Virus record (IMG/VR): IMGVR_UViG_3300025112_000031
Location: 1-45,352 of that record
Length of the DNA stretch: 45,352 nucleotides
Direction: 5' to 3' (one strand)
Source of the DNA: a virus
The notes under the pieces were generated by a model that was not told the DNA's origin, searched no databases, and saw only the letters and a list, made by a program, of their open reading frames with translations. The translations under genes were made by a program, and so were the position numbers. This document shows, piece by piece, positions 1 through 45,352 of this stretch. Positions within the stretch are counted from its first letter, which is position 1. Each line of letters begins with the position of its first letter.

Positions 1-285
1 TATGCCGGTCAAGGTAACGTCGGCCGTATCGAAAGCGATGGCCGCCGTAACCGTGACGGCGCCAGGCAGGACCACAATGGTGTCCCCGCGTCCGGCCACT
101 ACCTTGGCAAAGGCACCGGCCGTGCCGTCGATGGTGGACAGGGGTTGTTCGGGCGTCAAGCCGTGGTTGGTATCCGACGCGCTCTTGCCGTTTACGGCGA
201 CGGTGCCGCCCCCGACAAAGAAGACCTGGCCCCCCGGTTTGTCCAAGTTGATCCAGCGTCCGTGTACGAAATTGAGATTGGCCAT
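1..285 (-). CDS. Beta-helix virion protein 1, C-terminus outside window
   Basis: The first 95 codons are present and the reading frame is still open at the window edge. The ATG at 285 follows a good Shine-Dalgarno (AAGGAAAG). It contains GGQVFFVGGG near the N-terminus and then GRGDTIVVLPGAVTVTAA, a pattern typical of pectin-lyase-like parallel beta-helix proteins that start with a repeated 'time series' segment. It is clearly paralogous to the gene at the other window edge (44352-45352), which has GGQVWYVG and GRGDIVAVLPGAYTITAA. It sits downstream of the capsid gene, so a surface-exposed head or tail role is inferred. Confidence 0.7.
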   Translation of the reverse strand, partial: MANLNFVHGRWINLDKPGGQVFFVGGGTVAVNGKSASDTNHGLTPEQPLSTIDGTAGAFAKVVAGRGDTIVVLPGAVTVTAAIAFDTADVTLTGI

Positions 286-402
286 TGTTTCTTTCCTTGG
301 TTGTGTAGGGGGTTTGGCCCGAGAGCTACTTCCCCCTCTCTGTAGTGAACCCGCCTAGGCCTTCTAGGGGGCGAGATTTTTTACACGCTAATACCCACTG
401 GC

Positions 403-585
403 CTACTTTCTTCTAGGCCGCCAACTGTGGGTGCTGGCACCCCGACTATGCACCCCTCTTTGGGTTGCCTTCGCCTTGGGCTTGGCCTTTGCCTTGCGCT
501 TTCTAGGCCGCCAACTATGAGTACTGGCCCCTCGGCTATGAACGCCCCTTTGGGTGGGTGTGACTCTGCGTTTAATTCGAGGCAT
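403..585 (-). CDS. Small very basic protein with an internal duplication
   Basis: A 60-residue Arg/Lys/His-rich protein. A segment starting TQRGVHSRGASTHSWRP occurs twice, at about residues 11-30 and 41-60, separated by a KAKAKPKAKA linker. The duplication is visible in the DNA as two roughly 57-bp imperfect direct repeats. The start at 585 is preferred over an in-frame GTG at 609 because AAAGGGG lies just upstream of the ATG. It lies between the capsid gene and a beta-helix gene, so a DNA-condensing or capsid-internal role is possible but unproven. It resembles in composition the 53-residue basic protein at 43441-43602. Confidence 0.6.
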   Translation of the reverse strand: MPRIKRRVTPTQRGVHSRGASTHSWRPRKRKAKAKPKAKATQRGVHSRGASTHSWRPRRK

Positions 586-640
586 TATTTCCCCTTTCTT
601 AGAAGGCACAAATGCTCTAGGGTTGTTATTGCTTGAGTTA

Positions 641-1546
641 TCAAACGCCCGGCGAGCCGAAGACTCCGCGTGGATCGGCCCATCCGCTACTCTGAGAGAA
701 CATTAAACTCGTCTTATGGTCCTTGCTTTCAAACTCCACCTCGTAATCGGTCCACGGCGTTTCGCGCTCGTAGAGCAGCAGGAAGTGGTCTTCCTTGCGC
801 GCCACCAGGAACCAGGCGTCCGTGTCGGTCAGGTAGTTCCACACGCAGGCCTGAACGATATCCTGCAGCGGATTAGACGCATTGGTGTCGTCTTCGGGCG
901 AGTAGGCGCTTTTAAGGTAGCGGTGCGCCTCAAAGCGCAACTCCTTGGACACCAGCAGCAGGGCCGGCTCGATCATGAGCCGCTTGCCCCCGCCGTCGCG
1001 GAAATCCGAAAAGTCGATCATGGCCTGCTCGAACGACGTTTGACTCAGATCCGCTGCGTTGGTCAACGTATTCGAGTAGGTCGAGCCGTCTTCCCGGTTG
1101 TGGGCGGTAGAGAACAGTTCCACCCCGTCCGGTCCCGTGAAGTTGGAGTCAAAGCCGTTGATGAAATGGTTGGCCAACAGGGTCTCTTCCGTGGCCACGG
1201 CCATGCGCCCCAACTCGGCGGCCTGTTCTTCCATGGTGCCGTAGAGGTCTTCGCGGAACATGCGGCGGGTAATCCGCATCCCGTTCCCGTAGTCCAGATG
1301 GGTGAACGTGTTGCGGAAGCCTTCGTTGAGACTGACGTAGGACAGAGATTGCCCTTCGCTGATCTCGGTCATAACCCCGGCCCCGCCGGCGGTCTTGGTG
1401 TCTTCCTGGTACTGGGTGGAGTCTCTCACGTTGAAGATATCGCGCCCTTTGCGGGGGCGCTGTTCCCACTCGTCGAAGACGATGATGTCGATACCACGCA
1501 GGGTCGTGTGGTGCGGCCAGGCGCTGGTTCCCATTATAGATGCCAT
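641..1546 (-). CDS. Major capsid protein (HK97 fold, Mu gpT-like family)
   Basis: 301 residues. Features resemble the Mu-like major head subunit group: an N-terminal arm, TAHNREDGSTYSN in the middle, a block beginning LLVSKELRFEAHRYL, a short NPLQDIV element and a C-terminal WTDYEVEFESKDHKTS beta segment. The ATG at 1546 is chosen because GGGGGTG lies 6 bases upstream and it directly follows the stop of the preceding gene (1549-1551); an upstream in-frame start would overlap that gene. Position after scaffold and decoration-like genes fits the assignment. Family membership is by motif recognition, not by search. Confidence 0.85.
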   Translation of the reverse strand: MASIMGTSAWPHHTTLRGIDIIVFDEWEQRPRKGRDIFNVRDSTQYQEDTKTAGGAGVMTEISEGQSLSYVSLNEGFRNTFTHLDYGNGMRITRRMFREDLYGTMEEQAAELGRMAVATEETLLANHFINGFDSNFTGPDGVELFSTAHNREDGSTYSNTLTNAADLSQTSFEQAMIDFSDFRDGGGKRLMIEPALLLVSKELRFEAHRYLKSAYSPEDDTNASNPLQDIVQACVWNYLTDTDAWFLVARKEDHFLLLYERETPWTDYEVEFESKDHKTSLMFSQSSGWADPRGVFGSPGV

Positions 1547-1548
1547 GG

Positions 1549-2046
1549 TTACACCCCCGTTGTGGTTTTGAAAGAGTGCTCGTTGATATTGCACACCAAC
1601 TCGGCGTTAGCCGCCAGGGTGTTATCCACCCGCTGCAACAGATCCATAATGCGGAACTGGAAGGTCGCCGTATCGGCGTCCGACAGATTCAGTTCGTGCC
1701 CGGAGATGTTGGTGTTGGTGTTACCCGCCCCGGCAACCAGATCGGTATTGGCGCCGATCATAGCCTGGGTGGGGGTCTGGCCCGATTGCCCTTGCGCGTA
1801 GTAGACTTGATCCGGGTCGTTATGCACGTTCACCGTGCCGGCCGTCGAAGCGGCCAAAATCCCATCCTGTGCCCCCAAAATCTGGGTGCCCGTGGCCGTG
1901 GCCGGAATCACATTGCCATCGGTTTCGATCTCCACCGCATCGCCGATAAAAAAGGCGGTGCCGTTGGACGCATCGACGGAATAGGGATGGGTAGCGAGTA
2001 TGGGTCCGAAGCACGTGAACCCATGCGGGGTATCCGCATTAGCCAT
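1549..2046 (-). CDS. Probable head decoration/stabilisation protein
   Basis: 165 residues, rich in Thr, Ala, Asn and Gly, with many short beta-type segments and no catalytic motif. SD AAGGAAGGT lies 5 bases before the ATG at 2046. It is immediately upstream of the capsid gene (3-nt gap between coding regions), the usual place for capsid cement proteins. The middle (GTQILGAQDGILAAS) resembles beta-barrel decoration proteins, but I cannot name the family. Decoration function is inferred from position and composition. Confidence 0.6.
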   Translation of the reverse strand: MANADTPHGFTCFGPILATHPYSVDASNGTAFFIGDAVEIETDGNVIPATATGTQILGAQDGILAASTAGTVNVHNDPDQVYYAQGQSGQTPTQAMIGANTDLVAGAGNTNTNISGHELNLSDADTATFQFRIMDLLQRVDNTLAANAELVCNINEHSFKTTTGV

Positions 2047-2074
2047 AAGTTACCTTCCTTGTAGGCGGGCCGCC

Positions 2075-2887
2075 TTACAAGGATCGACGACCCTGTTGAT
2101 CTTGAAAGTGGAAATACCCGTCCTCGCGAGTATCTTTGGGTCCGATATTACCCTTTTGTAGCCCCCGATCCACCGAGTCGGCCACCTGTTGGGCGGTGGC
2201 TTTGTCGGAGCCTTGGGCCAGCATGGAATCGTAGGCTTTCTGGGCCGTATCGGAACGGTGTCCCTGCCCCCCGCCGGGACGTTCCTCGGCGCGGGAGCGT
2301 AAGTTATTGTCGTTGAGCTGGCGCTTGATCTGTGTTCGTTTGGCCACCAACTCTTTGGGCATAACCGCCAAAATCATCTCATTGGCGCGCACGGTGCCGT
2401 CTTCGGTGGAGCGTTGGGCGGCCAGCGTGTCTTCGTGCTCGGGCTTATACTTGGGAAACCAGGCGCCCTGGTTTTTCCAGTAGCCGCCCTTGTTGGGATC
2501 CACCCACCGCAAGACGCCCCCTTCGGCTTCCGCCTCGCGGCGGATGTCGTCGGGTACGGCCAGAGCGTTGAACTTATCCCACTCGTCTTTGACTTCCAAT
2601 CCGATGCGCTCCAACAGGGGCACCTGGGCGTCCACCGGATCGGTGACAATCAAGGTGGGGTCCATGGTACTCTGCTCGTAGGCGGCCTGCGCCTTGTGCT
2701 GGTGCGTGCCTCTCAGGTGCGACTTGAACACCTGAGACGGATTGGACTTGGCAGCCTGGTTCCAGCCGCACCAGGGGCATTCCTGGTGCTCTTTGTGTTG
2801 CCCAGTCACCCACTCAATAGCCTCGCCGACCAGATCCAAGACTTCGGGCGTGTTGTCGATTTGATCCACCAGTTGTTCTTTAGCCAC
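2075..2887 (-). CDS. Zinc-finger virion-module protein
   Basis: 270 residues. Residues about 38-63 form a likely zinc site: CPWCGWN, then after a linker FKSHLRGTHQH (C-x2-C ... H-x4-H). The rest is charged and Gln-rich, with EERPGGGQGHRS in a probably flexible C-terminal third. It overlaps the scaffold gene's 3' end by 8 bp, so it is translationally coupled to it. It lies between scaffold and decoration genes. Function unknown; a DNA- or protein-binding assembly factor is possible. Confidence 0.6.
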   Translation of the reverse strand: MAKEQLVDQIDNTPEVLDLVGEAIEWVTGQHKEHQECPWCGWNQAAKSNPSQVFKSHLRGTHQHKAQAAYEQSTMDPTLIVTDPVDAQVPLLERIGLEVKDEWDKFNALAVPDDIRREAEAEGGVLRWVDPNKGGYWKNQGAWFPKYKPEHEDTLAAQRSTEDGTVRANEMILAVMPKELVAKRTQIKRQLNDNNLRSRAEERPGGGQGHRSDTAQKAYDSMLAQGSDKATAQQVADSVDRGLQKGNIGPKDTREDGYFHFQDQQGRRSL

Positions 2888-3743
2888 GGGGCACCTCCCT
2901 TTGTTCCTGGGCCTTCAACTTGGCGTCCAGTTGAGCCGAGTCGGCCCCGCGCAAACGCTGAAACATGTTCTTGAGCGCCCCGCCGTCCACCGTGGGTTTG
3001 TCTTCTTGGGGCGGTCCCTGACTGGAGCCCGAAGGCTGCAGTGGGTTGGTGGGCGCCTGAAACTGCTGGATGGGCAACTCGCCCGACGTTTGCATCTGGG
3101 CGTAGGTCGAGCCGATAAAGTGCTGCACATCGTTGGGGCGGTTGGCCAGATCGGGGTCAGAGGCAAACTGTTGCTGCACCTTCTGGTAAATCTTGGTCGC
3201 CCCCTCCTGGTCAATTTGGCCCGAGCGGATCATATTCTGCAGCTGGTTGGGCACGGTCGAGGCCGAGGTAAAGCGGTCCTGAACCTGCTGGTTGCCCTGT
3301 TGGACGGCCGTACTCACGTCCTGTTGCGTGGCCACGCCTTTTTTAGCCAGGGCCTGGTCCACGCCCATCTCGAATATCTGGCGGGCATTTTGCCCGTTTT
3401 CATCCCGTCCGAACGCATCGTTGAGCAGCCGTTCGGTGGGATCTTCGTCCGGGGCCTGGCCGTTGGAGGCCTGGCCGTTGACGGGGGTCGGGTTGGTTTC
3501 CAATTGGGCCTTGAGTTGCTGGTTCTCGCCTTCCAGCCGTTGAATATGGGGCTGGGCTTGTCGGGCCCAATCCGCCAACTTCTGCTTGTCCTGCTCGGCT
3601 TGACCCAACTTATCGTTGACCTGCTTGAAGCGATCGTACGGAATAGGCCCTTCTTCTACACCGGCAGACTCCGCGCCGGGAGCGGCGGCCTGTTCCTCGG
3701 GGGCCGGGGTCCCCTCTTCTACGCCCGGGGTTACTTCGGACAT
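2880..3743 (-). CDS. Capsid scaffolding protein
   Basis: 287 residues with the usual scaffold layout: an acidic, Pro/Ala/Glu-rich N-terminus, the frequently seen IPYDRFKQVNDKL element, a predicted coiled coil at roughly residues 40-85 (EQDKQKLADWARQAQPHIQR and following), a helical middle, and a short C-terminal positively charged region (KAQEQREVPRG) that could contact the coat protein. It lies between portal and capsid genes, the canonical scaffold position. No protease is recognised nearby. Confidence 0.8.
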   Translation of the reverse strand: MSEVTPGVEEGTPAPEEQAAAPGAESAGVEEGPIPYDRFKQVNDKLGQAEQDKQKLADWARQAQPHIQRLEGENQQLKAQLETNPTPVNGQASNGQAPDEDPTERLLNDAFGRDENGQNARQIFEMGVDQALAKKGVATQQDVSTAVQQGNQQVQDRFTSASTVPNQLQNMIRSGQIDQEGATKIYQKVQQQFASDPDLANRPNDVQHFIGSTYAQMQTSGELPIQQFQAPTNPLQPSGSSQGPPQEDKPTVDGGALKNMFQRLRGADSAQLDAKLKAQEQREVPRG

Positions 3744-3759
3744 GTTCTTATGCTTTCGG

Positions 3760-4098
3760 TTACGACCCGTCTAATACTGCTTGGCCGGGTCTTTCTGGGT
3801 GTAGCCCTTCTTCGTCCCCTTGGCTTTGGCTTTGGGGTGGCCGTGGGACTTGGAGGCCTTGGTCGGGTTCTTGCCCGACGAGCTGTGTCCGGACTTCTTC
3901 ATGGCGTTGATCCTCGAGTTGGCGGACGATGCGTCCGAGTTCAGACTGGGCTCGTTGGGCCTGTTTGACCGTGAGAGCATCCAGCAGGATAAGGGGGCTT
4001 TGGCCGTCGGGAAAGGAAAACAGCACGTACGGCCCCTTGTTGAGCGTGTTGCGGGCAATGGTGCGCCGCACATCGGGTTGTAGATTAGCCAGCGGCAA
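3760..4098 (-). CDS. Hypothetical protein with out-of-frame overlap
   Basis: 112 residues. The first ~66 residues (start MPLANLQPDVRRTIARN) look like a folded alpha/beta protein. The remainder is Gln/Pro/Gly-rich and is co-encoded with a 43-residue basic protein in another frame (3771-3902), so either the tail of this ORF or the basic protein could be incidental. It overlaps the preceding gene by 14 bp. Located between portal and scaffold. No recognised domain. Confidence 0.5.
   Translation of the reverse strand: MPLANLQPDVRRTIARNTLNKGPYVLFSFPDGQSPLILLDALTVKQAQRAQSELGRIVRQLEDQRHEEVRTQLVGQEPDQGLQVPRPPQSQSQGDEEGLHPERPGQAVLDGS
3771..3902 (-). CDS. Small Lys-rich protein nested in another frame
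   Basis: A 43-residue ORF starting MKKSGHSSSGKNPTKASK and ending QKDPAKQY, over a quarter lysine. GAGGATC lies about 9 bases before the ATG. It lies entirely inside the 3' half of the 112-residue ORF in a different frame. Its composition matches other small basic proteins of this late operon, which favours it being real. Alternatively the two frames could be joined by a frameshift to give the upstream protein a basic tail. Confidence 0.4.
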   Translation of the reverse strand: MKKSGHSSSGKNPTKASKSHGHPKAKAKGTKKGYTQKDPAKQY

Positions 4099-4333
4099 GG
4101 GCCACGTCCTCCGTGTGCGGATCCATTTCTTTCTCGAAGTTGAGCAATCTCAGTTTAACGATATCCAGCATTTCCACCTTACCCGCCTGCACGTTGATAG
4201 CCGTGATATTGCCCTCTCTTGCGCTGGCCTTCAGGTTGTATTCTTCCTTGCGGCCCATTTCCTCAAAGGCGTGGCACAGATGCTGCCAACACGGATTCGT
4301 GACAAAGTCTTTCTGTTCTCTCGCGCTGGGCAT
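4085..4333 (-). CDS. Hypothetical protein next to the portal
   Basis: 82 residues, mostly helical by composition, start MPSAREQKDFV. Its ATG overlaps the portal stop codon by one base (TAATG), so it is coupled to portal translation. No motif recognised. It is in the portal-scaffold interval, where small assembly factors are common. Confidence 0.6.
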   Translation of the reverse strand: MPSAREQKDFVTNPCWQHLCHAFEEMGRKEEYNLKASAREGNITAINVQAGKVEMLDIVKLRLLNFEKEMDPHTEDVALAAG

Positions 4334-6642
4334 TAGACGGGTCCAATTTGGGGCGAAGGGGAACCGGAGGGGGGTTGGCCGTTGGTGGGCAATTGGCCCA
4401 TTTGACCGGCCTGGTCCACATTGGTCAACTGCGGTACAATGCGATCCTGGCCGCCGGGTGTAGGGGCGGCGGCGGCGGGCGGTTGGCCCGTAGCCCCTTG
4501 CTGCATAGCTTGGGCCTGTTGCTGGGCCTGCATGGTCTGTTTTAGCTGTTGGGACTGCGTATGGAGTTGGATATGGGCCAGGTGGCCAGCCTGATTGGGC
4601 TGGCCCATAGAGATATAGGCGTCCGAGCCCAGGTGGGCAATACTTTCCGTTATGTGCTGCTGGTCGTTATCGCTGGGGTGGACGGGGGCGGGTAAGTCCA
4701 CCCCATACACCTGCTGGTCCATCTCGCCGTTCTCTTCCGCCTGGTCCTTGGCCACGCCGGGACCGATGGCGGATTTGGGACCGATGAAGCGTTCGGGTTG
4801 GGAGATATCGCCCGCTTCAATGTGGAAGCGGGTGGCTTCCCACAAGCGCCCCAAGTCCTGGGCCATAAGGGGGTTCCACTGAGCCAACTCCATGAGCAGT
4901 TGGCCCTGCTGCTGCCGAAGCATAGACGAATAGGTGCCCTGATTGGACCCTAAGCGGAAGTCGTATTCGCCCCGCATCCTCAGTTCATCCCGCGTCAAGC
5001 GTCGGGTCAGGGGGCCTTCTTCGCCCTGCAGGCGCAGGATACGGTGCTCGGGGCCGTACTGCAATTCCATGTTGTAGACCAGGCGGCACAGGCGAGAAAA
5101 AGTTTCCGCATCCTGAGAGACTACATTCTGGGTGCGGGCCAACGCTTCTTGCTGGGTGCCGACAAAGCCGGTGGCGTGGCGGGCAGCGGCCCCCTGGGTG
5201 GGGGATATGCCCAAAAACAGATCCGTGACCCCCATGACCCGTTCGATCAGGGTGTAGAGGAGTTGTTCTTCCTGGTAGAAAAAGGAGGTAACGTTCTGCA
5301 GTTGGGGAAAGGCCACGTCGTTGATGTTATCGACGGGGACGCCCTTGAGCGGCTTGAGTTCAATGTTTTCGGGGTTGATACCGGAGGTGGAGACAAAGAA
5401 GAAGAAGGGCATGTTGGTGGCAAAGCCCACATCCATCCTCATATTGTGGATGGTGTCCAGCTCGGCCGACAGGTGCTGGGCAATTTCCATCACCCCCAGC
5501 GAATACCACCGCACCCCGACGGGCTGGTAGTGCCACTCTAAGAGCGGCCGTTCGCCCGTCCACACAATATCGGACAGGCGATACGCACCCAACAGCACCC
5601 GGGGACGGCGCGAGAAGAAGAAGACGCACTCTTGATCTACGTCTTCTCCGTCCGGCCCTTCGACCAGCCAGGGATGAAAGGCACAGATGGTCTCAAATTC
5701 GGGGTTGCCCGCCGTGCCCCTCCGGTGCACCCCCCGGGCATTGCGCTCTCTCCCTTCAAAGCGGTCGTGTAACTGGGAGGCAGATTGGTTGGAGGTGCCC
5801 GATTCATTGATGGAGCGGTCCTGGGTCGGTTGCTGCTGCTTCCACCAGTCCTTGTCGTCCTGTTCCCCTTCTATATAGGTATAGGTCGATTCTTTCTTTT
5901 TCCAGATCAGGTTCAAGTCTTCCCAACTGCGCAAGAAAACCCACGGCGCGCCGTTGGGGTTCGACGGAGAGCGGGGTTGCAGGTTAATGCCCGTGGTTTC
6001 CCCCGTCACCACGTCGTCCCAATCCTGCGGTTCGATCACGGGGCCGTGATACTTGATCGTTTCGGCCCACTCAATGTCCTGGGGCACCGCTTCGACCGGC
6101 TTGCCTTCTTCGTCCAGTTGGAAGGTCTGGTCCGGGTTGACCATGAAGGCGGGGGGGCCGGATTGATTGAGTTTGCGGTGGACGTGCATGTCCTTGACGT
6201 AGGAGAGCAAGGCCACAGAAAAGCCGTGAATGCCGCGCAGGCGCGAACAGCGGGACCAGATCATGCGGGCGTTCATGCGCTTGGGCTGGAGGTGCCAGTC
6301 GATCAGGTTAGAGGCATGGCGGAAGGCGTCCTGGTCGTCGTCTTCTTCGGCCTGGCCGCCCACCAACGGTGTCTGGCCCCACACGGTGGAATCCAATCGC
6401 ACGCAGATAGAATCGACCAGCCAGTAGGAGGCGGGGATATGCAGGTCGGCCGAGCCCTCCCAGGGACCCTGGCGCGGACCCACGTCGCCCCGGAACATGG
6501 CGTCGTAGCCTTCGTGGGTGGTGCGCCACTTCTCACGGTCTTCCACCTGGCCGTTGTAGAGATCCGTCAGGTGCGACAGGATCTCTTCCTTTTCGGCTGC
6601 AGACAGATTTAAGGGTACGGGATCGGGAAATAATTGGGCCAT
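4333..6642 (-). CDS. Portal protein
   Basis: 769 residues, the size of podoviral (P22-class) portals. The portal forms the dodecameric DNA entry ring at one capsid vertex and docks the terminase. Visible features: an N-terminal helical region, a conserved-looking core (GERPLLEWHYQPVGVRWYS, SAELDTIHNMRMDVGFAT), a long helix after VTDLFLGISPTQGA, and a low-complexity Gln/Ala/Pro/Gly C-terminus (after about residue 680) comparable to extended portal barrels. The ATG at 6642 is preferred; a TTG at 6663 is also in frame. It is followed by assembly genes in canonical order. Confidence 0.85.
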   Translation of the reverse strand: MAQLFPDPVPLNLSAAEKEEILSHLTDLYNGQVEDREKWRTTHEGYDAMFRGDVGPRQGPWEGSADLHIPASYWLVDSICVRLDSTVWGQTPLVGGQAEEDDDQDAFRHASNLIDWHLQPKRMNARMIWSRCSRLRGIHGFSVALLSYVKDMHVHRKLNQSGPPAFMVNPDQTFQLDEEGKPVEAVPQDIEWAETIKYHGPVIEPQDWDDVVTGETTGINLQPRSPSNPNGAPWVFLRSWEDLNLIWKKKESTYTYIEGEQDDKDWWKQQQPTQDRSINESGTSNQSASQLHDRFEGRERNARGVHRRGTAGNPEFETICAFHPWLVEGPDGEDVDQECVFFFSRRPRVLLGAYRLSDIVWTGERPLLEWHYQPVGVRWYSLGVMEIAQHLSAELDTIHNMRMDVGFATNMPFFFFVSTSGINPENIELKPLKGVPVDNINDVAFPQLQNVTSFFYQEEQLLYTLIERVMGVTDLFLGISPTQGAAARHATGFVGTQQEALARTQNVVSQDAETFSRLCRLVYNMELQYGPEHRILRLQGEEGPLTRRLTRDELRMRGEYDFRLGSNQGTYSSMLRQQQGQLLMELAQWNPLMAQDLGRLWEATRFHIEAGDISQPERFIGPKSAIGPGVAKDQAEENGEMDQQVYGVDLPAPVHPSDNDQQHITESIAHLGSDAYISMGQPNQAGHLAHIQLHTQSQQLKQTMQAQQQAQAMQQGATGQPPAAAAPTPGGQDRIVPQLTNVDQAGQMGQLPTNGQPPSGSPSPQIGPV

Positions 6643-6684
6643 AGTATGCTCTTGGTGGGGCAAATGCCCCTACAAGAGAGCGTA

Positions 6685-6873
6685 CTACCCCATGTTGGCA
6701 CATGTCAAGCGTTTTTTACGGTCGGAGGGAGGCTCCAGGCCGTATTTGTAGCACAGCGTCTTGAAATAAAAGTTGTTGTGCAGGCCCAGGGCGCGCATGG
6801 CGTCCTGGTTGGTGTAGTACATGCGGCAGACGCGCTGGAGTTGGTCGGGGCCAATGGACGATTTACTAGTCAT
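6685..6873 (-). CDS. Small helix-turn-helix protein, possible small terminase
   Basis: 62 residues; ATG at 6873 overlaps the stop of the preceding gene. Residues about 9-48 form a helix-turn-helix-like block (DQLQRVCRMYYTNQDAMRAL followed by a second helix). The position between the terminase nuclease gene and the portal would suit a terminase small subunit, but the protein is much shorter than typical TerS and may be only a regulator. TerS assignment is inference. Confidence 0.5.
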   Translation of the reverse strand: MTSKSSIGPDQLQRVCRMYYTNQDAMRALGLHNNFYFKTLCYKYGLEPPSDRKKRLTCANMG

Positions 6874-7180
6874 CAATCAGACCTTCGTCTTTCAGTATCG
6901 TTATCACCTGGTCCCACACCCCGGCGCAATGGAGCAGATAGCGGGCCGTCTTCTTCACGTCGTGCTCATCGTAGGACTGGAACAAATCAGAGCGCCGGTC
7001 GCCCACTTCGGGCGGGGTGGGCAGATCCAGCAGGCCCTGCAAGGCTTCGTAGAGCACATTGATACGCCACTTCTTGTCCGGCTGGATGACGGGGGCCTCC
7101 GTATGGTCTTCCTGCCATTGATCCTGCGCCAGATCGGCTTGAGACCAGTCTATTCTATTATATAAGGCGTCCAGGGTCAT
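6866..7180 (-). CDS. Hypothetical protein
   Basis: 104 residues starting MTLDALYNRIDWSQADL. The start overlaps the previous stop in a TGATG arrangement. Acidic, helical, with a DEHDVKKTARYLLH segment. No known domain. An extended frame upstream of 7180 is a shadow of the neighbouring gene. Confidence 0.6.
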   Translation of the reverse strand: MTLDALYNRIDWSQADLAQDQWQEDHTEAPVIQPDKKWRINVLYEALQGLLDLPTPPEVGDRRSDLFQSYDEHDVKKTARYLLHCAGVWDQVITILKDEGLIDD

Positions 7181-7911
7181 CAGTAGCCCGTGATGGGGTT
7201 GGGTTGGTGTTGGTGGGGCTCGGCGGTGGGCCGGACGTAGTGGGGAGACCGATCTAGCCCAGAGCACACGCGCCACAGGGCCGCTGCCGCCCGTTCCTGG
7301 CCTCGGGAGACCCCTTCCTGGGTGGCCTTCACGTTCAGGTCGGCCGGAAACACCAGGCGGGGGGTGGTGAGGCCTTCTTGATCGATTAATTCGCGGTCTT
7401 TGCCCGGATCCCGGGCCAGGGTGGTCAGCAAGCGTTCCAGGCCCTGGTGTACGGTTTGTTCGTCCAGGGAAGCCCCCAGCTTCAAACCGCAGGTGGTGTC
7501 GAAGTCCTGAAAGGTGGGCCACAGGTGGCGGGCCGCGTCGGGGTGGGCTTCGTGGGTGTAGCGGGTCAAGCCGTCTAAATTACGCAGGGCCAGGGCCAGG
7601 TCGGCCGGGGCGTCGGGGCCGTAGAGGGTGTCCGCCCGGTAGCGGTCTTTCAAGGGAATGGCCGCTTCGCCCACCAGGTGGGCCGGGGTGACGACGGCTT
7701 CGTCGAGCACCACAAAGACGGACTCATGGTGGTCGCGGTGCTCAAAGTAGCGTTCGCCCACCACGCACAAGTGAGCCATGGTGTCCCAGGCTAACCCCAA
7801 TCCAATGCGCCTAAACTCCAGCTCAAAGGTATCGTGGCCGGCGACAGCCTCGTCCAGCAACCACAGGCAGGTCAGACCCAGGGCCGACGGGTTGGTGGCC
7901 AGGTGTCTCAT
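7180..7911 (-). CDS. Hypothetical protein
   Basis: 243 residues, Leu/Ala/Asp-rich and probably alpha/beta. It contains His-rich FEHRDHHESVFVVLDEAVV around residues 56-74. ATGA overlap with the upstream glycosyltransferase-like gene. I do not recognise the family. Its place between terminase nuclease and portal is unusual for a virion gene, so it may be cargo or a packaging accessory. Confidence 0.6.
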   Translation of the reverse strand: MRHLATNPSALGLTCLWLLDEAVAGHDTFELEFRRIGLGLAWDTMAHLCVVGERYFEHRDHHESVFVVLDEAVVTPAHLVGEAAIPLKDRYRADTLYGPDAPADLALALRNLDGLTRYTHEAHPDAARHLWPTFQDFDTTCGLKLGASLDEQTVHQGLERLLTTLARDPGKDRELIDQEGLTTPRLVFPADLNVKATQEGVSRGQERAAAALWRVCSGLDRSPHYVRPTAEPHQHQPNPITGY

Positions 7912-8903
7912 CGGAGGATCCGTTGGGCCATAGCCTGATGGATGGCGGACAGGTCCACCTGCTTGGCGTGGGCGCAGGGGTAGGTGGGATCGACCCAGAC
8001 GCCGTTGTGGGCATGAAAGAAAAGGAAGTCTTCCCCCTGCAAAGTGCCGTCTTTTTTACGGGTGAATTGGAAGGGGTCTTCGGGTAAGGCTTCCACAAAG
8101 CGGCGGGTCATTACGATACAGCCCAAACCCGCGGCGGCGGCGTGGAAGGGTTCGGGGGGCCAGGTGGGGGTGGGCTTAATCGCGTAGGTGGGGTAGCCTT
8201 CGTCGTCCGTGCCCGTCTGATCGTAGACGTGCCAGTAGAGGCCCAACTCCAACTTGAAGCCTTCGTAGACACCCGACACCATTTGGCGCTCGGCGTCCAA
8301 CCGGTCCAACAGGCCCGTGTGCACGGGGGGCACCACGTCCGAGTCGATCATCCACAGGATATCGCAGTCGGAGTCCAGAAACAGACGAATGATATTGTTG
8401 CGCCCTTCGGCAATGCCCCACCCGGCCGTATAGAGGATATCGGCGTCGAAGGTGTACTGGTCGGTGTCGCGGGGCACGTGGTGGAGCCATTTGGTCAGGG
8501 GGCGCACCACGGTGTCGACGGTGGGGATGCGCAGGTAGACGGATTGGGGTGAGGTGGGAGCATCGTGGGGGTGGCCCCATCGCTCACCCGTGGCCGCGCA
8601 ATGACCCCCTTCATGCCCGATGGGCAACATGCAAGTGACAGGGGGCTTTGAATCTATATTTAAATGGGCACATTTAGACTGAGCTTCTACGCCCGTATGG
8701 TGGAAGGCCTGTTGTTCTCGGTGGGTAGGCGACCCGAATCCGGTATCGTTCATAGGTTTATCTTTATCTTTCCAGTAATAATGAACGGTGATTTCATGGT
8801 TTCCATCATGGTCCCGATCCAACAGACATTGATGAGAGCGAACCAACAAGGGCTCGATCTCGTGTTGGGCTTGGCACCGCTCGGGCCGGTCGGCATAGAT
8901 CAC
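7908..8903 (-). CDS. GT-A-type glycosyltransferase-like protein with N-terminal zinc-binding segment
   Basis: 331 residues from a GTG at 8903 that overlaps the upstream stop (GTGA). Residues ~78-102 contain a Cys/His cluster (KCAH ... C ... GHEGGHC), likely zinc binding. From ~120 on it resembles family-2-like GT-A enzymes: DCDILWMIDSDVVPP (DxD motif at 187-189, nucleotide-sugar and metal binding), GLGCIVMTRR, and GEDFLFF at 290-296 (catalytic-base region). It could glycosylate virion proteins, DNA or host surface; the substrate is unknown. An ATG at 8753 would give a shorter protein lacking the first Cys/His-rich stretch. Confidence 0.7.
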   Translation of the reverse strand: MIYADRPERCQAQHEIEPLLVRSHQCLLDRDHDGNHEITVHYYWKDKDKPMNDTGFGSPTHREQQAFHHTGVEAQSKCAHLNIDSKPPVTCMLPIGHEGGHCAATGERWGHPHDAPTSPQSVYLRIPTVDTVVRPLTKWLHHVPRDTDQYTFDADILYTAGWGIAEGRNNIIRLFLDSDCDILWMIDSDVVPPVHTGLLDRLDAERQMVSGVYEGFKLELGLYWHVYDQTGTDDEGYPTYAIKPTPTWPPEPFHAAAAGLGCIVMTRRFVEALPEDPFQFTRKKDGTLQGEDFLFFHAHNGVWVDPTYPCAHAKQVDLSAIHQAMAQRILR

Positions 8904-9463
8904 GGCAGGCTCATCAGGGTGCGGACGTGGGTGGACGAATCCCAGGCCGGATGCCAGGTGTGGCCCACTTCCTGGGTGGCGCCCCACAGGGCCATGGCGC
9001 AGGCGACGACGCCGTCGATTTGGCGGGATTGCTTGGATTTGACAATGCGCCACCCCCGTTCGCCGTGCTGGGCGTTGGCCGCGGCAAAATGGGCGCGCAA
9101 GTCGGGGTCGGACGGGAGCATGACGGTGCGGTTGGTGCAGTGGTCGTGGAGCGTGTTGGAGCAGGGGAGCATCATGGTCTGCTGATTCACTTCCACCAGG
9201 ATGTCTTCGTAGCCCAACTCGATCAGGCGCTGCTGCGTGGCCGCCATCTGGTAGGGGTCGTAGAGGAGGCCAGCCACCCGATACTGCTTGAGGATATCGA
9301 ACAGGGCCGGTTCCACCTGATTGAGCAAATCCACCGGCGCGGGCCAGATGGCACTGCCGTAGACACAGAAGACCTCGTCCGAGCGGCGATAGACGCCCAA
9401 GAGGGCCGACGAATCGCGCCGGGTGGCCAAATCCAGACCCAGATAGAGGACGGGGCTATCCAA
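8900..9463 (-). CDS. Terminase large subunit, nuclease domain only
   Basis: 187 residues corresponding to the C-terminal RNase H-like nuclease domain of TerL, which cuts concatemeric DNA. The three expected acidic residues are visible: D11 (YLGLDLATRRDSSAL), D69 (LLYDPYQM) and D150 (SRQIDGVVACAMALWGA). There is no Walker motif: the ATPase half is a separate gene at 28213-29214. Translation starts at TTG 9463 with a strong AAGGAG seven bases upstream, and no ATG fits, so it is an independent gene rather than an assembly scar. It overlaps its neighbours by 8 and 4 bp. Confidence 0.85.
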   Translation of the reverse strand: MDSPVLYLGLDLATRRDSSALLGVYRRSDEVFCVYGSAIWPAPVDLLNQVEPALFDILKQYRVAGLLYDPYQMAATQQRLIELGYEDILVEVNQQTMMLPCSNTLHDHCTNRTVMLPSDPDLRAHFAAANAQHGERGWRIVKSKQSRQIDGVVACAMALWGATQEVGHTWHPAWDSSTHVRTLMSLP

Positions 9464-9857
9464 GGCCGGTCTCCTTGATCAGGGCGGGCAGGCGAGTCTT
9501 AAACTGCGGCCCGTGCAATTGGCGGTGGCGGATGATATCCTGGTAACTGGGCGCTTCGATCAGGCCCCCGCGCACCTGTTCGATCTTCTCCAGGTGCAGA
9601 TCGGCCCAGCCGTTCTCGGGGATATTGACCATTTCAGGCGCTACTTGCGTCTGCTGCCCCCGCCACCGGGTCCCTTCGGCCCACCACAAGTAGCCGGTCA
9701 AGTAGACTTGCCCGGCCAGGGAAACCACCGAGCCCTGATAGCAAAAGACCTGGGGGGGGATAGGCAGTCCGTCCGAGGCCGAGCCCACGATCTTATAGAA
9801 GGCGCCCTGTTCCAGTTGAGAAAGGCGCGTTACGGAAATCAGGCGAATCGAGGGCAT
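9456..9857 (-). CDS. Hypothetical protein
   Basis: 133 residues, mixed alpha/beta with aromatic YLTGYLWWAEGTRWRG in the middle. No recognised domain. It overlaps the terminase nuclease gene by 8 bp. The start at 9857 lacks a clear Shine-Dalgarno; an AT-rich TATATATA tract lies directly upstream, which could be part of a weak promoter. Confidence 0.55.
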   Translation of the reverse strand: MPSIRLISVTRLSQLEQGAFYKIVGSASDGLPIPPQVFCYQGSVVSLAGQVYLTGYLWWAEGTRWRGQQTQVAPEMVNIPENGWADLHLEKIEQVRGGLIEAPSYQDIIRHRQLHGPQFKTRLPALIKETGLG

Positions 9858-9887
9858 GGTCTATATATATAATAAGGAATAGTAAAC

Positions 9888-10091
9888 TCAGTCCGGACGG
9901 TAGTAATACTGCTTGTTGTGGCGGTTTTTCCCCGTTTGCCGCAGGCGCCGGCAGTGGGCCAGGGCGGCGTGGGGGTACTGGGTGCGGCCCTGGTCGTCGG
10001 TGAGCAGGGGCTCGATCAGGCCTTTGCGGCGCCAGTACTTGAGCGTTTCGCGCGGGATGCCCGTTTTAGTGGCCAGTTGGGTCAGGGTCAT
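9888..10091 (-). CDS. MerR-like small DNA-binding protein
   Basis: 67 residues forming a winged helix-turn-helix of MerR/excisionase type: LTQLATKTGIPRETLKYWRR is the HTH, and GLIEPLLTDDQGRTQYP the wing. No effector domain. It overlaps the groES-like gene by 4 bp. It may regulate late genes or be a recombination directionality factor; no integrase was found in the window. Confidence 0.75.
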   Translation of the reverse strand: MTLTQLATKTGIPRETLKYWRRKGLIEPLLTDDQGRTQYPHAALAHCRRLRQTGKNRHNKQYYYRPD

Positions 10092-10378
10092 GGGCGGTCG
10101 ATCACGGCCAGCACGTCTTCGTCGCGCAGGACAAACAGGGGCCGTCCGTCCACTTCGGTTTCCGTGCCGGCGTAACGGGCCACCACCACGGTGTCGCCCG
10201 TTTTACACGTCATGGGGAGACGGTGGCCGTTCTCGCGCTTTCCAGGGCCACACGCGATCACCGTGCCCAGGTCGGAATTGCCCCGGGCCGTGTCGGGGAT
10301 GACAATACCGCCTTCCGTCATATCGTCGGCGGGCTCTTTGTGGACCAGGACGCGGTCGGACAAAGGTTTCAGGTTCAT
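10088..10378 (-). CDS. groES: GroES-type co-chaperonin
   Basis: 96 residues, the normal Cpn10 length. The signature is clear: LKPLSDRVLVHKEPADDMTE at the N-terminus, mobile loop and adjoining strand GGIVIPDTARGNSDLGTVIA, CGPGK, then GDTVVVARYAGTETEVDG and the terminal EDVLAVID. Phage co-chaperonins (T4 gp31 type) adapt host GroEL for folding the capsid protein; that role is inferred here from its place in the late operon. No GroEL homologue is present. Confidence 0.93.
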   Translation of the reverse strand: MNLKPLSDRVLVHKEPADDMTEGGIVIPDTARGNSDLGTVIACGPGKRENGHRLPMTCKTGDTVVVARYAGTETEVDGRPLFVLRDEDVLAVIDRP

Positions 10379-10659
10379 GGATGCTCCTTGCAGAGGGTGA
10401 GTTCGGGTTGGGCCAAATCGCGGGACACGGCTTCGATAAAGTCGTGGATCTCGCGCTCGGCGGTGAACAGGGTGTGATACAGCGATACGGCCTGAACGGC
10501 CAGATCGTCGGGCACCTGATTGATGGGGTAGGCGTCTTTGAGCACCTGGGTGAGCGAAGAGCCCAGTTGAGACAGATCGGTAGAGCGGCCGCCCACTTCG
10601 TAGGGGGTGGTCAACCAGCGAGGGTGGGGCAGGGCGTGAAAGTGCTTAAAGTGGGTCAC
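10375..10659 (-). CDS. Hypothetical protein
   Basis: 94 residues from a GTG start, with ATGA overlap into groES. Starts (M)THFKHFHALPHPRWLTTPYE and is otherwise helical. No recognised family. Confidence 0.55.
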   Translation of the reverse strand: MTHFKHFHALPHPRWLTTPYEVGGRSTDLSQLGSSLTQVLKDAYPINQVPDDLAVQAVSLYHTLFTAEREIHDFIEAVSRDLAQPELTLCKEHP

Positions 10660-10780
10660 AGGGACACCTTGTATTCCTTATGTACGTACTGCTCATACTC
10701 AGGCTTGACCGTCTCCACTGCTCCTGCTGCTGCTGGCGCATGGTGTCCAACTGCTGCTGGGCTTGTTGGTAGGCGTTCAT
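10646..10780 (-). CDS. First ORF of the late operon, Q-rich, probably frameshifted
   Basis: 44-residue ORF starting MNAYQQAQQQLDTMRQQQQ, with a strong GGAAGGGTGG Shine-Dalgarno. After the Gln run the present frame gives an unconvincing tail that overlaps the next gene. In the -1 frame the DNA reads VETVKPEYEQYVHKEYKVSL and stops exactly at a GTGA junction with the next gene. A frameshift at the Gln/Val boundary (mutation, error or recoding) is likely. Part of the ORF (10723-10759) is an exact 37-bp copy of the Q-rich virion gene at 32801-32837. Confidence 0.5.
   Translation of the reverse strand: MNAYQQAQQQLDTMRQQQQEQWRRSSLSMSSTYIRNTRCPCDPL
10723..10759. repeat. 37-bp exact direct repeat, partner at 32801-32837
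   Basis: The two copies match at all 37 positions and diverge on both sides. Both encode QQQLDTMRQQQQ in the same frame on the minus strand. They are in the same orientation, 22 kb apart, and bracket the whole early region. Confidence 0.85.
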
Positions 10781-10793
10781 GGGGACCACCCTT

Positions 10794-10830
10794 CCACGGC
10801 TATATAGGGGCATTTGGCCTAAATTGGTCA
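10794..10830 (-). promoter_or_regulatory. Candidate late-operon promoter overlapping an operator-like repeat
   Basis: On the minus strand TGACCA is followed after 18 bases by TATATA (10801-10806), then a short leader with a GGAAGGGTGG ribosome site. The -35 region lies inside the repeat TGACCAATTTAGGCCAAAT (10812-10830), which recurs with two mismatches at 10885-10903. Promoter function is inferred. Confidence 0.4.
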
Positions 10831-10867
10831 CAGGTGAATTACTATGCCGCGATTTGAGAGCCCCCCA

Positions 10868-10923
10868 GGCCACATTTGCCCGGAATGTGGCCTAAATCGG
10901 TCAATATTGCTTAAAATGTGGCC
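10868..10923. repeat. Operator-like cluster: inverted repeat plus direct copies
   Basis: GGCCACATT (10868-10876) and AATGTGGCC (10884-10892) form a perfect 9-bp inverted repeat with a 7-base loop. AATGTGGCC appears again at 10915-10923, and the longer ATGTGGCCTAAATCGGTCA (10885-10903) repeats the motif at 10812-10830. This looks like binding sites for a regulator of the late operon. Confidence 0.55.
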
Positions 10924-11032
10924 TGATTCTGCATGGGGGCGGTCTATTTCTACCCCAAATATAGCCTCCTGGGACCTGGGGAGCAAGTACTTTGTGTGCG
11001 CCGGGGGCGTAGGGGGAGCGCCCGGGGGGGTC

Positions 11033-11257
11033 CTACTTGCAGGAAGGCCACTCGTGGGGCAGGGGGCCTTGCTCCTGTGTGCGACGGTACTTGTCCGCCA
11101 CCTGATAGCATATGCGGCAATGTCGCTGGCCGCACCGGCCCAACGGAGTGCCCTTATTGAAGTTACGTGCTGGTGGGTGCCCGTCAGTCCAATGATCCCA
11201 CAGGGCCTTGCGGCGTCTGCGTATGCGCTGGGCTGCCAGGGTGTGATAGCGGTGCAT
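11033..11257 (-). CDS. Small Cys/His protein, possible first late or delayed-early gene
   Basis: 74 residues from ATG 11257 (a GTG at 11296 would add 13). Starts MHRYHTLAAQRIRRRRKALW and contains RCGQRHCRICYQVADKYRR, a C-x4-C-x2-C cluster that may bind zinc. No clear Shine-Dalgarno. All other long frames in this stretch look like GC-rich shadows. About 250 bp of regulatory DNA separates it from the Q-rich ORF. Confidence 0.45.
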   Translation of the reverse strand: MHRYHTLAAQRIRRRRKALWDHWTDGHPPARNFNKGTPLGRCGQRHCRICYQVADKYRRTQEQGPLPHEWPSCK

Positions 11258-11284
11258 AGGGGTAATATACGGCCCTGTGTCTGT

Positions 11285-11334
11285 GGGGGCAACCACTGGG
11301 GGACTGTGGGGGCTATGGGGGTATGCCGTGGGGG
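11285..11334 (+). other. Potential G-quadruplex: five G5 tracts in 50 bases
   Basis: Runs of five Gs at 11285-11289, 11298-11302, 11308-11312, 11317-11321 and 11330-11334 are separated by loops of 8, 5, 4 and 8 bases. They lie in the intergenic region between the divergent late and early operons. Confidence 0.6.
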
Positions 11335-11408
11335 AATACAGGTAGGGTCCCCCATATTCACCCCCTCTCTCAAGCCCACCCCCCGTCTGTGGGGGCGGAC
11401 CGGTGCCC

Positions 11409-11466
11409 GCCTGTGCCCCTGCCCACCTGTGCCCTGCCCGCCTGTGCCCCTGCCCGCCTGGGCCCG
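11409..11466. repeat. GC-rich tandem repeat in the intergenic region
   Basis: About four degenerate copies of a 16-bp unit resembling CCTGCCCGCCTGTGCC. The surrounding stretch 11300-11740 is extremely C-rich on the plus strand (several runs of 8-9 C) and carries no convincing gene on either strand. An origin, pac site or structural role is possible. Confidence 0.5.
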
Positions 11467-11743
11467 TGCACCTATGTGCAGTGGGGTCACGGGGTTACGG
11501 TGCTGCCGGCCGGCGGCCTGTGGGCGCTGCTGCACGGGGCCGGCGCTGCTGGGCACGGGGCAGCCATGTATAGCCCATGTATACCCCCCCCCTATCGTAC
11601 CTCCCCCCACCCCACCCCCGCTGGCCGCCTGTCCCCTAAACACCCTCTGCCCCTCTACCTACCACAGTCACCCACACGCATAGTTCATTGTATAGACCCC
11701 CAGTATAAGAAAACCCCCCCCCATACAGAAAAAAGCCCAATAA

Positions 11744-11793
11744 TGTGACGTAGATCACAGTTTTAGCCATAAACAGTCCGTACATTAAAGACA
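11744..11793 (+). promoter_or_regulatory. CRP-type operator and class II promoter of early operon A
   Basis: TGTGA CGTAGA TCACA at 11744-11759 is a perfect CRP core palindrome. A -10-like TACATT lies at 11781-11786, placing the start near 11793. The operator centre (11751.5) is then at -41.5, the exact spacing of class II CRP-activated promoters, and no good -35 is present, as expected for such promoters. GlxR/Vfr-type regulators share this site. Confidence 0.6.
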
Positions 11794-11834
11794 GTAAAGA
11801 GATACACACTGCCACACTTCACAGGAGCATTGCC

Positions 11835-12050
11835 ATGGAAACCTTAAATATCCGCATAGAGCGCAATGGGGAAGGCGAAGAGACCTTAACTGACTTAGAG
11901 ATCAGTCGATACTTGCGTCAATTCCCCACCGATTTGATCTACTCTGCCGCCGTGGACACCTTGCATCTATCTGCAGAGCATGAAGACTATGGTATCGCCT
12001 TTTATCGCCCAGTAGGCACAGGGCGCGCCATTCATTTCCTCACTTCCTAA
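11835..12050 (+). CDS. Early protein, unknown function
   Basis: 71 residues, acidic, start METLNIRIERNGEGEETL. First gene behind the CRP-type promoter. CAGGAG lies eight bases before the ATG. No recognised domain; size and position suit a host-takeover or regulatory peptide. Confidence 0.65.
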   Translation: METLNIRIERNGEGEETLTDLEISRYLRQFPTDLIYSAAVDTLHLSAEHEDYGIAFYRPVGTGRAIHFLTS

Positions 12051-12100
12051 AAGACAGTTGGCAATCACGCTGACAAACCCTAACCCTGTGAGGTCCTATT

Positions 12101-12589
12101 ATGAGCGCAACAAGCACAATCAACCCAGTACTGCAGCACTACTACGACGCCGTCAAGCGGCCGGGCAAGTTTGAGTACGAACAACCTTATGTCCCTTACT
12201 TCTGGGATCAAGGTCTGGAAGGAGGGTATGACGACGTATTAGGCGAAGAAATGCCTTACATCTTCGCCTTTCGCGTCACACCGGACGATACAGACTTGTT
12301 CCCCAAACTCAAAGGCAAGGATGCCGTGTACCTGTATGAAGATGAACAAGGTTTTGTCCAAGAGGTAGACAAGCCCGAAGAGACCATAGACGGGTTCGTG
12401 CCCGACGAGGAAGATATCTACATTCAGGACAACGGTGTCTGGCAGTCGGGCAAACTCATTACCGATGACCACGATCCAGCGCACCAGGACGCAGCCATTA
12501 AAGACTGGATGGACGAAGCCCAGTACTGGCCCAATGTATGGGTCGTATCCGATCACGGTAACATCGCGCTCTACACCTTTGGCTCGTAA
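12101..12589 (+). CDS. Acidic early protein, unknown function
   Basis: 162 residues, strongly acidic (many D/E, such as FVPDEEDIYIQDNG and TDDHDPAHQDAAIKDW). Acidic early phage proteins are sometimes DNA mimics, but no family is recognised. It is preceded by CCCTGTGAG with exactly eight bases before the ATG, a leader shared with the gene at 12664. Confidence 0.65.
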   Translation: MSATSTINPVLQHYYDAVKRPGKFEYEQPYVPYFWDQGLEGGYDDVLGEEMPYIFAFRVTPDDTDLFPKLKGKDAVYLYEDEQGFVQEVDKPEETIDGFVPDEEDIYIQDNGVWQSGKLITDDHDPAHQDAAIKDWMDEAQYWPNVWVVSDHGNIALYTFGS

Positions 12590-12602
12590 CGCAGTCCCAG
12601 CT

Positions 12603-12629
12603 CGGGCCGGATGAAGTCCATCCGGCCCG
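12603..12629 (+). terminator. Strong intercistronic hairpin
   Basis: CGGGCCGGATG (12603-12613) pairs perfectly with CATCCGGCCCG (12619-12629) around a 5-base AAGTC loop. The following bases contain only short T runs, so it may be a weak terminator, an mRNA-stabilising 3' structure or a processing site between two early genes. Confidence 0.55.
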
Positions 12630-12663
12630 TACCTTTCTACCCTTTACCCTGTGAGACACTCTT

Positions 12664-12930
12664 ATGCTCGCTCAAATGCACCATTTCGGCCCGTGGCAGA
12701 TTCCCACCCATGTGACCCATTGCTTGTGCCCTGACGGCCGGCGCCGCTATGTGCGGCTTACAACGATTGCCCCCGATACCTTTTTTTCCCATCCGGGCCA
12801 AGTAAAATACAAGGGCCGTACCGTATCTGGCTTTATCACGGGGTACGAGACCGATACCGGGGAAGCCGATATCAAGTTCCGGCCCTATCTGTACGGTAAA
12901 AACGGGCACCTATTCAACGAGGAGGCCTAA
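12664..12930 (+). CDS. Early protein, unknown function
   Basis: 88 residues, beta-rich by composition (RYVRLTTIAPD, YKGRTVSGFITGYETD). Two Cys (THCLCPDG) near residue 20. It has the CCCTGTGAG-N8-ATG leader. No recognised domain. Confidence 0.65.
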   Translation: MLAQMHHFGPWQIPTHVTHCLCPDGRRRYVRLTTIAPDTFFSHPGQVKYKGRTVSGFITGYETDTGEADIKFRPYLYGKNGHLFNEEA

Positions 12931-12933
12931 CCC

Positions 12934-13110
12934 ATGCCCACCCAATACTACACCCGAGGCCGACGCAAAAAGCGGGTACCTAAAGTCCAGTGCCCGGCCT
13001 GTTTGTGCCTGGTGCGTACCGATCTATACGGATCCTACACAATCTACACCCACACCTGCCCCAATCCGGCCTGCGCCCAGTATGTCCCCTATCCTACTCG
13101 AAAGGACTAA
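12934..13110 (+). CDS. Zinc-ribbon protein
   Basis: 58 residues with a basic N-terminus (TRGRRKKRVPKVQ) followed by CPACLC at 20-25 and TCPNPACA at 41-48, a likely four-Cys zinc ribbon. It ends in Arg-Lys-Asp, whose codons contain the AAAGGA ribosome site of the next gene. Probably nucleic-acid binding. Confidence 0.65.
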   Translation: MPTQYYTRGRRKKRVPKVQCPACLCLVRTDLYGSYTIYTHTCPNPACAQYVPYPTRKD

Positions 13111-13114
13111 CCCC

Positions 13115-13486
13115 ATGTATACCACCCAAGCAGACCCCATGCACGCCCTGTACGCTGCCGTCAAGGCCCATTCCCAGATGGAAGACGACCAACTCAGGGA
13201 GGCCGGCCAGTACGGGGCCGACGCCGGCTGGCCCGGCTTTTGTTACTACACTGAGTGCTGCACCTTCTACCAAGCCAACAAAACCGCTATCTGGGACCTG
13301 GCCGCCACCTACGCCGATGACTTCGGGTATAAGAGCGTACCTGAATTTGTGGCCAGCTTTGGCCGCGCCGAACTGGCCGATACGGCCGATGGCTTTGAAA
13401 ACTTGCTCGCCTGGTTCGCCCTGGAGGAAGTGGGGCGCTGGCTGGAAGACCATCCCCAGGACGAAGAAGAAAGCGAGGAGGCGTAA
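13115..13486 (+). CDS. Conserved-looking phage early protein
   Basis: 123 residues, start MYTTQADPMHALYAAVKA. A CYYTECCTFYQANKTAIWDL block and a C-terminal FENLLAWFALEEVGRWLED helix look like a conserved family of phage hypothetical proteins I have no function for. The ATG is set by the CGAAAGGACTAACC cassette directly upstream; a longer upstream frame is not needed. Confidence 0.7.
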   Translation: MYTTQADPMHALYAAVKAHSQMEDDQLREAGQYGADAGWPGFCYYTECCTFYQANKTAIWDLAATYADDFGYKSVPEFVASFGRAELADTADGFENLLAWFALEEVGRWLEDHPQDEEESEEA

Positions 13487-13488
13487 TT

Positions 13489-13707
13489 ATGGCCCTTAAT
13501 ATCGATCTAATCCAATTAGAATACGACCGTCAACAGGTTATGATAGCACTGGCCCAGAAAAACAGCGCCCAATGGACGCAGCGCCACGGGACGACCGACG
13601 CCCGCCTTGACCAAATAACCGAAACGCACCAAGCCCTAGCCGACGCCCTACACGCCCTACTGGAACCGCCCGTCTTTCGCGGACGGAGAGAGGAGGACCT
13701 TGACTAA
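13489..13707 (+). CDS. Early protein, probably helical
   Basis: 72 residues predicted all-helical (IQLEYDRQQVMIALAQKNSA), with GAGGAG shortly before the ATG. No recognised family. Overlaps the next gene by 8 bp. Confidence 0.6.
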   Translation: MALNIDLIQLEYDRQQVMIALAQKNSAQWTQRHGTTDARLDQITETHQALADALHALLEPPVFRGRREEDLD

Positions 13708-13927
13708 AGCCCAGTTTATCAACCAGCTGCGGCCGCCCATCGGACTCCGTACCGCTACGGATTTCGATATGTACCGGAGTCTGACCGTGCTGGAAGCGCA
13801 AATACTGGCGAAACTACCCGCTGAAGACCGGGAAGTCCGGGCCGCCATAGAAGCCCAAATCGAGATCGCTAAGACCTACAATGTGGAGCACTGGGGCGAG
13901 CGGGAGCACAACCGCTGCTCCGACTAA
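13700..13927 (+). CDS. Early protein, TTG start
   Basis: 75 residues from TTG with GAGAGGAGGACC just upstream. Helical (SLTVLEAQILAKLPAEDREV). No recognised family. Confidence 0.6.
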   Translation: MTKAQFINQLRPPIGLRTATDFDMYRSLTVLEAQILAKLPAEDREVRAAIEAQIEIAKTYNVEHWGEREHNRCSD

Positions 13928-13946
13928 CCACCAACAGGAGGGAAAA

Positions 13947-14174
13947 ATGGCCCTTGTCACTCTGAAACACTCCAGATTAAAACCCGCTCCTACCCGCTTA
14001 TCAGGCTTTGGGGCGCCTGAGCTGCTGGCCAAATTGTCCTATCAAGAGCTCGAAAAGGAGGTTCAAGAAGCTGTAGACCGGCTCGTCAAACACTATGAAC
14101 GCCAAGGTGAATTTGTATTCTCACTGACCCTGGAGTTTGAAACAGGGCGCAATTACCTACCCCGGCCCACCTAA
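13947..14174 (+). CDS. Early protein, unknown function
   Basis: 75 residues, start MALVTLKHSRLKPAPTRL with AGGAGGG before the ATG. A helical middle (SYQELEKEVQEAVDRLVKHY) and a beta C-terminus. The upstream in-frame extension is rejected because it overlaps the previous gene and lacks a ribosome site. Confidence 0.6.
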   Translation: MALVTLKHSRLKPAPTRLSGFGAPELLAKLSYQELEKEVQEAVDRLVKHYERQGEFVFSLTLEFETGRNYLPRPT

Positions 14175-14194
14175 CCTGGAAAGGACCGTACCCC

Positions 14195-14914
14195 ATGCAA
14201 ATCAAGCATAAAGACACAGATTCCGTACTGTACGAATCAGACCACACCACCATCAAGCAAACACTCGAGCAGGCTTGCCTCAAAGGGGCCGACCTGGGAG
14301 GGGCTTACCTGGGAGGGGCTTACCTGGGAGGGGCTAACCTGGGAGGGGCTAACCTGGGAGGGGCTAGCCTGGAAGGGGCTAGCCTGGAAGGGGCTAGCCT
14401 GGGAGGGGCCGACCTGAGAGGGGCTAGCCTGGAAGGGGCCGACCTGAGAGGGGCTAGCCTGGAAGGGGCTAACCTGGAAGGGGCTAACCTGGGAGGGGCC
14501 GACCTGGGAGGGGCCGACCTGAAAGGGGCCGACCTGGGAGGGGCTTACCTGGGAGGGGCTTACCTGGGAGGGGCCGACCTGGGAGGGGCTAGCCTGGGAG
14601 GGGCCGACCTGAAAGGGGCTAGCCTGGGAGGGGCCGACCTGAAAGGGGCTTACCTGGGAGGGGCCGACCTGAAAGGGGCTTACCTGAAAGGGGTAAAAGT
14701 ATCTTGGTCGTCCCACGCCTTGCTCAGTGAGATGCTTTGGCAGGCCGCCGCCACCCCCCCGCAAGAGATGCTGGCCGCCTATGTGGGCCGGAAAATTACC
14801 TGGTGCTGGGCCGACTGGCAGGCCTTCCAGCACCCGGAAAAACAATGGGCGTGGGACTACGTACGCACCCTGGCAAAGGACGACGAGACCGCACCCCGGG
14901 AGCTGAAACTATGA
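14195..14914 (+). CDS. Pentapeptide-repeat protein 1
   Basis: 239 residues. A short N-terminal cap ([16 protein letters not shown]) is shared with the second pentapeptide protein at 21594. Residues 27-166 hold 28 tandem A(D/N/S/Y)LxG units, expected to form a quadrilateral right-handed beta-helix of about seven coils. The C-terminal 70 residues ([16 protein letters not shown] ... WCWADW) form a separate helical domain. Such proteins can mimic DNA (Qnr/MfpA inhibit gyrase), but function varies, so none is assigned. The 15-bp DNA units are almost identical, implying recent expansion. Confidence 0.9.
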
Positions 14915-15132
14915 AAGAAGGACTGATCGATCTACCCCAGCCCACCTACGACGCCCACACGGCCGCCGCCTGGCTGCGGGTATCGGGGAGCTGGGTCGTC
15001 AAGTTAGCGAAGAAACACGGCATAGGCCGGATAATCAACCAAGCGTATGCCTTCACCTCCGGGGATTTGCGCCACCTGGCCCGGCTCATCTACGAGGGCC
15101 GGGTCGGCCGCCCGGCCAAACGAAAGGACTAA
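14911..15132 (+). CDS. Helix-turn-helix DNA-binding protein
   Basis: 73 residues, ATGA overlap with the preceding gene. YDAHTAAAWLRVSGSWVVKL resembles an excisionase/MerR-like HTH (AA-x-L-x-V recognition pattern), followed by AYAFTSGDLRHLARL. Ends in Arg-Lys-Asp like two other proteins of this operon. Possible early regulator. Confidence 0.6.
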   Translation: MKEGLIDLPQPTYDAHTAAAWLRVSGSWVVKLAKKHGIGRIINQAYAFTSGDLRHLARLIYEGRVGRPAKRKD

Positions 15133-15134
15133 CC

Positions 15135-15380
15135 ATGCCCAGCGTAAGCACAACCGCCCTGCAACACTGGCTCCAGGACGATGCCGTCGGCTTGCATCAA
15201 GCCGTAGCCGACTACGCCCGCGTGTACAACCATCGACCCCACATAGAACCGGACGGAGCGGTGTGGGACGGGTGGTGTTGGTGGTCGGAACACACCCAAG
15301 ATCGATTTGTACACTGGGCCAACGAACAAGGCTACGTGTACGGCGGCCGGTTCACCCAATATCCCCAGCGAAAGGACTAA
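15135..15380 (+). CDS. Early protein, Trp-rich
   Basis: 81 residues with a DGWCWWSEHTQDRFVHW segment. Start set by the CGAAAGGACTAACC cassette. Ends Arg-Lys-Asp with the same cassette in front of the next gene. No recognised family. Confidence 0.6.
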   Translation: MPSVSTTALQHWLQDDAVGLHQAVADYARVYNHRPHIEPDGAVWDGWCWWSEHTQDRFVHWANEQGYVYGGRFTQYPQRKD

Positions 15381-15384
15381 CCCT

Positions 15385-15642
15385 ATGCTCACTCTACAGG
15401 ACTTTGCCGGCACGGTTGAAGTGGCTAATACCAACTCCAACCGCTATCAAAAAAGCGCCGTGCGCGTGTACGTCAACGGCTTAAAAGTAGGCCAGGTCTA
15501 CCCGCCCAAATACAACCCCCTGGGATATCTTAGGGACCACCCCCAAAGCAAGTATTGCCATCAATTGCTGGCCCAATTAGACCGCATCCCCCTGGCCCCG
15601 GAGACCCTGCTCGCCATCTTTGCCCACCCACAAGGAGACTAA
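15385..15642 (+). CDS. Early protein, unknown function
   Basis: 85 residues, start MLTLQDFAGTVEVANTNS. A short beta-rich N-terminal half and a helical C-terminus (SKYCHQLLAQLDRI). No recognised family. Confidence 0.6.
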   Translation: MLTLQDFAGTVEVANTNSNRYQKSAVRVYVNGLKVGQVYPPKYNPLGYLRDHPQSKYCHQLLAQLDRIPLAPETLLAIFAHPQGD

Positions 15643-15643
15643 C

Positions 15644-15715
15644 ATGGACTGGCTTATCTTACTGGTCGTCCTGGGCGCCATCATCTGGGCCTGGGACCAG
15701 GAGGAACGCCGCTAG
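15644..15715 (+). CDS. Tiny single-span membrane peptide
   Basis: 23 residues (MDWLILLVVLGAIIWAWDQE and three more). CAAGGAGACTAAC gives an excellent ribosome site. Residues 3-17 would span the membrane with a charged C-terminus. It is the last gene of early operon A and overlaps the 3' end of the opposite-strand ParB-like gene by 57 bp. Confidence 0.5.
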   Translation: MDWLILLVVLGAIIWAWDQEERR

Positions 15716-16285
15716 CCGCTCGTGGTGCTCCACGGTCCATATTTCCCCTACATGGGCCTGTGAATAGGCTACCCCCCGTTGGATAGGTTCAACGGGGGGT
15801 TCGGGCTGTACGGGCTGAATTTGGGGCTCTGGGGGGTATTTGGTCTCCAGGGCGTCCTTGAGTTGACGTCTCGACCAATTGTTCTGAAGGGCCGCCTGCA
15901 ACAAGGGCGCGCGCTGGCGGGGGGTTAACGCGGCCACCTGGCGGAAGTGAGACCAGGGTAGCGCGTAGTTTGCCCGGGCAAAGGTCGCGTATTGATGAGA
16001 GACCCACATCCAGCCCTGCAAGGTCCCCACGGCCCAGCGGTTGCCCAGGATCTCGACCGCCTGAGCATACTTCTGGCCGTACGTATGCTCCCCGTAGAGC
16101 AACCAATCCCCCACCCACCACCTGAGCATATCGAGCCGGTTCGCCTGTACATCCAGTTGTTGGGCCAGCTTGTACCCCGTGGTCTCCCAGTCGGCGTAAG
16201 ATAGATCCGGGGGTAGGTGGTACCCGGTAGGCTCCAGGGTGCCGGGGAGTCCGTCCTGCTCTATGGGCCCTATTAATTCACTCAT
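15659..16285 (-). CDS. ParB/KorB-like DNA-binding protein
   Basis: 208 residues. The central region (WWVGDWLLYGEHTYGQKYAQ; then LPWSHFRQVAALTPRQRAPL and NNWSRRQLKDAL) resembles a family of plasmid/actinobacterial-type HTH proteins related to ParB DNA-binding domains. A Pro/Gln-rich linker follows. The ParB-like N-terminal nucleotide-binding motif is not seen. It could act in partition, replication control or regulation. It is the last gene of the minus-strand immunity/methylase block. Confidence 0.5.
   Translation of the reverse strand: MSELIGPIEQDGLPGTLEPTGYHLPPDLSYADWETTGYKLAQQLDVQANRLDMLRWWVGDWLLYGEHTYGQKYAQAVEILGNRWAVGTLQGWMWVSHQYATFARANYALPWSHFRQVAALTPRQRAPLLQAALQNNWSRRQLKDALETKYPPEPQIQPVQPEPPVEPIQRGVAYSQAHVGEIWTVEHHERLAAFLLVPGPDDGAQDDQ
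15771..15800. terminator. Perfect 11-bp hairpin at a convergent junction
   Basis: ACCCCCCGTTG (15771-15781) and CAACGGGGGGT (15790-15800) are perfectly complementary with an 8-base loop. It lies inside the ParB-like coding sequence and 56 bp beyond the end of early operon A. There is no T run on either strand, so it may slow or terminate convergent transcription together with other factors. Confidence 0.5.
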
Positions 16286-16294
16286 ACTTGCATC

Positions 16295-16525
16295 TCACTT
16301 TCTGTGTACCCTAGGGGGTTTCAGGATGGGGATTAGTTGTTCTTCGGCTGTACGGTAGCACACCGTACAAATAAGGGTATCGCCTAGGCGATACTGCCAC
16401 CCGGTACGGCCACAAGTACAGGTACCGTACGGTTGGTACACCCGTTCGTACCACCCTACCGCTTGCCAGCGGAACCAATGGGTGAGCTTCAGGCGGGTAC
16501 TGGAATCGGTGGTTGGGGTTGGCAT
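16295..16525 (-). CDS. Zinc-ribbon protein
   Basis: 76 residues from ATG 16525 with four Cys: CTCGRTGWQYRLGDTLICTV and the following Cys (C-x-C ... C-x2-C). A GTG at 16651 would add a hydrophobic N-terminus (VSWVLLGLMVRAFCALSG) and give a 118-residue membrane-anchored form; I prefer the shorter one. Weak ribosome site. Confidence 0.5.
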   Translation of the reverse strand: MPTPTTDSSTRLKLTHWFRWQAVGWYERVYQPYGTCTCGRTGWQYRLGDTLICTVCYRTAEEQLIPILKPPRVHRK

Positions 16526-16880
16526 TTCGGTATATCCCAGGTAGTTGGGTGCGAGCCGGTTTCGGTTCCTCGCCGTGCCGCTAGATCCAGAAAGGGCACA
16601 GAAGGCCCGCACCATGAGCCCCAACAGGACCCACGATACGGAGCCGATCACCTGCCGCTGAGTCCGTCAGGTATACGTCGGCAGCCGCCAGCGCCCCTGT
16701 CAGGTGGCCAGTTGCCCGCCACGATCTTCCCCACCTGCGGATCACTTCCAGGGTTTCGCTGGCCGCTCGGGCGGCCTATTACTCTGGTATACTACACACC
16801 CGGTGCGTCCAGGTGCCAAACGGTCCCTATACTACGAAGGGACACGGTACCCCGATATCGAGCCGTCCGTGGACGTGCCC
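16526..16880. other. No convincing gene
   Basis: A GC-rich stretch between the zinc-ribbon gene and the first methyltransferase gene. A plus-strand frame (16704-16916) ends GAGRWVEL but lacks a ribosome site and overlaps the methyltransferase. I see no tRNA, terminator or clear repeat. Confidence 0.4.
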
Positions 16881-17735
16881 TCAGCCTCGGGAGCGGGCCG
16901 GTGGGTGGAGCTGTAGGTGGTACGTGCCGCGCTTTGGGGCCTCTTGACGAGGGGCGGCCGTTGTTCCAAAGGCTAATGTTTCTTGTTGCAATCGTTGGAC
17001 AATAGCCGGTATATGATCTTCGTCCAGTTCAATACCAATCGCCTTACGGCCCAAGTCTTTGGCTGCCCGTAAGGTGGGGCCATGTCCGGCAAAGGGGTCC
17101 AGTACAATGTCGTCGGGAAACGAGTGCAGTTGAATAAAGTGGGACATAAGGGTTTCGGGCTTGGCCGTGGGGTGCTGGTGGGCCGCCGGTATGATTTTGC
17201 GGAAGTCCACCACATTGGATACGTCCTTGCTGGTGTTGTTCCACCGCAGGGCCGCCCCCGCCTTTTTGGCAATCAGCATAAATTCGTAACTGCGCCGGTA
17301 GCGCAACCCCATCCCTAAGCCCGGCTTGGCCCATACCACCGCCTGCAGAAACTCCATACAGGCGTCCATCGCTAGCGTCATTTCGGCAAAAATAGGCTGG
17401 GGGCCACCACCACCACAACAACAACAACAACAACAACCCCCACGCTTTAATACCCGCTTGAAAGCGGGAAACCACTCTTTCATGCCCTGTTCAAAGTCGG
17501 CCCTGCTGTCCCCCTGTATGGGCCGTGGAGCGCCGTTGGTAGTGCCCTGGAATATGGCCTCCCGCCGGGAGGCCATATCTCTTAGTGTATTGTAGTTGAG
17601 ACCAAAAGGGGGATCGGTCAGCACCAGGTCTATGCTTTCGGCTTGCAGTTGGGGTAATATCTCCATACAATCCCCTTGCACCAGGGCCACCGATTCGTCC
17701 ACATAAGCATATTCAATGTCAGGTGGGGGCCACAT
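16881..17735 (-). CDS. DNA methyltransferase 1 (N6-A/N4-C family) with poly-Cys run
   Basis: 284 residues from ATG 17735. Catalytic motif DPPF at 41-44, LKRGG at 96-100, AdoMet-binding LDPFAGHGPTLRAAKDLG at 212-229, and HPTAKP at 188-193, the order of the beta-class amino-methyltransferases (pfam N6_N4_Mtase). Residues 101-107 are seven consecutive cysteines followed by four glycines, encoded by a TGT microsatellite. No cognate endonuclease is adjacent, so it is probably an orphan anti-restriction or regulatory methylase. Confidence 0.88.
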   Translation of the reverse strand: MWPPPDIEYAYVDESVALVQGDCMEILPQLQAESIDLVLTDPPFGLNYNTLRDMASRREAIFQGTTNGAPRPIQGDSRADFEQGMKEWFPAFKRVLKRGGCCCCCCCGGGGPQPIFAEMTLAMDACMEFLQAVVWAKPGLGMGLRYRRSYEFMLIAKKAGAALRWNNTSKDVSNVVDFRKIIPAAHQHPTAKPETLMSHFIQLHSFPDDIVLDPFAGHGPTLRAAKDLGRKAIGIELDEDHIPAIVQRLQQETLAFGTTAAPRQEAPKRGTYHLQLHPPARSRG

Positions 17736-17755
17736 GCTTACTCCCAATAAAAATA

Positions 17756-17827
17756 CCCCTGAATATGGGGTGTCTACCGAGTCCTGGCCGCCGCGCAAGG
17801 CTCAGACTCGCACCCCATATTCAAGGG
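17756..17827. repeat. 17-bp inverted repeat upstream of methyltransferase 1
   Basis: CCCCTGAATATGGGGTG (17756-17772) and CACCCCATATTCAAGGG (17811-17827) are complementary with one mismatch around a 38-base loop. The region begins 20 bp upstream of the methyltransferase start on the minus strand and could be an operator or leader structure. Confidence 0.6.
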
Positions 17828-17902
17828 CATTGTCTGTGCACGGCATGTGGTTACTCAGGCGGTAGATACGCCCTTGCTGCTCTTCTCAATATGCACACCC
17901 GC

Positions 17903-18328
17903 TCACTCCGTGTCAAGGTCTTTCTCCTCCTGCCCCGGGTGCGCCGCCGCCCACGCTTTGGCCGTCACCCCCGCCATCTTCAGCAATCGGGCCTTATCCC
18001 GCTCCCAGGCCCGCTTGCGCTTCTCCAGCCGCGTAGCCTTGCGCTTCAACGCCTTGTCCCGCTCCTCCAACTTGACCACCTGCGCCCGGTAATTCGTTAC
18101 CATGCGCTCCCACGCCTGCACAATCAACTCCACCTGCCCCTGATAGACCACATACCCCTTACGGAGCCGGTCCATAGCATCCTGCAGGCTGGCGCTATCG
18201 GGCTTATACGGGTTGAACGACAGGTCGGGCGTCTCAGGGGGGGGCCGCTGTATCTCCCTCAGCCCCTGCAATTCCAGCCGCACCCCCGCATCCCGGGGGG
18301 GCTCTTCTCTCATACTGACTCCGCGCAT
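17903..18328 (-). CDS. Coiled-coil protein
   Basis: 141 residues; ATG 18328 with AAGGAG seven bases upstream. Residues ~75-125 form a long, highly charged helix (VVKLEERDKALKRKATRLEK and beyond). No known domain. It lies between the two methyltransferase genes and is separated by one base from the preceding stop. Confidence 0.6.
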   Translation of the reverse strand: MRGVSMREEPPRDAGVRLELQGLREIQRPPPETPDLSFNPYKPDSASLQDAMDRLRKGYVVYQGQVELIVQAWERMVTNYRAQVVKLEERDKALKRKATRLEKRKRAWERDKARLLKMAGVTAKAWAAAHPGQEEKDLDTE

Positions 18329-18329
18329 A

Positions 18330-18617
18330 TCAATGCTCCTTCCTGACTAGGTGTGCCATGTCGTCCAGGTGGTCCCCTATGGTGGGCAAGTTTCGCAGCC
18401 AGGCCTTTATGTGGTTCAGGGCACAGTGGGTGCACAAATCAATAGCCACCTGCTTGTTTGCCCCGGTGGTGCTCAGGTGCAAGGCGGGCACTTGTGTTTG
18501 TGTGGCCGTAAAATGCAACCACAAGCCGTCCTGGGGCTCCAGGCTATCCGCCTCCTGCACTATCAACGGCTCTACCACCTCTTCGCACTCGTCGCATAAG
18601 GTGCGGGTTTCTTTCAT
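18330..18617 (-). CDS. Small zinc-binding protein
   Basis: 95 residues, ATGA overlap with methyltransferase 2. CDEC near the start and CTHC near residue 63 form a likely four-Cys zinc site. The middle (GLWLHFTATQTQVPALHLS) is beta-rich. Function unknown. Confidence 0.6.
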   Translation of the reverse strand: MKETRTLCDECEEVVEPLIVQEADSLEPQDGLWLHFTATQTQVPALHLSTTGANKQVAIDLCTHCALNHIKAWLRNLPTIGDHLDDMAHLVRKEH

Positions 18618-19723
18618 GCTACCACCTCGCTTTCTATTCCGTGAAACAACGGACAATCGTCCTGCAGGCGCTTGCGCGCCAGGTGGCAATACTCGGGGTT
18701 CAACTCAATCCCGATCCCGTGCCGATTGAGCCGATCCGCTACCAGCAGGGTAGTTCCGGCCCCGGCGAACGGATCCAGCACCGTGCCCCCTTCAGGGCAG
18801 CCGGCCAGGACACACGGCTCGATCAGTTTGGGTGGGAAGGTGGCAAAATGGGCGGATTTCAGGGGTTGTGTGGCCACGGTCCAGACGTTGCGGCGGGTGC
18901 GGGTTTCGGCCTGGGGTTGCCCGGTAAAATAGCGGGAGTTAAATCCGGCATGGCGGCGGCCATGCCCATCTTGCTTATGTTCACGCGCCACCTGCGTCCG
19001 GTCAGCCCGCAGGTGGCGCGTGTCGCCTGCAGTTAGGGCCGGTTCTGCAATGGCGTCTGCGTCGTAGTAATACTTTTCCTGCTGGGCCAGCAGGAAGATG
19101 TGCTCGTGGGCGCTGGTGGGCCGGTCCGTGACGGACTCGGGCATGGGGTTGGGCTTGGCCCAGATAATGTCCGATCTGAGGTACCACCCGTCCGCCTGGA
19201 GCGCCAGGGCCACCCGGGCCGGGATCATCAGCAGGTCTTTGGGTTTGTAGCCGGTGGGCACTGTGGCCCCGTGGTTGTTGCCCACATTGGTGTGCTTGGT
19301 GTCTGTCACCTGGTAACCCCGATTGGCTGCGTACGAATCCCCCAAATTTAAAAAAACAGTAGCGTCGTCCCTGAGCACCCGCCTGACTTCCCTGAATACC
19401 CCCACCAACCGCTCGATATACTGCTCGGGCATATCTTCTAAGCCGATCTGCTGGTCCTGCCTTGTGGCCCCACAGTGACAATTCCGCTGGACCGTACTCT
19501 CGTCTACCGTTTGCGTTGAGCCTTCGAGGCTTCCCTTGAGCCGTGAGGTCCTGGGCCTCACCTTGGGCTTGTGGTCGCAGACAGGGTCGCCCCCTTCCCA
19601 TTGGGCCGTGCCGTAATCTCTGAGGCCGTAGTAGGGCGGACTGGTGACGCAGCAGTGGACCGACTGGTCCCCCATGAGCTGCAGTTGCTCCACGCAATCG
19701 CCCTGTTTAATGTCCCAGCTCAT
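18614..19723 (-). CDS. DNA methyltransferase 2 (probably N4-cytosine)
   Basis: 369 residues from ATG 19723. Catalytic TSPPYYGLRDYG (SPPY at 28-31, the form favoured by N4-cytosine enzymes), a Cys/His insert (VCDHK ... NCHCGATRQDQQIGLE) likely binding zinc, FREVRRVLRDDATVFLNLGD, and AdoMet site LDPFAGAGTTLLVADRLNRHG with DPFAGAG at 317-323. Modification target unknown. An intrinsic-terminator-like hairpin lies 16 bases upstream of its start, implying attenuation control. Confidence 0.9.
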   Translation of the reverse strand: MSWDIKQGDCVEQLQLMGDQSVHCCVTSPPYYGLRDYGTAQWEGGDPVCDHKPKVRPRTSRLKGSLEGSTQTVDESTVQRNCHCGATRQDQQIGLEDMPEQYIERLVGVFREVRRVLRDDATVFLNLGDSYAANRGYQVTDTKHTNVGNNHGATVPTGYKPKDLLMIPARVALALQADGWYLRSDIIWAKPNPMPESVTDRPTSAHEHIFLLAQQEKYYYDADAIAEPALTAGDTRHLRADRTQVAREHKQDGHGRRHAGFNSRYFTGQPQAETRTRRNVWTVATQPLKSAHFATFPPKLIEPCVLAGCPEGGTVLDPFAGAGTTLLVADRLNRHGIGIELNPEYCHLARKRLQDDCPLFHGIESEVVA

Positions 19724-19739
19724 AGACACCCCCTACCAT

Positions 19740-19784
19740 AAAAAAGCCCCCCACACCGCAGCGGCGAAGCGCGGTAAGGGGGGC
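19740..19784 (-). terminator. Intrinsic terminator or attenuator in the leader of methyltransferase 2
   Basis: On the minus strand GCCCCCC ... GGGGGGC arms (19778-19784 and 19746-19752), extended by a CCGC/GCGG pairing, are followed by TTTTTT (19745-19740). The ORF begins 16 bases further on, so it is either the terminator of the upstream MerR-like gene or a leader attenuator. Confidence 0.7.
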
Positions 19785-19820
19785 CAACGGCGACCTGGGA
19801 GGAGTCGGCCGATATATGCA

Positions 19821-19884
19821 GGGACGGGTGGGTCCCGCGCCGGGGGCCGAAGCGCCCCGGGGTTATTTTGTGCTTGCTATTGTA
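19821..19884 (-). promoter_or_regulatory. Candidate promoter and structured leader for methyltransferase 2
   Basis: On the minus strand TGGATA and TACAAT (19879-19884) are spaced 17 bases apart, predicting a start near 19872. The ~150-base leader would contain hairpins at 19843-19858 (GGGGC stem) and 19821-19836 (GGGAC stem) before the terminator at 19746-19784. Promoter call is weak; the hairpins are seen directly. Confidence 0.35.
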
Positions 19885-19903
19885 CGTATTGTTTAATACT
19901 TTA

Positions 19904-19969
19904 TCCATAACAACAGTTCATTAGCGGTGCCCGTTTAGCTCCTCAGCGTTTGCGGGTGCCGCTTTTTTT
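19904..19969 (+). ncRNA. Candidate small RNA
   Basis: TTGTGC (19868-19873) and TTTAAT (19892-19897) with an 18-base spacer form a plausible promoter. GCGGTGCCCG (19924-19933) and CGGGTGCCGC (19953-19962) make a stem with one 2x2 mismatch followed by T7, a good intrinsic terminator. The ~66-nt interval has no ORF. No plus-strand gene ends upstream that would need this terminator. Confidence 0.4.
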
Positions 19970-20067
19970 ATGGGCCGCCCCGGCTCGAGGAGGAAAGGGA
20001 ACCGGGGGGGCCGTCCAGTGAGAAAGGATTTCGAGAGGCTTCGCGGACCCCTCAGTACCCAAGATAA

Positions 20068-20466
20068 TCAATTCAACATTCCTCTGTCAAGCACTTTGTC
20101 CACCTGTTCTTCCAATGCCTGACAATCCAACCATAAAACAGCCGTGAAAGAAGACAGGTGGTCCAGGGTGTCCCCTGCTATCCAGTGGGGTTGGCCATTC
20201 CAGCGGATGAGATATCGAAAAGGATCTACTAAAAAGGTTCGATTGGCAACCAATGGCACTATGCGCCGTATGGCCCTGGGCATCAGGCCGAATTGTCGCA
20301 AGCGATCCACGGCCAGCAGTTCAATTAAATTCAAGCGATTAAAATAGCGGCTATGCCCCCGCCCCTGCTTCCCTTCGTGTGGGACCACCAGTCCCTGTTC
20401 TACCGCCACGGTAATGGCGCGGGGCTTTAAGTCGAGCAAGCGAGCTGCTGCCTGAACGGTATACAT
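20068..20466 (-). CDS. MerR-like DNA-binding protein
   Basis: 132 residues; the ATG at 20466 has AAGGA five bases before it. YTVQAAARLLDLKPRAITVA is a MerR/excisionase HTH, with a wing (GKQGRGHSRYFNRLNLIELL) and a MerR-type helix (QFGLMPRAIRRIVPLV). The C-terminal ~60 residues are an unrecognised domain. It lies directly downstream of the repressor gene, suggesting a role in the lysis/lysogeny or early-gene circuit. Confidence 0.75.
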   Translation of the reverse strand: MYTVQAAARLLDLKPRAITVAVEQGLVVPHEGKQGRGHSRYFNRLNLIELLAVDRLRQFGLMPRAIRRIVPLVANRTFLVDPFRYLIRWNGQPHWIAGDTLDHLSSFTAVLWLDCQALEEQVDKVLDRGMLN

Positions 20467-20579
20467 GTGTTCCTTGTGGTTGTGAGGCCCGACCGACACC
20501 CTACTCGGCTACCTAAACTGCCGCAGGGCAGATCAGGCCGTGGGCCTACCGGGATTTCGTCCCACCCGTTACCCGAGTT

Positions 20580-20604
20580 CGCCAGCATACGATCTGGCGC
20601 TTTT
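20580..20604 (+). terminator. Hairpin with short T run
   Basis: CGCCAG (20580-20585) and CTGGCG (20594-20599) form a perfect 6-bp stem with loop CATACGAT, followed by CTTTT. It lies in the 200-bp gap between the repressor and MerR-like genes, which also holds GGGGCCGGTT direct repeats (20627-20650) and no ORF. Confidence 0.4.
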
Positions 20605-20666
20605 GACGCCTCCAGCCCGTACGGGGCCGGTTAGCGGGGCCGGTTGGCCCGCCGGCCGGGTCTCAC

Positions 20667-20879
20667 TCATTTGAGCACCAGTATATCGCCGGGGTTGCAC
20701 TCTAATACCTGGCATAGTTTATGTACAGTAGACAAGGAAGTGCGCTCAGGGCGACTTGTTAGGCGATACAGGATAGATTCGGCCAGATCGGCTCGTTGAG
20801 CCAGAAGACGCTTGGTTCCTATCTTGCGCTGGATCATACGGGCTTCAATAGCATCCATGTTTATTACGATTCGACTCAT
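20667..20879 (-). CDS. XRE-family repressor
   Basis: 70 residues of Cro/C1-type HTH: TKRLLAQRADLAESILYRLT and then TSLSTVHKLCQVLECNPGDI, the classic five-helix fold ending GDILVL. No dimerisation or peptidase domain, as in small repressors. The ATG at 20879 is chosen because a consensus promoter predicts a transcript starting at it; there is no Shine-Dalgarno. It faces the HNH-protein gene across a divergent promoter, like a phage immunity switch. Confidence 0.8.
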   Translation of the reverse strand: MSRIVINMDAIEARMIQRKIGTKRLLAQRADLAESILYRLTSRPERTSLSTVHKLCQVLECNPGDILVLK

Positions 20880-20886
20880 GTAAGGT

Positions 20887-20915
20887 AATATAGCAAAAAA
20901 AGCAGAGGATGTCAA
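20887..20915 (-). promoter_or_regulatory. Consensus promoter of the repressor, leaderless transcript
   Basis: On the minus strand TTGACA (20910-20915), a 17-base spacer and TATATT (20887-20892) match the sigma-70 consensus closely. Only seven bases separate the -10 from the ATG at 20879, so transcription should start at or next to the start codon, as for lambda cI from PRM. Confidence 0.8.
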
Positions 20916-20923
20916 CTTTCCCC

Positions 20924-20952
20924 TTGCGTCTGTCTGCCCTTTGTGCTATATT
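20924..20952 (+). promoter_or_regulatory. Divergent promoter of early operon B
   Basis: TTGCGT (20924-20929), a 17-base spacer and TATATT (20947-20952) with an extended -10 (TGC just before). Start predicted near 20959, followed by AAAGGA before the ATG at 20980. GCTATATTA here and TAATATAGC at 20886-20894 form a 9-bp inverted repeat that could be the repressor's operator pair. Confidence 0.65.
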
Positions 20953-20979
20953 AATAAGCAAGCAAACAAAGGATATCTC

Positions 20980-21321
20980 ATGTTTACCAAAGAATGCCCC
21001 CGTTGCAATCGCACATTGCCTGTATCTGAGTTTAATGGCAGGCCTAATCCTGACTGGGGGAAGCGGTATAATCACAAGACCCCTATATGGACCGATACCC
21101 GATGCCGCGATTGCACAAAAGCAGTCACTAAATTGCGCATAAAGGTTATGAAGGCCCGGCGCGAAGGCCGGCTCAAAGCCCCTGACCGTTGCTCTCATTG
21201 TCAACAGATAGGGCGCATACATGGCCACCACGAAGATTATTATAAACCTTTCGATATCATTTGGTTATGCGTCTCTTGCCACAGCAACGTTCACCACGGC
21301 AACATTACCCTTAACGCTTAA
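20980..21321 (+). CDS. HNH-endonuclease-like zinc protein
   Basis: 113 residues. CPRCNRTLPVSEFN is an N-terminal zinc knuckle completed by CRDC. The C-terminal half, CSHCQQIGRIHGHHEDYYKP then WLCVSCHSNVHHG, is HNH-like with a His-His catalytic pair and four structural Cys. Such proteins may nick DNA, home, or assist packaging. First gene behind the promoter facing the repressor. Confidence 0.7.
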   Translation: MFTKECPRCNRTLPVSEFNGRPNPDWGKRYNHKTPIWTDTRCRDCTKAVTKLRIKVMKARREGRLKAPDRCSHCQQIGRIHGHHEDYYKPFDIIWLCVSCHSNVHHGNITLNA

Positions 21322-21358
21322 CAGCAGTTCACACCCCCTCACCCTGTGGAGGCCCACC

Positions 21359-21592
21359 ATGCCCCAAAAGACAATCACCTACGGCCCCAGTGCCGCCTAC
21401 CCCTTTACCGATAGCACCGTAGAAAGTGGCTTGACCAAGCGCGAATACTTCGCCGCCTGCGCCCTAGGCTTGATGGCGGTAGATTCCGCGCCTGATACCT
21501 CATCACGAGCCCATCTTGTGGCCCAAGATGCTGTAATGATAGCCGACGCCCTGATTGCCGCGCTCAACGCCGACACCGCCGAGGGGGCCTAG
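21359..21592 (+). CDS. Conserved-looking phage early protein
   Basis: 77 residues. GLTKREYFAACALGLMAVDS followed by AVMIADALIAALN matches a widespread group of short phage proteins of unknown function. GTGGAGG lies just before the ATG. The in-frame upstream extension belongs to a shadow of the HNH gene. Confidence 0.7.
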   Translation: MPQKTITYGPSAAYPFTDSTVESGLTKREYFAACALGLMAVDSAPDTSSRAHLVAQDAVMIADALIAALNADTAEGA

Positions 21593-21593
21593 T

Positions 21594-22394
21594 ATGCAAA
21601 TCAAACACCGACGCAGCGATATTGTCCTGTATGAATCCGATAAGGACACATTCAAAGAGACGGTAATTGACGCAATTAGGAGCAGAGCGAATCTGCGCGG
21701 AGCGGATCTGTGCGGAGCGGATCTGTACAAAGCGGATCTGTACGGAGCGAATCTGTGCGGAGCGGATCTGTACAAAGCGGATCTGCGCGAAGCGGATCTG
21801 TACAAAGCGGATCTGTACGGAGCGAATCTGTGCGAAGTGAATCTGCGCGGAGCGGATCTGCGCGAAGTGAATCTGCGCGGAGCGAATCTGTGCGAAGCGG
21901 ATCTGTACAAAGCGGATCTGCGCGGAGCGGATCTGCGCGGAGCGAATCTGCGCGGAGCGGATCTGTACGAAGCGGATCTGTACGAAGCGGATCTGCGCGG
22001 GGCGCTTGGTATAAATAAACACCATACCACGCCCCTGTGCCTCCTGCTCTACCAACCCGGCCCCATCCGTGCCTGCAAATTGGTCAAAGCAAACGGGGAA
22101 GGTCCCTACAATGGGGGTCTTGTCTACAAGGTGGGCCAGGCCTACGAGGTGGACAATGCTAGTGACGACGAAAATGAGTCGTGCGGAGCCGGCATTAACC
22201 TGGCCACCATAGACTGGTGTCTCAAAGAATGGAGAGAAGGCTACCGCATCTTGTGGGCCGAACACACCGCCGAAGATATCGCCTGTATACCCATCGGCCC
22301 GGACGGCAAGTACCGGGTCCACCGCTGCACTATCGTAGGCGAAGCCGACCTGGCTGAATTTGGCCTGGTGGAACCCGAGAAAGAGGGGGCCTAG
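21594..22394 (+). CDS. Pentapeptide-repeat protein 2 with a C-terminal DUF7666-like domain
   Basis: 266 residues. N-terminal cap MQIKHRRSDIVLYESDKD parallels pentapeptide protein 1. Residues 32-136 carry 21 A(D/N)Lxx pentapeptides, here with unusual x positions (CG, YK, RE, YE). The remaining ~130 residues (VYKVGQAYEVDNASDDENES, CGAGINLATIDW, ACIPIGPDGKYRVHRCTIV) resemble the DUF7666 domain that often follows phage pentapeptide repeats. The 15-bp DNA unit (GCGGATCTG core) differs from that of protein 1, so the arrays expanded separately. Confidence 0.85.
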   Translation: MQIKHRRSDIVLYESDKDTFKETVIDAIRSRANLRGADLCGADLYKADLYGANLCGADLYKADLREADLYKADLYGANLCEVNLRGADLREVNLRGANLCEADLYKADLRGADLRGANLRGADLYEADLYEADLRGALGINKHHTTPLCLLLYQPGPIRACKLVKANGEGPYNGGLVYKVGQAYEVDNASDDENESCGAGINLATIDWCLKEWREGYRILWAEHTAEDIACIPIGPDGKYRVHRCTIVGEADLAEFGLVEPEKEGA

Positions 22395-22395
22395 T

Positions 22396-22602
22396 ATGAT
22401 CGCCGCCACCCTAATCCGCCCCGGCTGCCATATCCCCCACCCCTGCCCCTCGTGCCAGCAGCCCACGCTCTACGAACGCCGGGGCCGCGCTATCTGCGCC
22501 GGGTACAATTGCGGCTGGACGGGCAACCTGCCCGCCGACGTGGTGGTCGTGGGGCGGGACACCCACCGGGCCTTTGCCCGAGGACAGGACGGTCTATCGT
22601 GA
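22396..22602 (+). CDS. Zinc-ribbon protein
   Basis: 68 residues. CPSCQQPTLYERRGRAIC and YNCGW give a probable zinc ribbon. Its ATG is one base after the previous stop and its stop overlaps the next GTG. Likely nucleic-acid or protein binding. Confidence 0.65.
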   Translation: MIAATLIRPGCHIPHPCPSCQQPTLYERRGRAICAGYNCGWTGNLPADVVVVGRDTHRAFARGQDGLS

Positions 22603-22979
22603 TAGAGGACAACCTTAAAAAGCACGACTTCCCCCAGGTGCCCACTATAGCAGAGAGCGCCAACGAATACCTGGTGGGCACCTGGCGCTTTAAAAAGGCC
22701 AACCCCGTGGGCCGGTGCTTTGCCGCCTTCATCGCCCTGCACGAAGCGGCCACAGGCCTTATTGACGGATTGGACGACGAGCGGCATATCATAGGCCGGA
22801 CGCACTCCACAGTAATTGCCTTGCGGCAGGTGCTCCAGGGCACCGACGCGCCCTCAGCCAAGCCCACTTTAATCAACCTTATATCCGATCCAGGGTTGCA
22901 ACAGTTGGACGTCGGCGAATTGAAACAATTGTTCATTGCCGTCCAGTGGCTACTGGACCACCACACGGAGGAGGAGTAA
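22599..22979 (+). CDS. Early protein, helical
   Basis: 126 residues from GTG in a GTGA overlap. Helical throughout (CFAAFIALHEAATGLIDGLD, LKQLFIAVQWLLDHH). No recognised family. Precedes the SSB-tailed protein and may work with it. Confidence 0.55.
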   Translation: MIEDNLKKHDFPQVPTIAESANEYLVGTWRFKKANPVGRCFAAFIALHEAATGLIDGLDDERHIIGRTHSTVIALRQVLQGTDAPSAKPTLINLISDPGLQQLDVGELKQLFIAVQWLLDHHTEEE

Positions 22980-22980
22980 C

Positions 22981-23889
22981 ATGGCACTCAAAATAGCAGA
23001 CAACGTAACCTATATCATAGAGTTCAAGCGCGATAACGTCACCAAGTCCCTATCCACCCATGAAAGCGGGGGCTTCTATTACAGTTTCGACGTTAAGGCT
23101 TGTGTGAGCGGCCAGGACAACTGGCAGGAGGGCCGCTGGCACGTGCCCTTTTCCATTGTTCGGCAGATCAAGGACCACCCCTTCCCCGGCCGCAACGGCC
23201 GCCTGGAGTTGACCCGCCTGGATTACGAGAGCATCAGCATTACCCAGGCATGGGTCTCTGAATACCAGCAATACGGCTTGACCATGAAGCGGTTTAAGGA
23301 TGGAGAAACTCAGCCGGTAAAAGTGGCGTTCAACGACGACTTGGACCCCAACTTTGACGCGGGAGCACAGGCCACCGAAATGCACGTCAACAGCGCCGAC
23401 ATCCCCCCTGAAATCCTTTCGGCCCCCGACCAGCCTGTGCAGGCCGTCAAACCCACCACAGACGACACAGACGCCCAGTGGGCTCATATGGGGCACATGC
23501 TGGCTTCGGCGTGGACCATGGCAGCGCAGGCGGCCACCAATCTGGAATTGAAGGAAGTGCCCGAAGGGTGGACGGCCACCCTGTTCATAGAAGCGCAGAA
23601 GCGGGGCCTGCCCCCCCTGTCCCACCTGGATCCCACGGTGGACGAGCCTAACTTCAGTGACAGCGCAGAGCAGGACTACACCGAAGAAGAAAAGGCCGAC
23701 ACCTACGACCCCGACCGCGCGGAGCGCCAGTTGGCCCACGATGAAGCGCAAAGAGAATTGCCACTAGGACCGCCCGATCCGCGCGACCAGGGGCCGGTGC
23801 CTATGTCGGAAGGCGAGCGGGCAGCGTATGCCCAGCCGAATCCGAACGAGCCGCCGCCGTTGGACGACTCAGACGACCTCCCTTTTTAG
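22981..23889 (+). CDS. Putative ssDNA-binding/recombination protein with SSB-type tail
   Basis: 302 residues, start MALKIADNVTYIIEFKRD after GGAGGAG. The first ~115 residues look beta-rich. The middle and C-terminus are acidic, Pro-rich and disordered, ending DDSDDLPF, very like the SSB acidic tip (DDDIPF) that recruits replication and repair proteins. No OB fold is proven. With no polymerase in the window, a tip that captures host replication proteins would make sense; this is inference. Confidence 0.55.
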   Translation: MALKIADNVTYIIEFKRDNVTKSLSTHESGGFYYSFDVKACVSGQDNWQEGRWHVPFSIVRQIKDHPFPGRNGRLELTRLDYESISITQAWVSEYQQYGLTMKRFKDGETQPVKVAFNDDLDPNFDAGAQATEMHVNSADIPPEILSAPDQPVQAVKPTTDDTDAQWAHMGHMLASAWTMAAQAATNLELKEVPEGWTATLFIEAQKRGLPPLSHLDPTVDEPNFSDSAEQDYTEEEKADTYDPDRAERQLAHDEAQRELPLGPPDPRDQGPVPMSEGERAAYAQPNPNEPPPLDDSDDLPF

Positions 23890-23900
23890 CCGAGGCCCCC

Positions 23901-23999
23901 ATGAGAGCCTTCACCGTCCCCAGCAACCACCAACCCGGCACGGCCTACACCGTGCGCCTGTATATCGGCCAGGAAACCGAGTTCGGGGCCAACGAGTGA
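23901..23999 (+). pseudogene. Truncated duplicate of the SWIM-protein 5' end
   Basis: 32 residues (MRAFTVPSNHQPGTAYTVRL ...) that match the first 32 residues of the protein at 24862 at 26 positions, then stop where the other continues with Trp (TGA versus TGG). It lacks the zinc motif. The two copies bracket the PAPS-reductase-like gene, so this is probably a remnant of an insertion by recombination, although it could be expressed as a peptide. Confidence 0.75.
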
Positions 24000-24001
24000 G
24001 T

Positions 24002-24865
24002 ATGATCTACGATCTGAACGTATTGAGCTTAGGAGCGGGTACTCAATCGTCCTTTATCTACCTGGCCGCTTTGCACGGTATGTGGGACGCGCCCTTAGAA
24101 GCGGCCATTTTTGCCGACACGGGGTGGGAACCACCGGCCGTTTATGAGTACCTGGATTATTTGGAGGGGTTGGGGGGCGACCAAATCCCCATTTACCGCA
24201 CCCAGTATGGCAATTTGCGTCAAGATATGTGGGATGCGGTAGGTGCGCCGGCCCGATCCATTGGGGGCCTTTCTAATCCACCCCTGTATATCAAGCAGTC
24301 GGTGGAAGAAAGCGAAGCGGCCCGTATACCGCCCTCGTCGGGCGGTATGCTGTGGCGCAATTGCACCCGGGACTACAAGATCAATCCCATACGCAAGCAG
24401 GTGCGCACTCTGCTGGGGTATACGACCCGCCAGAAGGTTAAAAAGAAAGTGCGGCAATGGATCGGTATATCAATTGACGAAGCCACGCGCATGAAAGACA
24501 ATGGGGTGGGCTTTATCGACAATTATTATCCCCTCGTGGAACAGAATCTGTCTCGCACCGATTGCTTGGCCTGGATAGAACGCAGGGGCTACCGCCTACC
24601 CGCCAAATCGGCTTGTGTGGGGTGCCCTTATCACTCCAATGATTTCTGGGCTGACATGAAGCGCACGCGGCCCGACGAATGGGCCGACGCCATCCAATTC
24701 GACGCCCACTTGCGCACCGGCAAATTGCCCGGCACAACCGGAGACGCTTATGTCCACCGGGCCATGCTGCCCTTAGAAGAGGCGGTAGAGCGCACCCACA
24801 ACCCCGATCAAGGGGATTTGTTCAATGGTTTTGAACAAGAGTGCGAAGGGATGTGTGGTGTATGA
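24002..24865 (+). CDS. PAPS-reductase-like PP-loop protein
   Basis: 287 residues. The PP-loop is near the N-terminus (LNVLSLGAGTQSS, residues 5-17), followed by FADTGWEPPAVYEYL, typical of the adenine-nucleotide alpha-hydrolase/PAPS-reductase superfamily. WRNCTRDYKINPIR (C121), ACVGCPYHSNDFW (C205, C208) and a C-terminal ECEGMCGV (C281, C285) could bind a metal or Fe-S cluster. Phage members have unknown roles; DndC-like sulfur transfer to DNA is one option. Inserted between two copies of the SWIM gene start. Confidence 0.8.
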   Translation: MIYDLNVLSLGAGTQSSFIYLAALHGMWDAPLEAAIFADTGWEPPAVYEYLDYLEGLGGDQIPIYRTQYGNLRQDMWDAVGAPARSIGGLSNPPLYIKQSVEESEAARIPPSSGGMLWRNCTRDYKINPIRKQVRTLLGYTTRQKVKKKVRQWIGISIDEATRMKDNGVGFIDNYYPLVEQNLSRTDCLAWIERRGYRLPAKSACVGCPYHSNDFWADMKRTRPDEWADAIQFDAHLRTGKLPGTTGDAYVHRAMLPLEEAVERTHNPDQGDLFNGFEQECEGMCGV

Positions 24866-25122
24866 GAGCCTTCACCGTCCCCAGCAGTCGCCAGCCCGAC
24901 ACGGCCTATACCGTGCGCCTATACACCGGGATTGAGACTGAGTTTGGTCAGAACGAGTGGGAATGCACCTGTCCGCACTACCGCTATCGCCACACGCACT
25001 GCCGCCATATTGACTACGCCCGTTCGGCCTTTGCCGACGGGTGCTCGGGCGGGCCGGGCACGGACCCGTTCCCGCTATCGGCGCCTCACGCCAACGCCGC
25101 CCAATTACGGGGAAAGGGATAA
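24862..25122 (+). CDS. SWIM zinc-finger protein
   Basis: 86 residues, ATGA overlap with the PP-loop gene. ECTCPHYRYRHTHCRHID at 34-51 fits the SWIM pattern CxC...CxH. SWIM domains bind DNA or proteins. The C-terminal 35 residues are low complexity. The intact copy of the duplicated gene. Confidence 0.75.
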   Translation: MRAFTVPSSRQPDTAYTVRLYTGIETEFGQNEWECTCPHYRYRHTHCRHIDYARSAFADGCSGGPGTDPFPLSAPHANAAQLRGKG

Positions 25123-25129
25123 ACGGAGT

Positions 25130-25282
25130 ATGCGATTTCGGGATTACCGGGTGCGCCTGATCTTGTGGATCTCGGCCCACCTACGAGGGGACAATGCAAT
25201 CACCCGGGCCGCTACACAGGGTCCCGGCGTAGCTCGAATCGTTCGAGTGGACGCCTGGATGCGGCCCGGGTGGTTCTACTAA
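25130..25282 (+). CDS. Small early protein
   Basis: 50 residues (MRFRDYRVRLILWISAHLRG ...), basic with an amphipathic N-terminus, after CGGAG. No recognised family. Confidence 0.5.
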   Translation: MRFRDYRVRLILWISAHLRGDNAITRAATQGPGVARIVRVDAWMRPGWFY

Positions 25283-25291
25283 GGACGCCCT

Positions 25292-26026
25292 ATGAGAACC
25301 GTATGCTATCAGAGAGAAATTAGAGAAAAGTTGGAACAAAGCGACCCTCGCTCAATTGTTCCCCTAGATCAATGTCACGTGGACATCATAAGCGATAGAG
25401 CCGCTAAAGAGATTATATATAAATATGAGTGGTTGGGCACCATGGGGCGCACGGTGCATACATGTGGACTTATAGGCCCGACAGGCCAGGTAATAGGAGC
25501 TTTATGCTTTGGTTGGCCCGGTAGTCCTGAAAGTCGAGATATTTGCGGTAAGGATTTTCGAGATCGGGCTATTTGTCTTGAGCGGGGGGCCTGTGCTCAT
25601 TATACCCATCCCCATGCACCCAGTTTTCTGGTTTCTCGTGGGACACGTTTAATCCACCGCCTGCATGGATACGATATTTTCTATGCATACTCAGACGAAG
25701 AGGCGGGTGAAATAGGCACTATTTATCAGGCATGTAATTGGTTGTATATAGGCCAAGGCGTGGGTCGCAGCAAGGGTAGACTTAGAGAAGATTTCAAAAC
25801 CCCAGAGGGGCCTATTGTATCAAGCCGAACACTCAGGCACAGAGGCTTAACAAAAACAGAGGCAATACAAAAAGGGTGGAAAGTAATCCTGCGTCACCCT
25901 AAACACAAATATGTCTATTTTGAAGGCAGTAAGTCTAACAGGCGGACACTGAAGTTAAAACTACGCTACCCTGCTTTGCCATACCCCAACCGACAAGAGC
26001 GCATAGAGCGAGTGGCCGCCCCATGA
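25292..26026 (+). CDS. Mom-like DNA-modification protein
   Basis: 244 residues resembling the phage Mu Mom family, GNAT-fold enzymes that modify adenines and protect phage DNA from restriction. Visible: AAKEIIYKYEWLGTMGRTVH at the N-terminus, GQVIGALCFGWPG, ICLERGACA, then the characteristic YSDEEAGEIGTIYQACNW at 133-150 (Mom proteins have SYADP..GH.GTIYQATNW), and HRGLTKTEAIQKGW. The gene is richer in A/T-ending and AGA/ATA codons than its neighbours, suggesting later acquisition. It overlaps the DUF1064-type nuclease by 4 bp. Confidence 0.75.
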   Translation: MRTVCYQREIREKLEQSDPRSIVPLDQCHVDIISDRAAKEIIYKYEWLGTMGRTVHTCGLIGPTGQVIGALCFGWPGSPESRDICGKDFRDRAICLERGACAHYTHPHAPSFLVSRGTRLIHRLHGYDIFYAYSDEEAGEIGTIYQACNWLYIGQGVGRSKGRLREDFKTPEGPIVSSRTLRHRGLTKTEAIQKGWKVILRHPKHKYVYFEGSKSNRRTLKLKLRYPALPYPNRQERIERVAAP

Positions 26027-26391
26027 ACAAATACAGCGCCCGCCTCACCACCGTCAAAGGGCGGCAATTCCATAGCAAACGGGAAGCGTTGCGCTTTCTG
26101 GAGCTGGACGCTATGCAGCAGGCCGGCGAGATCTCTGATCTGCGTTGCCAGGTGAAGATCCCGCTGGAGGTGGGCGGCACCGTGATCGGCCACTACATAG
26201 CCGACTTTGTATACTGGGACCATACCTCTGAGTTTCCCAGCGCCTTGCTGGTAGCCCCTACGCGACCTACCGTGCACCGCCCGGCACCAGGCGCCACGGT
26301 GGAGGACAGCAAGGGGTACAGGACGGCCTTCTATCGCTGGAAGAAGAAGCACTTTGAGGCACAGTATGGCACAACAATCCTGGAGACCTGA
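26023..26391 (+). CDS. DUF1064-type PD-(D/E)XK nuclease
   Basis: 122 residues. KYSARLTTVKGRQFHSKREA with LELDAMQQAGEISDLRCQVK, then YIADFVYWD and VEDSKGYRT, follow the DUF1064 pattern (catalytic E, D and ExK-like VEDxKG). Members are thought to be resolvase-like or recombination nucleases. There is an insertion (SALLVAPTRPTVHRPAPGAT) before the last motif. Confidence 0.8.
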   Translation: MNKYSARLTTVKGRQFHSKREALRFLELDAMQQAGEISDLRCQVKIPLEVGGTVIGHYIADFVYWDHTSEFPSALLVAPTRPTVHRPAPGATVEDSKGYRTAFYRWKKKHFEAQYGTTILET

Positions 26392-26392
26392 T

Positions 26393-26644
26393 ATGAACAG
26401 CGTCCAGCGCCAACTTGACCAGCAGTACGGGAGTGGCTCTTACAGCACGGTCGTGGCCCAGCAGGGCCGCAAAGACCTGCCCTCCGCCTTTGTGCAGCCG
26501 CAAGCCGACCCGGCCTGCCGGTGCGCTCAGGACGGCACCACGGCCCCCGGCTTTGTGCGCCTGGACAACCGGGTGCGCCTGTGCGGCCGGTGCGCGTTGG
26601 GCCGCTGGCGGGCGTTTGGTATGCAATTGGAGGCAGCCCCATGA
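26393..26644 (+). CDS. Small zinc-binding protein
   Basis: 83 residues, GGAG before the ATG. ACRCAQDG and RLCGRCALGRWRAF form a four-Cys site near the C-terminus. Unknown function. Confidence 0.55.
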   Translation: MNSVQRQLDQQYGSGSYSTVVAQQGRKDLPSAFVQPQADPACRCAQDGTTAPGFVRLDNRVRLCGRCALGRWRAFGMQLEAAP

Positions 26645-26784
26645 AATGCCCCCGCTGGCTCCTGGTCGTCGCCTGGGTCCTGTTGGGGCCGGTGGCCCTG
26701 GTGGCTCTGGTGGTGCTCGTGGGCAGCCTGTGGTGGTCGGCGTGGCGTGGGGAGACAGCGGAGGATATGGAGGAGTTGATCTAA
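26641..26784 (+). CDS. Small membrane protein
   Basis: 47 residues; a strongly hydrophobic segment at about 6-32 (LLVVAWVLLGPVALVALVVL) and an acidic C-terminus. ATGA overlap with the previous gene. Could be a lysis, superinfection-exclusion or inner-membrane accessory peptide. Confidence 0.55.
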   Translation: MKCPRWLLVVAWVLLGPVALVALVVLVGSLWWSAWRGETAEDMEELI

Positions 26785-27083
26785 TGGCTAATCGGACGGA
26801 CCTGGAGACCGACAAGTACTGGAAAAGGGAGAAATCTGGCCGGGGCTTACAAACAAGGAGGAGGAGAAATGAGCGCATGATTATCAAGAACCTTATCCGA
26901 GGGCTAGAGATCATCAGCGAGCACGATCCAAAAGCAGAAGATGTGTGGATTAATGCCACGCTCAGAGAAATAGTGACAGCTTTTCACGAACCGTCCTACG
27001 CAAATATGGACCAGCAGCTACGCGACGAAATGCAGGAAATGGGCTGGTTCAAGGATTTTGAGAGGTGGTGCTTTTATGTCTGA
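26784..27083 (+). CDS. Early protein, unknown function
   Basis: 99 residues; TAATG overlap with the previous stop and GGAG eight bases upstream. An internal ATG at 26877, preceded by GGAGGAGGAG, would give a 68-residue protein (MIIKNLIRGLEIISEHDPKA) that resembles a common short phage family. Either start may be used. Confidence 0.5.
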   Translation: MANRTDLETDKYWKREKSGRGLQTRRRRNERMIIKNLIRGLEIISEHDPKAEDVWINATLREIVTAFHEPSYANMDQQLRDEMQEMGWFKDFERWCFYV

Positions 27084-27423
27084 ATCAAGAGGGGGAAAAA
27101 TGAGAACTGCTGCCATTGAAATAATGGAAAAGGAAGGCATTCGCCAGGGAAAGCGCGTCAGTTGGGCCTTTGACGCGCTGGTAAAAGCCTGTGGAAAAGA
27201 GGACCTATGGCACCTGGATTACAATTCGTTCCTGGGTGGCTGGATCATCTGGGAGCTGGATGGAACGGCGATTTTTGAGGAGGACAACCCGCTTCTTACG
27301 CGCCCCCTAGGAGCACGTATGGAAACAGAACAGTTCATTAACACACTGTGGTTTGCCGCTGAAGCCATAGAAATTGCGACAGCTGTACCCAAACAGGGGG
27401 CCCAGAATGAGCAAACGAAGTAG
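27076..27423 (+). CDS. Early protein, unknown function
   Basis: 115 residues, start MSESRGGKMRTAAIEIM; an internal ATG at 27100 has a better GGGGG-containing site. Helical and acidic, with YNSFLGGWIIWELDG in the middle. A/T-richer than the upstream operon. Overlaps the next gene by 17 bp. Confidence 0.55.
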   Translation: MSESRGGKMRTAAIEIMEKEGIRQGKRVSWAFDALVKACGKEDLWHLDYNSFLGGWIIWELDGTAIFEEDNPLLTRPLGARMETEQFINTLWFAAEAIEIATAVPKQGAQNEQTK

Positions 27424-27634
27424 GCCCTACAATCCCACTATTGTCAGTAGTCTAAAAGACTGCAGAAGAATATGCAATATTACCCAAAGTGCAGCAGCAG
27501 AGGCTATAGGCGTTACACAAGCCACTATATCCCAAGTGGAATCAGGAAAAAGGCCACTTACTAAAAGCCTGAAACGACGAATCCAAGAAGCTTTAAATGT
27601 TCGATTTTCCGTAGATAAGGGGGTGATATTTTGA
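27407..27634 (+). CDS. XRE-family regulator
   Basis: 75 residues. SLKDCRRICNITQSAAAEAI and GVTQATISQVESGKRPLTKS form a Cro/C1 HTH with the usual Q-x3-A...V-x2-S-x3-G pattern. It is the second XRE protein of the window and may shut off early genes. Confidence 0.8.
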   Translation: MSKRSRPYNPTIVSSLKDCRRICNITQSAAAEAIGVTQATISQVESGKRPLTKSLKRRIQEALNVRFSVDKGVIF

Positions 27635-27792
27635 GCAGATCCCGACCTTACAGCAAAGACAATATTCCCACTACCAAGGAAGTACTCGCTTCCTTCATAG
27701 ACCACACCCACTCCGGCTATCCGCGCACCCACCCGGTGGAGCAAGTCAAGCGCGAGGTGGTGAAGGCGATAGAAGGTAAGGGGAAGAAATGA
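27631..27792 (+). CDS. Small early protein
   Basis: 53 residues from TTG overlapping the previous stop, with AAGGGGGTG upstream. Basic, starting (M)SRSRPYSKDNIPTTKEVLA. No recognised family. Confidence 0.5.
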   Translation: MSRSRPYSKDNIPTTKEVLASFIDHTHSGYPRTHPVEQVKREVVKAIEGKGKK

Positions 27793-27923
27793 GCCTACCC
27801 GTCCAGGTAGCCCTGTTCGTCCTGCTGTTCGGCCTGTGGTCTTGGGCCATGCTGTGGATAGGCTACAAATCGCACAGGTGGCTTAGGGAGCGGGACCGCG
27901 CCCGCCGCCGGACGCATTACTGA
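27789..27923 (+). CDS. Small membrane protein with basic tail
   Basis: 44 residues; transmembrane segment at ~4-26 (PVQVALFVLLFGLWSWAMLW) and an Arg-rich C-terminus (RERDRARRR). ATGA overlap with the previous gene. Type and function unknown. Confidence 0.5.
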   Translation: MSLPVQVALFVLLFGLWSWAMLWIGYKSHRWLRERDRARRRTHY

Positions 27924-27936
27924 AAGGAGTGTTTGT

Positions 27937-28212
27937 ATGGCCCAATCGCAAGGGGGCAAGCCCCACCGTAACCGGCCGCGCCGCGAGCAGCGGCCCAACC
28001 CGCAACAGCAGCAGGCGGATCTGCTGGTTGAGATCCGCGACGGCGTGAAGGATCTGCGCGACCTGGTGGGCTACTTCTACCGGCTGTCCCAGGCCCAGAT
28101 TGCCTACCAGCAGCAGCAAATGGACCAGCGGCAGGGGGACCCCACCCCGCCCGACGAAGGACCGGCGGCGCCGGGGCCGCCGCCGTTACCGGACGAGGGG
28201 GATATCGAATAG
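27937..28212 (+). CDS. Last gene of early operon B
   Basis: 91 residues: a basic Pro/Gln N-terminus, a helix at ~29-65 (LLVEIRDGVKDLRDLVGYFY) and a Pro/Gly-rich acidic end. AAAGGAG before the ATG. Its stop codon abuts the stop codon of the terminase ATPase gene on the other strand with no gap and no terminator between them. Confidence 0.6.
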   Translation: MAQSQGGKPHRNRPRREQRPNPQQQQADLLVEIRDGVKDLRDLVGYFYRLSQAQIAYQQQQMDQRQGDPTPPDEGPAAPGPPPLPDEGDIE

Positions 28213-29214
28213 CTACTTGACGTAGTGCGCAAAGTGATTGACCAACCCCTCCTCTTCGCCCCGTTCCATCAGTTCATCGATAACCCGTATGTCCAAGAAG
28301 GGCTCCGAGCCGGTGGACCACATATTGCGCCAGAGCCGGTTGTAGTCGCCTTCCCGCCCCTTCAAGGACGGATCGTTGCGCGCCGCTTCTAAGAACTCGG
28401 GCGTGTGCCAGGGCATCCTGGGTTCGCCATCCCAGTAGACCAGGTAGGATCCCGATTGGAACACGGGCAAGTCTTCCAGGCCCGGTACCCGCTGGCCTCG
28501 GGGTTCGTCGTCGACCTGGGGGTCCGGGTCCACCACCGCTTCGTAGATATTGTACAGTAGTTCGGACTCGCCGTAGAAGCCGGCGTAGGTCACCACAAAG
28601 CGCATGGACACCGGCAGGGTGGGTATGGGCTGCATCTCGTTCCACAGGCGCGTACTGGACTCGTGGCGGAAGGCCCACAGCTCGTCCCACACGGTCAGGG
28701 CCGGCATCCCCCCGGCTTCCCCCGCATAATCCTGGGGGATAAACTGCAGCACGTGGGGTTCCATGTTCACTTGGCCATTGGGAATAAAGCGAATGGTGCG
28801 GTCTTTAATCAGGCGTTTGTGGTGGTCAGGGTGGATAATCTTGGCATACTTGCCTGGGGTCTTGCGCTCAATGCGCTGCAGGGTTTCCGTCACGCGCTCG
28901 AACATGCGGGACTTGGCCTGCTCCTCGTCGTTGGCGATGGAGTAGATTTCGCCCCCGTAGTGACGGGCAAAGGCGTAGGCCACAGCGGCGGCTATTTCCG
29001 TCTTCCCACTTTTCTTAATGCAGGACCACACCACTGTGCTGTAGGGCAGGCGGTCGTCTTCGTCGGGGGTGAAGATATGCTCCAGGATGCGCTGCTGGTG
29101 GTCGAACAGGTAGAGGGGGGATAACTCAGGCCGGGGTGGGTCGGCGTACGGCTGGGCTTCCTTGAGAATGAACTCTTCCTGGATGCAGCGGACCAGGGGC
29201 ACTTCACTTAACAT
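28213..29214 (-). CDS. Terminase large subunit, ATPase domain only
   Basis: 333 residues, matching only the N-terminal motor domain of TerL, which drives DNA into the prohead. Visible: adenine-binding Q motif region (LYLFDHQQRIL), Walker A CIKKSGKTEIAA (G70-K71-T72), Walker B ALTVWDELWAF (D177-E178) and coupling motif VVTYAG at 208-212. It stops after NHFAHYVK, the point where the linker to the nuclease would begin. The nuclease domain is a separate gene at 8900-9463. Together they would make 520 residues, a normal TerL length. It is the last gene of the late operon. Confidence 0.88.
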   Translation of the reverse strand: MLSEVPLVRCIQEEFILKEAQPYADPPRPELSPLYLFDHQQRILEHIFTPDEDDRLPYSTVVWSCIKKSGKTEIAAAVAYAFARHYGGEIYSIANDEEQAKSRMFERVTETLQRIERKTPGKYAKIIHPDHHKRLIKDRTIRFIPNGQVNMEPHVLQFIPQDYAGEAGGMPALTVWDELWAFRHESSTRLWNEMQPIPTLPVSMRFVVTYAGFYGESELLYNIYEAVVDPDPQVDDEPRGQRVPGLEDLPVFQSGSYLVYWDGEPRMPWHTPEFLEAARNDPSLKGREGDYNRLWRNMWSTGSEPFLDIRVIDELMERGEEEGLVNHFAHYVK

Positions 29215-31192
29215 TAGGCTTGAGCAAATGGTCTATGGGATCGGCTTGCCCGGCGCGAGGCTCCTGGCCCTGTAGGCCCTCTTTTTCCATGCGGTTGAGG
29301 ACTTCCATCAACGTCATACCCTCGGCGTAGGTGCCTTTGGGCAACCGGCTGGTGATGTCTTTGTACATTTGGTTGGCAAACGTAACTTGCCGCTTGGTAT
29401 ACCCCACAACACTCAGCACTTCTCCCGCCAAGCGGGGGATGACAAAGAAGAGTTGAAGGGCCAGAAAGGTGCCGCCCAAATCAAAGGCCTCATAGGCCAA
29501 CCCGGCCATGATCTCGCGGCCTATCAGGTTACGGGCTACCGTCTGGCTCATTACGCGCCCCGCTACGGCCGGTAGCACTTCATCCATGGGGACATCTATG
29601 GCCTTGCCCAACGATAACAGCAGATCGCCCTTGAAGTCGCTGGTGGGGGTATCCTTGAGCAATTGGAAGATGCGCCCTAGGGCCTTGCCCCGGTCGGGCA
29701 CTTTCCACCACGGCATAGAAAACTGGGTTTCTATGTCTTCAATGATCTTGGATAGCGTTTCGTAGTCACCGGTTAGCTTGGTGTAGCCTTCCACATCTTG
29801 CCGCAATTGATGCCGCAAGTCCTGGTGTAATTCACCTGCCAAGGCGTGACCCGATTTATAATCTCGAGGGATGCGGGTTTTGCGATCCCAGACCCGCTTC
29901 TTCACGTTGTCCAAATCAAATACACTGAATTGGGTAGGTCCGGAAGCCAATCCTTCCACGGTGGTGGTGCGGGGGGCGGTTCCGCCTACCGTATACTGAG
30001 TCGTCTTGGGCGGTTGCCCCCCCGGCGTGGCGTCTTGCAATTCTTTGATTATGTTTTTAATCACTTCTTGCGTCCCTGCGCGCGTAATTTGGGAATGACT
30101 GAAATCAAGGGCGTCCACATTGATCTTATCCAAATCGGGCTTAAAGCCCACCACATTGTATTTATGCAGGGTCTGCTTCCAATTCTCAATTACGCTTTGT
30201 CGGACCCCATCGGCCCCGTCAGCCCGCGTAATCCGCAGATTGGGCAACTGGGTTACATACCGCTCACTGCGGCGCGTTCGCGCCCCCTCCAGGCCCTCTA
30301 CAATAGATTCTACAATAGCCTCGGCCGGTTGCTTATTGCGCAACTGAGCATACCACGCCCTAGAGCCGGGGGTTCCGCCCGATAGGGGGAGGGGTACGTT
30401 CATTTTGGTGCCTGGGATAGAAGCCCGCAACGCCGGCCCCACTTCGGCCACCGCATCCAGGCCTGTTTGAATAGGCCCAGCGCCCATGCCTGTGACCACA
30501 CCCTCTACGTTGGACCCGAGGGTTTCAGCCTTACCGCCCATGAAGCGCCCGGTAGCAGCGGCCATATTCTTGCTGGCTTCGTAGGGGTTAATCCGCAGCA
30601 TCATATTGCCCAACCGAGAAGCACCCGCCGCCTTGACCGCGGGCATGGTCAAGCCCAACAATTCGGTGAGTTGAGACACGGGTTGCTCTTGCCATTGAGC
30701 GGGATCAAATTTACGGGTCACTTCCTCCTGGACGTGGTGGGTGAAGGACTCCTCTTCGGCCGTAGGCCCGGGCGTAGTGCCCGTGGCGTTGCGCGAGTCC
30801 ATCACCCGCCCCATGAACGCTCCGGCCCCTTGGGCCAACTCGTCCAGTTTCTTATAGGTGTCGGGGTTGGTGATGCCGCGCAGGGCGCCCAAGACCAGGT
30901 TTTCCCCCACATCTCCCGGCATATTGCGCAACGCCTTGGTCACACTGAAGCCCTCTTCCGGGTCGTAGGGGGCGGCCGGTTTATAGGGATCGGCCCACAA
31001 AGAAGGCCCTTGCGGAGGCTTGGCCGGTTGGGCATCGGTGGCCTCCACCACGGTAGGTTCCGTAATCAACTGAGCAAACTTGGGGTAGTCTCGTACCGTG
31101 CGTCGGCCCAACTCTTCATCGCTTTCCACCTCAAGCAACGTGGGGTTTTCTTGCTTGGCCCGTACGCGGGCGCCAAATTCTGCATAGGTCAT
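29204..31192 (-). CDS. Large internal virion-type protein
   Basis: 662 residues, largely helical, with charged N- and C-termini and a hydrophobic stretch near residues 565-600 (GGTFLALQLFFVIPRLAGEV). Downstream of two other large Gln/coil-rich proteins, as ejection proteins are in podoviruses. No lysozyme or protease motif seen. Ejection role is inferred from position and composition. Confidence 0.55.
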   Translation of the reverse strand: MTYAEFGARVRAKQENPTLLEVESDEELGRRTVRDYPKFAQLITEPTVVEATDAQPAKPPQGPSLWADPYKPAAPYDPEEGFSVTKALRNMPGDVGENLVLGALRGITNPDTYKKLDELAQGAGAFMGRVMDSRNATGTTPGPTAEEESFTHHVQEEVTRKFDPAQWQEQPVSQLTELLGLTMPAVKAAGASRLGNMMLRINPYEASKNMAAATGRFMGGKAETLGSNVEGVVTGMGAGPIQTGLDAVAEVGPALRASIPGTKMNVPLPLSGGTPGSRAWYAQLRNKQPAEAIVESIVEGLEGARTRRSERYVTQLPNLRITRADGADGVRQSVIENWKQTLHKYNVVGFKPDLDKINVDALDFSHSQITRAGTQEVIKNIIKELQDATPGGQPPKTTQYTVGGTAPRTTTVEGLASGPTQFSVFDLDNVKKRVWDRKTRIPRDYKSGHALAGELHQDLRHQLRQDVEGYTKLTGDYETLSKIIEDIETQFSMPWWKVPDRGKALGRIFQLLKDTPTSDFKGDLLLSLGKAIDVPMDEVLPAVAGRVMSQTVARNLIGREIMAGLAYEAFDLGGTFLALQLFFVIPRLAGEVLSVVGYTKRQVTFANQMYKDITSRLPKGTYAEGMTLMEVLNRMEKEGLQGQEPRAGQADPIDHLLKPNVK

Positions 31193-32613
31193 GGGGCCAC
31201 CTCTACTTGGGGCAACTCATTGAGCAATTCTTCATCCGATATCTCTTTTCTCTTCTTTTTCTCGTAGTTCGGATTGCCGCCCACATTGATATCGTAGGTC
31301 AAATTCCAAATAGCCTCTTCTTCGTGGGTGAGAATCTTGCGAAAGGCCGCCAGGTTCACTCTGATCTGTTCGGGGATTACATTGGGGCCACCGAACAAAC
31401 GATTGAAGACGACGCGTTCAAACGGCTGCACGGCCGCCCCTGTCAATTTGCGGCCCATCTTCTCCGTGATAAACTCCAAGAAGAACAGGGCCTCCCGCTG
31501 CTTATCATCCAGGGCAAAAGTGGGATCTTGGAACCAGCGGTTTATAGCTGTAAAGTGCTGCTGGATAGGCCCCAGTTTTTCAGCCACTTCGGGGTCGTTT
31601 ATGATGCCTTCGGTCAGCACCTGGCCCGCCGCGTCCTTGGTCCCAACAATCTGGTCGATCATGTAGTTCATGTCGCGGATTTCAATCATCCGCGTAAACT
31701 GCGCTGGGGCCAACTGCCCTGCCAGCAATTTATCGGCCGACAATAGTTGCTTGCGGTAATCGGACACTAACTCAGGCGACACCGAAATACCCAACCCATT
31801 CAATCGGCGCATGTGGACATCAAAGGTATCAGCGGCCCATTTGGCCCCATTAGTCTCCACCTGTTTGGCCACTTCGTTAAACGCATTGGTCACTGGGTCG
31901 TTTACAGAGCGCCCCTGTGCCGCTGCCTGCATAATGCGCAGGGCCTTAACTTCTTCTTCGGGCGTCAAAGATCGATTCAATCGCGCCCTTAAATCGTCCA
32001 TGCCCGCTGCTGCCCCTCTTTTCTCGGCAAATATGCGCGAGGGGGTCAGAGCCAATCTAAACTGCTTTTCGGCTTCCTTTCGCTGTACGCCCCCCGCCAA
32101 TCGATCTGCTATGGTAGGGATGGGCACAGGCGTATCTTCTGGAACGGTGGTGCCCACCGCATCCGCTGCATCTATTGGGGGGATGGGCGGCAGATCCATC
32201 TGGCCCCCCGTTGTATCCGCTGGGGTTGCCCCTTGCGCCCCTTGACCTATGGGGGCCGGTCCCAATGGGCTTGCGCCGGGTGGCATAGTTTCCACAGGGG
32301 CCATTAACAACTGCATCTGGCGCAACTCGTCATCCTTCTGGCTTTGTAGTAACTTTAAGGCTGTTGTGTCCCCCTGCTTTATCGATTCTTGAATAAGATC
32401 ATCCAAGCCCTGAATCAGAGTGCGACTGCTCTGTAGTTGCCATCCCACTTGCTGTTGCTCAAATTGCTTTTGCTGCATAAGCAATTGGTGCTTGGCCTGA
32501 GTGGCTGCGGCCTGCTGCTGCAGCCCCATGCGCTCGCGCATCTGGATAGCCTGGGGCAAGCCTCGGGTGCCCCCTTCGAGCCCACGTAGGAAGTCGGTGA
32601 AAAAGTTAGGCAT
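31189..32613 (-). CDS. Internal virion-type protein, coiled coil
   Basis: 474 residues. The N-terminal ~110 residues are Gln-rich helix (QAKHQLLMQQKQFEQQQVGW), then a Pro/Gly linker, then a folded helical domain to the C-terminus. ATGA overlap with the 662-residue gene. Probably an ejection or inner-core protein. Confidence 0.55.
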   Translation of the reverse strand: MPNFFTDFLRGLEGGTRGLPQAIQMRERMGLQQQAAATQAKHQLLMQQKQFEQQQVGWQLQSSRTLIQGLDDLIQESIKQGDTTALKLLQSQKDDELRQMQLLMAPVETMPPGASPLGPAPIGQGAQGATPADTTGGQMDLPPIPPIDAADAVGTTVPEDTPVPIPTIADRLAGGVQRKEAEKQFRLALTPSRIFAEKRGAAAGMDDLRARLNRSLTPEEEVKALRIMQAAAQGRSVNDPVTNAFNEVAKQVETNGAKWAADTFDVHMRRLNGLGISVSPELVSDYRKQLLSADKLLAGQLAPAQFTRMIEIRDMNYMIDQIVGTKDAAGQVLTEGIINDPEVAEKLGPIQQHFTAINRWFQDPTFALDDKQREALFFLEFITEKMGRKLTGAAVQPFERVVFNRLFGGPNVIPEQIRVNLAAFRKILTHEEEAIWNLTYDINVGGNPNYEKKKRKEISDEELLNELPQVEVAP

Positions 32614-32624
32614 CGTGTCCTCGC

Positions 32625-33662
32625 TTAGAAGAACTTATCCCAAAAGCTATTGGACCCCGCGGCGGCTGTAGCCACATTGCCCGCCAGGCCCCCTATAGCC
32701 GCTCCAGCGCCGGGTTGCGGATTGGGGATGTTGAAGGTAGGCATCTGCGGCGTGATAGTGCCCATCCCCAGCGCGTTGAGCATCAGGGCAATCGACTGGG
32801 CCTGCTGCTGCTGGCGCATGGTGTCCAACTGCTGCTGCGATTGCATGAAGCGGAACCAGTTGTTCAAGTCCTGGGCCTGTCTGGCTTGCTGCTGACTGAA
32901 CCGCTGGCCTTCTTCGGCGGCCCCTTGCTGCTGGGACAACAGACCGCGGCCATACGCACCTTGCTGCAACTGTTCCCCTGCCTGCAAGGACCCCAGCAAT
33001 TCGGCCACCTGCTGCTGTCGTGATCCCATGTCGCGCCCATACTGGCCCTGTTGCAATTGCTCCCCTAATCCCAGAGACCCGAACAGTTCGCCCGTTTGCT
33101 GCTGGCGATTGGCCCGTTGGTTGGCGTCCAACTGGGTCAGAGCGTTGACCTGGGTGGGCAATAGCTGGCTTTGCAGGTTGGCCTGCGTCTGGGCCAGTTG
33201 GCCCTGCTGCTGCATCTGCAAGCGGTCCAGTTCCCCCTGCCCCGGTGTCGAATTGAGCACTCCCCGCACCGCCAAGCCTTGCCGCCGGTTGTCCAGGGCG
33301 CGGGCTTGCTGTTCCTGCATGGACGTCAGGATGGGGGCCACCAGGGGGGACGGGTTGATCCCCTGTGTTGCATTGAGCAAATTCTGGGCAATCTCATTCG
33401 TGCCCAACAGTCCAGCCGTAGGGGCCTGCTGTAAGCCCTGTAGCACCTGGGGGGTCTGAGCCGCGTCCCCTGTGCCCACCTGAACTGTAGGGGCTTGCTG
33501 TAGCCCGGTCAGTGCTTCCTGGCCCGGCGTGGGGGCCGGTAGGGGCGGTTGCTCAAAGGGGGTGACGTTGAGTGGTTGGTTGGGATCGGTGGGTTGCTGG
33601 TACTGGAATACGTCCCCGCCGAACTGTGGGGCCGGTTGGCCTATGGTCGGTGTGGTGGGCAT
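32625..33662 (-). CDS. Gln-rich virion protein
   Basis: 345 residues: Pro/Gln N-terminus, then two imperfect repeats (LLGSLQAGEQLQQGAYGRGL and GSLGLGEQLQQGQYGRD), a QSQQQLDTMRQQQQ segment and a Gly/Ala-rich end that may insert in membranes. Part of its DNA (32801-32837) is duplicated at 10723-10759. Likely an ejection protein. Confidence 0.55.
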   Translation of the reverse strand: MPTTPTIGQPAPQFGGDVFQYQQPTDPNQPLNVTPFEQPPLPAPTPGQEALTGLQQAPTVQVGTGDAAQTPQVLQGLQQAPTAGLLGTNEIAQNLLNATQGINPSPLVAPILTSMQEQQARALDNRRQGLAVRGVLNSTPGQGELDRLQMQQQGQLAQTQANLQSQLLPTQVNALTQLDANQRANRQQQTGELFGSLGLGEQLQQGQYGRDMGSRQQQVAELLGSLQAGEQLQQGAYGRGLLSQQQGAAEEGQRFSQQQARQAQDLNNWFRFMQSQQQLDTMRQQQQAQSIALMLNALGMGTITPQMPTFNIPNPQPGAGAAIGGLAGNVATAAAGSNSFWDKFF

Positions 33663-36600
33663 TAGAATCCCCCTCCCCAGGGCAGTGTGCCGTCATAATA
33701 ACTATCTTGCATCTCAGCCAAGTTCCTTTGGCCCCCTACTGGCGGGAGCCCTAATTCAACCCCTATCATGGCCAATCGACCTAGCATCTCAGCCAACTGA
33801 GGGTCATCCAAGGCCCGAGTGAACACGGTTTCCCAAGGGTCTGTAGTGTATCCGGTCTTAGGGCCTGAACCTAAGAGTTGATTGGATAATTCTTTATACT
33901 CATCCTCTAAGCTGCTTCTTCGCGTTGCCGGCGAGTGATAGTCTTCCCATGCCTGCTCGTAATCTGTTTGTTTTTGGCGCATAGTGCTTTGATGGTCTTG
34001 ATAGGCCGCTTCCTGCTGTTCGACATACATTTGCTTGGAGCGATCAGGGCCAACGGCATAGGTTTCTCCTTGCCCACTTTCCCACTCTCGTTCAAAGGCT
34101 AACTGTCGCCTTGCAGCATCATCAGATATGCCATCCCATCGAGCGTTAGAACGAGCCTCATCTGCATGGATAGGCCGCTTTCCAGTCTTAGATCCGTACT
34201 CCTTTTTTATGTCCTTCTCTTTGTCGCCATAGTACTTCTTCCCCATAATATGAGGAGGCAAGCCTAAGCCTTCGGGCAACCCATCAAATCGACCCCCATC
34301 CAGAGTGGGCGATGTAGTGGGGTTCACATCGCCAAAGATAATTCCATTGGGGTTCTCACCACCCACACCCACTCGGTCAAAATTGGGGTCCCACACGGAA
34401 CCCCCCGCGCTCATAATAGGCGGTCCGGTTTCCCGTGCAGCAAAGCCGTAATCCTGTGACGGCCCCAGTATAGATAGGGCGCGGACCACGTCCTCTATTC
34501 GGGGCGATCCGACATCTTCGTGCTGCCGTATGGTCACAGGTTGCTCCATCCACCCACTGCCGGTAGAGCCTCGTTCGGAGATCGGAGGTCGGGCTGAAGT
34601 GTCCATGGCAGGCGGGTCCGTGCCCCACAACTGCCGCCAGTCAAAGGTGTCGGCCCGGCCGGTCCCAAAAGTAGGCGCTTCGTACCCTTTGTAGAGATTG
34701 GTCCCCTGATCGCCCTCTTCAAAGGGTTGGTGGTAGTATCTGCCTTCGTCTCCAACAATAAAAGGCTTGGTTCCTTCTGCAAAGGGTTGGTGGTAGTATC
34801 TACCGGGGTCGCCTGTAATGGCTGGCTTGGTTCCTTCTGCAAAGGGCTGGTGGTAGTATCTACCGGGATCACCTGTAATGGCTGGCTTGGTTCCTTCTGC
34901 AAAAGTAGGCGCTTCGTACCCTTTGTAAAGGTTAGTGCCCTGATCGCCCTCTTCAAAGGGCTGGTGGTAGTATCTACCGGGATCACCTGTAATGGCTGGC
35001 TTGGTTCCTTCTGCAAAAGTAGGCGCTTCGTACCCTTTGTAAAGGTTAGTGCCCTGATCGCCCTCTTCAAAGGGTTGGTGGTAGTATCTGCCTTCGTCTC
35101 CAACAATAAAAGGCTTGGTTCCTTCTGCAAAAGTAGGCGCTTCGTACCCTTTGTAAAGGTTAGTGCCCTGATCGCCTCCTTCTCCAAAGTAGGTCTTCAC
35201 GTAATCATCCAACTCCAGGCCTCGGTCCCCGGTGGTCTCCGGGCCGAAGAAATAGCGCATAAAATCATCCAGACCCGAACCAGGAAAGCCGCTGTCTCCG
35301 GCTGAACCCAGAGGGGGCACTACGGGTGTGTCGCTGCCGGGGGACACATCGTCCCCAGGGGGCACATTGACAACTCCGTTGTTCAAATCCCACACATTGG
35401 ACGGGTTGTTCACCGGCGAGAAGGCAGGGGCGAACGTGCCCCCTTGCGCCGTGCCGCCCTGAGCCGATCCGCCCAAGCCCGTGCCCCCACGGCCGCCCAG
35501 GCCGATCCCGCCGCTGCCCCCCAAGCCCCCTGCTCCCCCAGCGCCGCCTTGAACTGACCCTTCCGCAAAGTTGACCATGCCCTGAAAGGCCCCTGGATCC
35601 AACCGCATGGCGTCGGCCAGGGCTACCATATCGGCCCCGGTTATGCCGGGCGTCTCGCCTCCCTGGGGGATCAGGCCCTCCATGCCCCGGAAGAAAGCGT
35701 CCATATTAAACGGCCCCGTTTCGGCCCCGGCGCCCCCAGCACCCCCTTGCACGGCACCGGTCTCGAAGTTGACCATGCCCTGGAAGGCCCTGGGGTCCAA
35801 TTGCATGGCTTCGGCCAAGGCCACCATGTCGGCCCCTGTGATTCCGGGTGTATCGCCCCCCTGTGGAATCAGACCTTCCATGCCCCGGAAGAAAGCGTCC
35901 ATATTAAACGGCCCCGTTTCGGCCCCGGCGCCCCCAGCACCCCCTTGGGCTACAACGGAATTGGGATCAAAGTTGACCAATGGACTGTCGCCGAAATCTA
36001 CCAAGGGGCCTTCGGGCATAGCAAGCCCCCCTCCCGTTCCGCCCATCGCCGTTATGCCCCCTTCCTCAATGTTAAGCAAGGGTGTATCGGGCATAGTAAA
36101 CGCGCCACCCGCGCCCCCTTCGCCGCCCATGACGGAACCCGGCTCAAAGTTGATCAGCTTCTCAGGTAATTGCAGTAAGCCCCCTTCGGGCATCTGCATA
36201 GTTGCGCCGCCGCCGCCCATACCCCCGGCACCACCCCGCACAGCCCCTTCGGCAAAGTTGACCAAAGGATTGGAGCCAAACTCCCCAAAGTCTACCAGCG
36301 GCCCTTCCGGCATTTCAAAGAAGGGGCGCGAACCAAACTGACCCAGATCCACCAGGGGGCCTTCGGGCATTTCAAAGAAGGGGCGCGAACCAAACTGGCC
36401 CAGATCCACCAACGGCCCTTCGGGCATATCGAACTGACTGCGCCCGCCTTCGCCACCCAGAGCCGTAAAGGCGCCCGGTTCAATATTAACCAGGGGACCC
36501 GCCGGTCCCATAAACTGGGCCAGCGGATCGAACAGGTTGGTCTTGATCTCTTCGGGGGTCCACATGGATATGGGGTAGCGTTCTGGCGGCGCCACCCGCT

Positions 36601-36994
36601 CGTCGGCCAGTCCACCCTCAATCTCCGAAGTCGGGGGCTCAGGGGTAACAGGTAGGTCGGTTGTGGCCCCACCGGCTTCAGGTCGGGCGGCAGGCGCATA
36701 CTCGTTCTTGGCCGTCAACTGCGGTTCAAAGATACCCGGCGCCCACATTACGTCCCGGGGGCGTTGTAGCAGGTTTTGCCCATAGCCAAACGCATCCTGC
36801 ATGGCCGTTTCCAGGAAGGGCATTTCTACCCGGTTGAAGCGGTGCTCCATCTGCTTCCGCATCAACTCGGCAATGCTGGCCTGGGCGTCAATCAGGCGGC
36901 GCTGCTCGTTGGTGTAGCCCCCACTGCCACCCCCATCATTAAAAAGACTGCCCAGTATGGTGGGCAGTAGCTCAGCTGCCAATGCTCCCCACAT
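33662..36994 (-). CDS. Large repeat-rich virion protein
   Basis: 1110 residues. Three repeat classes are visible in order: MPEGPLVDLGQFGSRPFFE (three copies, ~residues 189-245), a ~65-residue unit with ETGPFNMDAFFRGMEGLIPQ (two copies, ~345-470) amid GGAGGAG linkers, and EGDQGTNLYKGYEAPTFAEG / RYYHQPF units (about five copies, ~608-775). N-terminal 60 residues are a plain helical region. C-terminal ~200 residues are charged and helical. No enzymatic motif. Position before three internal-type proteins suggests a structural or internal role. Confidence 0.6.
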   Translation of the reverse strand: MWGALAAELLPTILGSLFNDGGGSGGYTNEQRRLIDAQASIAELMRKQMEHRFNRVEMPFLETAMQDAFGYGQNLLQRPRDVMWAPGIFEPQLTAKNEYAPAARPEAGGATTDLPVTPEPPTSEIEGGLADERVAPPERYPISMWTPEEIKTNLFDPLAQFMGPAGPLVNIEPGAFTALGGEGGRSQFDMPEGPLVDLGQFGSRPFFEMPEGPLVDLGQFGSRPFFEMPEGPLVDFGEFGSNPLVNFAEGAVRGGAGGMGGGGATMQMPEGGLLQLPEKLINFEPGSVMGGEGGAGGAFTMPDTPLLNIEEGGITAMGGTGGGLAMPEGPLVDFGDSPLVNFDPNSVVAQGGAGGAGAETGPFNMDAFFRGMEGLIPQGGDTPGITGADMVALAEAMQLDPRAFQGMVNFETGAVQGGAGGAGAETGPFNMDAFFRGMEGLIPQGGETPGITGADMVALADAMRLDPGAFQGMVNFAEGSVQGGAGGAGGLGGSGGIGLGGRGGTGLGGSAQGGTAQGGTFAPAFSPVNNPSNVWDLNNGVVNVPPGDDVSPGSDTPVVPPLGSAGDSGFPGSGLDDFMRYFFGPETTGDRGLELDDYVKTYFGEGGDQGTNLYKGYEAPTFAEGTKPFIVGDEGRYYHQPFEEGDQGTNLYKGYEAPTFAEGTKPAITGDPGRYYHQPFEEGDQGTNLYKGYEAPTFAEGTKPAITGDPGRYYHQPFAEGTKPAITGDPGRYYHQPFAEGTKPFIVGDEGRYYHQPFEEGDQGTNLYKGYEAPTFGTGRADTFDWRQLWGTDPPAMDTSARPPISERGSTGSGWMEQPVTIRQHEDVGSPRIEDVVRALSILGPSQDYGFAARETGPPIMSAGGSVWDPNFDRVGVGGENPNGIIFGDVNPTTSPTLDGGRFDGLPEGLGLPPHIMGKKYYGDKEKDIKKEYGSKTGKRPIHADEARSNARWDGISDDAARRQLAFEREWESGQGETYAVGPDRSKQMYVEQQEAAYQDHQSTMRQKQTDYEQAWEDYHSPATRRSSLEDEYKELSNQLLGSGPKTGYTTDPWETVFTRALDDPQLAEMLGRLAMIGVELGLPPVGGQRNLAEMQDSYYDGTLPWGGGF
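34670..35180. repeat. Tandem DNA repeats within the 1110-residue gene
   Basis: Near-identical blocks encode the EGDQGTNLYKGYEAPTF and RYYHQPF modules, arranged as composite long and short units. All frames are open through the array, which explains long shadow ORFs on both strands. High DNA identity suggests recent copy-number change. Confidence 0.75.
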
Positions 36995-36998
36995 AATA

Positions 36999-37262
36999 TC
37001 AGTCCTCAGTTCTTTGTTTGAAGGTCAGGTCGTCCACCTTTTGCTCCAGGAGCGCAATCCGCACCGACAAGGCGTCGTCGGGGTGCTGGATCAAGTGTTG
37101 ATTGAACGCCCCCGCCAGCTTTTCCTGGTTGTCCACCGCCATGTCCATGCGGGCCTTGATATCCACCAGGATATACAACGTCAAGGACAGCAGCACAGGC
37201 ACCACAATAGATGCCCAGGCTTGCACGTTCGACATGAGCCGTTCTTTGGCTTCCGGTGCCAT
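36999..37262 (-). CDS. Small membrane protein 1
   Basis: 87 residues; one transmembrane segment at ~14-33 (QAWASIVVPVLLSLTLYILV), then a coiled C-terminal helix. TGATG overlap with the preceding gene. Topology resembles an i-spanin or a phage holin-accessory protein. Confidence 0.6.
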   Translation of the reverse strand: MAPEAKERLMSNVQAWASIVVPVLLSLTLYILVDIKARMDMAVDNQEKLAGAFNQHLIQHPDDALSVRIALLEQKVDDLTFKQRTED

Positions 37263-37630
37263 CAGTCAAACTTTCTGCCGGCCTTATACCCGGCGGCAAT
37301 CAGGGTATTGAGCACCCCAAACAACACAGCGTAAATCCCCTCATCCGTCCAGAATCGCTCCGAGCCCACGGGCCAGCCCCCCTCCCTGAATATAGCGTAA
37401 ATGGCCATGATAATCACGCCCGCACTCACATTGCCCGCCGCCGCCTTGCCCACATCCACCTGGCCCTTTTTGTCCAGCACCCCCCGCGCCTTGGGTTGGG
37501 AAGCGGGGACCCCCTTATGGTCCCGCAACAGCTTGTTATCGGCCTCCAGTTGCCGCACCCGATCCTGCAACCGCTGGTTCAGGTTGGTCAGTTGCTCTAC
37601 GCGGCGCTCCAGGGGATCGGACCGATTCAT
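37262..37630 (-). CDS. Small membrane protein 2, holin-like
   Basis: 122 residues: N-terminal coiled coil (~5-38, NLNQRLQDRVRQLEADNKLL) and two hydrophobic segments at ~63-81 and ~98-114 (IYAVLFGVLNTLIAAG). Two-span small proteins in tail-proximal clusters are often holins, but the coiled coil is unusual for one. Confidence 0.55.
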   Translation of the reverse strand: MNRSDPLERRVEQLTNLNQRLQDRVRQLEADNKLLRDHKGVPASQPKARGVLDKKGQVDVGKAAAGNVSAGVIIMAIYAIFREGGWPVGSERFWTDEGIYAVLFGVLNTLIAAGYKAGRKFD

Positions 37631-37917
37631 CAGTCGGGGCTCCAGTGCACCACATAGTACGGATCTCTCGATAGCAGGTGCGGCACATAAAAGGCGGGCG
37701 GCTCGATCTGATCGCCCGAGTACTCCTGCAAGACCTCCTCGGCGTTACGGGGCGGCAACGGGCTTTGCGGCGTGGTCTGGGGTTGCTTATCGCACGACTT
37801 GAGCAGCATGTGCCCGGCCATGGCCAGGGCACCCCCCAACAACGTCGCCGCCTTGGCCACCAGCACCCGGCGCAGGCGCGACTTGCGCTTGCGGTATCTT
37901 AGGAGCCGTCGCGCCAT
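37630..37917 (-). CDS. Small membrane protein 3
   Basis: 95 residues: a very basic start (MARRLLRYRKRKSRLRR), a hydrophobic segment at ~20-40, then a Cys (LLKSCDKQ) and a Pro/Gln-rich tail. The Cys after a hydrophobic helix recalls o-spanin lipoproteins, but the lipobox is imperfect (Lys at -2). Confidence 0.5.
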   Translation of the reverse strand: MARRLLRYRKRKSRLRRVLVAKAATLLGGALAMAGHMLLKSCDKQPQTTPQSPLPPRNAEEVLQEYSGDQIEPPAFYVPHLLSRDPYYVVHWSPD

Positions 37918-38078
37918 GCGGTTACGCAGTCAATCAGGGTCTGTGACGCAATCAGGGCCAAGGTGTACCAGAGTATATTCGGATCGTCCACCACCTGGCC
38001 CACGGCCACCCCGGCTACGCCCGCGCCAATGCGCTTGGAGACAAAGGCGGGGATGCGGTCCTTGATTTGACTCCACAT
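37899..38078 (-). CDS. Small membrane protein 4, holin-like
   Basis: 59 residues; hydrophobic stretches at 12-30 (IGAGVAGVAVGQVV) and 33-52 (ILWYTLALIASQTLIDCV). AGCAGG upstream of the ATG. Overlaps the next gene by 19 bp in another frame. A good holin candidate by size and topology. Confidence 0.5.
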   Translation of the reverse strand: MWSQIKDRIPAFVSKRIGAGVAGVAVGQVVDDPNILWYTLALIASQTLIDCVTAWRDGS

Positions 38079-38125
38079 ATCAACCTGCTTTCAGTATAAT
38101 ACGAGCGACCAACTGTACAATAGCC

Positions 38126-38329
38126 TTACCCTTGAGGAATTTCAACAGGATCGGGATCAGGGGCATGTTCTTTTGCCTCTCCGTTTAAACTGGCTTTCAC
38201 CATTTCCAGGGCCTTAATCTGGCCCAATACCAATTGCATTTCAGGAGACTGGGCTTGCAATTGGGCATTGATCGCCTTGGCCTGTTCGTTCAGTTGGGCA
38301 ATCTTGGTGTTGAGCTGGTCGGCGGTCAT
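38126..38329 (-). CDS. Small coiled-coil protein
   Basis: 67 residues, helix MTADQLNTKIAQLNEQAKAI and beyond, ending in an acidic Pro-rich tail. ATGA-type overlap with the preceding gene. No family recognised. Confidence 0.55.
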   Translation of the reverse strand: MTADQLNTKIAQLNEQAKAINAQLQAQSPEMQLVLGQIKALEMVKASLNGEAKEHAPDPDPVEIPQG

Positions 38330-38607
38330 TCGCTCAACTCAGCGGGAGGTGCCAGGGCCGCTTTGGCCACTTGTTTTTCGTGCCGTTTCACTTGATTGGC
38401 TATGACGCGCCACAGTACAGCGGCCATATCGTCGGCGTCTACATTGGCTTTGCCCAACACCACCAATTGAGTAGCGTATTCAGCGTCTAACCAATCTTGT
38501 ATGCGGGTCAGCTCAGCGTTGCCTACCGTGCGCCCGTCCGTGATAAGTACATTGTTGGCCGACGCAGGAAAAGACAAAGCGTTTTTAATGTTCGTATTAG
38601 TCGCCAT
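38326..38607 (-). CDS. Hypothetical protein downstream of the fibre
   Basis: 93 residues, helical (NAELTRIQDWLDAEYATQLV), with a basic patch NQVKRHEKQVAK. It directly follows the fibre gene. Possibly a tail accessory or fibre chaperone, by position only. Confidence 0.5.
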   Translation of the reverse strand: MATNTNIKNALSFPASANNVLITDGRTVGNAELTRIQDWLDAEYATQLVVLGKANVDADDMAAVLWRVIANQVKRHEKQVAKAALAPPAELSE

Positions 38608-40599
38608 TTAAGCGGTCCCCTTTAACTTTTTGAGTTCGTTGAGCAACAAAACCGATAGCATTTGATAGCGCACCGAATAAGGTTTACCGTCCTTCATGTT
38701 TACCAATTCGGGCATGGTTTCATACACCTCTTCGGCAATTAGGCCAAAGTCGCGCAAGCCTGGATCGCCCACTTCCTGCGCCCAACCTTTAGGTACTCCA
38801 TCTGGATCGCGCCAGGTAAACATGCGCGGTTTTAAGTCATAGATTCGATCTGAATCCACGCCCCCTGTAATCTCGTCTTTATAATGGGCACTGGACGTAA
38901 CCGAGTGCAGTTCATTGCTGCCGTTGATGTTGACATCGGTTGAAGCAGCGGCGGCTAGTAGGGTGGTGCAGAAGATGCCCCCGTCGGCCGCCACGCGGAA
39001 CTGCCGTACTAAACTGGCACCATTGGCCCGCGAGTAAAAATCCAAATGCGCCCCAAACTGACCGTCTGTGCCGTTTTCCTTGGCTGCCCGCACCCCAGCA
39101 AAGGCCGTCTGCCCACCTCCTGATTGGTACACGCCCCCAAACAAAATACCTGCCCCTACATCGGCGGCTAAGGCTGTATCGTCCAGCGATTTTATGGTAC
39201 TGTCAAAGGCACTTTCGGTTACAGCCGTTCCTCGCACATCCAGCATTTGACTGGGACCGGCTGTACCAATGCCTACGTGCCCATCATCCCCTTCAACCAC
39301 CAGCTTGGTCGTATCTACCGTAAAATCATCACCAGCGGCGGCGGATAACGCTATATTCAAGGCCGCCCCGGTAGCCTGCGTGATTGTATTGCTGGTGTAG
39401 GTAGTGTTTCCAACTACAAAGCTCGTGTTCGCCGTGATGGTGGTTCCGGTGATTGCGGCGGCGGACGCGGCTCCAATCGTGGTGCCGTCAATCGAGCCCC
39501 CGTTAATATCGCACGTAGCCACACTGCCCAAATCGGTAACAGTGGGAGCGGCCGCCGCTCCAATTGTCACCCCATCTACAGTGCCCCCGTTAATATCGCA
39601 CGTAGCCACACTGCCCAAATCGGTAACAGTGGGAGCGGCCGCCGCTCCAATTGTCACCCCATCTACAGTGCCCCCGTTGATGTCTATGGTCGTAACGGTG
39701 CCCAAGTCCGACCAGGTGCCCGTCATCTGGCCGCCCCCATCAAAACGCACCGTGCCCGCATCTACCCACAGGGAATACCCGGCGGTAGTGTGGGTTACGT
39801 TGGTGCTGGCTACCGGCGCACCCTGAATATAGAGCGTGGCGGCGTTGGTCATGGTCAGGGTGGCCGTGTCCCCGGTCATGGTGGGGATGCCGATAAAGTT
39901 GGCCGCCCCGATGGCAATGGTGCCGGACCCATTATCAAAGTTCTGGGTCTGAGCCGGGATATGGGCCTGCTGGCCCACAGACGTGATCGCCGTGCGCGTG
40001 GTCAGGTTGTTTAAGGTCAGGGCAGCCCCGTCCACATTAGCGCCCCCGAAGGACAGGGCATCCTGGCCTGCGTCCAGTAAAATCAGGTTGGCGTTATTGG
40101 CCCCTTCTACTCGAAAGTCCAGATCGTTGCTGTCGTCGTTGATAATGGTACCATTGGCCCCTGTGCGGAATACTTCCGTGGTCAAGGTACCCCCTACCGC
40201 TGTTTCAAGGACAAATTCAGCGGCATCGGCAGCAGCCGCATCGTTGACCATTCTTACGTCCAGTCGCGCGTAGTTGGTCTGCGTGTCCGCGTCGTCGGGC
40301 ATTTTCCACACAGTACCAATACCCGACGATCCGTCCGTCATATTGCCCCCGTCGGCCGGGTCCCATTCCAAAAAGGCCACATCCTGCACCGAGGCGGCGG
40401 CGTTGGCGTCTTCAAACCAACCCATCAACTCAAAGCGCACTCCCGTAGAGCCGTCCTGGCCCAAAACGGTCGCGGAGGTGGCGTCCAGCAACTTGGCTAT
40501 AATGGTCGGGTTGGCATCGACTTCCACCCCGCCGATATCATCGCCCGTGCCGTCTTTTAAACTGTTGTCGGTAAACGCATCCAGTACTGGAGTAGGCAT
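38608..40599 (-). CDS. Tail fibre/spike with C-terminal S74 chaperone domain
   Basis: 663 residues. Beta-rich repetitive shaft, including 29-residue repeats around residues 310-370 (GTVDGVTIGAAAAPTVTDLG core). The C-terminal ~110 residues form a self-cleaving intramolecular chaperone (peptidase S74): SSAHYKDEITGG holds the Ser and Lys five residues apart as in endosialidase-type dyads, followed by RIYDLKPRMFTWRDPDG and DFGLIAEEVYETMPELV. It trimerises the fibre and is then released. Receptor specificity unknown. Confidence 0.88.
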   Translation of the reverse strand: MPTPVLDAFTDNSLKDGTGDDIGGVEVDANPTIIAKLLDATSATVLGQDGSTGVRFELMGWFEDANAAASVQDVAFLEWDPADGGNMTDGSSGIGTVWKMPDDADTQTNYARLDVRMVNDAAAADAAEFVLETAVGGTLTTEVFRTGANGTIINDDSNDLDFRVEGANNANLILLDAGQDALSFGGANVDGAALTLNNLTTRTAITSVGQQAHIPAQTQNFDNGSGTIAIGAANFIGIPTMTGDTATLTMTNAATLYIQGAPVASTNVTHTTAGYSLWVDAGTVRFDGGGQMTGTWSDLGTVTTIDINGGTVDGVTIGAAAAPTVTDLGSVATCDINGGTVDGVTIGAAAAPTVTDLGSVATCDINGGSIDGTTIGAASAAAITGTTITANTSFVVGNTTYTSNTITQATGAALNIALSAAAGDDFTVDTTKLVVEGDDGHVGIGTAGPSQMLDVRGTAVTESAFDSTIKSLDDTALAADVGAGILFGGVYQSGGGQTAFAGVRAAKENGTDGQFGAHLDFYSRANGASLVRQFRVAADGGIFCTTLLAAAASTDVNINGSNELHSVTSSAHYKDEITGGVDSDRIYDLKPRMFTWRDPDGVPKGWAQEVGDPGLRDFGLIAEEVYETMPELVNMKDGKPYSVRYQMLSVLLLNELKKLKGTA
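39496..39756. repeat. 87-bp tandem repeat in the fibre shaft
   Basis: Units start at 39496, 39583 and 39670. The first two are essentially identical over 87 bp and the third is partly diverged. Each encodes 29 residues. This allows fibre length change by recombination. Confidence 0.8.
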
Positions 40600-40610
40600 A
40601 CTCTTATCCT

Positions 40611-42158
40611 TTAAGCGGCGGTTATTTGCCGGCCCGTGCGGTTGGATTCAATGACCAGGCCGTTGACCTTGAACCAGTCGTCCGTGCCGCTGGTTTGGCA
40701 CTGCACTCGTATAAAGTAGCCCCGGGAGACCTTGGTGGGGCGAATGTACTTGCCGGCCAACCCCGAGCCGCCCCACACGGCCGCGCCCCAAGTACCCACA
40801 CCCCACCCGTCCGACGAGCCCAGGTTGTTCAGCACTTCGGTGGACCCACCCGGTTCGGGCCAATTCTTGCGGCCCATGACCAGGGACGTGTCAATGGCGT
40901 AATCGCCGTTGGCCTTCACGTCCATAAAAAGCCGGTGGTACCGCTTCATGTAGTTGGGCCATCCCTGCGAAAAGGAAGGGGATTGGAAGCGGGCGACATA
41001 AGCCGATTGATTGCGGTCGTAGCCCTGGTGCATCTGATACACGCGCCCGTTGGTATCGCCCTGTACGGCAATCTCTTCACCCGAGACCCGCAGCAAGGTA
41101 CCGGCGGTCAGTTTGTTAAAGTCGTGGTTGGTCCACCTCACGCGGCGCGTCTTGCTCTGCGCCGTGTTGGCAATGACGCCCTCAGACGGGGTGCTCGAGG
41201 CCGTGCCGTACTGTAGGTAGTATTCGGCGCGGTCTTCGTCGAACAGCGCCCAGGCGGTGGATTGGGCCGTTTTGAGCCGCCGGTCCACGATGGGCTTGAT
41301 CGGCTCGGAGATATTCACCGGGCGAAACCCACCCGTGCGCTCGGTGGGGGCCATAGCGGATACGCCGTTGTCCGAAAGCCAGTATAGCGCCCCCTCGGAA
41401 ATGCCGCTGCCTTCCTTAATCGTAAAGTGGGACGGGCAGCCCACGCTGCCCGACACGCGCCAGATGGACGAGGCTTCGATGGTGGACTCAGGCGAGATAT
41501 GGAATATGCGGTCGCGCTTGAAGATAAATAGGTGGTCCATGAAGACGGTCATGCCCGTAATGGCCCCTGAGCGCCCGTCTACGGCAAAGGACCCGCCCAA
41601 CGTGGTCCAGTCCTCCGCATCATCCACCGCGCTGTAGTGCAGCACAGAGCCTTCGGCCATCCACAGACGGCCGACAAACTGGACGGGATACTGACCCGTA
41701 GCCGGGGGAGAGCCCCCCAAGGCAGAGACGCCCGCACTCGCTGTATACTTTTGCGGGGCGTCCACCCCGTTGGTCAGGATGGTCAGTAGCGCGCCCGTGG
41801 TAACACCGTAAAAGTCGGTGCCCGACCAGCGGGTATCGTCGTCCGTATCGAAGCCCGTGCCCCCCGTAGCCGCGCTGAAATCGCCCGTAGACCGTTCGTT
41901 AATCACCCCGGCCGAGTCGCAAGCCAGCAGGCGCGTCCCCTCGTTGTGGTCGAACAGACCCGTCACGCGGCCCCCAAAGTCGGTGGTGCCCCCAATCCGC
42001 GTCGTGCCCTTCATCTTTTCCGGCTCGGTCGAGTCCCGCTCGTAGATCATATTGAGCAGGGTCCAGGTGGCGCCGGGGGGATACTCGGGCGAATGGGGCT
42101 CAATGAGGCGGTAGATGCCCTTGGAGAAATCGTAGTGCCTGTCTTCGACTTTGGCCAT
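40611..42158 (-). CDS. Tail nozzle-type protein (P22 gp10/T7 gp12-like)
   Basis: 515 residues, beta-rich throughout, with repeated short strands and turns typical of a beta-propeller (GRLWMAEGSVLHYSAVDD, FMDHLFIFKRDRIFHIS, LYWLSDNGVSAM). It follows the adaptor gene and precedes the fibre, the position of the nozzle in short-tailed phages. Specific family is not proven. Confidence 0.7.
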   Translation of the reverse strand: MAKVEDRHYDFSKGIYRLIEPHSPEYPPGATWTLLNMIYERDSTEPEKMKGTTRIGGTTDFGGRVTGLFDHNEGTRLLACDSAGVINERSTGDFSAATGGTGFDTDDDTRWSGTDFYGVTTGALLTILTNGVDAPQKYTASAGVSALGGSPPATGQYPVQFVGRLWMAEGSVLHYSAVDDAEDWTTLGGSFAVDGRSGAITGMTVFMDHLFIFKRDRIFHISPESTIEASSIWRVSGSVGCPSHFTIKEGSGISEGALYWLSDNGVSAMAPTERTGGFRPVNISEPIKPIVDRRLKTAQSTAWALFDEDRAEYYLQYGTASSTPSEGVIANTAQSKTRRVRWTNHDFNKLTAGTLLRVSGEEIAVQGDTNGRVYQMHQGYDRNQSAYVARFQSPSFSQGWPNYMKRYHRLFMDVKANGDYAIDTSLVMGRKNWPEPGGSTEVLNNLGSSDGWGVGTWGAAVWGGSGLAGKYIRPTKVSRGYFIRVQCQTSGTDDWFKVNGLVIESNRTGRQITAA

Positions 42159-42161
42159 CAG

Positions 42162-42190
42162 TTTACCTTGGGGATGAAATACCCATTAAT
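42162..42190 (+). promoter_or_regulatory. Promoter of the plus-strand moron, predicted leaderless
   Basis: TTTACC (42162-42167), a 17-base spacer and ATTAAT (42185-42190). Six bases later is the ATG of the HTH gene (42197), so transcription should start at the start codon. The -35 lies just outside the 5' end of the nozzle gene. Confidence 0.5.
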
Positions 42191-42196
42191 GGTAAC

Positions 42197-42415
42197 ATGG
42201 ATGTCGTCGTCGCTAATATGTTTCGTAAAGGCCGTGGCAATCGTCCCCATGGTGAGCGACATAAATGGACCACGCTGAAAGAGGGCGAGGTATGGCTTAT
42301 GAAGCGTCTTCGTAAGCATGGTCTTATATATCGAGAGATAGCCGCTATGTTTCGTGTTCATTTGTCTACTGTGGCCTATATTTGCACGGGCAAACACTGG
42401 AAACATCATAAGTAA
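42197..42415 (+). CDS. Moron-type HTH protein in the late operon
   Basis: 72 residues on the strand opposite to all surrounding virion genes. A basic N-terminus (RKGRGNRPHGERHKW) precedes an HTH: LKEGEVWLMKRLRKHGLIYR then EIAAMFRVHLSTVAYI and a GKHWKHHK tail, as in resolvase/HNH-associated HTHs. No Shine-Dalgarno but a promoter directly upstream. It fills the gap between adaptor and nozzle genes exactly (257 bp), as expected for a cargo gene. The minus-strand frame here is a shadow. Confidence 0.7.
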   Translation: MDVVVANMFRKGRGNRPHGERHKWTTLKEGEVWLMKRLRKHGLIYREIAAMFRVHLSTVAYICTGKHWKHHK

Positions 42416-43429
42416 TCACCAGCGCCTGATAGCCGATTTCGTGTCGAAGTAAGTCGTAGAGCGCACCGGGTATGAACTGCGCCCGTAGCGCCGATAGGTC
42501 TGTACGCCCATACTCTGATCTCTACGATAGTCTGATTCCCGCTTATTGAGCCACCCTCTACACCGTTCGTACTGCCGCCACTCTTCGGCCGCGTCCTGGC
42601 CCATGTTCTCGTAGCGGAAGGCGCGGTACTTGAGCCGGTGTTCCACCGCATCGTAGGCAATCTCGGGGGCGTCCCCGCCGAACAGATTGGTGGCAAAGGT
42701 GGTGTTCTCCGAGAAGAGAATGGTGTACCACACGTCCATCAGGTAATCGTCGGTGGGAAAGGGCCACAGGATGACGCGGGGGTTATCCGACGAGTCGCGG
42801 GAGACGCGGGCGAAGAAGGCGGGCCTCCCTGAGTTGTCCCGGTGCAAGTCGCCCCCACTGGCTTCGATCAGATCAGCAAAGTTCTTGGGGTGGACTTGAC
42901 GATCGACGCTACCGGCTAGGGGCCAACCCGTGCCTTGCCCGTAGGTAACAAACTGGGCTTCGTCGAAGTCCGAGTCGGATATCGAGTAGGTGTCCTGGAA
43001 GCAGCGATACCCGGTAGCCGTGGCTGTGGTGCCTTTGTAGGAGACGGCCAGGGTCAGGGTGTCGGGACTGCTGGCCGTATCTACATCCGTGACCTCATAG
43101 GACGTTTCGTCCGACGTGCGCCGAAACCACATACCAACCGCAACGCTGCCGAAATTCTCCGCGTCGTCCCCGTCCGCGTCCACCGACGTAACCGTGGTAG
43201 AGCCGTTGGTGACGGCCACACTACCCGTGGTCACATCGTCGGTCGTGACCAGAGTAGTGTGCTTGAGGCCCCACTCGTAGCGGTGGGCGGCAAGAATGTC
43301 CCGCTGGGCGTTGTTGGCCTCCTCGATCAGCATTTCCTCGAGGATATTGCCCGAGGTAAACTCGGTTATCTCGCTTTCGCCGATTACCTTATTTGCAGCA
43401 TTAACCACAAAGCCGAGGGTCTTAGGCAT
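42416..43429 (-). CDS. Head-tail adaptor/tail tubular A-like protein
   Basis: 337 residues. N-terminal helical part (EEMLIEEANNAQRDILAAHR YEW), a beta-rich insertion with Thr/Val/Asp repeats (~60-145), and a C-terminal helical segment (DAVEHRLKYRAFRYENMG), matching the T7 gp11/P22 gp4-type adaptor layout. It precedes the nozzle gene in transcription order. Confidence 0.7.
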   Translation of the reverse strand: MPKTLGFVVNAANKVIGESEITEFTSGNILEEMLIEEANNAQRDILAAHRYEWGLKHTTLVTTDDVTTGSVAVTNGSTTVTSVDADGDDAENFGSVAVGMWFRRTSDETSYEVTDVDTASSPDTLTLAVSYKGTTATATGYRCFQDTYSISDSDFDEAQFVTYGQGTGWPLAGSVDRQVHPKNFADLIEASGGDLHRDNSGRPAFFARVSRDSSDNPRVILWPFPTDDYLMDVWYTILFSENTTFATNLFGGDAPEIAYDAVEHRLKYRAFRYENMGQDAAEEWRQYERCRGWLNKRESDYRRDQSMGVQTYRRYGRSSYPVRSTTYFDTKSAIRRW

Positions 43430-43440
43430 GGCCTACCCCC

Positions 43441-43602
43441 TTAGAAGCCTCGACTGGTTCTGCCGCTGGGACGCTTGCGCGAAGAACGACCGCCCCCCAA
43501 TGTCTTGCCATACTTTTTTACAGCTCTTTTGGAAACAGACTGGGGGCGTTTCTTAGCTACTGCTTGCGCGGCTCTCCCTACAGGACTTCTTCGACGTGGC
43601 AT
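43441..43602 (-). CDS. Small very basic protein
   Basis: 53 residues (MPRRRSPVGRAAQAVAKKRP ...), about a third Arg/Lys, Gly/Ser-rich at the end. Weak GAAAG site upstream. Located between the 145-residue protein and the adaptor. Likely nucleic-acid binding or packaged; similar in type to the proteins at 403-585 and 3771-3902. Confidence 0.55.
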   Translation of the reverse strand: MPRRRSPVGRAAQAVAKKRPQSVSKRAVKKYGKTLGGGRSSRKRPSGRTSRGF

Positions 43603-43629
43603 GATAATTTCTTTCAGTTAAGTGCGGAC

Positions 43630-44067
43630 TTATCCTAGTCCGCTGGTGTCCCCTTTTTCCAAATAGGTCCCCGTCACGAACAGTTCGTCCCCGTCGGCGG
43701 CCGAGCGCGTGGTAATTACCACATTGCCCGGGGCCTCCCGGTTGGGATCGGGCAGGTTGCCGTTGACGTGGCCCGACCAGTCAATCTCCCCGTTGGTAGC
43801 CCCCAGCGGGATGGTGGCAATGACGTTGTCCGAAGAGGCGGGGATGGAGTCGAACTCAATGTCGGCCGACACGCCCGCACTGGCGGCCCACTCCAAACTG
43901 GTCAGAGCAAAGCGGGGCGTGTTGTGTTTGCCCGACACCACATCAATGTCCAGCAGGACCCCCGCGTCCAAATCCTCGGCGTTGTCCGCGTCCCAGATGA
44001 CTCGGGCCGTGAACGAACCGAAACGGCCCAGGGTCTTCTGGCTTGCTTCAATCGGTGGTTGTGGCAT
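43630..44067 (-). CDS. Virion-type beta protein
   Basis: 145 residues, beta-sheet-rich (FGSFTARVIWDADNAEDLDA, NVVITTRSAADGDELFVTGT). Between beta-helix and adaptor genes. Likely a head or connector structural protein; no family named. Confidence 0.55.
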   Translation of the reverse strand: MPQPPIEASQKTLGRFGSFTARVIWDADNAEDLDAGVLLDIDVVSGKHNTPRFALTSLEWAASAGVSADIEFDSIPASSDNVIATIPLGATNGEIDWSGHVNGNLPDPNREAPGNVVITTRSAADGDELFVTGTYLEKGDTSGLG

Positions 44068-44348
44068 TAGGCACCTCGTTTCTTGGAAGGCTTTTTCTTG
44101 GCCGGGGCCTTTCGGCCCACCACCTTCAGCACGGGCTTCTCGGCTTCGACTACGGCTTCGGCCACTCGGCCCGGTTGCGTACCGGCCTTACGCTGTTTGG
44201 TCGTCTCAGCCAGCACCCGTTCCACGTCTTCCAATGTGATCGGGTGATCGGGGTAGCCCCGATTCCACCGGTCTACGATGGTCTTGGGCGCTCGCCCCTT
44301 GCTGAAGTGGGTGTTGATGATATAGCCCACGGTTTTGAGAGACAGCAT
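44067..44348 (-). CDS. HTH-like protein with Lys-rich tail
   Basis: 93 residues. The N-terminal 60 (YIINTHFSKGRAPKTIVDRW, then HPITLEDVERVLAE) look helical and HTH-like. The end is RKAPAKKKPSKKRGA, a histone-like tail. One-base overlap with the next gene. DNA binding is inferred. Confidence 0.5.
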   Translation of the reverse strand: MLSLKTVGYIINTHFSKGRAPKTIVDRWNRGYPDHPITLEDVERVLAETTKQRKAGTQPGRVAEAVVEAEKPVLKVVGRKAPAKKKPSKKRGA

Positions 44349-44351
44349 AGA

Positions 44352-45352
44352 TTAGGCTCCGTCGTCGGTCGGCGTGTCAAAGGCGGCCTGCGGCGAATCA
44401 GCCGCAAACCAGCCGGCCACATTGGCGTCGGCCGAAGGCGAAGTATTGTCGGTGATGTAGTCGGCCAGATTGCCTACCGCCGTAGCGGTCAGCCAGTTGG
44501 CTGCTGTGCGTTGCGTGGCCGTAGCGATGGCCAGAATAGCCGTGGTGTCAGCGCCCCAGGCGTGGAGGGTGTTGTTGTTGGCCACCAGTCGAGCGGCGCC
44601 TACACCGTTGTGGATACAGGCGCCGGGCAAGTTTGAGCTGACCAGGATATCGCACCCCTCTATCGTGACGGAGGTAGCCAGCACTTCTACCCCATACTGA
44701 GTCAGGTCTGCTGCATCGTAGATTTTGCAGTCGCGGATTTCACTGTACTCGGACCCCACGTTGATGGTGATGCCGTTCTGGCCCGCATCCAGGATGGTAC
44801 ACCCTTGGACCAGGGACTTCAAGGCGCCGTCGGTGGCGTCGGTGCCCAGGATGATACCGTCCTTGTCCGAGTCCGTCATGCCCACCATATCGAACCAGCA
44901 GTTGATAATCCGGGTACCCGTGTAATCGGTGGCCGTACTGGCGGTGTTCACGTCAATGATGGCCGTATTGACCGTAGCCGCCGTGACGTTGTCGTCGAAA
45001 GCCAGGCTGGCCACCGTGCAGTTGTTGGCGTTGATCTCGATTTCGCTTACGTCGGTGGCGCAGACGATGGTGACGTTGGGATACTCGTGCGGGCCGACAG
45101 ACTGGGCCGCCGTCAAGGTCACGTCGTCTTTGGACATGGTCAGGGCCGCGGTGATGGTGTAGGCCCCGGGCAGGACGGCGACAATATCGCCCCGGCCCGC
45201 CACCGCCGAGTCCAGGCCTTTCTGGATGGTGGCAAACGGCTTTTGGGGCGACTTGCCCGAAAGGGTGTCGGCCGGAGCGGATCCGCCCCCCGCCGCTACA
45301 TAACCCGAGGCGCCCACGTACCAGACCTGGCCCCCCGGGTTGTTGAAGGCGG
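44352..45352 (-). CDS. Beta-helix virion protein 2, N-terminus outside window
   Basis: 333 codons are present and the frame is open to the edge, with the start missing. A right-handed parallel beta-helix pattern: GRGDIVAVLPGAYTITAALT, then repeated short strands (VTIVCATDVSEIEINANNCT, YSEIRDCKIYDAADLTQYGV, VTIEGCDILVSS), as in pectin-lyase-like surface proteins. Paralogous to the gene at 1-285. The apparent GTG start at 45317 is not real because homology with the paralogue continues upstream. Confidence 0.75.
   Translation of the reverse strand, partial: AFNNPGGQVWYVGASGYVAAGGGSAPADTLSGKSPQKPFATIQKGLDSAVAGRGDIVAVLPGAYTITAALTMSKDDVTLTAAQSVGPHEYPNVTIVCATDVSEIEINANNCTVASLAFDDNVTAATVNTAIIDVNTASTATDYTGTRIINCWFDMVGMTDSDKDGIILGTDATDGALKSLVQGCTILDAGQNGITINVGSEYSEIRDCKIYDAADLTQYGVEVLATSVTIEGCDILVSSNLPGACIHNGVGAARLVANNNTLHAWGADTTAILAIATATQRTAANWLTATAVGNLADYITDNTSPSADANVAGWFAADSPQAAFDTPTDDGA

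Follow-up and report, generated by a model that had tools for sequence, protein, structure and literature searches.

The window, that is, the whole stretch of viral DNA that was analysed, comes from an uncultured phage and spans 45,352 b, listed in IMG/VR as a virus record. Four tightly packed ORFs, all of them on the + strand, encode a PP-loop protein of 287 aa (24002-24865), a SWIM zinc-finger protein of 86 aa (24862-25122), a Mom-family DNA modification enzyme of 244 aa (25292-26026) and a DUF1064 / Holliday-junction-resolvase-like nuclease of 122 aa (26023-26391). The ATG of the SWIM gene overlaps the PP-loop stop codon, and the nuclease gene overlaps the stop codon of the Mom gene. The 5' part of the SWIM gene occurs a second time as a truncated copy (23901-24004, + strand), with 32 codons followed by a stop; this copy is a direct repeat of 24862-24965. 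The four-gene cluster had been reported in a preliminary description of this DNA, and the Pfam and PHROG family matches of the ORFs confirm it. The same description mentioned two methyltransferases elsewhere in the window, which are indeed found as separate loci on the - strand, at 16881-17798 and 18614-19729, at least 4.3 kb from the cluster; both of them match the DNA methyltransferase family phrog_67. The Mom and PP-loop genes sit in an early DNA-metabolism gene cluster.

Some other features of the window are worth recording. The methyltransferase at 16881-17798 contains seven consecutive cysteines and, after them, glycines (GGCCCCCCCGGGGP). The protein encoded directly upstream of the cluster (22936-23889, + strand) gave no family match in Pfam, PHROG, PADLOC or NCBIfam, and ends in DDSDDLPF, which resembles the acidic tail of single-stranded-DNA-binding proteins. 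Pentapeptide-like repeats (A[DN]LxGA...) make up two proteins, encoded at 14195-14914 and 21555-22394, whose N-termini resemble each other (MQIKH...VLYESD). Another IMG/VR contig (L099), at least 99.9% identical over 16 kb, bridges positions 1 and 45352 of the window via 777 b (L099 11595-12371) that are absent from it. As judged from this joining of the ends, the genome is about 46.1 kb long and circular or circularly permuted.

The protein encoded at 25292-26026 matches the Pfam Mom family PF25680 with 65.8 bits (cut-off 27.1) over positions 3-201 of the 202 of the profile (199 of 202), and phrog_1384 ("Mom-like DNA modification protein") with E=3.5e-29. Relatives have been found in 73 viral contigs of IMG/VR, the nearest being around 45% identical, and residues D135, G142, Y145 and Q146 are invariant across 36 viral Mom loci and the Mom protein of phage Mu. 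On these sequence grounds the assignment to the Mom family, already proposed in the preliminary description, is secure. Mom enzymes have been described as members of the GNAT superfamily that modify adenine at N6 and protect phage DNA (PMC7824862). The adjoining nuclease matches DUF1064 (PF06356; 37.3 bits, cut-off 24.7) and the Holliday junction resolvases of phrog_190 (E=5.7e-20). The SWIM protein matches PF04434 with 21.2 bits (cut-off 19.6) and contains the CxCxnCxH pattern, visible as CTCPHYRYRHTHCRH; a structure model of it, predicted from the single sequence, has a pLDDT of 39 and is of no use. The preliminary description placed both proteins in a modification island, but neither shows a link to modification; the nuclease is included by its position in the cluster only.

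The PP-loop protein matches phrog_424 over its whole length (E=3e-41) and, because a frame of 287 codons matches a family at this level, the ORF is taken as a real gene and not as a product of chance. This is a very common phage family, labelled "PAPS reductase", which includes the NinC protein of phage lambda; at least 586 relatives were confirmed in IMG/VR starting from two short patterns. In the search for related loci, the single PP-loop sequence gave none, and an alignment of seven rows used as query retrieved relatives. Ten columns are invariant in 40 diverse members including NinC (S9, G13, S16, C121, K126, G155, E160, R163, C205 and C208), and the C-terminal cysteines C281 and C285 are also invariant among 24 closer viral members. 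An AlphaFold2 model, whose alignment was built from IMG/VR rows only, is confident (pLDDT 87.8, pTM 0.87). It shows the PP-loop enzyme fold, and CysH/APS reductase, TilS, NcsA, TtuA and LarE match it, all within about 2.5 Z units; since CysH, TtuA, NcsA and LarE fit alike, fold comparison does not settle the function of the protein.

In a PADLOC search the window protein matched SspD, which is the PP-loop enzyme of the DNA phosphorothioation system SspABCD, with 51.6 bits (residues 119-240) and did not match the DndC profile. SspD was matched by all 40 family members tested, whereas DndC was matched by only one of the 40 and BrxP by two; E. coli CysH, used as a control, reached only 14.3 bits with SspD and preferred BrxP. 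For comparison, six proteins (L204-L209) were chosen from 229 sampled genomes by their match to SspD, which reached 307-456 bits. The CTxxxK, DExxR (ExxR) and CxxC blocks and a C-terminal cysteine pair are common to the window protein, NinC, the PptA protein discussed below and these six proteins. In E. coli CysH, on the other hand, neither the first cysteine nor the CxxC nor the C-terminal pair is present, and ECGLH is found instead; this catalytic motif (ECGxH) is absent from the window protein, whose match to the Pfam PAPS_reduct family (17.0 bits) falls under the cut-off of 22.5. Because SspD was matched by 40 of 40 members and barely by E. coli CysH, and because ECGxH is missing, the label "PAPS reductase" of phrog_424 is doubted, and as far as sequences can tell it is probably wrong.

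SspD acts together with SspA, SspB and SspC. None of these partners was found in the window: there is no match to PF00266 (the SspA desulfurase) and none to PF13182 (DUF4007, SspB), the latter search being without a positive control, as the control genomes gave no match either. As no SspA desulfurase lies alongside, the window system is not filed as an Ssp system. When the PP-loop family was used in a profile search of the PDB, the entry 21fy, named "PptA", ranked first (E=1.3e-7). Its PptA chain is QGH73774.1 of Vibrio phage vB_VhaP_VH-5, itself a member of phrog_424, and a PDB search with E. coli IscS revealed that this cysteine desulfurase is contained in the same entry. A literature search found no paper describing PptA in phage. 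The SspD match in all 40 members, the shared cysteine block and the fact that 21fy holds both PptA and IscS favour the earlier suggestion that sulfur for a modification could be supplied by the PP-loop enzyme. The accompanying idea that this modification is "not yet described" is doubtful, phosphorothioation being a described chemistry; the Mom and PP-loop genes of the window belong to already known kinds.

The preliminary description also regarded the genes as one modification island, and proposed that their co-occurrence in other phages be checked. This check was carried out and co-occurrence turned out to be rare. A phrog_424 match of any kind was found in five records among the 73 IMG/VR Mom records and one phage, and only one of the 73 (L059) has a PP-loop gene of the window type, as fragments of a disrupted gene. 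The other four matches are weak. Three of them are other PP-loop types, as G006 encodes two SGGKDS-type proteins and G044 and G054 encode long proteins with a methyltransferase-like part; the fourth lies in G042. Conversely, 80 PP-loop records yielded two Mom matches, one adjacent (L123) and the other distant and weak. Most of these records are fragments, and true co-occurrence rates may be higher. A Mom scan of the genome collection gave two loci, both without PP-loop and SWIM genes, and no relative of the window SWIM protein was found in any fetched PP-loop or Mom locus outside the window. Comparison of 60 of 78 Mom records with all 50 PP-loop records of annotated phages revealed no accession common to both, although these listings are small and chance overlap would be rare anyway. 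Psychrobacter phage Y8A has been annotated with both a Mom and a PP-loop protein (PMC10434257). Since co-occurrence is rare in relatives, each of the two genes appears to occur for the most part independently of the other, which makes a joint pathway unlikely.

How, then, did these genes become neighbours? Two copies of the initial 104 b of the SWIM gene exist, one directly before the PP-loop start (23901-24004) and one in the intact gene (24862-24965), so that the PP-loop gene is flanked by diverged copies, 79% identical, which differ mainly at third codon positions. With a divergence of 21%, located mostly at these positions, a recent target-site duplication is rejected as the source of the repeats. 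The sequences suggest instead that the PP-loop gene arrived by recombination between SWIM alleles that had diverged. In L059, a Mom gene lies between the first 48 codons and approximately the last 90 codons of a PP-loop gene; this Mom cassette of 749 b is 99.9% identical between L059 (7992-8740) and L036 (7992-8740), both flanks being unrelated. Either this Mom gene behaves like a mobile cassette or one of the two contigs, perhaps L059, is chimeric. In L123, a Mom-like gene of about 470 b (3511-3981; phrog_1384) starts just past the PP-loop stop codon and is missing in the related contigs L121 and L122. Of 259 related PP-loop pairs, which are mutually non-independent, 64% lose DNA similarity no more than 10 b from the stop codon. 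The SWIM repeats, the interruption in L059, the Mom-like gene in L123 and the end of similarity at the PP-loop stop codon give the locus the look of a hot spot for recombination. A slot prone to recombination, in which anti-restriction genes accumulate, accounts for the neighbourhood better than a dedicated pathway.

Among the neighbours of PP-loop genes, DNA polymerase, helicases and C5-cytosine methyltransferases are frequent, as assigned by eye from sequence. After dereplication, 7 of 39 PP-loop loci have a C5 methyltransferase no further than 2 kb away, compared with 0 of 36 loci for Mom, a modest and post hoc difference (p=0.012). In Gordonia phage PotPie and an Oscillospiraceae phage (L090, L097), the PP-loop gene is located within the packaging block, between the genes for the small and large terminase subunits or between terminase and portal.

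Taken together, these data point to two independent enzymes that may mask the phage DNA, each by a chemistry unrelated to the other, and we give this reading about an even chance of being right. The PP-loop protein would be an orphan thiotransferase of the SspD/PptA type that binds ATP and activates its acceptor by adenylation. The host IscS would pass a persulfide to the cysteines of the protein (C205-xx-C208, C121 and the C281/C285 pair), and sulfur would then replace oxygen in the acceptor activated in this way; the phosphate backbone of the phage DNA is the most likely acceptor (phosphorothioation). The use of a host desulfurase fits with the fact that no cysteine desulfurase is encoded in the window, and phage DNA is considered the most likely acceptor because this is the case with SspD and because of the frequent DNA polymerase, helicase and C5-cytosine methyltransferase neighbours. 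Mom would separately alter adenine at N6 by a Mu-like chemistry. Both modifications would blunt host restriction, and the two genes would adjoin through a recombination-prone site and not through a shared pathway. For the window PP-loop protein, the use of IscS, the DNA acceptor and the anti-restriction role are inferred by homology. The low identities to PptA (18%) and SspD (24%), the unsupported deep order of their tree, the SspA, SspB and SspC partners that were not found in the window and a fold that suits tRNA thiolases just as well all weigh against this reading.

The nature of the acceptor is the point at which another explanation has to be weighed. The PP-loop protein could thiolate RNA (tRNA) or a free nucleotide via the host IscS, tuning translation or countering defence, and Mom would then be the only enzyme modifying DNA. 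IscS also supplies tRNA thiolation, which favours this possibility, and the tRNA thiolases TtuA and NcsA match the PP-loop fold (Z 10.7-11.8) as well as CysH does. Nevertheless, the sequence signature is that of SspD, the neighbours are DNA-metabolism and DNA-methylation genes and the window contains no tRNA gene; RNA thiolation is therefore held to be rather unlikely. The database names, with which genes of this kind are annotated in many phages, and the resemblance of the fold to CysH would lead instead to a PAPS reductase, an auxiliary gene of sulfate assimilation boosting host sulfur metabolism. This is improbable given the missing ECGxH motif, the PAPS_reduct score under the cut-off, the additional cysteine block of the SspD type and the fact that the family member PptA shares one PDB entry with IscS.

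A further reading, which takes up the preliminary description, would have the PP-loop, SWIM and Mom proteins cooperate in a single pathway leading to a new composite modification. It agrees with the tight packing of the genes on the same strand, with the one independent adjacency of PP-loop and Mom-like genes (L123) and with the annotation of phage Y8A (PMC10434257). The two families are nearly always apart, however, no accession is common to both phage listings among the matches listed, and no SWIM relative was found in the PP-loop and Mom loci fetched outside the window, which makes a single pathway very improbable. The preferred reading of two separate enzymes can also be extended. One genome would combine a backbone phosphorothioated in an IscS-dependent way by a single phage PP-loop enzyme with Mom-modified adenines, the PP-loop and Mom genes would be interchangeable cassettes of one anti-restriction slot, and NinC and the common phage "PAPS reductases" would be sulfur-modification enzymes. 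This extended proposal is tentative and, as a whole, doubtful.

Many phages carry "PAPS reductase" genes, which are often taken as a sign of sulfate assimilation. The wider interest of the locus lies in the re-reading, from sequence comparison, of these genes and of lambda NinC as SspD/PptA-like and probably IscS-dependent enzymes. On the present evidence, the phrog_424 proteins including NinC share the build of the enzyme that inserts sulfur in DNA phosphorothioation, and a long-standing annotation question thus becomes testable in lambda ninC (located at 882-1754 of L194), which is non-essential in the laboratory and of unknown function (PMC10695390). If the reading holds for the window phage, backbone and base modification would be stacked on one genome, with sulfur transfer dependent on the host IscS and phage DNA as the most likely acceptor.

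Several known systems can be compared with the locus. SspD, from the SspABCD phosphorothioation system, has the same K-, R- and CxxC blocks and the same C-terminal cysteine pair as the window protein, with 24% identity; the window protein differs in having SLGAGTQS in place of the classical SGGxDS loop. PptA of phage VH-5 belongs to the same phrog_424 family and shares the cysteine signature, including the ECxxxC tail, but it is a distant member, 18% identical and on a separate branch of a tree whose deep order is without support. Lambda NinC, also of phrog_424, carries the SspD-like cysteine signature, has all ten invariant columns and adjoins recombination genes; in contrast to the window protein, to which it is 21% identical, it keeps the SGG loop. 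Finally, the Mom proteins of the window and of phage Mu are only 21% identical overall, whereas both give a full-length match to the Pfam Mom family and share D135-G139-G142-Y145-Q146-N149.
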